From positions 1 to 38,040 of the forward strand of contig NZ_JWID01000016.1 in the NCBI RefSeq assembly GCF_001466305.1: a stretch of 38,040 bases of DNA. The letters are read 5' to 3'. Below the pieces are notes generated by a model, which saw nothing but the letters and a program-made list of their open reading frames with translations, did no database searches and was not told the DNA's origin. Each line of letters opens with the position of its first letter. Position 1 is the first letter of the stretch. The translations under genes were made by a program, and so were the position numbers. Source of the DNA: Defluviitalea phaphyphila (GTDB lineage: Bacteria > Bacillota > Clostridia > Lachnospirales > Defluviitaleaceae). Below, piece after piece: positions 1 to 38,040 of the stretch.

Positions 1-230
1 TAAGGCTAATTTTATACTTTAACACCTAAAATCAAGCATGATTTCTACTAAACATAAGTGTTGCATTTAATATTGCAATTTAGAAATATTTGTAAATAAA
101 ATAATAAGTGTTAAAATTATTGATATTTTTTGTCTCACCTTTAAAGCTCCTTTCAATCTTCATTATATTATGTGTATCATTTTATCATAAAATGTTAAAT
201 AATACATCCATTCAATTATATTTTTTCACA

Positions 231-261
231 GAAAAAAGTTAGTATCATTATGATACCAACT
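231..261 (-). terminator. Intrinsic terminator after the chemoreceptor gene
   Basis: A 12-bp near-perfect stem with a very tight loop spans 237-261 (arms AGTTGGTATCAT and ATGATACTAACT on the minus strand, one G-U pair). A run of six T on the minus strand follows at 232-237. It lies about 20 bases past the chemoreceptor stop. The rest of 1-230 is AT-rich sequence in which nothing recognisable was seen. Confidence 0.8.
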
Positions 262-282
262 TTAAATTTTAGTTTACAATAT

Positions 283-2427
283 TTATATTTTAAAATTGGA
301 TAAAGAAGTTTTTAATTTTTCAATTACTTCTGTTAAATTATTTGCAAGTATAGCTAATTGTTCTGCTGTACTAGTTTGCTCTTCACTTGTTGCTGTTATT
401 TCCTCTAAAGAGGCTGCTGCTTCTTGAGTAATAGAAGAAATATGTTCTATAGCAATTACTGAATCTTCTTTTTGCTTTTCTATATCTTTTATTTTCATAC
501 TTATATCTTCTATTCCTTTAATAATTTCTTGCATAGAAACTGCCATTTCATTAAAAGCAGTAACTGTCTTAACAACTATATTTTTTTGCTCTTCAAAGGT
601 TTTATTAGATGAATCTGATACTTCCACTGTTCTTTTTGTTTTAGATTGAATATTAGATATTATATTACCTATCATTTCTGTAGCATCTTTAGTTCCCATA
701 GCTAATTTTCTAATTTCCTCTGCTACTACTGCAAATCCTTTACCTGCTTCTCCTGCTCTCGCCGCTTCTATTGCTGCATTAAGAGCTAAAAGATTAGTCT
801 GCTCACTTATTCCTTCAATAACTTTTATTACTTGAATTATTTCTTTAGCTTCCTCATTTAATTGTTTAATTTCTTTACTCATTTGATTAGTTGCATCAGA
901 AACTATTTGGGTTTTTTCATCTAACTCATTCATAGTATTTACTGCATAATCCCTAATATTTTCTGTCCTATCAATCATTTTAATAATATCTTCTATTTCT
1001 TTTGTAACACCATTAATATTATTAGCTAAATTTTCCATTAATGTATTAGTGTTTTCTGCTTGTTTTAATTGTTCACTAAAACCTTCGGCTAATTCATTTA
1101 TAGCATTGGCCACCTCTTCTGCTGCTGAAGCTGACTGTGTAGAACTATATTTTATTGTATTTGTACTCTCATCCACTTGTTTTGCTACACTATTTGTTTC
1201 TAAAATCAAATTTCTTATATTTTCTATCATTTTATTGAAACTATAAGATAATTTCCCTATTTCATTATTTCCAGAAATATCAGAAATTACAGTTAAATCT
1301 CCTTGTTCAGCTTTCCCCATTAATCTCATAATATTTTTTAATGGATTAGAAATACTAAAAGATATCAATATTCCAACAATAATAGATATCAGAAAACATA
1401 TAAATGTTAATACTCCTATCCATTTTTTTACTACTTCCATTTCTTCCATTAATCCTGAAATATGTTCTTCTGTTGCTATCTTCCACCCATTTTTAATTGT
1501 TCCATAACTAACTACATGACCTGAATCTGTAAAATTATCTGATAAATTTTCTCCATATAATTTATTTAAATAACTTTTATCTGATTTTGTTCCTAGTTTA
1601 CTATCATCTAAATGGGCTATTATATTTTTATTATCATCTAACAAATATATTTCTGCATTATTCCCTAAATTTATCTCTTCAAAAAGTGAATTTATTTCTT
1701 TAATATCAATATAAATAACTAAAGCTCCTACATCTTCTAAACTTATCAGACTTCTTAAAGGTCTTAATAAAAATATATAATCATAATTATCTTTAAATCC
1801 ATTAATCCATAAAGGTTTTCCTTTATTATTTTTAGCCATTTCTAAAAATTGTTTTCTGTTTTCTTCAATCGCTTCTGTACTTCCACCACTCATTGTTGAT
1901 GTAAAATCCATTCCTGTTCCAATTACTTCTCCGTTAGTTTTATAAATATATATTCCTTTTATATTATTATTTGACGATATCATAGAAAATAAATTTGATT
2001 CTATTTTATCGATGGTTTGTATTTTTTCTAAAACACTACTATATTCTTGTTTTTGAATGCTTTCCATTAATTCAGTATTAGAAGCTATCATTGTAGATAT
2101 ATTTTCTATTTCCTCAATTTTTGAATTAATATTAATAACTACTTGTTCAATCATCTTTTTAGAATAAAAACCTACTTTTTCTTTAACTGTATTTTCTGCA
2201 TTTATATATGAGAATATGGAAATAATAGTTATAGGAACTATACTTAATATTATAAAAGTAATAATGAGTCTTACTAATATTCCCATATTTTTAAATATTC
2301 TAATATTTTTTATTAAATTAAACTTAATTCTTTTTTTGTTTTTATCACTTTTATTATTGAATTTAATTTTGAGCTTTTTGTTACTGAATTTATTTCTAGG
2401 CTTAGATGTCTTCCTAAATCTATACAT
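283..2427 (-). CDS. Methyl-accepting chemotaxis protein (transmembrane chemoreceptor)
   Basis: Membrane chemoreceptor that would pass ligand signals to CheA/CheW. The 714 residues read: basic cytoplasmic tail (1-47), TM1 (about 49-73), extracellular Cache-like sensor (about 75-335), TM2 (about 336-359), HAMP (about 360-415), then the methyl-accepting coiled coil. The signalling hairpin tip at about 541-576 is canonical ([18 protein letters not shown], then [15 protein letters not shown]). The ATG has a GGAGGG ribosome site, whereas the internal Met48 has none, so the tail is probably real. The tail holds 19 Lys/Arg and one acidic residue, which is odd for this family. No CheR-binding pentapeptide is seen at the C-terminus. 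The ligand is unknown; the sensor resembles dCache modules only in length and position. The gene stands alone, with no other chemotaxis genes in the window. Confidence 0.95.
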
Positions 2428-2558
2428 AAGCCTTCCCTCCTGTAAAGACTTTATTTACTATTATTATAACTCAAAAAATTCAATAAAACTACATATTTTG
2501 AGAAAATTTTTATAATGTGCAAAAATAAAACTAATTTTTATTTATTATTTTACAAATT

Positions 2559-3080
2559 TTAAACTTCTTTTTTTAATTTATCTTTATTTACATCTAAATT
2601 ATAAATTTTACTTACTAATTTATTTAACCAAGAAATCTTTTCAATTAATAAAAATATTCCTACCATAATTATACATCCAACTAATGCCCCTTTACTATCT
2701 CTAAAAACATCTTGTATTTGAGACCCTCTACCTGGAACAAAATATTGATGAACTTCATCTGTAATAGCATATATTACTGTTAAAATCCATGCGATAAATC
2801 CTGTTTTAATCGACTTTCCTACATATCCATATAAAGAAACATATAAAAGTATGCTTAATCCTGCAAATATTATTACATGAGCAGTTTTTCGTATCCAATT
2901 TTGTAAACTCATGGCCTCTACATTTTCTAAATCCAATGCTTCTTCCTTAGTAGCCATATTTATTTTTTCTAACACCCACGCTGAGTCCTGTCTAGATAAA
3001 TCTATTGGTCTTGAAGACATATAAAAAATAACACTCATCCACAATAACGTTATTATCCAAATAGCTCTTCTAAGTATCAT
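2559..3080 (-). CDS. VanZ-like family membrane protein
   Basis: A 173-residue protein with about four membrane segments (roughly 5-22, 65-85, 95-112, 132-150). It carries the two VanZ-family signatures: WIRKTAHVIIFAGL near 63-76, and TDEVHQYFVPGRGSQIQDV followed by D-x3-G near 107-132. The archetype VanZ gives low-level teicoplanin resistance, but the biochemical role of the family is not settled. Here it is the last gene of the glycan operon, 16 bases after the acetyltransferase gene, with AAGGGA as ribosome site. That position suggests a role in envelope glycan or lipid-carrier handling rather than in antibiotic resistance; this is inference. Only a weak all-AU hairpin lies downstream (about 2520-2545), so readthrough toward the chemoreceptor gene is possible. 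Confidence 0.85.
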   Translation of the reverse strand: MILRRAIWIITLLWMSVIFYMSSRPIDLSRQDSAWVLEKINMATKEEALDLENVEAMSLQNWIRKTAHVIIFAGLSILLYVSLYGYVGKSIKTGFIAWILTVIYAITDEVHQYFVPGRGSQIQDVFRDSKGALVGCIIMVGIFLLIEKISWLNKLVSKIYNLDVNKDKLKKEV

Positions 3081-3096
3081 ACTAGTCCCTTCTTTA

Positions 3097-3741
3097 TCAT
3101 CTAATTTTTTTGGCAGGAACTCCTCCTACAATCATTTCTTTTTCAACTGAATTGATAACTACAGCTCCTGCTCCTATTACACTGTTTTTCCCTATTGTTA
3201 ATTTTTGTTTTATAAAAGCTTTACTTCCTATTTCTACTCCTTCTTCTACAACCACATTCCCTGCTACATTAACATTCCAATAAAGGGTTGTATAATCCTT
3301 AATAATTGTATCATGTCCTATCCCACATTGAGGATTAATATGAACATAATCTCCAATAGTAATATTAGTTGTTAAAACACAAAAAGGACTGATTAACACT
3401 CCTTTCCCTATCCTGACTTCAGGCGAAATATAAGAATTAGGATGAATAATATTAATAGGGATTATCCCATACTCCTCCATTTTATTTGTTAAATTTCTTT
3501 TTATATTAGGATTTGCTACAGCACAAAATCCATATAATTTTTCTTTAGAATTTATTAATGAAAAAATTTGATTAAAATCTCCTAATACAGGTATTCCTAA
3601 TAGCAAACTATCTTTTTTTGATACATCATTATCTATAAAACCTAATATTTTATAAGTGGGCTTTATCATATTAATATCTTTTATATATTGCACAATTTCT
3701 TTTCCTAATCCTCCCGCTCCTACAATTACTAGCCTTTTCAC
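3097..3741 (-). CDS. PglD/NeuD-type sugar O- or N-acetyltransferase
   Basis: A 214-residue acyltransferase expected to move acetyl from acetyl-CoA onto an amino group of a nucleotide sugar. The N-terminal Rossmann-like part (1-90) has the VGAGGLGKE loop at 7-15. The rest (about 95-210) is a left-handed beta-helix of hexapeptide repeats. The catalytic base is probably His143 in CGIGHD, the position used by PglD of the bacillosamine pathway. The gene starts with GTG and overlaps the sugar transferase stop by four bases (GTGA, 3738-3741), so translation is probably coupled; no strong separate ribosome site is visible. With the neighbouring aminotransferase it could form the last step to a 4-acetamido sugar. 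NeuD-type O-acetylation of sialic acid is the alternative, but no sialic acid genes are present. Confidence 0.85.
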   Translation of the reverse strand: MKRLVIVGAGGLGKEIVQYIKDINMIKPTYKILGFIDNDVSKKDSLLLGIPVLGDFNQIFSLINSKEKLYGFCAVANPNIKRNLTNKMEEYGIIPINIIHPNSYISPEVRIGKGVLISPFCVLTTNITIGDYVHINPQCGIGHDTIIKDYTTLYWNVNVAGNVVVEEGVEIGSKAFIKQKLTIGKNSVIGAGAVVINSVEKEMIVGGVPAKKIR

Positions 3742-4337
3742 ATCATTTCATCCCTTTTCCCATATACTCCTTCTGCAGTTAATACAACCTTAATAGTTTT
3801 TATCATTATTTTTATATCCAACCATAAAGAATAATTATTGACATATTCCACATCATATTCTATCCTTTTAGCCCATGGTAAAGAATTTCTACCATTTACT
3901 TGAGCTAATCCAGTCACTCCTGGACGCATTTTTAATCTTTGCATTTGATATGGAGTATATTTTTCAACTTGGTATCTTAAAGTTGGTCTTGGTCCTATTA
4001 TACTCATATCTCCTTTGATAATATTAATTAATTGAGGTAATTCATCTAAACTAGTTTTTCTTAATATTTTACCTATCCTAGTAATTCTGGGGTCATTTTC
4101 CTCTGTATATATGCCTGTCCCCATTTTTTCTGCATTTGTTACCATAGTTCTAAATTTATATATAAAAAAATCTTTTCCATCTTTCCCCACTCTTTTTTGT
4201 ATAAAAAATATAGGTCCTTTAGAAGTTAATTTTATTCCTAAAGCAATAAGCAAAAAAATAGGACTCATTATAATAAGCAAGATAAATGCAATAATTTTAT
4301 CTAATATATGTTTAATAATAATCTGTAAAATTCTCAT
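3738..4337 (-). CDS. PglC-type phosphoglycosyl transferase (bacterial sugar transferase)
   Basis: A monotopic membrane enzyme that transfers a phospho-sugar from a UDP-sugar to undecaprenyl phosphate and so starts a glycan chain. At 199 residues it is the minimal PglC-like form, without the extra N-terminal helices of WbaP-type enzymes. A hydrophobic re-entrant segment lies at about 12-36. The family motifs are FIQKRVGKDGK, YKFRTM, TSLDELPQ with the catalytic Asp98-Glu99 pair, SIIGPRP and RPGVTGLAQVNGR. Its ribosome site is GAGGTG. It sits between the aminotransferase and acetyltransferase genes, the pglC/D/E grouping known from bacillosamine-type glycan synthesis. The likely substrate is a UDP-diacetamido-trideoxyhexose, but UDP-GlcNAc or another UDP-sugar cannot be excluded. 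Confidence 0.92.
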   Translation of the reverse strand: MRILQIIIKHILDKIIAFILLIIMSPIFLLIALGIKLTSKGPIFFIQKRVGKDGKDFFIYKFRTMVTNAEKMGTGIYTEENDPRITRIGKILRKTSLDELPQLINIIKGDMSIIGPRPTLRYQVEKYTPYQMQRLKMRPGVTGLAQVNGRNSLPWAKRIEYDVEYVNNYSLWLDIKIMIKTIKVVLTAEGVYGKRDEMM

Positions 4338-4357
4338 AAATACACCTCTAACTAGAG

Positions 4358-5473
4358 TTAAAATGTTTGTTCAAATTTTTTTATAACATCTACTACATAA
4401 TCTATATCCTTTTTTCCTAAATTTGTATAAAAAGGAATAGCTATGCATTCATCTCCTGCTTTTTCTGTGTTAGGAAAATCTCCTTCTTTATAGCCAAATT
4501 GTTCTTTATAAAAAGGCTGTAAATGAATAGGTGTAAAATAAGGTTTGCATTCTATTCCATTTCTTCTTAAAAAATCTATTAATTTATTTCTTATATTTTT
4601 ATTAACTCTGATTACATATACAAACCAACTCATCTTTGTCACATTGGGATCTATTACAGGTCTTTTTATCCATGAAAATTGTTCTAATTTTTCATTATAA
4701 TACCTAGCAACTTTATCTCTTTTTTCAATAATAGTATCAATTCTTTCCATTTGCGCTAGCCCTAAAGCAGCATGAATTTCACTTAACCTATAATTATATC
4801 CCAGTCTCTCATGATAAAGCCATAACCCTGTAATAGCTCTCCCTTGACTTCTCATACTTCTACAAAGTTCTGCTACTTTATCATTATTAGTAACTATTAC
4901 TCCTCCTTCAGCTGTTGTAATTTGTTTATTAGGATAAAAAGCAAAAGCTGCTGCATCTCCTAAACTTCCCGCCTTATATTCTCCATAAATACTTCCTAAA
5001 GCCTCACAAGAATCTTCTATAACATAAAGATTATACTTTTTAGCTATTTTTTTTATTTCTACCATGTTTATAGGCTGTCCGAATACATCCACGCATAATA
5101 TGGCTTTAGTTTTATTTGTAATCTTTTCTTCTATTTGTGATATATCCAAATTTAAAGTTTCAGAATCTATATCAACAAACACTGGAATTGCTCTTTCAAA
5201 TAATATACAATTAGCTGAAGCAATAAAACTAAAGGGAGTAGTTATTACTTCATCCCCTTCTTTTATTCCCAAAGACCTTATAATAAGATGTAAGGCACTT
5301 GTCCCACTATTAACTGCAATAGCATGCTTTACTCCTATATAATTAGCTATTGCATTTTCAAATTCTTTAATCTTAGGTCCTATACTTAAAACTCCAGAAC
5401 GTAAAACTTCATTAACATATTTTATTTCTTTGTCTTTAATATCAGGTTTTGATAAAGGAACTTGTCTTTTCAT
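4358..5473 (-). CDS. DegT/DnrJ/EryC1-family PLP sugar aminotransferase (PglE-like)
   Basis: A 371-residue PLP-dependent enzyme that aminates a keto-sugar nucleotide, typically the 4-keto-6-deoxy intermediate made by a PglF-type dehydratase. Visible PLP features are NSGTSAL (55-61), Asp154 in VIEDSCEALG, and the Schiff-base Lys183 in FYPNKQITTAEGG. Length and motif order fit the DegT family throughout. The ATG follows GAGTGG. The gene is second in the operon, 44 bases after the regulator gene and 20 bases before the sugar transferase gene. No 4,6-dehydratase gene lies in the window, so the keto-sugar must be made elsewhere. The exact sugar cannot be read from the sequence. Confidence 0.9.
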   Translation of the reverse strand: MKRQVPLSKPDIKDKEIKYVNEVLRSGVLSIGPKIKEFENAIANYIGVKHAIAVNSGTSALHLIIRSLGIKEGDEVITTPFSFIASANCILFERAIPVFVDIDSETLNLDISQIEEKITNKTKAILCVDVFGQPINMVEIKKIAKKYNLYVIEDSCEALGSIYGEYKAGSLGDAAAFAFYPNKQITTAEGGVIVTNNDKVAELCRSMRSQGRAITGLWLYHERLGYNYRLSEIHAALGLAQMERIDTIIEKRDKVARYYNEKLEQFSWIKRPVIDPNVTKMSWFVYVIRVNKNIRNKLIDFLRRNGIECKPYFTPIHLQPFYKEQFGYKEGDFPNTEKAGDECIAIPFYTNLGKKDIDYVVDVIKKFEQTF

Positions 5474-5517
5474 TTAATTACCACTCTCAATATTTTCTTA
5501 TTTTTATATTTATTTTA

Positions 5518-6045
5518 CTATAACATATATAATATATTAATATAAGATATTTGCATTTTTTTTAATATATCTTCATCTTTTTCATCCCATATTAATACAA
5601 TATAATCTTCTTTCCCTTTTATTACATCTATATTATCAATAAATTTATATTTCATATCAAAAATTTTTACAACATCATTTAAAGTCATACAAAGTATATT
5701 ATACACTTCATCTTTTTTTCCGTACAGATATATATTTTTTTTCCCTTTATTTCTTTGTTTCTCTAAAATAACTTTTGTTACTGCTTGTATTTTTGTAATT
5801 GTCTCATAAGTATTAACTATATATCGATATGTTTTTGCCATTTTTTCCTTCATGCCTTTAGGAGTTAATATGTATTTTAAAGTTCTAGCATTAAGTTTTT
5901 CTATTTTTATTAAACCTGTTTTTATCATTTTTTTTAAGAGTAAATTAACTGTTCCTAGGGAAAGACCAGTTTTTTCTGCTATCTCTCTTTGGGTTATATT
6001 TCCATTTTCTTGTATTTGTGTTAAAATTTCTAATTCTTTTTCCAT
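5518..6045 (-). CDS. MarR-like winged-helix regulator leading the glycan operon
   Basis: A 175-residue protein. Residues 1-70 form a winged helix (ILTQIQENGNITQREIAEKT, then GLSLGTVNLLLKKM as the recognition helix region). Residues about 75-98 look like a coiled coil. The last 80 or so residues (IYLYGKKDEVYN onward) are a separate small alpha/beta-like segment that I do not recognise. It resembles regulators labelled as EPS-associated MarR-type in other bacteria. I chose the ATG at 6045, because the AAGGAG ribosome site lies 8 bases before it; an in-frame GTG at 6054 would leave only one base. It is the first gene of the operon and a palindrome lies at its transcription start, so it may control itself and the glycan genes; this is inference. 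Confidence 0.8.
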   Translation of the reverse strand: MEKELEILTQIQENGNITQREIAEKTGLSLGTVNLLLKKMIKTGLIKIEKLNARTLKYILTPKGMKEKMAKTYRYIVNTYETITKIQAVTKVILEKQRNKGKKNIYLYGKKDEVYNILCMTLNDVVKIFDMKYKFIDNIDVIKGKEDYIVLIWDEKDEDILKKMQISYINILYML

Positions 6046-6059
6046 TAATAACACTCCTT

Positions 6060-6074
6060 GTTCACGCTTTGAAC
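6060..6074. promoter_or_regulatory. Palindrome at the glycan operon start, candidate operator
   Basis: The sequence GTTCA-CGCTT-TGAAC is a 5-bp inverted repeat with a 5-base spacer. It covers about +1 to +15 of the transcript predicted from the promoter at 6081-6110. A repressor bound here would block initiation, and the first gene of the transcript encodes a winged-helix protein. Short arms keep the confidence low. Confidence 0.4.
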
Positions 6075-6080
6075 GATTTT

Positions 6081-6110
6081 ATTGTACTGCATTTTTAAAG
6101 AATTTGTCAA
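6081..6110 (-). promoter_or_regulatory. Sigma-A promoter of the glycan operon
   Basis: On the minus strand TTGACA (6105-6110) is followed after 18 bases by TACAAT (6081-6086). The start point would be near 6074, about 30 bases upstream of the regulator ATG. The -35 box is a perfect consensus match. Confidence 0.75.
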
Positions 6111-6144
6111 TGCAAAAGAAAATGGAACGATCTATAATCGTTCC
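6109..6144 (-). terminator. Terminator after the SpoIID-like gene
   Basis: A perfect 8-bp stem GGAACGAT / ATCGTTCC lies at 6124-6144 with loop TATAG on the minus strand, followed by a T-rich stretch (ATTTTCTTTT). It starts six bases past the SpoIID-like stop and overlaps the promoter region of the next operon. Confidence 0.65.
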
Positions 6145-6149
6145 TTTAA

Positions 6150-8657
6150 TTAATATATCTTCTTTATTTCTGTTCCGTTATAATAATGTTTAAGTATTTC
6201 TTTATAATTATATCCCTTATCTACCATTCCCTTAACCCCATTTTGACTCATTCCTGCTCCATGACCATTACCTCCACCATAAAAAGTATATCCTATAATT
6301 TGACCACTATCATCTTTATTAGGTTCTGCTACAAAAAAGGCACTAGGCATAAGATTATAATCTGCTATTTTAGTTCCGTTATGCAAATTAATTATTATTT
6401 GTTTTTCTCCTTTTATATGTTGTTTAGGCTGTAAAAGAAATCTAATATTATATTCTGTTAATACCTTTATAGTTGCTTTAGAACCTATTAAAACTATTTC
6501 CATAATATTGCCACCCTGTCCTCTTTTTACTATATCTATCTTTTTTAGATTGCCTATGTTTTCAATAAAACGACTTCTAAATATATTATTTTCATCTAAA
6601 GTCTTAATTAATTTAGGATTAGCCTCATACCTTTCTTTTAAATTAGCATTTATAGAAGCACTTAATTCTTCTAAAGTCATACTAACATTCCACCTAAACC
6701 ATCCAAAATCTTTATCATAACTATCTATATTAGTTGTTTTAAAAAATTTAGCTGCATTTTCTTCTTTAGTAAGATCTCCAAAATCTTCTCCTTCAAATTG
6801 TTTTTTAGAAACCATGTACGGAGGTGTATAACTAGGAAATGATTTATCAACGTAATCTGCCCATACTTCTCCTGAATTTGCCGTATATCCACAGGAAGTA
6901 GAAAAAAAGTTAGCACTAATAACATTTCCATTATAAGTTAAGCCTTCATTTTGTGTAGCATTCACTGCTTTAATAGATATATCATTTTCTGGAATATTAT
7001 TATATACTTGACATTTAACAGAATCGTCTACATTCCCACCATAAGCATGAAAACGATTAGAATAAAATTGTACATAAGCATAGCTTCTTGCCGTAACTGC
7101 CTGTACTTTCGCTGGTTCTAATCCATAAGATGTGGGCATTTCGCTAGGAATCACCGCATATAAATATTCTTCTATAGGCAATTCATTTATAATACTATAT
7201 CCATTTTCTAACTTAACTATATACAAATTACCTCTATATTTAGGATTTTCTCCATTACGTTGTATGGATAAAACTTTTAATTTTCCATTCCCTGATTTTG
7301 TTTTTATTTCTACTCTAGGATTTTCATCTGACAACTTTTCATTTATCTTCTGAATACTAAATACTTCTCCAGCTTTAAAAAGCTGTTCTTCTGCTCCTAG
7401 TTTAACTATAAAATCTTCATCACTGGTAATTTCTACATTAGAATGTATCAATCCTGAAAAACCTGTTTTATTAAGAGCTACTCGTATTTTACTTGGAATA
7501 GGTTTTTTTTCAATTATTCCTGCACAAATTTTATTATCTTTTAAAATAAATTTAGCTATATCTTCTCCTAGAATAAGGTTACTTAAACTACTCCATTTAA
7601 TATTTTCTCCTGATATATCATATAATTTGTAATCTTCAGCTAAAGGAATATTCCCTTTTCCTTCTATTTCTATCTTTTTTGAATCAGTTAAAAGTATCCT
7701 TCCTGTTATTGCTTCTTCATAACTTGTAAGGGAAAGAATTTCTCCTTCTCCTATCTTTATATCAGCAATTTTTCCTTTTTTATCACTAAAATCCGAATTT
7801 ATTTTATAAGTTCTATGTACTCCTCCTACAAAAATAGTAAGTTCATCATTATTAATATCATCTATATATATGTTTGTCATTATAGGACTATCATTTTCTA
7901 CTTTAATAAAAGCAAAAATTTCATTATCCTTTAATAATACTTTAATTTCTTTATCTATATATGAATCCATAGAAAGTCCAGCAAATCCATAAATCCCTTT
8001 ATCCGTTCCTAATTTCCATGCATCTAATTCAGTACTATTAGCAGGTGTTGCCACTAATACAATGTTTCTCTCTCTTATCCCATAACTTTTTTCTATTCCA
8101 TTTTCTTCACTTAACTTATTTATTAGCTGAATATAAATATTGACCCAATCTTTATAAGAGATATACTTTTTCTGCTCTTCTTCTTTAAGATTCATTTTTA
8201 TATTATATTTCCCTTTTGCAACTCTTTCTAACAAAATTTGTGCCTGGGAATAAGTTAAAGGTTCTAAAGGATTAAAATTTTCTCCTTCTCCATTCATAAA
8301 GCCTTGTATAGTTACTGCATTAACATATACATAATACCAATCATTAGGATTTACATCCTTATATTCTATCTCTCTATCCATAGTTTTTATATCTGATAAA
8401 TCATTATAAGTTAAGGCAATCATTTTAGCTGCTAATGCTCTAGAAACAGGAATATCTGCTTCTACATAATTTAATTCATAATTAGGAGATTGAAATATGT
8501 TTGATGAATTATCTTCATCTAGGGATATATTTTTATTATTTAAATTTATATTTTCTTTAGTTGTTTCATTTTTTCCCATGATTTGTGTGCATCCAGAAAA
8601 AATTAAAATAAATATAACAAAAATAATAATTATTTTATACATTTTTATATTATTCAT
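6150..8657 (-). CDS. SpoIID/LytB-domain lipoprotein with an SLH-like segment
   Basis: An 835-residue exported lipoprotein. The N-terminal hydrophobic helix ends in the lipobox IFSGC with Cys23 as lipidation site. An S-layer-homology-like repeat follows (about 66-148: VSRALAAKMIALTYND, YKDVNPNDWYYVYVNAV, LTYSQAQILL), then a long region (150-385) that I do not recognise. The C-terminal half is SpoIID/LytB: NELPIEEYLYAVIPSEMP with the candidate catalytic Glu506, RSYAYVQ, STSCGYTANSGE, and near the end GGNGHGAGMSQNGVKGM. SpoIID proteins are lytic transglycosylases acting on denuded glycan strands. This protein is more than twice the length of sporulation SpoIID and lacks the usual spoIID neighbours, so I read it as a LytB/SpoIID-family envelope enzyme, not the engulfment SpoIID itself. 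The ribosome site is AAGGAG. Confidence 0.88.
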   Translation of the reverse strand: MNNIKMYKIIIIFVIFILIFSGCTQIMGKNETTKENINLNNKNISLDEDNSSNIFQSPNYELNYVEADIPVSRALAAKMIALTYNDLSDIKTMDREIEYKDVNPNDWYYVYVNAVTIQGFMNGEGENFNPLEPLTYSQAQILLERVAKGKYNIKMNLKEEEQKKYISYKDWVNIYIQLINKLSEENGIEKSYGIRERNIVLVATPANSTELDAWKLGTDKGIYGFAGLSMDSYIDKEIKVLLKDNEIFAFIKVENDSPIMTNIYIDDINNDELTIFVGGVHRTYKINSDFSDKKGKIADIKIGEGEILSLTSYEEAITGRILLTDSKKIEIEGKGNIPLAEDYKLYDISGENIKWSSLSNLILGEDIAKFILKDNKICAGIIEKKPIPSKIRVALNKTGFSGLIHSNVEITSDEDFIVKLGAEEQLFKAGEVFSIQKINEKLSDENPRVEIKTKSGNGKLKVLSIQRNGENPKYRGNLYIVKLENGYSIINELPIEEYLYAVIPSEMPTSYGLEPAKVQAVTARSYAYVQFYSNRFHAYGGNVDDSVKCQVYNNIPENDISIKAVNATQNEGLTYNGNVISANFFSTSCGYTANSGEVWADYVDKSFPSYTPPYMVSKKQFEGEDFGDLTKEENAAKFFKTTNIDSYDKDFGWFRWNVSMTLEELSASINANLKERYEANPKLIKTLDENNIFRSRFIENIGNLKKIDIVKRGQGGNIMEIVLIGSKATIKVLTEYNIRFLLQPKQHIKGEKQIIINLHNGTKIADYNLMPSAFFVAEPNKDDSGQIIGYTFYGGGNGHGAGMSQNGVKGMVDKGYNYKEILKHYYNGTEIKKIY

Positions 8658-8766
8658 AATTTCATCTCCTTATTTTATTTAAGCATATTTTTATATTAAT
8701 ACATATATATTGAATTGTAAATATTTTACATTAAATTCTTTTGTAATAACTTATATTTTAAAACGC

Positions 8767-8792
8767 AAAAAACACCTGCTAAAAAGCAGGTG
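8767..8792 (-). terminator. Intrinsic terminator of the 6S RNA gene
   Basis: A perfect 8-bp GC-rich stem CACCTGCT / AGCAGGTG lies at 8773-8792 with a four-base loop. On the minus strand six T follow (8767-8772). It directly follows the closing stem of the 6S RNA. Confidence 0.9.
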
Positions 8793-8802
8793 CTTTTATT
8801 AA

Positions 8803-9002
8803 ATCCATTACCCAAAATGCCGTTTCCCTGCATTTTGACGCCCTAGCTCCGGCTAGGTGGGTGTCCTCATTAAAGCTTCTGCCTTCCTCCGCCCAATCTG
8901 GGAATTAAACTGAGGCCTGACATAGGCTTTAAGATATAGGACTCCCGTTTAAATAGTGTAGGTTCAAAATAGCAGGTTTATCGAACATTTCAGGAAATAA
9001 AC
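8803..9002 (-). ncRNA. ssrS: 6S RNA (regulator of sigma-A RNA polymerase)
   Basis: A roughly 200-base rod-shaped RNA that mimics an open promoter and binds housekeeping RNA polymerase. The 5' segment CCTGAAATG (8986-8994) pairs with CATTTTGGG (8811-8819), and seven more pairs extend the closing stem outward to 9002/8803. Inside it, CCTGC-T-ATTTTG pairs with CAAAATGCAGG. A large central bubble follows: one strand is GAACCTACACTATTTAAACG, and the other holds the hairpin CCTAGC-CGGA-GCTAGG, as is common in Firmicute 6S RNA. Beyond it, GTCCT/AGGAC, TTAAAGC/GCTTTAA and CCTC/GAGG continue the rod. It has its own promoter and terminator and contains no plausible reading frame. Identification rests on structure and on motifs shared with known 6S RNAs. 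Confidence 0.85.
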
Positions 9003-9018
9003 ATTTCTTATGTAAATC

Positions 9019-9046
9019 ATTATAACATATATGTATAAAAAATCAA
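9019..9046 (-). promoter_or_regulatory. Sigma-A promoter of the 6S RNA gene
   Basis: On the minus strand TTGATT (9041-9046) is followed after 16 bases by a perfect TATAAT (9019-9024). The start would be near 9012, about 10 bases before the closing stem of the 6S RNA. Confidence 0.65.
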
Positions 9047-9089
9047 GTATATATTACATTATAAACTATTACATAAAATGAATATTTTT

Positions 9090-10169
9090 CTAAATAATTT
9101 CTTCTATACTCAATTCACTTTCTTCTTTTAAATCAACCATAGTATTATCAATTCTAACAATAGGGCGTGAAAGATGTTGAGGATTTATGAATACTATTTC
9201 TCCTTCTTCTCCTGTAGATAATCTTACCCAACAATTTAAATAATTATACGCAATATTTTTTAAAAAAGAAAGTAAAAATTTAGTATCTAATTTACCATAA
9301 GATTCTATTTCAAAAGTTTCAATTACTTTAAAAGGACAAAACTTCTCTCTATAAGACCTATTAGATGTCATAGCATCATAAATATCTGCTATAGCAACAA
9401 TTTTAGCAAAATCTTCAATCTGTTGTGACTTTATTCCTAAAGGATATCCCGAACCATCCTCTTTTTCATGATGCATTAGAACAGCCAATTTTATTTTTTT
9501 ATCAATATCAATATCTTCCAACATTCTAAAACCATAAATTGAATGTTTTTTTATTTCTTCAAATTCCTTTTTATTTAATTTTCCTGGCTTATTTAATATT
9601 TCTGGACTAATCTTTGTTTTCCCAATATCATGTAACAATCCTGCCACTGTTAATTTTTCAATATCTTCTTCAGTAAAATTAAGCCATTGTCCAAATATAT
9701 TACAAAGTAAAGAAACATTTATTGAATGATTATATGTATAATCGTCATTATCTTTTAAATTATAAAGAAAAGCAAATACATCTCTTTTAGTTTTTGCAGT
9801 AGATATTATCCCTTTACTTATGGAAAATAACTTTGATATTTTTATATTTTTACCTTCTCCGATATCATTTATATAATCTTTTAATGTATCTACACCATTA
9901 TCATATAATTTTTTAAAACGTCTAAACTCTTCCATTTTTTTTATACTCTTGCTTTTAATTTCTTCTTGTTGTTTATATTTAATTGAAATATTTTCATCAA
10001 TTAAAACATAATCTATATCATACATATTAAGCTTTTTAATATTTCTTTCATTTAATTTTGTTCCCTTAGTAAGAAGCCTTAATCCTACAGAATTAAATAC
10101 ATCCTCTGCTAAAATCATACCAGGTTTTAAATCTACAATAGATACAATTTGTGAGAGTTTTTCTGCCAT
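9090..10169 (-). CDS. HD-GYP domain protein, probable cyclic-di-GMP phosphodiesterase
   Basis: A 359-residue cytoplasmic protein expected to hydrolyse cyclic di-GMP. An N-terminal domain (about 5-65, starting IVDLKPGMILAEDV) of the type often found before HD-GYP domains comes first. The HD-GYP domain (about 125-300) shows His148, the HD pair His180-Asp181 in LLHDIGK, His209, His233-His234, and GSGYPLG at 239-245 carrying the GYP signature. IVAIADIYDAMTSNRSYR follows with Asp262. All the residues expected for an active metal centre are present by eye. The C-terminal EGEIVFINPQHLSRPIV strand is also typical. The ribosome site is GGAGGG. The gene lies 21 bases downstream of lspA, so the two may share a transcript. 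No GGDEF partner is in the window. Confidence 0.92.
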   Translation of the reverse strand: MAEKLSQIVSIVDLKPGMILAEDVFNSVGLRLLTKGTKLNERNIKKLNMYDIDYVLIDENISIKYKQQEEIKSKSIKKMEEFRRFKKLYDNGVDTLKDYINDIGEGKNIKISKLFSISKGIISTAKTKRDVFAFLYNLKDNDDYTYNHSINVSLLCNIFGQWLNFTEEDIEKLTVAGLLHDIGKTKISPEILNKPGKLNKKEFEEIKKHSIYGFRMLEDIDIDKKIKLAVLMHHEKEDGSGYPLGIKSQQIEDFAKIVAIADIYDAMTSNRSYREKFCPFKVIETFEIESYGKLDTKFLLSFLKNIAYNYLNCWVRLSTGEEGEIVFINPQHLSRPIVRIDNTMVDLKEESELSIEEII

Positions 10170-10190
10170 AATATCCCTCCTAATAATCCT

Positions 10191-10643
10191 TTAATTAATT
10201 GTATCCTTTCTAATTAATAAAACTTGTATGATGATTGAACCTAATATAATAAAAAGATCTGCAAAATTAAAAATGGGACATTTTTTAAAATTAAACTTAA
10301 AAAAATCAACAACATACCCTTTTTTTATTCTATCAATAAGATTACCTATTCCCCCTCCTATAATAAATCCTAGACCTATTTTTTCAAATATAAGATTTTT
10401 TTTATTGACTATTTTAATCATAAAAAATACAAGTATTAAAATAATCAAAATTACTACTCTTTTTATAAATTTCGGATATTTTTTAAAAAAATTTAAAGCA
10501 ACCCCTTTATTTTTATATAAAGTTAATTTCAATTTGTTATTCCATATAGTATGTGAAACGCCATCCTTTAACTTATTTAATGCTATATTTTTTGTCCATT
10601 GATCAAATATAACAATACTTATAATCATTATAAAAAAAATCAT
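10191..10643 (-). CDS. lspA: Lipoprotein signal peptidase (signal peptidase II)
   Basis: A 150-residue membrane aspartyl protease that removes signal peptides from diacylglyceryl-modified prolipoproteins. Four membrane segments are seen (about 2-16, 61-78, 88-103, 124-146). The conserved motifs are FDQWTK (13-18), GGGIGNLIDR with the first catalytic Asp104, VVDFF (111-115), and IFNFADLFIILG with the second catalytic Asp129. The usual NxGAAF motif is here NKGVALNF (45-52), a slightly altered version, so this could be one of several LspA copies in the genome. Substrates encoded in this window would include the SpoIID-like lipoprotein and PotD. The ATG follows AAGGAAGGAG. Confidence 0.92.
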   Translation of the reverse strand: MIFFIMIISIVIFDQWTKNIALNKLKDGVSHTIWNNKLKLTLYKNKGVALNFFKKYPKFIKRVVILIILILVFFMIKIVNKKNLIFEKIGLGFIIGGGIGNLIDRIKKGYVVDFFKFNFKKCPIFNFADLFIILGSIIIQVLLIRKDTIN

Positions 10644-10906
10644 TGTTTTCTCCTTCCTTTATTTTACTTATTTTGAATATATAAATATTCTAATTCTTAT
10701 TTTATTCTTTTTCTTATCAATAATCTATCTTTTAAAAATAATAAAATTCTTTATAATATTTTTTATTCTAATCTTCTTTTTTAATTTGTTCAAGATACCC
10801 TTTTAAATTTGAAAATTATTTTATAAAATTCTATTCTTTTAATAAATATTATAATATTAATGGTATAATATATATATAATATACTTTTTTAATTTGGTAT
10901 ATTATA

Positions 10907-10935
10907 TTGTAATATGTATTATTAGCTATTATAAT
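10907..10935 (+). promoter_or_regulatory. Sigma-A promoter of the aldolase gene
   Basis: TTGTAA (10907-10912) is followed after 17 bases by a perfect TATAAT (10930-10935), 38 bases before the ATG. The remaining part of the 329-base gap between lspA and the aldolase (10644-10972) is almost pure A/T; I saw no gene or hairpin in it. Confidence 0.65.
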
Positions 10936-10972
10936 AATTAAGAAACATACAACAAAGAAAGGTGGAATTGAA

Positions 10973-11914
10973 ATGGCATTAGTAACAACAAAAGAAATGT
11001 TTGATAAGGCTTTTAAAGGAAAGTATGCAATTGGGGCTTTTAATATTAATAATATGGAAATTGTACAAGCAATTACCCGTGCTGCTGCAAGATTAAATTC
11101 TCCCGTAATTCTTCAAGTATCAAAAAGTGCTTTAAAATATGCTGGTCCTGGATATTTAAAAAGAATGGTGGAAGCTGCTATTGAAGAAACTGGGATTGAC
11201 ATTGCTCTTCACTTAGACCACGGTCCTGACCTTGAAACAGTAAAAGAAGTAATTGATGTAGGTTTTACTTCTGTTATGTTTGATGGTTCTCATTATGATT
11301 ATGAAACTAATGTTGCAAAAACAAAAGAAGTTGTAGATTATGCTCATGCTAGAGGAGTTGTAGTTGAAGCTGAACTTGGAAAACTTGCAGGAGTGGAAGA
11401 TGATGTAAAAGTATCTACCGCTGACGCTACATATACTGACCCTGACCAAGCTGTTGATTTTGTAAAAAGAACTGGAGTGGATTCTTTAGCAGTAGCTATA
11501 GGAACAAGCCACGGAGCTTATAAATTTAAAGGAGAAGCTAAATTAGACTTTGAACGTTTAGAAACTATTACTAACAAATTAGAAGCTGCAGGATTTCATA
11601 ACTTTCCAATAGTTCTTCATGGTGCTTCTTCTGTTGATCCTGACGCTGTTGCAACTTGTAACAAGTATGGTGGTAAAATAGAAGGTGCTGCAGGAGTTCC
11701 TAACGAAATGTTAAGAAAAGCAGCTTCTATGGCTGTATGTAAAATTAATATGGATACAGATATAAGACTTGCTATGACTGCTGCTGTTCGTGAAGTATTT
11801 GGAGAAAAACCTTCTGAATTTGATCCTAGAAAATATCTTGGTGTCGCAAGAGAAAGAATTGAAAAATTAGTTGAAAATAAAATTAAATACGTTTTAGGTT
11901 CTGACAATGCATAA
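10973..11914 (+). CDS. fba: Class II fructose-bisphosphate aldolase
   Basis: A zinc-dependent glycolytic and gluconeogenic enzyme that interconverts fructose 1,6-bisphosphate with dihydroxyacetone phosphate and glyceraldehyde 3-phosphate. All landmarks of the family are present in 313 residues: LHLDHGPD with Asp82 and His83, MFDGSHYDYETN (102-113), EAELG with Glu134, AIGTSHGAYKF with zinc ligand His180, and VLHGASS with zinc ligand His216, followed by KINMDTDIR for phosphate binding. The ATG has an AGGTGG ribosome site. The gene forms a single-gene unit with its own promoter and a strong bidirectional terminator. Its codon choice looks richer in G and C than its neighbours, as expected for a highly expressed gene. 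Confidence 0.97.
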   Translation: MALVTTKEMFDKAFKGKYAIGAFNINNMEIVQAITRAAARLNSPVILQVSKSALKYAGPGYLKRMVEAAIEETGIDIALHLDHGPDLETVKEVIDVGFTSVMFDGSHYDYETNVAKTKEVVDYAHARGVVVEAELGKLAGVEDDVKVSTADATYTDPDQAVDFVKRTGVDSLAVAIGTSHGAYKFKGEAKLDFERLETITNKLEAAGFHNFPIVLHGASSVDPDAVATCNKYGGKIEGAAGVPNEMLRKAASMAVCKINMDTDIRLAMTAAVREVFGEKPSEFDPRKYLGVARERIEKLVENKIKYVLGSDNA

Positions 11915-11942
11915 AAAATACCCCCTTTTTGGGGTATTTTTT
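11913..11942. terminator. Bidirectional terminator between fba and the SEC-C gene
   Basis: A 12-bp stem AAAAAATACCCC / GGGGTATTTTTT with a six-base loop lies between two converging genes. The A and T runs serve as tails in both directions. It includes the stop codon of the SEC-C gene. Confidence 0.9.
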
Positions 11943-12438
11943 ATTTTCCACAACATTTTTTATACTTTAATCCACTTCCACAAGGACAAGGTTCATTTCT
12001 TCCTATTTTTTTAGGTTTTACTACTGTTTTAGATTTATTTATATCATTTCTAATTTGCTTTCTTTGTTCTTTAGTAAGTATTTTATCCCATGCTGAAATT
12101 TCGTATAACCATTTGGCTTGAGCATCTACCATATTCCAATATAATTTGGCATAATCTATATCTAAAGTTATATTAGTATCTTCTTTTATTTCATCTAAAT
12201 CTAATTCATCTTTTAAGCTAGTATTTATACCATCTAAAAAACCTACAAATTCTAAATTAGACATATTATATTTTTTAGCTAATTCTTCACAAGTTCCTTT
12301 TACTATCTGTGGATAATTTTCTAAAATTTCTTCATATATTTCTTTTTCTCTTTGAAGATAATCTTGTATAAACTTAGCATAATCTGGTTTCTTTTTCTTC
12401 GACTTTATTAGTTCTTCCCATTGTTGATATAAACTCAT
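11941..12438 (-). CDS. SEC-C motif protein
   Basis: A 165-residue soluble protein ending in a SEC-C zinc-binding motif ([15 protein letters not shown]), the module found at the C-terminus of SecA and of many stand-alone proteins. Three Cys of a Cys/Cys/Cys/(Cys or His) site are plain. The first 140 residues are predicted to be mostly helical and have no feature I can assign to a function. Related proteins of similar length occur in Clostridia, with no established role that I know of. The ribosome site is AAGGAG. It is separated by 30 bases from the upstream flavin reductase-like gene and is probably cotranscribed with it. Confidence 0.85.
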
Positions 12439-12468
12439 TTTTTTAACTCCTTTTCTATAACTTAAAAG

Positions 12469-12978
12469 TTATTCATCTTTTATGTAAGATGCTAGAATCT
12501 CTCCATAGTATATCACATGATAATCATGATTGGAATACCATTTTTCGTCAATATTTTTATCCAATAAACTAGGGTCTATTGCTTGATTATATACAACTTT
12601 GCATTCATAGTATAAATCACATCCATCAATTATAGGAGTTTCTAAAACTTTCCCTTTAATTGGTGTAAGACCACACTCTTTAAACTTATCCATATCTCTT
12701 CCTGATTTAGAACCACAAAATCCTAACTCTTTTTTTAATTGGCCTTTCAAAGGAACACTTATAGTAAATTCTTTACTTTCTTTAATTAAATCATAAGTGT
12801 GCCTTGAATAACGTACCATAGCTATAAAAATAGGTTTCCCCCAAATAAGACCAATACTTCCCCATCCAATAGTCATAGTATTACTTTTTTCTTTATTCTT
12901 CACAGTTAAAAATGCCCCTTTAGGAAGTTGTTGATTTACTTCTTTAGCATATTCATCATAATTTATATCTTTAAACAT
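12469..12978 (-). CDS. Flavin reductase-like FMN-binding protein
   Basis: A 169-residue split-barrel protein of the flavin reductase/flavoredoxin family, which binds FMN and passes electrons in anaerobes. Supporting motifs are NTMTIGWGSIGLIWGKPIF (33-51), the variant of the family's FMN-contact strand, then VRYSRHTYDLIKESKEFTIS, and GFCGSKSGRDMDKF (86-99). The C-terminal Tyr-rich stretch (VIYYGEI) closes the barrel. The partner and substrate are unknown; proteins of this type are often annotated only as flavin reductases. The ATG follows GGGAGGAA. It lies downstream of the DUF815 ATPase gene with a 69-base gap. Confidence 0.88.
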   Translation of the reverse strand: MFKDINYDEYAKEVNQQLPKGAFLTVKNKEKSNTMTIGWGSIGLIWGKPIFIAMVRYSRHTYDLIKESKEFTISVPLKGQLKKELGFCGSKSGRDMDKFKECGLTPIKGKVLETPIIDGCDLYYECKVVYNQAIDPSLLDKNIDEKWYSNHDYHVIYYGEILASYIKDE

Positions 12979-13047
12979 ATTTATTCCTCCCTATATTTAT
13001 TAAATTAATTCTTTTAATATTAATATTCTATTTTTTTATTAAAATGC

Positions 13048-14247
13048 TTATCGTCCTAACATATAATCAATGAATTGTTTTGCACTTCTTCCTGAACGTC
13101 CATTATAATACATTTCCCATTGTAACGCTTTTCTTCTTAATTCTTCCCTTGGGATATTTAAATTATAATTTTTAGCTAATTCCTCTACAATTTTTAAATA
13201 TTCTTCTTGATTTGGAGAAGTAAAAGTAATACTAATACCAAATCTATCTGCTAAAGAAATTTTTTCTTGAACAGAATCTGAAATATGTACTTCTCCTTGT
13301 GTTTCATCCCTATCTTTCCATGTCTCTTTTATAAGATGTCTTCTATTAGAAGTAGCATAAATCAATACGTTATCTGGTTTTTTTTCTACTCCACCCTCTA
13401 TTAATGCTTTCATATATTTATATTCTATTTCAAATTCTTCAAAAGATAAATCATCCATAAAAATAATAAAATACTGACTTCTATTTTTAATAAGAGATAT
13501 TACTTTATTAAAATCAACTAACTGATGCTTTGCTAATTCAATCAATCTTAATCCTTTATGAGCATATTCATTTAAGAGAGCTTTAACAGAAGATGATTTT
13601 CCTGTTCCCCTATCTCCGAATAATAAAACATTATTAGCCTTTTTCCCATTCAAAAAACTTTCAGTATTTTCAATTAAAATTTTCTTTTGTTCTTCATAAC
13701 CTATTAAATCTTTTAACCTTATAGGGTCTGGATTTTCTATCCCTTTTAATCCATTTTCCCATCTAAAGGCCTTATATTTTCCCATTATACCGCATCCATT
13801 TTTATAATAATAATCAGCTAATTTATTAATCATCTCATCAATATCTATATCATTCTCTTTTGAATTTAAAAAAGGTACAGGTTCTAATCCAATTTTATAA
13901 GCAATTTCATTCCAATCTATATTTAAATATTCTTTTATAATAGCTAAATCTCTTTTTAAAGCTATAATAATATTTTTATTAATATTAATATTTTTTTCTT
14001 TTTCGCAAAAAAGACTAAAAATATTTTCATCTTGAAGCATTAAATCATATATATATTCTTTCCATAAAGAAGAATTAATATTTTTTTCAACTCCGAATTG
14101 TAATAATTTAGATGCTATGTAAGAATATTCATCTTGAAGTTTGTAATTATTTTTCCCTTCATATTTTTTTAAATGTTTTAAAAAGTTTTGGACTTTTTTG
14201 ATTACATCATCTTCAAGTAAATTTCTATATATTATTAATCTATGCAC
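13048..14247 (-). CDS. DUF815-family AAA ATPase
   Basis: A 399-residue ATPase of the DUF815 family. An N-terminal helical region (1-180) is followed by a P-loop core: RLKDLIGYEEQKKIL, Walker A GDRGTGKSS (211-219), Walker B IIFMDDL (261-267), and YATSNRRHL as sensor 1. DRFGISITF and GRSGRSAKQF near the end act as the arginine-finger and lid region. The family is widespread in bacteria and has no settled function. The start is GTG with an AGAGGGG ribosome site. It reads away from folT, and the folT terminator lies in its leader, so it may need a promoter of its own; none is obvious in the 40-base gap. Confidence 0.88.
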   Translation of the reverse strand: MHRLIIYRNLLEDDVIKKVQNFLKHLKKYEGKNNYKLQDEYSYIASKLLQFGVEKNINSSLWKEYIYDLMLQDENIFSLFCEKEKNININKNIIIALKRDLAIIKEYLNIDWNEIAYKIGLEPVPFLNSKENDIDIDEMINKLADYYYKNGCGIMGKYKAFRWENGLKGIENPDPIRLKDLIGYEEQKKILIENTESFLNGKKANNVLLFGDRGTGKSSSVKALLNEYAHKGLRLIELAKHQLVDFNKVISLIKNRSQYFIIFMDDLSFEEFEIEYKYMKALIEGGVEKKPDNVLIYATSNRRHLIKETWKDRDETQGEVHISDSVQEKISLADRFGISITFTSPNQEEYLKIVEELAKNYNLNIPREELRRKALQWEMYYNGRSGRSAKQFIDYMLGR

Positions 14248-14264
14248 AATATCCCCTCTTTTTT

Positions 14265-14289
14265 GTAAAAGCTGCCTAAAAGGCAGCTT
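14265..14289 (-). terminator. Terminator hairpin at the end of folT
   Basis: A perfect 9-bp stem AAGCTGCCT / AGGCAGCTT with a three-base loop lies at 14269-14289 and contains the folT stop codon. The T-tract on the minus strand is interrupted (TTTTACAAAAAA), so termination may be partial and allow some readthrough into the DUF815 gene. Confidence 0.6.
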
Positions 14290-15007
14290 ACGAAATTTTT
14301 ATATATTTAAAAACTTTAGTTAAAGCAAAAATAATAAAAGAACGAAGTGGTATCATTACTAATCCTGCAATAATTCTTCCAGGCAAAAATACTAAAAATC
14401 CTTTATTATAAGTTATAGAAAGCCAAAAAGTATTAAGCAATAAAGAGTTAATAAAATATTTTACAGTAATTACAAATAAGATTTTATCAAAAGAATATAA
14501 ACTATCTTCTCTACTTATAATATTACTTAATAAAATAGGTAACATTATGAAAATTAAAGCAACTATTCCATAAATAATAACAAAAAACAAAGGTAAACTG
14601 CCATTTTTAAATAAAAGAATATAAAAAGTTCCTATAGCTAATAAAGTAATAAATATAATATTAATAATATTGAAATTAATTTTTATATTATATTTTCGAA
14701 TTCCCCAATAAATAATTCCTGGTAAAAAACCTCCTAACATTGCAGTAATAGTCATCCCAGGAATATAAGGTCCTCCCATAGGATTAATCATAAATCCTAA
14801 TAAGTCTGCAACTCCTCCTGTTAACGCTCCAGCAATGGGACCAAATAATATCCCAGATATTGTTATGGGAATAGAGCCAAATCCAATTCTAAGTGCTGGG
14901 AGCCCTCCTAAAGGAATTACATAAGAAAACATTCTTGTAAGCACAATACTAATTCCAGTTAACAATCCACAAGCAACTAATATTTTTGTATTAAAATGTT
15001 TTTTCAA
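14288..15007 (-). CDS. folT: Folate ECF transporter S component FolT, extended form
   Basis: The substrate-binding membrane subunit of an energy-coupling-factor folate importer, which shares the common EcfAA'T module encoded elsewhere. The N-terminal half is typical: LVACGLLTGISIVLTR, LRIGFGSIPITISGILFGP (39-57), GGVADLLGFMINPMGG (64-79), and PGRIIAGLVMIPLRS (209-223) near the end. At 239 residues it is about 60 longer than most FolT proteins. The extra part is two hydrophobic segments (about 113-132 and 139-161) between the N- and C-terminal halves. The start is TTG with an AAGGAGGG ribosome site five bases before it. The tetrahydrofolate riboswitch upstream supports the folate assignment independently. 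Confidence 0.9.
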   Translation of the reverse strand: MKKHFNTKILVACGLLTGISIVLTRMFSYVIPLGGLPALRIGFGSIPITISGILFGPIAGALTGGVADLLGFMINPMGGPYIPGMTITAMLGGFLPGIIYWGIRKYNIKINFNIINIIFITLLAIGTFYILLFKNGSLPLFFVIIYGIVALIFIMLPILLSNIISREDSLYSFDKILFVITVKYFINSLLLNTFWLSITYNKGFLVFLPGRIIAGLVMIPLRSFIIFALTKVFKYIKIS

Positions 15008-15010
15008 ATT

Positions 15011-15072
15011 CTCCCTCCTTTCTTTAATATGATGACCTTCCAGCCATCACACTAAAGAAAGGCCTCTTCTTT
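15011..15072 (-). promoter_or_regulatory. Expression platform of the folT riboswitch (ribosome-site sequestering helices)
   Basis: Two helices compete downstream of the aptamer. One is a local hairpin TAAAGAA-GAGGCCT-TTCTTTA. The other pairs CCTTTCTTTA of that hairpin with TAAAGAAAGG, which overlaps the folT ribosome site AAGGAGGG, around an inner hairpin GTGATG / CATCAT. Only one can form at a time, so control at translation initiation is likely. No terminator-like T-tract is present. I did not establish which state the ligand favours; known THF riboswitches switch expression off. Confidence 0.6.
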
Positions 15073-15075
15073 AAT

Positions 15076-15174
15076 GGACAGCGGAAGCGGTAAAGCATCG
15101 CAGCTACAATGTAGCTTTCGTTTAGGGGCAACTTCCCATCCCTTAACACTTAACGCACTTTACCTACTCTGTCA
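15076..15174 (-). promoter_or_regulatory. Tetrahydrofolate (THF) riboswitch
   Basis: The roughly 98-base leader matches the THF aptamer. Read on the minus strand, it starts GGACAGAGTAGG (P1 and J1), then GCGTTAAGTG, GGGATGGGAAGTTGCCCC, AACGAAAGC, a TAGCTGCGATGC arm, and ends CCGCTTCCGCTGTCC. The first six and last six bases close P1. The long-range pairing of GGTAAAG with CTTTACC forms P2, and the family's conserved sequence blocks occur in the right order. It precedes folT, the best-known target of this class. Confidence 0.92.
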
Positions 15175-15184
15175 TTTACATGCT

Positions 15185-15213
15185 ATTTTATAATATTCCA
15201 AATATATTATCAA
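15185..15213 (-). promoter_or_regulatory. Sigma-A promoter of the THF riboswitch-folT transcript
   Basis: On the minus strand TTGATA (15208-15213) precedes TAAAAT (15185-15190) by 17 bases. The predicted start near 15178 puts the aptamer at the very 5' end of the transcript. Confidence 0.6.
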
Positions 15214-15253
15214 GATATTTTTAAATAAAATTGATAAAATTCGTCAAAACCCA

Positions 15254-15283
15254 TTGACTTTGTAATAATTATATGTTTATAAT
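15254..15283 (+). promoter_or_regulatory. Sigma-A promoter of the XRE-cupin/potABCD operon
   Basis: TTGACT (15254-15259) and a perfect TATAAT (15278-15283) are 18 bases apart. The start would be near 15290, just upstream of two operator-like repeats. Confidence 0.75.
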
Positions 15284-15297
15284 AAACCGTTTCATTT

Positions 15298-15336
15298 GTT
15301 TAGTTAATCTAAACAAAAAGTTTAGTTAATCAAAAC
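15298..15336 (+). promoter_or_regulatory. Two tandem operator-like repeats upstream of the XRE-cupin gene
   Basis: GTTTAGTTAATCTAAAC (15298-15314) and GTTTAGTTAATCAAAAC (15320-15336) differ at one position. Each is an inverted repeat around TTAAT (GTTTAG / CTAAAC in the first copy). Their starts are 22 bp apart, about two helical turns, so bound dimers would lie on the same face of the DNA. They cover about +8 to +46 of the transcript. Autorepression by the XRE-cupin protein is the likeliest use. Confidence 0.7.
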
Positions 15337-15353
15337 AGGAATAGGGTGCTCTT

Positions 15354-15893
15354 ATGAAAATAGGTGAAAAAATAAAATTACTTAGAATCACCAACGGGTT
15401 GACACAAGAAGAATTAGCTAATAGATGTGAACTGACAAAAGGTTTTATTTCTCAAGTAGAAAGAGATTTAACTTCTCCTTCTATTGCGACATTAGTAGAC
15501 ATCTTAGAATGTTTAGGGACTAATTTAAAAGACTTTTTTAATGAAACTATAGAAGAAAAAATTGTTTTTACAAAAAAAGATTTTTTTACTCAAGAAGATG
15601 AAGAAAATAAAAATGAAATTCACTGGATTGTTCCTAATGCTCAAAAAAATAATATGGAGCCTATTTTAATTATTTTAGATGAAGCTGGTAGCTCCATTCC
15701 TCAAGATCCCCATGAGGGAGAAGAATTTGGATATGTAATATCAGGTAGTATTTTTATCCATATTGGAAACAAAAAATTTAAAGCTAAAAAAGGGGAATCT
15801 TTTTACTTTAGACCTTCTAGAACTCATTTTATATCAAATGCTGGAAAATCAAAGGCTAAAGTATTATGGATATGCACTCCCCCAAGCTTCTAA
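15354..15893 (+). CDS. XRE-cupin transcriptional regulator of the polyamine importer
   Basis: A 179-residue regulator with an XRE-type helix-turn-helix (6-60: [20 protein letters not shown]) and a C-terminal cupin_2 barrel (about 104-173). The cupin keeps a possible metal or ligand site: [12 protein letters not shown] (His120, Glu123-Glu124) and His158 in RPSRTHF. This architecture is common in regulators of polyamine, amino acid and sugar uptake, including PuuR-type proteins; the cupin would sense a small ligand. It heads the potABCD operon, with its stop 23 bases before the potA ATG. Two palindromic repeats between its promoter and start support self-control. Polyamine as the ligand is inferred from the operon. 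Confidence 0.9.
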
Positions 15894-15916
15894 TAATTAC
15901 ACAAGGAGGAATTGCA

Positions 15917-16960
15917 ATGGCAGAAAATATTATTGAACTTGTTAATATTTCAAAAACTTATGATTCTACAGAAGTCTTAAAAAATATTAATCTCTATATA
16001 CGAAAAAATGAGTTTTTAACTCTTCTTGGACCTAGTGGTTGTGGTAAAACAACAACTTTAAGAATCATAGCAGGATTCGAGCATCCCACCAGTGGAAGTG
16101 TTTTATTCGAAGGAAAAAATGTCAATTCATTACCTCCTTATAAACGAAAGGTAAATACTGTATTTCAAAAATATGCTCTTTTTTCTCATATGAATGTAGA
16201 AGAAAATATTGCTTTTGGACTTAAAATAAAAAAATTAGATAAGAAAACTATTAAAGAAAAAGTACGTAATGTTTTGAAATTAGTTAATTTAGAAGGCTAT
16301 GAAAAAAGGTCTATAGATTCTTTAAGTGGTGGGCAACAACAAAGAATTGCCATTGCAAGAGCTCTAGTTAATGAACCTGATGTTCTTCTTTTAGATGAAC
16401 CCCTTGGGGCTCTTGATTTAAAATTAAGACAAGATATGCAAGTAGAACTTAAAAGGATGCAAAAACAATTAGGTATTACCTTTATATATGTAACTCACGA
16501 CCAAGAAGAAGCCTTAACTATGTCTGATACCATTGTTGTAATGAAAGATGGAATGATTCAACAAATAGGAACTCCTGAAGATATATATAATGAACCTAAA
16601 AATGCTTTTGTCGCTGATTTTATAGGTGAAAGTAATATTATCTCTGGAATTATGAAAAAAGATTGTTTAGTTGAATTTAATAATGCCATATTTAAATGTG
16701 TTGATAAAGGTTTTGGAATTAACCAACCTGTCGATGTTGTCATAAGACCTGAAGATATTGAAATAACAGATAAAGATTCCGGAATCATATCTGGAATCGT
16801 TGAATCTGTTACTTTTAAAGGAGTCCACTATGAAATGATAATAAAAACAGATTCTTTTAGCTGGATAGTGCATAGTACTACTATGCATCCTCCTAAATCC
16901 TTAGTTGGAATTAAAATTGCTCCATATAATATTCATATTATGAAAAAGGTGGTGGAGTAA
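15917..16960 (+). CDS. potA: Spermidine/putrescine ABC transporter ATPase PotA
   Basis: The ATP-hydrolysing subunit of a polyamine importer, 347 residues. It shows Walker A GPSGCGKT (38-45), Q-loop VFQKYALF, signature LSGGQQQR (136-143), Walker B VLLLDEP (156-162) and switch His in [11 protein letters not shown]-terminal TOBE-like domain (about 265-345) contains [10 protein letters not shown] chose the ATG at 15917 because AAGGAGG lies seven bases upstream; the frame is open further upstream (to 15866) but would overlap the regulator gene without a ribosome site. Its stop overlaps the potB start by one base (TAATG). Confidence 0.95.
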
Positions 16961-17784
16961 TGAAAAAACGATGGATTTCCTACCCATATCTTCTTTGGAT
17001 GATTATTTTCATAATTGTACCATTAATTTTAGTTCTATGCTTTAGTATATTTATTTCAACTGATAATGGGTTACAATTTTCTCTTAATAACTATAAACGT
17101 TTTATGGAACCCTTATATCTTAAGGTTTTATGGCGTTCAGTTGTTCTTGCTGGTATAAGTACAATAATATGTTTAATCTTAGGATATCCTGTTGCCATGA
17201 TATTAGCTAGTAAACAAATGAGTAAAAAAAGTTTTCTTTTATTTTTATGCATTCTTCCTATGTGGATGAACTTTCTACTTAGGACATATGCTTGGATGAC
17301 TCTATTAGAAAAAAATGGATTTATAAATAAAATACTATCTTTTTTTGGAATAGGTCCATTTCAATTATTATATAATAATGCAGCGGTTATACTAGGAATG
17401 GTATATAATTTTATTCCTTTTATGATTTTACCAATCTATTCTGTAATGAAAAAGATTGATCCTAGTGTTATTGAAGCTGCTGAAGATTTAGGTGCTAACC
17501 AAATTACCGTTTTTAAAAAAATAATATTTCCATTAAGTCTTCCAGGCGTTTTCTCTGGCATATCCATGGTATTTATGCCAGCAGTAACCACCTTTGTCAT
17601 ACCAAGATTGCTTGGTGGCGGACAATTTATGCTTATTGGAAATCTTATTGAAAGACAATTTCTCTTATCAGGAGACTGGAATTTTGGGTCTGCTGTTTCT
17701 ATTGTAATGATGATTATAATTTTAATAAGTATGGCAATTATATCTAAATATGATAAAGAACATGAAGGGGGTCAATTATGGTAA
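16960..17784 (+). CDS. potB: Spermidine/putrescine ABC transporter permease PotB
   Basis: A 274-residue inner-membrane permease of the PotB type with about six membrane segments (about 7-27, 61-83, 93-113, 141-161, 187-210, 245-266). The cytoplasmic EAA loop that docks on PotA reads EAAEDLGANQITVFKKIIFPLSLPG; the motif EAAxxLGA is plain. It overlaps the potA stop by one base and the potC start by seven, so the three genes are translationally coupled. Its ribosome site AAGGTGGTGG lies within the end of potA. Confidence 0.95.
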   Translation: MKKRWISYPYLLWMIIFIIVPLILVLCFSIFISTDNGLQFSLNNYKRFMEPLYLKVLWRSVVLAGISTIICLILGYPVAMILASKQMSKKSFLLFLCILPMWMNFLLRTYAWMTLLEKNGFINKILSFFGIGPFQLLYNNAAVILGMVYNFIPFMILPIYSVMKKIDPSVIEAAEDLGANQITVFKKIIFPLSLPGVFSGISMVFMPAVTTFVIPRLLGGGQFMLIGNLIERQFLLSGDWNFGSAVSIVMMIIILISMAIISKYDKEHEGGQLW

Positions 17785-18551
17785 AAAATATAATAAGTCG
17801 AATTTATTTATTTATAATATTGCTATTTTTATACGCCCCCATTGTAATCTTAATGATTTTTTCTTTTAATGATTCAAAATCTAGAGCTAAATGGAATGGA
17901 TTTACTTTAAAATGGTATGAAAGTTTATTTAGTGACCCTGATATTAAAAAAGCTTTATACTATACAATAATTATAGCCATTTTATCTTCTATTATTTCAA
18001 CTATCATAGGTACCTTGGCCGCCATAGGAATTCATAATATGCAAAAATGGAAAAAGATTTTTATAATGAATGTCACTTATTTGCCAATACTTAATCCTGA
18101 TATAGTAACTGGTATATCTCTTATGATTTTATTTATTTTTGTAAATTTAAAATTAGGTTTTACTACAATGCTTTTAGCACATATTACATTTAATATTCCT
18201 TATGTAATTTTATCTGTTATGCCAAAATTAAAACAATTAAATAAGCATTTATATGAAGCTGCCTTAGACCTTGGAGCAACTCCATTATATGCTTTTTATA
18301 AAGTTATACTTCCTGAAATTATGCCTGGAGTTATAACTGGCGCCTTACTTGCCTTTACCTTATCTTTAGATGATTTTGTAATTAGCTTTTTTAATACAGG
18401 CTCAGGAGTAACTAATCTATCTATCACTATCTATTCTATGGCAAGAAGAGGAGTAGAACCAACTATAAATGCATTATCTACTTTAATGTTTATAGTTGTA
18501 TTAATCTTACTCTTCATTGTTAATAAAAGAACTTCAAAAGATACAAATTAA
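17778..18551 (+). CDS. potC: Spermidine/putrescine ABC transporter permease PotC
   Basis: A 257-residue second permease, with six predicted membrane segments, that pairs with PotB. The EAA loop is EAALDLGATPLYAFYKVILP. The N-terminal YAPIVILMIFSFNDSKS and the later LSLDDFVISFF are hallmarks of PotC proteins. The start ATG lies within the end of potB after GGGGGT. It ends 13 bases before the potD start. Confidence 0.95.
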   Translation: MVKNIISRIYLFIILLFLYAPIVILMIFSFNDSKSRAKWNGFTLKWYESLFSDPDIKKALYYTIIIAILSSIISTIIGTLAAIGIHNMQKWKKIFIMNVTYLPILNPDIVTGISLMILFIFVNLKLGFTTMLLAHITFNIPYVILSVMPKLKQLNKHLYEAALDLGATPLYAFYKVILPEIMPGVITGALLAFTLSLDDFVISFFNTGSGVTNLSITIYSMARRGVEPTINALSTLMFIVVLILLFIVNKRTSKDTN

Positions 18552-18564
18552 GGAGGAAAATGTA

Positions 18565-19608
18565 ATGAAAAAGTTTAAAATTTCTGCTTTTTTATTAATT
18601 GTAATGCTTTCTATTTCTATACTTTCAGGTTGTAGTCAAAATAATGAAAAAGTGCTTAATGTCTACAACTGGGGAGATTATATTGATGAAAGCGTTTTAA
18701 AAGGATTTGAAGACGAATATGGTATTAAAGTTAACTATGATACCTATGCTACTAATGAAGATATGTATATTAAAATTAAGTCTGGTGGAAGTAGTTATGA
18801 TGTTATCTTTCCTTCAGACTATATGATAGAAAGAATGATAAAAGAAAATCTTCTTCAAAAAATAGACCTTAATAATATTCCTAATTACGAACTAATAGAT
18901 GAACAATTTAAAAATTTAGATTATGACCCTAATAATGAATATTCTGTTCCATATATGTGGGGAACTGTTGGAATTTTATATAATAAAACTATGGTAGATG
19001 AACCTGTGGATAGTTGGGATATCCTATGGGACGAAAAATATTCTGGACAAATATTAATGTTAGATAGCCAAAGAGATTCTATTGGTGTTGCTCTGAAAAA
19101 ACTAGGATTTTCTCTAAATACTAGGGATGTAAATGAATTAGAACAAGCAAAACAAGCTCTTATAGAACAAAAACCCCTTGTTCTAGCTTATGTTGGAGAT
19201 GAAGTTAAAGATAAAATGATAGGAGAAGAAGCTGCCCTAGCTGTTGTATGGTCTGGAGACGCTGTTGCTTGTAAACGTGAAAATCCAAACTTAGAATATG
19301 TAATCCCAAAAGAAGGTTCTAATCTTTGGTTTGATGCTATGGCAATTCCTGCTTCTGCACAAAATAAAGAAGCTGCTGAAATGTTTATAAACTATTTATG
19401 TGATACAGGCATTGCTTATAAAAATACAGACTATATAGGATACTCTACTCCACATACTAAAGCTAAAGAAATGCTTGATGAAGAATTACTAAATGATATA
19501 GCAGCATATCCTCAACCTGAAGATATATCTAATTGCGAAATCTTCTATGATTTAGGTGAGTTTATTACAGAATATGATAGAGTCTGGACAGAAATTATGG
19601 CCCAATAA
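18565..19608 (+). CDS. potD: Spermidine/putrescine-binding lipoprotein PotD
   Basis: The extracellular substrate-binding protein of the importer, 347 residues, anchored as a lipoprotein: signal helix 4-20, lipobox ILSGC with Cys23. The mature part opens with the typical LNVYNWGDYIDES and continues YDVIFPSDYMIERM, VPYMWGTVGILYN and AVVWSGDA, all PotD landmarks. Aromatic and acidic residues of the type that clamp polyamines (Trp and Asp of NWGDY, the WGT and WSGDA motifs) are present; which polyamine is preferred cannot be told. The ATG at 18565 follows AAGGAGG; an in-frame extension upstream to 18517 overlaps potC and breaks the signal peptide. The operon ends with a strong terminator. Confidence 0.95.
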   Translation: MKKFKISAFLLIVMLSISILSGCSQNNEKVLNVYNWGDYIDESVLKGFEDEYGIKVNYDTYATNEDMYIKIKSGGSSYDVIFPSDYMIERMIKENLLQKIDLNNIPNYELIDEQFKNLDYDPNNEYSVPYMWGTVGILYNKTMVDEPVDSWDILWDEKYSGQILMLDSQRDSIGVALKKLGFSLNTRDVNELEQAKQALIEQKPLVLAYVGDEVKDKMIGEEAALAVVWSGDAVACKRENPNLEYVIPKEGSNLWFDAMAIPASAQNKEAAEMFINYLCDTGIAYKNTDYIGYSTPHTKAKEMLDEELLNDIAAYPQPEDISNCEIFYDLGEFITEYDRVWTEIMAQ

Positions 19609-19635
19609 AAAACACCCTTTTGTGGGTGTTTTTTT
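19607..19635. terminator. Bidirectional terminator between potD and the ABC cassette
   Basis: An 11-bp stem AAAAAACACCC / GGGTGTTTTTT with a six-base loop is flanked by A and T runs. It ends the pot operon on the plus strand and the converging ABC cassette on the minus strand. Confidence 0.9.
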
Positions 19636-20374
19636 AAATTCCATTTTTTATCCACCTTTTTTCTAAAACCTTTACTAATACAGCAATACTAATAAACACA
19701 ATAATATTAAATAAATAATTTTCTCCTATATTATAAAAAAAACTTTTAAGTCCTATTTTCCCCTGTAAAAAATCAATAAATCTTTTATAATCAAGTGTAG
19801 ATGAATCATAATAAGCAAAAATTCTTAAACTTGTAGATTGCATTGAAATTATTATTCCTATGAACCAAACTATTAAATTAGTAAAAAAAGCTGCTAAAAA
19901 ATTATGAAAAACAAATCCCCAAAAAGATACTGTAATACTATAAAAACTCATTATAGCCTCAATTTTTAAAAATACAATAAGAAAAAAATCAAATTTTCCA
20001 AAAGGTGCACATATTAATAGGGTTGATACAATCCCTCCCATTATAGTTCCTATTAGTATCATAAATACCTTTGATATATAATATCTTAATGCACTATAAT
20101 TAAGAGACTTATAAAACATTATATTTTTTCCCTTATAATCAGTGTAAAATTGACTTATAATAATTGGAGAAAATATAAATATTGCAAATAAAGAATAAAC
20201 TGAATAAGTAGCAGCCACAAAGTCTCCAAAAGTAAATTGAGGCATTTCATTTACAGTAACTAATAAAATATATCCAAAAAGTACATTTAACCCACCAAGT
20301 AATATCATTATAATAAAAAATCTATTTCCTATTCCTCTTTTTAATTCAATATTTACTTTATTCATTTTACTCAC
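19634..20374 (-). CDS. ABC-2-type exporter permease, copy 1
   Basis: A 246-residue integral membrane protein with about six membrane segments (about 17-39, 57-76, 103-125, 131-153, 160-180, 221-240) and no soluble domain. It fits the ABC-2 permease layout but I cannot name a family. The segments FIFSPIIISQFYTDYKGKNIMFYKSLNYS and YYISKVFM recur almost unchanged in the second permease of the cassette (21053-21775), with which it appears similar over its full length. It overlaps the ATPase gene by eight bases. Substrate unknown; lipid, peptide or bacteriocin efflux or self-immunity are possible. Confidence 0.75.
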   Translation of the reverse strand: MSKMNKVNIELKRGIGNRFFIIMILLGGLNVLFGYILLVTVNEMPQFTFGDFVAATYSVYSLFAIFIFSPIIISQFYTDYKGKNIMFYKSLNYSALRYYISKVFMILIGTIMGGIVSTLLICAPFGKFDFFLIVFLKIEAIMSFYSITVSFWGFVFHNFLAAFFTNLIVWFIGIIISMQSTSLRIFAYYDSSTLDYKRFIDFLQGKIGLKSFFYNIGENYLFNIIVFISIAVLVKVLEKRWIKNGI

Positions 20375-20999
20375 CTTTAATGTAATAGTTGATAATCTCT
20401 TCTTTAGATAGTCCTGAAATTATATTTTGATCTTCTATTAGATAATAATTTCCTTCCATATATTCAAGGTCCGATAAATTGTGAGTAATATTAATAGATG
20501 TAATATTACCTTGTTTTAAAAATGTATTTAAAAATTTATATATATCCATGCTTGTTTTTTTATCTAATGCATTAGTAAATTCATCTAATATAATTAATTC
20601 TGGTTCTTTTGAAAGGAAATACAAAAGTTTTAACTTTTGTTTTTGACCATCGCTTAAATTTTTAAGTCTATTATTTAAAGGTATATCCCCTATATTTAAT
20701 AAATTAAACAAATAATCTACAGTTTCCTTCTTATATAATCTTCTAGTTAAATCCAAAATATCTTGTCCTAATAAATCAAGAGGTAAATTAGTATAACTTC
20801 CTATAGCTACAATAGATTTTGCATTAGTTTTTATTTCTCCTTTATAAGGGAATACTCCTAAAATAGACTTAGCAAAACAACTTTTCCCTACACCATTTTT
20901 CCCTAATAAATGATTAATAACTCCTGATTCAAATTTTATATTAACATTAGATAATAAAAGCTTATTTTTAACCTTTAAAGAATAATTATATAACTGCAT
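20367..20999 (-). CDS. ABC transporter ATPase of the two-permease cassette
   Basis: A small 210-residue ATPase. It has Walker A GKNGVGKS (33-40), a divergent signature LSDGQKQK (115-122), Walker B LIILDEFTNALD (135-146) and switch His173 in ITHN. A clear Q-loop glutamine is not visible where expected (AIGSYTNLPLDLL, 65-77), so coupling to the permeases may be atypical. At 210 residues it lacks any regulatory extension. It lies between the two permease genes, 53 bases after the upstream one and overlapping the downstream one, so it probably serves both. The cassette resembles small efflux or immunity ABC systems; no precursor peptide gene is visible nearby. Confidence 0.85.
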   Translation of the reverse strand: MQLYNYSLKVKNKLLLSNVNIKFESGVINHLLGKNGVGKSCFAKSILGVFPYKGEIKTNAKSIVAIGSYTNLPLDLLGQDILDLTRRLYKKETVDYLFNLLNIGDIPLNNRLKNLSDGQKQKLKLLYFLSKEPELIILDEFTNALDKKTSMDIYKFLNTFLKQGNITSINITHNLSDLEYMEGNYYLIEDQNIISGLSKEEIINYYIKGE

Positions 21000-21052
21000 A
21001 TAATTCCCTCTTCCCTAAATTTTTCTCAACTATCATGAAATAAGACAATCTT

Positions 21053-21775
21053 TTAAACTCCGTTACTTATCCATTTTCTCTTTAAAATATTTACCAATGC
21101 TATACAAATAATCAATATAATAATGTTAAATAAATAATTTTCTCCTATATTAATAAAAATACTTTGAAAGGCTAGCTTATTCTTTAAGAATTTAATAAAT
21201 TCTTGATAATCAAGGTTAATAGCATCATAATATGCAAAAAATCTTAAATTTTTAGATATTGCTGAAATTTGCATACCTATAATCCAAGCTGCTATACTCA
21301 CACAAAAAGCTACTATAAAATTACTAAAAATAAATCCCAAGAAAGTCATTAAAATACTATAAAAAATCATCACCGCTTCAATTTTTAAAAATACAATAAA
21401 AAAAAGATTAAATTTTCCAAAAGGTACACATATTAATAATGTTGCTATAATACTGCCCATTATAGTTCCCATTATTACCATGAATACCTTCGATATATAA
21501 TATCTTGATGTATTATAATTAAGCGCCTTATAAAACATTATATTCTTTTCCTTATAATCAGTATAAATTTGTTTTATAATAATTGGAGAAAATATAAATA
21601 TTCCTAATTGAGTATAAACCGTATAAACACTTTCTACAAAATTCTGAAATGTAACTTTAGTTACTTCATCTAGTACTACTAATAAAACATATCCTAAAAA
21701 AACAGATAAAACATTAAGAAATAACATTATTAAAAAAAATTTATTTCTTATTCCTCTCTTTAATTCAATCTTCAC
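21053..21775 (-). CDS. ABC-2-type exporter permease, copy 2
   Basis: A 240-residue membrane protein closely similar to the permease at 19634-20374, with the same six-segment layout and the same blocks (IFIFSPIIIKQIYTDYKEKNIMFYKALNY, YYISKVFMV, LIVFLKIEA-like and IGENYLFNII). The start is GTG after GGAGGG. It is the first gene of the cassette, and the pair probably forms a heterodimeric channel driven by one ATPase. DNA of the two copies is still alike (for example AATAAATAATTTTCTCCTAT near both gene ends), consistent with tandem duplication. Function unknown. Confidence 0.75.
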   Translation of the reverse strand: MKIELKRGIRNKFFLIMLFLNVLSVFLGYVLLVVLDEVTKVTFQNFVESVYTVYTQLGIFIFSPIIIKQIYTDYKEKNIMFYKALNYNTSRYYISKVFMVIMGTIMGSIIATLLICVPFGKFNLFFIVFLKIEAVMIFYSILMTFLGFIFSNFIVAFCVSIAAWIIGMQISAISKNLRFFAYYDAINLDYQEFIKFLKNKLAFQSIFINIGENYLFNIIILIICIALVNILKRKWISNGV

Positions 21776-21944
21776 TTTATCCCTCCAAATTATTTAGTCA
21801 TTATTTTATTTTTTTGAAATTTTCATATTATACTATAATATATTTAAATATTTTTTTCAATATATTTGAAATTCATGTTTTTTAAAGTTTTTATTTATAA
21901 TATATACAAAAAATACTCTATTTGTTTTTACATTATTTAAATAA

Positions 21945-21974
21945 GCATTATTAAACCCTATTAAGTCATATACT
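21945..21974 (+). promoter_or_regulatory. Candidate sigma-E (mother-cell) promoter of sleC
   Basis: CATATACT (21967-21974) fits the sigma-E -10 consensus CATAYAHT at every position. GCATTAT (21945-21951), a one-mismatch fit to the -35 pattern KMATATT, lies 15 bases upstream. The start would be near 21981, 27 bases before the sleC ATG. In C. difficile sleC is a mother-cell gene, which agrees. The background here is very AT-rich, so chance matches are possible. Confidence 0.45.
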
Positions 21975-22007
21975 ACTAATATAAATTTATTAAAGCGAGG
22001 GTGAAAT

Positions 22008-23291
22008 ATGCTTTTTAGGCGCTATCCTATAATGAGTCGGCAGTCTACTGGAAATTTAGTTGTAGATGTTTTCACAAAAAAACAAAAACAATTATTACCA
22101 GTCCCTGATGCAACTGTAATTATTAGAGAAAGAATAAGAGGAACAAGACAAGAACAGCCCGTAGAAATACTTAAAACTAATGAATCAGGAAAAACCCCTC
22201 CTATTTCTTTAAATACTCCACCTATAGACCTTTCCTTAGAACCTTCTCCCAATCAACCATACTCAACCTATGACATAGAAATACAAGCTCCTGGATATAC
22301 TACATTATTAATAGAAGGTTCACAAATTTTTGCTGATACTACTGCTATTCAAAATGCAACCTTAGAACCTGAAAATACTGATATGAATAGACAACTAGAA
22401 GAAATACTTATTAATCCTCATACCCTATGGGGCTCTTATCCTCCCAAAATACCTGAAGACCCTATAAAACCTGAACCCCCTCCAACAGGATTTATTGTAT
22501 TAGACGAACCGGTTATCCCTCAATTTGTAATAGTTCATGATGGGGTTCCTGATAATACTTCTGCTCCTAACTATACCGTGGGCTTTAAGGATTATATTAA
22601 GAATGTAGCTTCTAGTGAAATTTATCCCACTTGGCCAGAATCTACCATCAGAGCTAATATTCTTGCTATCTTATCCTTTACCTTAAATAGGGTCTTTACA
22701 GAATGGTATAGAGGGAAAGGATATGATTTTACTATTACCTCATCAACTGCCTATGACCATGCCTTTTCTTTTGGAAGAAATATATACGATTCCATTTCTC
22801 AAATTGTAGATGAAATATTTGTAAATTACATTAAACGTCCTGGATTTAGACAGCCTCTCTTAACTCAATACTGTGATGGAATTAAAGTAGAATGTCCCAC
22901 TTGGATGACTCAATGGGGTTCAAAAAATTTAGGAGACCAAGGACTTGATTCCATAAGTATTCTTAGAAGTTATTATGGACAAAATATTTTTTTAGACACT
23001 GCAGTAAGAGTTGCAGGAATTCCTTCTTCTTATCCGGGATATAAACTAACTACAGGCTCTAGTGGTGCTCCTGTAAGAAAAATTCAAGAGCAACTTAACG
23101 CTATTTCTAATAATTTCCCTGCCATACCTAAAGTAAAAGTAGATGGAAATTATGGTGAGCAAACTGCTAATGCAGTTAAAACCTTTCAACAAATATTTAA
23201 TTTAACTCCCGATGGAGTTGTAGGCCCTGCTACATGGTATAAAATATCCGATGTATATGTTGCCGTAACAAAGCTTGGAGAATTAATTTAA
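22008..23291 (+). CDS. sleC: Spore cortex-lytic enzyme SleC (pro-enzyme)
   Basis: The cortex hydrolase that degrades spore peptidoglycan at germination after removal of its propeptide by CspB. The 427 residues comprise an N-terminal pro-region with a carboxypeptidase-regulatory-like fold (about 10-125), a linker rich in Pro (PPKIPEDPIKPEPPPTG), a SpoIID-like lytic transglycosylase domain (about 190-335) and a C-terminal peptidoglycan-binding domain (about 345-412). SSEIYPTWPESTIRANILA holds Glu204, the position of the SpoIID catalytic Glu. LTQYCDG and GWxTQWGS-like blocks match SleC of C. difficile as I remember it. No classical signal peptide is visible. The ATG follows CGAGGG. A Csp-type protease that would activate it is encoded 5 kb away. 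Confidence 0.93.
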   Translation: MLFRRYPIMSRQSTGNLVVDVFTKKQKQLLPVPDATVIIRERIRGTRQEQPVEILKTNESGKTPPISLNTPPIDLSLEPSPNQPYSTYDIEIQAPGYTTLLIEGSQIFADTTAIQNATLEPENTDMNRQLEEILINPHTLWGSYPPKIPEDPIKPEPPPTGFIVLDEPVIPQFVIVHDGVPDNTSAPNYTVGFKDYIKNVASSEIYPTWPESTIRANILAILSFTLNRVFTEWYRGKGYDFTITSSTAYDHAFSFGRNIYDSISQIVDEIFVNYIKRPGFRQPLLTQYCDGIKVECPTWMTQWGSKNLGDQGLDSISILRSYYGQNIFLDTAVRVAGIPSSYPGYKLTTGSSGAPVRKIQEQLNAISNNFPAIPKVKVDGNYGEQTANAVKTFQQIFNLTPDGVVGPATWYKISDVYVAVTKLGELI

Positions 23292-23377
23292 AAAATATTT
23301 ATGTGACTTAAATCATATTAAAAAGCCATACTATATTTTATAATTTACTTAAACCTATTAACTAAGGAGGAATACAA

Positions 23378-23938
23378 ATGGACGCTATTGACATGATGAT
23401 GGAAGAACATAAGAATATTAAAAGAGCTTTAGTAGCTATAAGAAAATTATGTATAGAAATACTAGATAATAAAAAAGTAGATACAGAACTTTTTTATAAT
23501 ATAGTGGATTTTGTAAGAAATTATTCAGATAAACACCATCATAGTAAAGAAGAAACTATACTTTTTAAAAAAATGTCTGAAGAATTAGGAGAAAGAATTG
23601 CTAATGGTCCTATTTATGGAATGTTAGCAGAACATGACCTTGGAAGATTATATATGATGAATTTAGAAAATGCTCTAAAAGATTTTGAAGCAGGAAATTT
23701 AGACGCTAGAGTGGATATTATAGCCAATGCCATTAGCTATACTGATTTACTTAATAGACATATTGATAAAGAAGATACAGCTATATATATGTTTGCAAAA
23801 AAACGACTTTCTAACGAAAGTTTAGAGGAAATAAATAAAAAATGTAAAGAAGTAGAAGAAAAAGCAAAGGAAAATAATATTCAAAATAAATATATAAACT
23901 TTATAAATCATTTAGAAAAAATAACATCTAATTTATAA
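23378..23938 (+). CDS. Hemerythrin-domain protein
   Basis: A 186-residue four-helix protein of the hemerythrin-like cation-binding family. Di-iron ligand candidates are in place: His11 (EEHKN), His54/His55 with Glu58/Glu59 (KHHHSKEE), His86 (AEHDLGR), and His128 with Asp133 (RHIDKED). Such proteins bind O2 or handle iron and reactive oxygen in anaerobes. The last 45 residues form a charged helix of unknown role. The ribosome site is AAGGAGG. It lies 86 bases after sleC with no terminator between, so readthrough from sleC is possible. A terminator follows. Its position in the germination region together with rubrerythrin suggests oxygen protection of spores; this is inference. Confidence 0.92.
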   Translation: MDAIDMMMEEHKNIKRALVAIRKLCIEILDNKKVDTELFYNIVDFVRNYSDKHHHSKEETILFKKMSEELGERIANGPIYGMLAEHDLGRLYMMNLENALKDFEAGNLDARVDIIANAISYTDLLNRHIDKEDTAIYMFAKKRLSNESLEEINKKCKEVEEKAKENNIQNKYINFINHLEKITSNL

Positions 23939-23940
23939 CA

Positions 23941-23965
23941 AAAGAGGCTTAAAACCTCTTTTTTA
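23941..23965 (+). terminator. Terminator after the hemerythrin gene
   Basis: A 7-bp stem AAAGAGG / CCTCTTT with a seven-base loop is followed by a run of T, three bases past the stop. Confidence 0.8.
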
Positions 23966-24095
23966 TTTCTTATATAGCCTTATCAATTATAAGTATACAT
24001 CATATATTCTATCTATTAGACATATAGAAAAACTTATGTCATATTTTTATATTTAATGTTATAATACAAATACAAACTATATAAGGGGGTATTAT

Positions 24096-24686
24096 ATGAA
24101 ATCATTAAAAGGAACAGAAACTGCTAAAAATTTATTAAAAGCTTTTGCTGGAGAATCACAAGCTAGAAATCGTTATACATATTATGCATCCATAGCAAGA
24201 AAAGAAGGTTATGTTCAAATCTCAAACATATTTACAGAAACTGCTGATAACGAAAAAGAACATGCAAAAAGATTTTTTAAATTCTTAAGTGCAGACCCTG
24301 AATTAAATAAAACAGCTTTAGAAATTACAGCAGACTATCCTATTGCTCTTGGTAATACTAAGGAAAATCTTCTTGCTGCTGCAGCAGGAGAAAATGAAGA
24401 ATGGGATAAACTTTACCCTGCTTTTGCAGATGTAGCTGATAAAGAAGGCTTTACAGAAATAGCCACTGTTTTTAGAAAAATTGCAGAAGTAGAAAAAAGA
24501 CATGAAACTAGATATAGAAAATTAGCAGCAAATATGGAAAATGGCACTGTTTTCAAAAAGGATGAAGTAGTACTATGGAAATGCAATAACTGTGGATATA
24601 TCCATGAAGGATTAGAAGCTCCAAAAGTTTGCCCTGCTTGTGCTCACCCTCAAGCTCATTTTGAAGTATTTGTTGAAACCTATTAA
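24096..24686 (+). CDS. rbr: Rubrerythrin
   Basis: A non-haem di-iron peroxidase that reduces hydrogen peroxide, a main oxygen-defence protein of Clostridia. The ferritin-like domain (1-145) shows the expected ligands: Glu20 in [10 protein letters not shown], Glu53 and His56 in EKEHAK, the pair near 99-102 (GENEEW), and [10 protein letters not shown] (131-140). The C-terminal rubredoxin-like domain has Cys163, Cys166, Cys179 and Cys182 in [10 protein letters not shown] and VCPACAHP. The length of 196 residues is typical. The ATG follows AAGGGGG. A TATAAT sits at 24060-24065 but its -35 box is poor, so the promoter may be regulated or of another class. The gene ends in a strong hairpin shared with the converging csp gene. 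Confidence 0.97.
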
Positions 24687-24710
24687 AAAAGGGGCATTTG
24701 CCCCTTTAAT
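24685..24710. terminator. Terminator between rbr and the csp gene
   Basis: An 8-bp GC-rich stem AAAGGGGC / GCCCCTTT with loop ATTT lies at 24688-24707. The T-tract is strong on the minus strand (six T) and weak on the plus strand. Confidence 0.85.
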
Positions 24711-24717
24711 ATTTATA

Positions 24718-27700
24718 TTATTTTTTTCTTATAAACTGAAAAGCATTAAGTAAGTTTAATTCTCCATATCCCCAAGTTTTATTGGGATAAACTATGGGTT
24801 CTCTTCTATTTGCTCCTCTAATAAGATAAGTTCTTACTTTTCTTGTTGTAAGAGTTGGGTCATTTTCTTTTATTATTCCCCATTCTAAAAGAAGAGCTGC
24901 TGCCCCTGCTGTTATAGCTGCTGCAACACTAGTTCCTGTCATTTTCCCATATCTTCCTCCAGGAAGTGGCCCTTCTACATTTACTCCGGGAGCTACTAAA
25001 TCCGGCTTTATCTCATCATCTCTTGTTGATCCTCTGCCTGAAGCAGTATATAAACTATTGTCTATATAATCATAAGCTCCAACAGTAATTGTTCCTTCTC
25101 CTGTTCCTGGAACTGTCACAGTGGTTTCTGGAACTGCTCTTAAAAAAACAGTTTCCTTATCAATCCAGCCTTCCCTAGGAAGCCAAACATGATATCTTCC
25201 ATCTACAATAAAATCTCCATGTAATGTTATAATCCAATTTCCCTCCGTTGGATTTTCAAAACGAAGCTTTGTTAGTTGATCTCCTGTTCTTGCTTCAGGA
25301 TATATATAATCTACTTTTACCTTTGTTTTTTCTAATATAAAATTGATTTCTTCTTGTTCTCCAAACCTTGCAGGAATCCTTTCTATAAATTCTCCTGTAG
25401 GAGATATTATAGAAATTGACATCCTATCGGGGGCATTATTCCATATGGATAATATAAATCCTGTTTCTCTTTCTGCAACTCTAATTTCTATATCTTCTGT
25501 TTGACCATTAGCTAAGATTCCACTGGTATGATGAGCTTTATTAGCTTCATTTCCTGCACTTGTAATCATTACAACTCCTCTTCTTCCCCCCAACTCAGCC
25601 ATATAACTTTCTACAAAAGAAGTTCCATCATGTCCTCCTTCATTACTTCCAATTCCTAAACTAATAACAATTGGCTTTCCTAGTGCTTTTGCTTTTTCAA
25701 CCATATATTTTAATGCCGTAATTACATCCGTACTTTGGTAAACAGAAGTATCTTCTTCTCCTATTAAATTATAATCTCTAAGATATTTTTTTGCTGGTTT
25801 TAACTTTACAACTAAAAGCTCTGAATCAGGAGCTGCTCCTATAAATTCTTTATTTTCTCTATCATATCCTGCTGCTACTCCTGTTAAAAAGGTTCCATGC
25901 CCTACACTATCCACATGGGGAACTATCTCTCTTGGATTTTCACTTTTTAAAGCCTTATTTATATCCTCTTCTGTAAATTCTACTCCATATCCAAATCCTT
26001 CGGGTGAATTCCCTTCTAAAGTTTGATCCCATATACTTAAAATTCTTGTAGTATTATCTTCATACATAAATGCTGGATGGGTATAATCAATTCCTGAATC
26101 TATTACTCCAACTAATACTCCATTTCCCCTTAATTCTCCATAAGGATAATTATGAAATACTAATATATCTGATGCCTCTAAACTTTCTCTTCCATAATGT
26201 CCAAAAAGTAAGGGCGTTGAATACTGTACTACTTCTTCCGTATTTTTAAAAAATTCTTTTTCTATACCCTTAGGTATTTGCAAAATAGCATTATTTTCGT
26301 TAATAATAAATACATTGGCTGCTCCATTTCTTATAGCTGCTTTTTCTATATTCCCCTCATACTCAACTATATAATCAAAATATTCTTCTGATATAATTGC
26401 TTCTTTATTTAGCATAGTTTCATTTGCTTCTTGTCTTTTTAAGCTTTCTTCCATAGAATTTTCCCCCCTTAAATCATTAAAAACATTAGCTAAGCATAAA
26501 CTCCCATATCCCCAAGAAAATTGAGGATAATTTAAAAACGGTCGATTTCTTCTTGCTCCCTTTCTAAGGTAAGATTTTAATTTTTCTCCATATAAAAAAG
26601 GGGCATTTCCTTTTACTATTCCCCATTCCATAAGTAATGCCACTGCTCCTGTCACATGGGGAGCTGCCATACTAGTTCCACTTAAGGTTTCATATCCTCC
26701 CCCTATAAAAGGTGCTGTAATATTAACTCCTGGGGCTACTAAATCAGGTTTAATAAATCTATTTCTTCTTGTATATCCTCTTCCAGAAAAAGGAGCAATC
26801 TGATTCGTTGTTCCATTATATGCTCCTATACTAATCATTCGTTCTGCTGTTGCTGGGATTGTTATTGTATGCTCTAAAGTAGGTTCTAAAAAAACCGTAT
26901 CCCTTCCTATTTCTTCAGTAATAGGCATCCATATATCATATATGCCTTCAACTATATTTTCTCCATATAAAATAAGTTCCCATATCCCATTATCTATAAA
27001 TTGTTCATTAGAATTAAGTACAATAAATATTTCCTCATCTCCGTTTAAAGGAGAAGGGCTACCAAAATAAGATACTATCTCCGTATTTCCTAAATTATTT
27101 ATTTGTATTCCTTCTTTTGATGAAATTAATCCTGTACTTTCTCCACTAGGAGAAGTTATAGAAAATTTTATGGTATCTACAAAAGACTTCCATAAAGTTA
27201 AAGCTAATTCTCTTTTCCCCTTATCAACTATAAACTGTATACTTTTTTCTTCTCCTTCTTTTAATATTCCCCCTACATGATGTCCTGTATCTCCTTCATT
27301 TCCAGTTGCAACAATAATATTAGTCTTCCATCTATTAGCCATTTCATCCATATAGGTTTCTACTATGGAATTTCCATCATGAGATCCTTCATTAGTTCCA
27401 AAGCTAATATTAATTGCAATGGGTCTTTTTAACTCTTCTCCCTTTTCCACCACATATTTTACTGCCCTCATAAGCTCTGTTGTTCTTGGAAAAGAGTTTG
27501 TTCCCTTTCTTCCTAATTTTACAATGATATATTCTGCTTCTGGAGCAACCCCTATATATTTTCCTCTACTTCCTCTTCCATTCCCCCCTGCTATTCCTGC
27601 TACATGCGTTCCATGTCCTATTAAATCTCTATGAGGAACTTTTGCTATTCGTTCAACTAATGTTGGTAGTTTCAAAGCCTCATCTATATCTTCTTTAGTA

Positions 27701-28209
27701 AATTCTACTCCTTCTGCAAATCCTTCTGGAGGATTACCCTCTAAAGTTTGGTCCCATATATAAAGTATACGGCTACTTCCATCTTCCTTAATAAAATCAG
27801 GATGAGAATAATCTATTCCCGAATCTATAATTCCTAAAAGTACACCTTCTCCCTTTAAATTATAAGGAGGTCTATTAACACTTGTAATGCAAGATTCCCT
27901 TAAACTATTATCTAAAAATAATTCTAATCTTTTAGGTCTTTCAATATATTCTATCTGAGGATAGTTAATTAATTGTGTTATCTTATTTTCTTCTAAAGTT
28001 AAAATCCCATATCCTTGGGTTAATATTTCTACTTCTGCTCCTAATTCTTTTCCTATTATATTTAAATCTCCATTATATTTTACAATAACTTCCCATTTCT
28101 TAGTTTCGTCATTAAATCCTGCCTGAAGATTTTTTATTTTTTCTTTATCTTCTTCATCCATATTAATTATTAACTGTAATGCACTATCTATCTTTTTATC
28201 ATAAGCCAT
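24718..28209 (-). CDS. cspBA: CspB-CspA-type fused germination protease with two S8 subtilisin domains
   Basis: A 1163-residue protein of two Csp-type subtilisin units in tandem, the architecture of C. difficile CspBA. Unit 1: propeptide (1-about 100), then Asp129 (IIDSG), His199 (GHGTHVAG), oxyanion Asn304 (ATGNEG) and Ser513 (GTSMAAPH), with a jelly-roll insertion at about 310-460. Unit 2: propeptide-like segment (about 600-690), then Asp704 (VIDSG), His771 (GHGTFLTG), Asn887 (SAGNEAN) and Ser1094 (GTSVAAAI). CspB cleaves pro-SleC at germination; CspA of C. difficile is described as a pseudoprotease, yet here the second unit keeps all catalytic positions by alignment, with altered surroundings (no Pro after GTS). 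No signal peptide. The ATG follows AAGGAGGAAGG. sleC lies 5 kb away; no separate cspC was seen. Confidence 0.9.
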   Translation of the reverse strand: MAYDKKIDSALQLIINMDEEDKEKIKNLQAGFNDETKKWEVIVKYNGDLNIIGKELGAEVEILTQGYGILTLEENKITQLINYPQIEYIERPKRLELFLDNSLRESCITSVNRPPYNLKGEGVLLGIIDSGIDYSHPDFIKEDGSSRILYIWDQTLEGNPPEGFAEGVEFTKEDIDEALKLPTLVERIAKVPHRDLIGHGTHVAGIAGGNGRGSRGKYIGVAPEAEYIIVKLGRKGTNSFPRTTELMRAVKYVVEKGEELKRPIAINISFGTNEGSHDGNSIVETYMDEMANRWKTNIIVATGNEGDTGHHVGGILKEGEEKSIQFIVDKGKRELALTLWKSFVDTIKFSITSPSGESTGLISSKEGIQINNLGNTEIVSYFGSPSPLNGDEEIFIVLNSNEQFIDNGIWELILYGENIVEGIYDIWMPITEEIGRDTVFLEPTLEHTITIPATAERMISIGAYNGTTNQIAPFSGRGYTRRNRFIKPDLVAPGVNITAPFIGGGYETLSGTSMAAPHVTGAVALLMEWGIVKGNAPFLYGEKLKSYLRKGARRNRPFLNYPQFSWGYGSLCLANVFNDLRGENSMEESLKRQEANETMLNKEAIISEEYFDYIVEYEGNIEKAAIRNGAANVFIINENNAILQIPKGIEKEFFKNTEEVVQYSTPLLFGHYGRESLEASDILVFHNYPYGELRGNGVLVGVIDSGIDYTHPAFMYEDNTTRILSIWDQTLEGNSPEGFGYGVEFTEEDINKALKSENPREIVPHVDSVGHGTFLTGVAAGYDRENKEFIGAAPDSELLVVKLKPAKKYLRDYNLIGEEDTSVYQSTDVITALKYMVEKAKALGKPIVISLGIGSNEGGHDGTSFVESYMAELGGRRGVVMITSAGNEANKAHHTSGILANGQTEDIEIRVAERETGFILSIWNNAPDRMSISIISPTGEFIERIPARFGEQEEINFILEKTKVKVDYIYPEARTGDQLTKLRFENPTEGNWIITLHGDFIVDGRYHVWLPREGWIDKETVFLRAVPETTVTVPGTGEGTITVGAYDYIDNSLYTASGRGSTRDDEIKPDLVAPGVNVEGPLPGGRYGKMTGTSVAAAITAGAAALLLEWGIIKENDPTLTTRKVRTYLIRGANRREPIVYPNKTWGYGELNLLNAFQFIRKK

Positions 28210-28250
28210 AACCTTCCTCCTTTATAAAAATGTCATGCTTATGGTTTTTT

Positions 28251-28290
28251 CTTAAAAATAAAATAGAGAAATATGTATAACATATTTCTC
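28251..28290 (-). terminator. Terminator after the alpha/beta hydrolase gene
   Basis: A perfect 10-bp stem GAGAAATATG / CATATTTCTC with a five-base loop lies at 28266-28290, 20 bases past the hydrolase stop. On the minus strand a T-rich stretch follows (TATTTTATTTTT). It isolates the csp gene from the genes upstream, so csp should have its own promoter in 28210-28265; I could not identify it. Confidence 0.75.
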
Positions 28291-28309
28291 TTATATATCT
28301 ATGCAATAT

Positions 28310-29149
28310 TTAATTAATTCTTTCTTCTAACCAATCTAATATATCTGACATAATTTCTTCTCTTTCTGGCTCATGAATTAATTCATGATAGCAATTTTCA
28401 TATAATTTTAAAGTTTTATCTTCTGATTTTATTTTATTGTATATTTCCGAAGTTCTATGATAAGGAATTATTCTATCCGCCTTTCCATGAAGAAAAAGAC
28501 ATGGAATATCATAATTTTCTGCATTATCTTGTACCCAAGACATACCTTTATATAAGAACTCACTTAATAAACTAACAGTTGAATATCTAAGATCAAAAGG
28601 ATTTTTCTTAAATTCTGATACATATTTTATGTTCCTAGACACCCTTTTTCCCTTAATTATATTATATATTTTGGCTTTTGGAATAGTTTTCCCTAAAATT
28701 TCATAAAGTTTTGTTGGCACTCTATATAATCCCCAAGGGGCTCCTAGAGCTGGGCCTGAAAAGATTTGTCCTTTAATATTATCTTTTTTATAAATAAGAG
28801 CATAGGCAAAACTAATAAGACCTCCCATACTATGTCCAAAGGTAAAAATAGGGGTATTAGGATGTTCTTTTTTTATTATAGAAACTAATTCATGAAAATC
28901 TGATGTAAATTCAAAAAAAGAATCTATATGCCCCCTTACTCCTTCTGATCGTCCATGACTTCTATGGTCTATCCCATATACTCCATATTTATTTTTAATT
29001 AAAAAGTTAGCAAGTTCTGTATAATGTCCTGAATGTTCTCCATATCCATGACTAATCAAAATAATTGCTTTAGGGTCAAAGGGTACATCTTTTATATAAA
29101 AAATACGAAGATTATCAGAATTTATAAAATATTTATAAAGTAAATTCAT
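28310..29149 (-). CDS. Alpha/beta hydrolase, monoacylglycerol lipase/lysophospholipase-like
   Basis: A 279-residue serine hydrolase. It has the oxyanion-loop motif SHGYGEHSGHY (33-43), DHRSHGRSEG (61-70), the nucleophile elbow GHSMGG with Ser107, Asp225 in HGKADRIIP and His255 in CYHELIHEP. The set is typical of monoacylglycerol lipase and lysophospholipase L2 relatives. No signal peptide, so it probably acts on cytoplasmic or membrane lipids. It starts 10 bases after the exonuclease stop with an AGGAG ribosome site, so the two genes form one transcript. Natural substrate unknown. Confidence 0.9.
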   Translation of the reverse strand: MNLLYKYFINSDNLRIFYIKDVPFDPKAIILISHGYGEHSGHYTELANFLIKNKYGVYGIDHRSHGRSEGVRGHIDSFFEFTSDFHELVSIIKKEHPNTPIFTFGHSMGGLISFAYALIYKKDNIKGQIFSGPALGAPWGLYRVPTKLYEILGKTIPKAKIYNIIKGKRVSRNIKYVSEFKKNPFDLRYSTVSLLSEFLYKGMSWVQDNAENYDIPCLFLHGKADRIIPYHRTSEIYNKIKSEDKTLKLYENCYHELIHEPEREEIMSDILDWLEERIN

Positions 29150-29159
29150 AAATACACTC

Positions 29160-29885
29160 CTATATATATTTACTTTTTCTTTCAGTCAATATTCTATCTA
29201 TTAATCTACTAGCTTCTGATTTAGTCAATGTATCTATGTCCTTATCTAGTTCTATTTTATACATTCTAATAAGACTTAAAAGATATTTCTTTTGTTTTTG
29301 AGTAATCATTTCTTGTTTTGGTGGTTTCCATGCCATATTTTTAGCTTTAAAAGCCGACTGATCTAGATCATAAAAATCTCTTTTTAAATATTTAAAAAGT
29401 TTATAAGTTGCTTCTGCATCATGAATTGCTCTATGAGCATTTTTTAAATCTATACCATAATGCTGACAAAGAGCTCCTAAACTTCTGCTGGGAAGATTTG
29501 ATAAAAATTTTTTTGCTATAGATAAAGTATCAAAAGCCTTTTTATTAAAAGAATACCCCAGTTTAACACATTTAGCTTTTATAAATCGATAATCAAAGGA
29601 AATATTATGTCCTAAAATATAATCTGTATCACAAAAAGATAAAAACTCTGGAAGCACTTTCTCAATACTAGGATATTCTTGCACCATATCATTAGTTATC
29701 CCTGTTATTTCTGTAATGAAATTTGGTATGGGTACATTAGGATTAACCATTTGATGATATTTTGAACTAATCTTTCCATCTTTTATTTTTATAGCTCCAA
29801 TTTCTATAATATGATCTGATACTGGATTACATCCTGTAGTTTCTAAATCAAAAACAACTAAATTTTTTATATTATTCTCCTTCAT
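29160..29885 (-). CDS. DnaQ-like 3'-5' exonuclease (DEDDh)
   Basis: A 241-residue exonuclease of the DEDDh superfamily. The two-metal site residues are Asp13 and Glu15 (FDLETTG), Asp97 (HNISFDYRF), His150 and Asp155 (HRAIHDAEA). The fold fills residues 5-170, and the remaining 70 residues (KQEMITQKQKKYLLSLIRMY onward) form a helical tail with a SAP-like look seen in related Clostridial proteins. It could be a polymerase III epsilon-like proofreader or a repair/RNA-trimming nuclease; the sequence does not decide. AAAGG is the ribosome site. It is upstream of and probably cotranscribed with the hydrolase gene. Confidence 0.92.
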   Translation of the reverse strand: MKENNIKNLVVFDLETTGCNPVSDHIIEIGAIKIKDGKISSKYHQMVNPNVPIPNFITEITGITNDMVQEYPSIEKVLPEFLSFCDTDYILGHNISFDYRFIKAKCVKLGYSFNKKAFDTLSIAKKFLSNLPSRSLGALCQHYGIDLKNAHRAIHDAEATYKLFKYLKRDFYDLDQSAFKAKNMAWKPPKQEMITQKQKKYLLSLIRMYKIELDKDIDTLTKSEASRLIDRILTERKSKYI

Positions 29886-29934
29886 AATAATACCTTTCTA
29901 AAATTTATTATATGTATTTATATATTTATTTTAT

Positions 29935-29972
29935 CAAAAAAATAAATAATGGGAAACTAACTTCCCATTATT
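29935..29972 (-). terminator. Terminator downstream of the citrate synthase gene
   Basis: A perfect 11-bp stem AATAATGGGAA / TTCCCATTATT with a six-base loop lies at 29945-29972, followed by TATTTTTTT on the minus strand. It is the first terminator met by transcripts leaving the citrate synthase gene, 208 bases past the stop. The stretch 29973-30180 between them holds no plausible gene. Confidence 0.75.
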
Positions 29973-30180
29973 TCTATTGATATATCAATTTAAATTTATC
30001 ATAATCTGATAAAATCTAAAAAATATGTAATACTATCATAAAGATATGATATCTATTTAAAGTTATTATTTAAAACATTTATTATATTCTTAAATCTCAT
30101 AATTATATTTATTTCTTTTAATAAAAGATTTATTACTTAATTTTTTATAATTTTTAACATGATAAATTTAATTTTTTATT

Positions 30181-31551
30181 TTATCTTTCATTTATAGGTA
30201 TATACGGTTTTCTCTTAGCTACACTTTTAAAAGCCGGACGAACAATCTTTCCTGAATTCACTAATTCTTCAATTCTATGAGCACTCCATCCAGCTACTCT
30301 AGCAATTGCAAAAAGAGGAGTATATAATTCTTCTGGAATACCTAGCATATCGTATACTAGTCCAGAATAAAAATCTACATTAGCACAAACTCCTTTATAC
30401 ATTTTACGTTCTTTAGCAATAATTTCTGGTGCTAATTTTTCTACTGTTTCATATAAATTAAATTCTTCTTCATATCCTTTTTGTTTTGCTAATTTCTTCG
30501 CATATCCTTTTAAAATTTCAGCTCTAGGATCAGAAATAGAATATACCGCATGCCCTATACCATAAATAAGACCTGACCTATCAAAAGCTTCTTTTTTCAC
30601 TATTTTTTCAAGATAACTTTTAACTTCATCTTCATTATTCCAATTTTTAACATTTTCTTTTATATCTTGAAACATATGCCTTACTTTAATATTAGCTCCT
30701 CCATGTTTTGGTCCTTTTAAAGAAGCTATAGCCGCTGCAATAGTTGAATATGTATCAGTCCCTGTTGAAGTTACTACATGGGTAGTAAAAGAAGAATTAT
30801 TTCCTCCTCCATGTTCTGCATGAAGAACTAAGGATAAATCAAGTAAAGTAGCTTCTAATCTAGTGTATTTAGAATCTGGACGAAGCATATGAAGAATATT
30901 TTCTGCAATACTTAACTCTGGCTTAGGACTATGTATTACTAAACTTTGATTAAGATATCTATGTACATATGATTGATATCCATATACAGCTATTAAAGGA
31001 AGTCTTGCAATTAATTCCATACTTTGTCTTAAAACATTTTCTATGGATATATCATCTGGATTTTCATCACAACTATATAAACTAATGGTGCCTCTAGCCA
31101 AAGTATTCATAATATCTTTACTAGGAATATGTAAAATTACTTTTTGAATAAAATCTTCTTTTAATTTTTGAGCATTGGCTATGAATTTCTTAAATTCTTC
31201 AAGTTCATCCTCATTGGGTAAAGTCCCACAAAGAAGTAAGTATGCAACTTCTTCAAATCCATACCTTTCTTCTTTTAAAAATCCTTTTGTTATATCATGA
31301 ATATCAATTCCTCTGTAAATTAAACGTCCTGGAACAGGTACTACTTCATTTTCATCAATAATATATGCATGCACTTCTCCTATTTCTGTTAATCCTGCAA
31401 GTACTCCTTTTCCATTAATATCTCTAAGTCCTCTTTTTACTTCATATTTTACATACAGTTCAGGATTAATATAATTTTGTTCCTTTGCTTTCGAACTCAG
31501 TTTTTTGATAAACGCATTTTTTTCTTCTGACGAAAAATTAATATCTACCAT
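30181..31551 (-). CDS. Citrate synthase (si-type)
   Basis: Condenses acetyl-CoA and oxaloacetate to citrate, feeding glutamate synthesis in anaerobes without a full citric acid cycle. The 456 residues carry the family core: RLPLIAVY, LHAEHGGGNNSSFT (243-256), catalytic His283 in GPKHGGAN, His334 in IGHAVYSI, and Asp393 in NVDFYSG. An N-terminal extension of about 35 residues and the overall length match the Clostridial branch annotated as citrate/2-methylcitrate synthase, so methylcitrate synthase is a minor alternative. This is the standard citrate synthase fold, not the Re-type that some Clostridia use. The ATG has an AAGGAGG ribosome site. The gene is not in an operon with aconitase or isocitrate dehydrogenase here. 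Confidence 0.93.
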   Translation of the reverse strand: MVDINFSSEEKNAFIKKLSSKAKEQNYINPELYVKYEVKRGLRDINGKGVLAGLTEIGEVHAYIIDENEVVPVPGRLIYRGIDIHDITKGFLKEERYGFEEVAYLLLCGTLPNEDELEEFKKFIANAQKLKEDFIQKVILHIPSKDIMNTLARGTISLYSCDENPDDISIENVLRQSMELIARLPLIAVYGYQSYVHRYLNQSLVIHSPKPELSIAENILHMLRPDSKYTRLEATLLDLSLVLHAEHGGGNNSSFTTHVVTSTGTDTYSTIAAAIASLKGPKHGGANIKVRHMFQDIKENVKNWNNEDEVKSYLEKIVKKEAFDRSGLIYGIGHAVYSISDPRAEILKGYAKKLAKQKGYEEEFNLYETVEKLAPEIIAKERKMYKGVCANVDFYSGLVYDMLGIPEELYTPLFAIARVAGWSAHRIEELVNSGKIVRPAFKSVAKRKPYIPINER

Positions 31552-31641
31552 TTATACGCCTCCTTTATATTTAAAATTTGTAATATTATTTTTTAAATTA
31601 TAAAATTTGGTTATAAAATGATAAATATAATTAGTAAATTT

Positions 31642-32817
31642 TTATAGCATTAGACGATATATATTAATAACATCTTTTTCATCTAATTTTACAAAGCCAC
31701 CAATAGTTCCATTTCTTGTTCCACTATAACATGCTTTATGTGCCATTTTAGGGATATCTTCCTCTTTAGCTCCTAATTCTTTAAAATTAGAAGGCATTCC
31801 TATGGATTTAAAAAATCTTTTTAGAGCTTCTATCCCTTCCCTAGCTGTATTTTCAGGGTTTGCAAAATCCATTTGACATCCCCAAACCCTTACTGCTAAT
31901 TGTGCAAATCTATTTATATCATGTTTCATATTGTAAGTCATCCATGCTGGAAATACCACTGCAAGCCCTGCACCATGAGCACAGTCATACAAAGCTGATA
32001 ATTCATGTTCTATATTATGACTAGCCCAATCTTGTACTCTTCCAACTCCACATAAATTATTATGAGCAAGCATTCCAGCCCACATAATGTTTGCCCGTGC
32101 TTCATAATTATTAGGGTCTTTCATTACACGGGGAGCTTCATGAATCATTGTAAGAAGTAATCCTTCTATCAGTCTATCAGTCACTTCAACATCCTTAGTT
32201 GTAGTAAAATAGCGTTCAAGTAAATGTGCCATTATATCTACTATTCCACAAGCTGTTTGATATGGAGGAACAGTTTGAGATAAAACTGGATTTAAAATTG
32301 AAAAAACAGGTCTTAAAACTTCTGCTTTAGTTCCTCTTTTATACATACCATTTTCATTTGTTATAACAGAATTAGGTGACCCTTCACTTCCAGCAGCTGC
32401 AATAGTTAAAACCGTTCCAACAGGTAAAGCTTTTTCAATAGGTTTTCCTTCATAAAAATCCCAAAAATCTCCTTCATACAAAGTTCCTGCTGCTATTGCT
32501 TTAGCTGAATCAATAACACTTCCTCCTCCAACGGCAAGAATAAAATCAACTTTTTCCTTTTTACATAAATCAATTCCTTCATAAACTAATCCACTTCTAG
32601 GATTTGGTTTTACTCCTCCAAGTTCTATGTACTCTATTTCTTCTTCATCTAAAGAAACTTTTATCCTATCAAGAAGACCAGAACGTATTACAGAACCTCC
32701 ACCATAATGAATTAAAACTTTATTTCCACCAAAACGTTTAACATATTTTCCCGTATCTTTTTCAGTATTTTTACCAAAAATAAAATAAGTAGGACTATAA
32801 AAAGTAAAATTATCCAT
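31642..32817 (-). CDS. Iron-containing alcohol dehydrogenase (butanol dehydrogenase/YqhD-like)
   Basis: A 391-residue NAD(P)H-dependent dehydrogenase that reduces aldehydes to alcohols. The nucleotide loop GGGSVIDSAKA (97-107) and the metal ligands Asp194, His198 (IVDIMAH), His267 (WASHNIEH) and His281 (CAHGAG) are all present. Length and motifs fit the BdhA/YqhD branch, where NADPH is often preferred. I chose the ATG at 32817 because GAGGAAG lies just upstream; a 25-residue in-frame extension to 32892 has no ribosome site. It is read toward citrate synthase, but the 90-base gap and the separate ribosome site suggest independent units. The physiological aldehyde is unknown. Confidence 0.92.
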   Translation of the reverse strand: MDNFTFYSPTYFIFGKNTEKDTGKYVKRFGGNKVLIHYGGGSVIRSGLLDRIKVSLDEEEIEYIELGGVKPNPRSGLVYEGIDLCKKEKVDFILAVGGGSVIDSAKAIAAGTLYEGDFWDFYEGKPIEKALPVGTVLTIAAAGSEGSPNSVITNENGMYKRGTKAEVLRPVFSILNPVLSQTVPPYQTACGIVDIMAHLLERYFTTTKDVEVTDRLIEGLLLTMIHEAPRVMKDPNNYEARANIMWAGMLAHNNLCGVGRVQDWASHNIEHELSALYDCAHGAGLAVVFPAWMTYNMKHDINRFAQLAVRVWGCQMDFANPENTAREGIEALKRFFKSIGMPSNFKELGAKEEDIPKMAHKACYSGTRNGTIGGFVKLDEKDVINIYRLML

Positions 32818-32905
32818 TAATACTTCCTCCCCTCTAAGATTATCATAATAACTATATAACTTAATTATATAAAATAAAATCATGTATTTCAATGAGAAAA
32901 CTATA

Positions 32906-33589
32906 TTATAAAATAGAACCTATATCTATTAAATTTGTTGAAGTATCATATATTATTTCTAAATCTCGTTGTTGGATAAATCTTTTCATTTTTTCATAGT
33001 CAGGATGTCTAGTAATATCCCCAGAAAAATATATTTTATTTTTTATTCTTCCACCACATCCTCCTATAAATCCATATTTTTGACCAGGTAATAAGATAAA
33101 TCCTGGCTTAATTAGACATACATCTATTTTATACTTAAAAACAGTTTTAGCTATCCCTACATCAGAAGTAATAATACTATTATCATCTATAGGAAGAGCT
33201 GAACATCTAGTATATCCTTGTTTTACATGTATAAGTTTTTTATTTAATTTTTTCATATCTTCTAAAATAATAGGAGAAGTATATTTTAAATTATGAATAA
33301 AATATTTCCCTAAATTTACAGCATTAAATGCTACTGTATTAGGATAATTATATCCTAATTGATTTTCTAAAACTTCTATTTGTAATGTATTATCCTCTAA
33401 TTCATACTTAATACATTCATATTGTTCCTTTGCAATATAAATTTTTTTATCTCCTTTAAAAAGAAATATATCAGGATGATGATTTATACTTTCATAAACA
33501 ACATTAATAGGTCTTATTTCTATAATTTTTCCTACTTTATTTAATGTATTTTTTATATTATCTGAAGCATTTTGGGATATGAATATCAT
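32906..33589 (-). CDS. Probable GME-fold (DUF6873-like) protein
   Basis: A 227-residue soluble protein that I assign tentatively to the DUF6873 group, which is related to the guanidino-group-modifying enzyme (GME) fold. Conserved-looking blocks are NHHPDIFLF (His37-His38, Asp40), QGYTRCS (Arg128, Cys129), and GFIGGCGGRI with Cys178 after a Gly pair, plus FSGDITRHPD. A Cys in this last block would fit a nucleophile as in GME hydrolases, but no activity is known to me. Its start lies 32 bases inside the radical SAM gene; a GTGGAGG site 11 bases upstream of the ATG supports this start and translational coupling. Function not established. Confidence 0.65.
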   Translation of the reverse strand: MIFISQNASDNIKNTLNKVGKIIEIRPINVVYESINHHPDIFLFKGDKKIYIAKEQYECIKYELEDNTLQIEVLENQLGYNYPNTVAFNAVNLGKYFIHNLKYTSPIILEDMKKLNKKLIHVKQGYTRCSALPIDDNSIITSDVGIAKTVFKYKIDVCLIKPGFILLPGQKYGFIGGCGGRIKNKIYFSGDITRHPDYEKMKRFIQQRDLEIIYDTSTNLIDIGSIL

Positions 33590-34598
33590 CTAAAATTTTG
33601 CCTCCACTTTCAAAAATCAAACTATTTATTTTATCATTTTTTCTAAATTCTATAGGAAGTCCCTTATTTTTTATAAACTCTTTATATTTTCTTTTATGAC
33701 CTATAAGGCTTTGATATAATTTTTGATTAGCATAAATAGTGATTGGTCTTTTTCCATTTTCATTATATATTTTTAAAATATACTCATTAAGCATTTTTTC
33801 TTCTACTAGCTGTCTAAAAGCCGGATGATAAGGACCTGCTACTATTCCCTTTCCTATATTTACTTCTTCTGTTGCTTGTAATCCTACACGAAGTACTGTT
33901 ATATTAGCATCGTAAAATAAAGGAAGTATCTTGCTTGTCCATTCAATAGCTTCATCAAGGCTTAAAGGGTTATATAATCCCTTATAGTACATAGTTTCAA
34001 GTTCAGTATCTTTCATTATTACAGTGGGATAAATTCTTGTAGTATCAGGTTTCATAAGAACTATTTTTTTAGCTGTATTTATACTTTTTTCTAAGGTATC
34101 TTTAGGAAGCCCTATCATCATCTGAAGTCCTAATTCTATATTTGTTTTCTTGATGTACGCTACAGCCTTATACACATCTTCTACTTTATGATTTCTTTTA
34201 CTTTCTAATAATACCTCTTCATCTAAGGACTGCACTCCTAATTCTACTGCTTTAACAGGATATTTTAATAAAAAATCTAATATTTCTTCATTAATATAGT
34301 CTGGTCTTGTTGATATTCTAATTCCTTCTAAATCATATTTTTCTATATATTCTTTTGCTATTTCTAAATAATGTTTTTGAAGATTTATATGAATTCCCGT
34401 GAAACTTCCTCCAAAAAAAGCAATTTCTACTATTTTATCTCCCTTAAAATCTTCTAAATAATTTTCTATATAATTTCTTATTTTCTTTTCATCAAAACTT
34501 TCTCTTACTCCTGTTATTCTTTTTTGATTACAAAATACACAATCATTAGGACATCCTTGGTGAGATACAAAAATTGGTATAATCATTTTCTTTTTCAT
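33558..34598 (-). CDS. Radical SAM protein, Elp3-like
   Basis: A 346-residue radical SAM enzyme. The cluster motif is CPNDCVFC (Cys16, Cys20, Cys23), which is CX3CX2C. FFGGSFTG follows as the SAM-binding GGE-like motif, then RPDYI, ELGVQSLDEEVL and GLPKDTLE. These match the Elp3/HemN-like group annotated in Clostridia. I found no Elp3 acetyltransferase domain, so it is the SAM part only, with a C-terminal extension (GIVAGPYHPAFRQLVEEKM). The ATG at 34598 is favoured because AGGTG lies six bases upstream; an in-frame GTG at 34607 overlaps that site. It overlaps the next gene by 32 bases, implying a joint function. The substrate, perhaps a tRNA, is unknown. Confidence 0.85.
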   Translation of the reverse strand: MKKKMIIPIFVSHQGCPNDCVFCNQKRITGVRESFDEKKIRNYIENYLEDFKGDKIVEIAFFGGSFTGIHINLQKHYLEIAKEYIEKYDLEGIRISTRPDYINEEILDFLLKYPVKAVELGVQSLDEEVLLESKRNHKVEDVYKAVAYIKKTNIELGLQMMIGLPKDTLEKSINTAKKIVLMKPDTTRIYPTVIMKDTELETMYYKGLYNPLSLDEAIEWTSKILPLFYDANITVLRVGLQATEEVNIGKGIVAGPYHPAFRQLVEEKMLNEYILKIYNENGKRPITIYANQKLYQSLIGHKRKYKEFIKNKGLPIEFRKNDKINSLIFESGGKILDDIHIPKCFR

Positions 34599-34632
34599 TA
34601 AATTCACCTATTCTATATTTATGCTTTTAAAT

Positions 34633-34681
34633 TTTATAAAAACACCTCAAATTGTAATTTTATAACAATTCGAGGTGTTTT
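34633..34681 (-). terminator. Intrinsic terminator after proA
   Basis: A long stem pairs AAACACCTC with GAGGTGTTT and, past one mismatch, AATTGT with ACAATT. On the minus strand T-rich sequence follows. It begins 13 bases after the proA stop. Confidence 0.85.
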
Positions 34682-34693
34682 ATAATAAAACAT

Positions 34694-35995
34694 TTATAAA
34701 TCCTCTTTATATTGTTTATCTATTTTTCTATGTGTAAAGGTTTTTATTTTATTTGCATAATCTCCTACGATATGTCCGTGTCCTATAAGTTTATATTTGT
34801 ATATTAAAAGTCCATCTAAACCAACAGGCCCTCTAGCATGAATTTTATTAGTACTAATGCCTACTTCTGCTCCAAAGCCATATCTAAAGCCATCACTAAA
34901 TCTCGTAGAACAATTTAAAAATACATTTCCTGAATCTACAAGATTCATAAATAAAGCAGCATTAGCTTTATTTTTAGTAATAATTGCATCTGTATGCCCA
35001 GAACCATAAGTATTAATATGTTCAATAGCTTCTTCTATATTCGATACTACTTTAATTGATAATTTATAATCTAAATACTCAGTTTTCCAATCTTCTTCTG
35101 TAGCTAATTCTACATCTATAATTTCTCTTGTTTTTTTACATCCTACTAATTCAACTTTCTTTTTATCTAATTCATTTTTTAACTTTGGAAGAAACACTGA
35201 AGCTATATCTTTATGTACTAAAAGAGTTTCTGTTGCATTACATACGGAAACATATTGAGTTTTTGAATCAACTACAATATCAACTGCCATATTTATATCA
35301 GCATCAGAATCCACATAGCAGTGACAAATTCCATCTGCATGTCCTAACACTGGAATATTAGAATTATCCATAATATATTTAACAAATTCATTAGATCCTC
35401 TAGGTATAATAAGATCTATATGTTTATCCATTTTTAACATTTCATTTACATCATCCCTAGTTTCAAGAAGCCAAATCCATCCAAAAGGAATTCCTACTTT
35501 TTCAGTAGCATCTTTTATAATATTCCATAAAATTTTATTAGTATTTTTAGCTTCACTTCCCCCTTTTAGTAATACAGCATTCCCACTTTTTAAACATAGA
35601 GTTGATATTTGAACTAATGCATCTGGTCTTGATTCAAAAATTACTCCAATTACTCCAATAGGGCAACTAACCCGATATAATTCTAACCCTTCATCTAATT
35701 CTGTAGCAGCTAAAGTTTTATTTACAGGATCAGGTAAATTTATAAGACTTTTTATACCCTGTATTACATCTTCAATTTTACTTTCATCAAATTTTAATCT
35801 TTTTAATAAAGGTTTTGCAAGATTTTCTTTTTCACTAACTTTCAGGTCTTCTTTATTAGCCATTACTATTTCTTCTTTTCTACTTTCTAGAGCTTTCGCT
35901 ATTTCTTCTAAAGCTTTATTCTTTAGTTCTGAATTTATAATCCCTAGTTTAATAGAAGCTTTCTTAGCTTCTACTGCCATATCCTGAATATTCAT
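34694..35995 (-). CDS. proA: Gamma-glutamyl phosphate reductase ProA
   Basis: The second enzyme of proline synthesis: it reduces gamma-glutamyl phosphate to glutamate 5-semialdehyde with NADPH. The 433 residues show IGVIFESRPDALVQI (115-129), LKGGSEA (143-149), VCNATETLLVH with the catalytic Cys252, and GSGHTDAI. All fit ProA. The ATG at 35995 has GGGTG seven bases upstream; an in-frame ATG at 36007 is possible but lies less well. It has its own promoter and terminator, and no proB (glutamate 5-kinase) is next to it, although proB and proA are usually adjacent. proB must be elsewhere, or the pathway runs differently. Confidence 0.95.
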   Translation of the reverse strand: MNIQDMAVEAKKASIKLGIINSELKNKALEEIAKALESRKEEIVMANKEDLKVSEKENLAKPLLKRLKFDESKIEDVIQGIKSLINLPDPVNKTLAATELDEGLELYRVSCPIGVIGVIFESRPDALVQISTLCLKSGNAVLLKGGSEAKNTNKILWNIIKDATEKVGIPFGWIWLLETRDDVNEMLKMDKHIDLIIPRGSNEFVKYIMDNSNIPVLGHADGICHCYVDSDADINMAVDIVVDSKTQYVSVCNATETLLVHKDIASVFLPKLKNELDKKKVELVGCKKTREIIDVELATEEDWKTEYLDYKLSIKVVSNIEEAIEHINTYGSGHTDAIITKNKANAALFMNLVDSGNVFLNCSTRFSDGFRYGFGAEVGISTNKIHARGPVGLDGLLIYKYKLIGHGHIVGDYANKIKTFTHRKIDKQYKEDL

Positions 35996-36025
35996 AAAAT
36001 CACCCATTTCCCATGCTTTTTTATT

Positions 36026-36054
36026 ATAATACTATATGATGTATTTTTATGCAA
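36026..36054 (-). promoter_or_regulatory. Sigma-A promoter of proA
   Basis: On the minus strand TTGCAT (36049-36054) precedes TATTAT (36026-36031) by 17 bases, about 25 bases before the predicted start of translation. Confidence 0.55.
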
Positions 36055-36110
36055 TTGTAAATGGACTCTTTTAATCAAATAATTATTTTATTCCTATCTA
36101 TAATATAAAA

Positions 36111-36953
36111 TTAACAACTACTGTTTTCTATAAAATTGCCTTTTTTTATTAAATCTTCTTCTGACATTTTATATATGGCATCTATTATGTTAACTTTTAA
36201 GCTTCCTATCCCTTCATCTTTATTTAATTTATTATATCCTATTTCTCCAGCGATTCCCATAAAAATTACTCCTCCTAGAGCTGATATAATATAATCATCT
36301 TCTACTCCAGCAAAAGAAGCAATTAGAGAAGTACACATACATCCTGTTCCTGTTATTTTAGACATCATTTCATTTCCATTTTTTGTTACATATAAATTTT
36401 CTCCATCTGTTACAATATCTATATATCCTGTAATAGCAACAACTGTATTAAAAGTTTTTGCAAATTTTTTTGCAAATTTTTGTACATTCTTCAAATCTTC
36501 TTGTTTTTTTAAAATAATTTCAGAGGAATCTACTCCCTTAGTTTTTGTATCTACTCCAAATAATGACTTAATCTCTGATAAATTTCCCCTTACTATAGAT
36601 ATTTTTATCTGTTTAAGTATTTCCCTGGCAATATTTGTCCTATATGAAGTAGCTCCTACTCCCACAGGGTCTAAAATAATAGGAATATTTAATTCATTGG
36701 CTCTTTTCCCTGCTAAAATCATGGCTTCTACTGTTCTACTACTTAATGTTCCTAAATTAATGACCAAAGAATTTGCTAAGGATACCATATCTCTAACTTC
36801 ATTAATATCATCTGCCATAACAGGAGAAGCTCCTATAGCTAAGGTAATATTAGCACAATCATTAGCTGTTACATAATTTGTAATATGATGTATTAAGGGT
36901 TTTTTATATTTTATTTCATATAAAGCTTTTGAGATTTTTTTATAGATTTCCAA
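36111..36953 (-). CDS. thiM: Hydroxyethylthiazole kinase ThiM
   Basis: Phosphorylates 4-methyl-5-(beta-hydroxyethyl)thiazole so that salvaged thiazole can be joined to the pyrimidine in thiamine synthesis. The 280 residues show the ribokinase-like core of ThiM: PLIHHITNYVTANDCAN (19-35), GASPVMAD, LVINLGTLS, LDPVGVGAT, VRGNLSEI, and GTGCMCTS with the family Cys in the anion hole. The start is TTG with a GGAGGG ribosome site six bases before it. It follows thiW by 21 bases, giving a thiazole uptake-and-kinase pair under one TPP riboswitch. thiE and thiD, often found next, are missing here. No clear terminator was found past the stop. Confidence 0.95.
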   Translation of the reverse strand: MEIYKKISKALYEIKYKKPLIHHITNYVTANDCANITLAIGASPVMADDINEVRDMVSLANSLVINLGTLSSRTVEAMILAGKRANELNIPIILDPVGVGATSYRTNIAREILKQIKISIVRGNLSEIKSLFGVDTKTKGVDSSEIILKKQEDLKNVQKFAKKFAKTFNTVVAITGYIDIVTDGENLYVTKNGNEMMSKITGTGCMCTSLIASFAGVEDDYIISALGGVIFMGIAGEIGYNKLNKDEGIGSLKVNIIDAIYKMSEEDLIKKGNFIENSSC

Positions 36954-36974
36954 ATTAAACCCTCCCTATATTGT

Positions 36975-37469
36975 TTATAAATCTTTTTTTATATAACCTA
37001 TTTTAGAAAAATCCATAATTTTAATAATAATATAAGATATTATACTTCCACCTATAGTACTTATTGAAAAAGGTGCTATAAAAAATAGACTTGTAACATC
37101 ATTTCCTATTATAAATTTAGCTATTGGATAAGCTAAAATACCACCTATTATTCCTGTACCAAATACTTCTCCTGTAACTGCCAGTATAGGAATATTGGTT
37201 TTCTTATATATAAGTCCAGCCAGTAAAGCTCCTATCATACTTCCAGGAAAAGCTAATAAACTTCCAGTTCCTAAAATATTTCTAAGTAAAGATATAGAAA
37301 ATGCCACTGCTACACTATAACTAGGGCCAAGGATAATCGCTGTTAAAACATTAATTGTATGTTGAACAGGAAAACATTTTGAAGCTCCTATAGGTATAAA
37401 AATAACATTACCTGCTATTACTCCTATGGCAATAAATATTGCTGATAAAGAAATTTTTTTAGCCTTCAT
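36975..37469 (-). CDS. thiW: Thiazole ECF transporter S component ThiW
   Basis: A 164-residue membrane protein with about five hydrophobic segments that binds the thiazole precursor of thiamine for import by the shared ECF module. Recognisable blocks are PIGASKCFPVQHTINVLTAI (a near-invariant ThiW signature), GPSYSVAVAFSISLLRNILG and GSMIGALLAGLIY. I chose the ATG at 37469 because GGGAG lies six bases upstream. An in-frame extension to 37535 runs through the riboswitch terminator and is not plausible. TPP riboswitch control and thiM next to it support the assignment. Confidence 0.93.
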   Translation of the reverse strand: MKAKKISLSAIFIAIGVIAGNVIFIPIGASKCFPVQHTINVLTAIILGPSYSVAVAFSISLLRNILGTGSLLAFPGSMIGALLAGLIYKKTNIPILAVTGEVFGTGIIGGILAYPIAKFIIGNDVTSLFFIAPFSISTIGGSIISYIIIKIMDFSKIGYIKKDL

Positions 37470-37491
37470 AATTTTCTCCCTTCGTTTCATT

Positions 37492-37521
37492 AAAAAAACA
37501 CAAGCCGCAGGCTTGTGTTTT
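37492..37521 (-). terminator. Riboswitch-controlled terminator upstream of thiW
   Basis: A perfect 12-bp stem AAAACACAAGCC / GGCTTGTGTTTT with loop TGC on the minus strand lies at 37495-37521, followed by seven T. It sits between the TPP aptamer and thiW, the usual place for a terminator that closes when TPP is bound. Confidence 0.9.
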
Positions 37522-37555
37522 CTTATAATAAACATACTAAATAAATAACATATAA

Positions 37556-37655
37556 GTTAACACTTCCTACGCTGGTATTACCCAGTTCAGGTACTTAGGG
37601 TCAAAGAATTTCGGTTCTTACTCTCAGCCGGCCTTTTCCGGCTCCCCTGTGTTAA
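37556..37655 (-). promoter_or_regulatory. TPP riboswitch (thi box)
   Basis: The 100-base leader contains the thi-box core: on the minus strand CACAGGGGAGCC, GGCTGAGAG, GACCC, GTACCTGAACTGGGTAATACC and CAGCGTAGGAAGTG, in canonical order. P1 is closed by TTAACAC with GTGTTAA. The hairpin between GAGAG and GACCC is short and variable, as usual. With the downstream terminator this should repress thiW-thiM when TPP is plentiful. Confidence 0.96.
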
Positions 37656-37672
37656 TTATTAAACTTTATATA

Positions 37673-37701
37673 ATAATATCATAATATAATTTAAAATACA
37701 A
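37673..37701 (-). promoter_or_regulatory. Sigma-A promoter of the thiW-thiM transcript
   Basis: On the minus strand TTGTAT (37696-37701) is followed after 17 bases by TATTAT (37673-37678). The start would be near 37666, about 10 bases before the TPP aptamer. Confidence 0.55.
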
Positions 37702-37712
37702 TTAAAAGATTG

Positions 37713-38040
37713 TTACAGTATTGAAGCAACGTAATAATTAGGTAAATATTTTATATTAAATCTCGATGGTCTTAAATTCTTACCTTCATATATTACATCA
37801 ATCTTTACTTTAATATTCTTTCCTTCTTTAAGTGCCTTCGTCTATTGATTTTCTATTTTTTATACTCGCTTAAATTTACTTTTAATGTAGAGAGATTTTA
37901 AATAATTCTACCTCAACTATTGACTGAATTTTAAATTGTTCTTTAGTAAACCTTTTACTTCTAATATAACTCTAAATCTATATTTTCTAGATCTACATCT
38001 TTAATTGTAACGTCGTACATGTTTTTTACATTTGTATCTG
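37713..38040 (-). pseudogene. Frameshifted coding remnant, truncated at the window edge
   Basis: The minus strand reads like a protein whose frame changes several times. In order from the window edge: DTNVKNMYDVTIKDVDLENI (stop), then in other frames FTKEQFKIQSIVEVELFKIS, LKVNLSEYKK, and LKEGKNIKVKIDVIYEGKNL, continuing RPSRFNIKYLPNYYVASIL and a stop at 37713-37715. Each piece has the amino acid mix and codon use of neighbouring genes, and together they need at least three frameshifts plus stops. I do not recognise the protein. The 5' part lies outside the window, so its size and origin are unknown. The 385 bases from the riboswitch to the edge hold otherwise only the thiW promoter. Confidence 0.6.

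Follow-up and report, generated by a model that had tools for sequence, protein, structure and literature searches.

An Elp3-like radical SAM protein paired with DUF6873, a predicted pentein, in Defluviitalea phaphyphila and other bacteria

Introduction

Elp3, the catalytic subunit of Elongator, acts in the carboxymethylation of the tRNA wobble uridine and comprises a radical SAM half followed by an acetyltransferase (KAT/GNAT) domain. According to a 2026 report (PMC13315578), acetate is made at the KAT domain and passed via a tunnel to the radical site. In the same report (PMC13315578), the M. infernus enzyme needs residues Glu207, Lys302 and Tyr304; nearly all Elp3 activity is gone in the E207A, K302R and K302A variants, and the reaction also runs on free acetate instead of acetyl-CoA. 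A second family of tRNA-modifying enzymes, MnmL/YtqA, is similar in size to the radical SAM protein described below and has the same radical SAM core. The pentein (GME) fold is that of enzymes such as DDAH, arginine deiminase (ADI), ArgZ and PAD, and penteins without enzyme activity, such as eIF6, also exist. The DDAH/ADI catalytic triad is given as His, Cys and Glu in PMC11659421.

Here we analyse a 38,040-nucleotide stretch of DNA from Defluviitalea phaphyphila (contig NZ_JWID01000016.1 of assembly GCF_001466305.1), hereafter the window, in which a radical SAM gene overlaps a gene encoding a DUF6873 protein. A sequence-only reading of the window had singled out this pair and named no described pathway for it. 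Our literature searches agree: one on DUF6873, PF21778 and the GME fold returned no paper on DUF6873, and one combining pentein with radical SAM returned none, each covering few subscription journals.

Results

Two overlapping genes on one strand

Both genes are encoded on the reverse strand. The Elp3-like radical SAM gene (33558-34607) specifies 349 residues from a GTG at 34607, or 346 from an in-frame ATG at 34598, while the DUF6873 (PF21778) gene (32906-33589), assigned by Pfam, specifies 227. The two reading frames, which differ in phase, share 32 nt (33558-33589). A GGAGG ribosome-binding site for the DUF6873 gene occupies 33601-33605, with the ATG 11 nt further on. The second gene thus begins 32 bases inside the first with a ribosome site of its own, as had been read from the sequence. 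Five relatives of the same family have overlaps of 32, 32, 32, 59 and 32 nt and carry a GAGGG-type site 5′ of the DUF6873 gene; as all five keep an overlap, it is a conserved feature of this family.

The radical SAM protein resembles Elp3 without its acetyltransferase domain

By Pfam, the radical SAM protein contains Radical_SAM (PF04055) and Radical_SAM_C (PF16199), with no GNAT family found up to an E-value of 1. The cluster motif, CX3CX2C, is formed by residues C19, C23 and C26. The best NCBIfam match is MnmL/YtqA (TIGR01212; 110.2 bits against a cut-off of 180, E = 1e-31) and the second is Elp3 (TIGR01211; 105.6 bits against a cut-off of 350). Because it scores below both cut-offs, the protein lies outside both families.

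We aligned 62 rows out of 85 usable sequences, the window's included. Compared with solved structures, the profile of these rows placed Elp3 on top (6iad, E = 7.9e-38), with the non-RNA enzymes 9ccb (MgmA) and 9p2u (NocN) at lower score. A structural model of L158, one of the natural fusions of the two proteins described below, reached a mean pLDDT of 93.5 and a pTM of 0.67. The best fold match of its radical SAM half was yeast Elp3 (8asw_C; Z 24.0, 276 residues aligned, rmsd 3.0), and the first chain other than Elp3 was NifB, at Z 18.9. Model residues 1-321 superpose on residues 94-428 of yeast Elp3. The sequence-only reading had stated that the acetyltransferase domain is missing, and both Pfam and the end of the fold match at residue 428 bear this out. 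Elp3 is therefore the closest fold relative of this half: the radical SAM barrel, the Radical_SAM_C region and the TRPD, ELGxQS and [KR]IYP motifs are common to both, whereas the KAT/GNAT domain of Elp3 has no counterpart in the protein here.

The pocket differs as well. Residue Ser99 (codon 34311-34313) aligns with Elp3 Glu207 in M. infernus numbering, and Arg191-Ile192-Tyr193 (codons 34029-34037) align with Lys302-Ile-Tyr304. Ser, Arg and Tyr occur at the Glu207, Lys302 and Tyr304 positions in 62/62 rows. The Elp3 Glu and Lys aligned to Ser99 and Arg191 are 95 residues apart, matching the published numbering. The three pocket residues are the same in rows from genomes with DUF6873 and in the 17 rows from genomes without it. 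Since Glu, Lys and Tyr have become Ser, Arg and Tyr throughout the alignment, the acetate reaction of Elp3 is not expected of this family.

In MnmL the cysteine spacing is C(X)11CX2C, against CX3CX2C here, and the pocket sites hold Ala or Ser, Lys and His, against Ser, Arg and Tyr; both comparisons use eight MnmL proteins of the phylum rather than a published definition. From these motifs and scores, the radical SAM family looks like a third type beside Elp3 and MnmL.

The genome of the window also has two MnmL (TIGR01212) genes above cut-off (G000:C6:21464-22360 and G000:C12:275840-276739). Two MnmL genes are likewise found in three other genomes (G197, G043 and G211). Across 398 genomes of the phylum, 56 have both the radical SAM gene and MnmL, 48 the radical SAM gene only, 98 MnmL only and 196 neither, a mild association (Fisher p = 2.8e-4, kinship ignored). 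We considered whether the radical SAM gene might replace MnmL and rejected this, as neither gene requires or replaces the other in these 398 genomes. Among genomes with the radical SAM gene, MnmL is present in 4/19 with DUF6873 versus 52/85 without (p = 0.002); because four of the eight DUF6873 families have MnmL, we draw no conclusion from its rarity in DUF6873 genomes.

DUF6873 has a predicted pentein fold and a candidate active site

The partner is a clear DUF6873 protein (PF21778; 244.1 bits against a gathering cut-off of 27, E = 1.5e-72). Searched by sequence against solved structures, it gave no convincing match, the best being cyclin B1 at E = 0.1. Its AlphaFold model has a mean pLDDT of 97.4 and a pTM of 0.93, and two folds tie as the best match to it: eIF6 (Z 12.2, 187 residues aligned) and DDAH-1 (Z 12.1, 201/227 aligned). 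ArgZ, PAD and arginine deiminase follow, the T. brucei pentein RESC5 is also listed, and a viral fold library gave amidinotransferase-type matches. By its model, then, DUF6873 is a pentein (GME) fold, a five-bladed alpha/beta propeller, which it shares over its whole length with these enzymes and eIF6, and to which it brings an invariant Cys, His and Asp.

Conservation was read from 31 rows collected without a motif filter, which represent nine GTDB families and include loci linked to the radical SAM gene in both orders as well as unlinked loci. The invariant residues are His38, Asp40, Tyr82, Pro83, Asn89, His99, Thr104, Gln124, Gly125, Tyr126, Cys129, Thr141, Asp143, Leu167, Phe204, Asp222, Gly224, Ser225 and five further Gly. 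His38 (codon 33476-33478), in the HPD motif, and Asp222 (codon 32924-32926), in the DIGS motif, are each invariant in 31/31 and in 93/93 rows. Cys129 (codon 33203-33205), in the QGYxxC motif, is the sole invariant Cys, in 31/31 rows of the unfiltered set; in the larger, scan-derived set its invariance is partly by construction, because the scan required QGYxxC. The motifs pointed out from the sequence are all present, with HPD at residues 38-40 as well as 195-197, RC at residues 128-129 and GGCGG around Cys178 (codon 33056-33058). The active-site role proposed for Cys178 does not survive, since this position varies among relatives (Cys in 12 of the 31 rows, Ala in 11, Thr in 7 and Ser in one). 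From conservation, Cys129 would be a likely nucleophile, with His38 and Asp222 assisting, in what we regard as a candidate active site.

By our own reading of repeat boundaries from the secondary structure of the model, repeat 1 of the propeller contains His38, repeat 3 Cys129 and repeat 5 Asp222, which is the relative spacing of the His, Cys and Glu of DDAH/ADI. The spacing suggested a circular permutation relative to DDAH/ADI, which profile comparison did not bear out. With hhalign, DUF6873 matched DDAH only in part (E = 0.014), and with a doubled alignment several registers emerged, all of them weak; the top one (E = 0.0057) pairs repeat 2 of DUF6873, not repeat 1, with the repeat that carries the His. 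Summed repeat by repeat, the five registers scored 79.4, 76.1, 73.8, 66.2 and 55.7, with the permuted register third. The best-scoring register thus differs from that in which the triads would coincide.

The sequence-only reading had proposed a substrate with an arginine- or guanidine-like group, in which case the pentein would serve as deiminase or amidinotransferase, either ahead of the radical step or following it. The pentein fold, the invariant Cys and the HPD, which resembles the HxD (HLD) of arginine deiminases and is the only GME-like motif present, speak for such chemistry. However, the EGGD and F[TV]RD motifs are absent from DUF6873, while the ADI/DDAH proteins that we collected from arginine enzymes of this order have them in 19/19 and 16/19 cases, respectively. 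DUF6873 also has no invariant Arg in the 31 rows, and its GGCGG, which resembles the C-terminal GG..C of GME enzymes, holds only the variable Cys178 and so lacks a conserved counterpart of their Cys. On this balance the arginine/guanidine proposal is not supported, and we consider guanidine chemistry quite improbable.

The two genes are inherited together, sometimes adjacent and sometimes fused

In a sample of 196 genomes of the order, DUF6873 scored above cut-off in 13; one genome at 22.2 bits (G459) fell under the cut-off and was left out. The radical SAM orthologue occurs in exactly the same 13 genomes, at 335-778 bits, with other matches at 69.8 bits or less. None of the 196 genomes has one gene alone, and in each of the 13 the two genes lie side by side on the same strand. 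For the six genomes of the window's family (f1), the radical SAM gene comes first and overlaps DUF6873; in the seven of a second family (f161), DUF6873 precedes the radical SAM gene, with the matched parts 16-38 nt apart. Two further sampled genomes of the window's own family (G442 and G472) have neither DUF6873 nor the radical SAM orthologue.

At the level of the phylum, DUF6873 was found in 19 of the 398 genomes and the radical SAM orthologue, defined as 135 bits or more (next match, 72.5), in 104, with all 19 nested within the 104. The 19 genomes belong to eight families, every one of which has the radical SAM gene (hypergeometric 3.7e-5 by family, given 42 positive families among the 141 labelled in the sample). 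The stretches of up to 1.5 kb examined around the 18 remaining DUF6873 loci of this sample, the window's locus apart, contain no radical SAM gene.

We then scanned public genome contigs for DUF6873, requiring QGYxxC. From at least 584 relatives we took the best 80, whose titles name Bacillota, Bacteroidota, Omnitrophota and others. At 23 of these best 80 loci, spread over three phyla, the radical SAM gene is on the same strand and either immediately adjacent or no more than 600 nt away. It is downstream in 17 of the 23 linked loci and upstream in 6, and one locus (L132) has one gene between the two. In the stretch around the other 57 of the best 80 loci it was not found. Whole-genome searches of 30 DUF6873 genomes picked as unlinked returned one orthologue each in 28, and seven linked genomes had one each (7/7). 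The two of these 37 genomes with no radical SAM orthologue (G589 and G602) are metagenome assemblies. Both genes are present in Thermoanaerobacterium saccharolyticum (L147/G608).

Four loci carry both proteins in one reading frame, with all three Pfam domains. In L140, titled Clostridiales, DUF6873 precedes the radical SAM part; in L158, L160 and L170, titled Bacteroidales or Lentimicrobium, the radical SAM part comes first, so that the pentein of the Bacteroidota fusions occupies the place that the KAT domain has in Elp3. All four contigs are metagenome-assembled. Since the opposite orders stand under different taxon titles, the fusion probably arose at least twice.

The sequence-only reading had suggested looking for adjacency or fusion in other genomes, and had allowed that adjacency might be confined to this lineage. 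Adjacent genes in both orders in Bacillota, Bacteroidota and Omnitrophota, and the four one-frame contigs, settle this point against confinement, and the idea that the two proteins belong together is upheld by co-inheritance, adjacency in both orders and fusion. The radical SAM and DUF6873 pair is a real unit. We did weigh whether the two genes simply share an operon and are functionally unrelated, as the 57 loci of the best 80 and the 18 loci of the phylum sample without a nearby radical SAM gene might suggest. Against this stand the perfect co-occurrence in the order, the nesting in the phylum, linkage that is kept despite reversal of gene order, and fusions in both orders; a mere operon of convenience is extremely improbable.

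The partnership is asymmetric, in that 85 of the 104 genomes with the radical SAM gene do without DUF6873. Together with pocket residues that stay the same with or without DUF6873, this means that the radical step does not depend on the pentein. In a tree of the radical SAM proteins the DUF6873 label changes twice, against a mean of 15 when labels are shuffled, a figure that is indicative only, for selected rows: 45 with DUF6873, many picked for having it, and 17 of the 85 negatives, taken from the best-scoring.

These 85 genomes, and the 17 rows of their kind with the same pocket, would also be compatible with DUF6873 as a non-catalytic pentein subunit, an eIF6-like binder that positions an RNA or protein substrate while the radical SAM protein alone does the chemistry. 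That eIF6 ties with DDAH-1 at the top of the fold matches, and that RESC5 is also among them, leans the same way. Yet the invariant His38, Asp40, Cys129, Asp143 and Asp222 have the look of an active site, because more drift would be expected of a surface used for binding. We regard a non-catalytic DUF6873 as rather unlikely.

Gene neighbourhoods, mobile elements and other genes of the window

We sampled 20 radical SAM neighbourhoods, 10 from genomes with DUF6873 and 10 from genomes without, and recognised genes by eye. A presumed RNase III gene is directly upstream in 16 of the 20 and a presumed SMC gene is near in 15. In the same set (L172-L191), a small SpoVS-like gene, also identified by eye, lies directly downstream in 10 and nearby in 12.

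These neighbourhoods bear on the nature of the substrate. The pair might act on a small molecule or peptide, for example with the pentein hydrolysing a metabolite (an amidine, an ester or a thioester) and the radical SAM protein rearranging the product. The fold that DUF6873 shares with arginine-modifying enzymes, and the presence of the lower-scoring MgmA and NocN among the profile relatives of the radical SAM protein, would suit such a target. On the other side, the best structural and profile relative is Elp3, the top two NCBIfam families, MnmL and Elp3, are tRNA enzymes, and the recurrent neighbours, as recognised by eye, are mostly housekeeping genes. A small-molecule or peptide substrate is, in our judgement, unlikely.

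DUF6873 loci have a recurrent neighbour of their own. At 35 of 79 loci (L092-L171) one adjacent gene belongs to a single family, directly downstream in 29 (for example, L166:10785-11693). By eye, we take this family to be YtxC, a putative sporulation protein. A DUF445-like gene and thrS often come next after it, again by eye.

A viral or mobile origin of the pair was considered and set aside, given the few relatives in viral, phage and plasmid collections: of the viral-contig candidates, 1/54 for DUF6873 and 0/45 for the radical SAM protein proved to be relatives, and three records of the plasmid collection carry DUF6873, one of them 2.6 Mb long. DUF6873 homologues do occur in an unannotated fecal 'phage' record (MT836776.1:2234-2899) and in an IMG/VR contig (L252:712-1155). 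Either these collections contain some bacterial DNA, or such elements carry DUF6873 on rare occasions.

Three other regions of the window, all on the reverse strand, deserve mention. At 24718-28209, a protein of 1163 residues combines the prodomain of Csp protease B with four stretches of subtilase, which read by eye as two subtilases in tandem; it resembles a germination protease of the fused CspB-CspA type. An ABC-type ATPase ORF (20367-20999) is flanked by two membrane ORFs that look alike (19634-20374 and 21053-21775), all recognised by eye, and the region 19634-21775 looks like a duplicated ABC-2 permease. A DUF815 ATPase is encoded at 13048-14247 (E = 5e-104).

Discussion

What our data describe is similar to Elp3 in its radical SAM half but has another domain as partner. 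Given their co-inheritance, and their adjacency or fusion in some genomes, the two proteins probably carry out one undescribed modification together, perhaps of tRNA. Our tentative account, to which we give somewhat less than an even chance, treats them as one unit in which a KAT-less, Elp3-like radical SAM protein works with a pentein in the role of the KAT domain to modify nucleic acid, perhaps the tRNA wobble position. We infer the substrate and product, tRNA included, from the relatives of the two proteins.

On this account, the radical SAM half would bind RNA, most likely the anticodon loop of a tRNA, form a substrate radical in its Elp3-like site, and attach a carbon side chain to a base or alter one there, for which C5 of the wobble uridine is our first guess. 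Its small substrate would be something other than acetate. The pentein would release or activate this small substrate, or finish the product, near the radical site, with Cys129 as a likely nucleophile and His38 and Asp222 helping. Where the pentein is absent, the radical SAM half may manage with a free metabolite; the usability of such a metabolite, comparable to that of free acetate by Elp3, would account for the absence of DUF6873 from most (85/104) of the genomes that have the radical SAM protein.

Whether the fusions hold their domains in a set geometry was also considered. The fusion model places its two domains without confidence (pTM 0.67), and we therefore do not propose a fixed interface or a tunnel between them. 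In the alignment behind this model, about 30 N-terminal residues were misplaced in most DUF6873 rows, and a repeat alignment was worse.

In its most specific form, our proposal is of an enzyme resembling Elongator in which the acetyltransferase half has given way to a pentein thiol enzyme that makes a donor other than acetate beside the radical site, in analogy to the acetate hand-off in Elp3. Such an enzyme would install an undescribed modification of a wobble base or of another RNA position in many Clostridia and some Bacteroidota and Omnitrophota. We offer this version as speculation and hold it to be doubtful.

If the pair does act as one modifying unit, it would point to an undescribed modification in many anaerobic bacteria. 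DUF6873 would gain a function to look for, together with a specific and testable proposal for its active site in Cys129, His38 and Asp222, and the one-chain fusions would ease biochemical tests. A natural relative of Elp3 that keeps the radical half, has an altered acetate pocket and carries a pentein instead of the acetyltransferase would show that the two-site design of Elp3 is modular.
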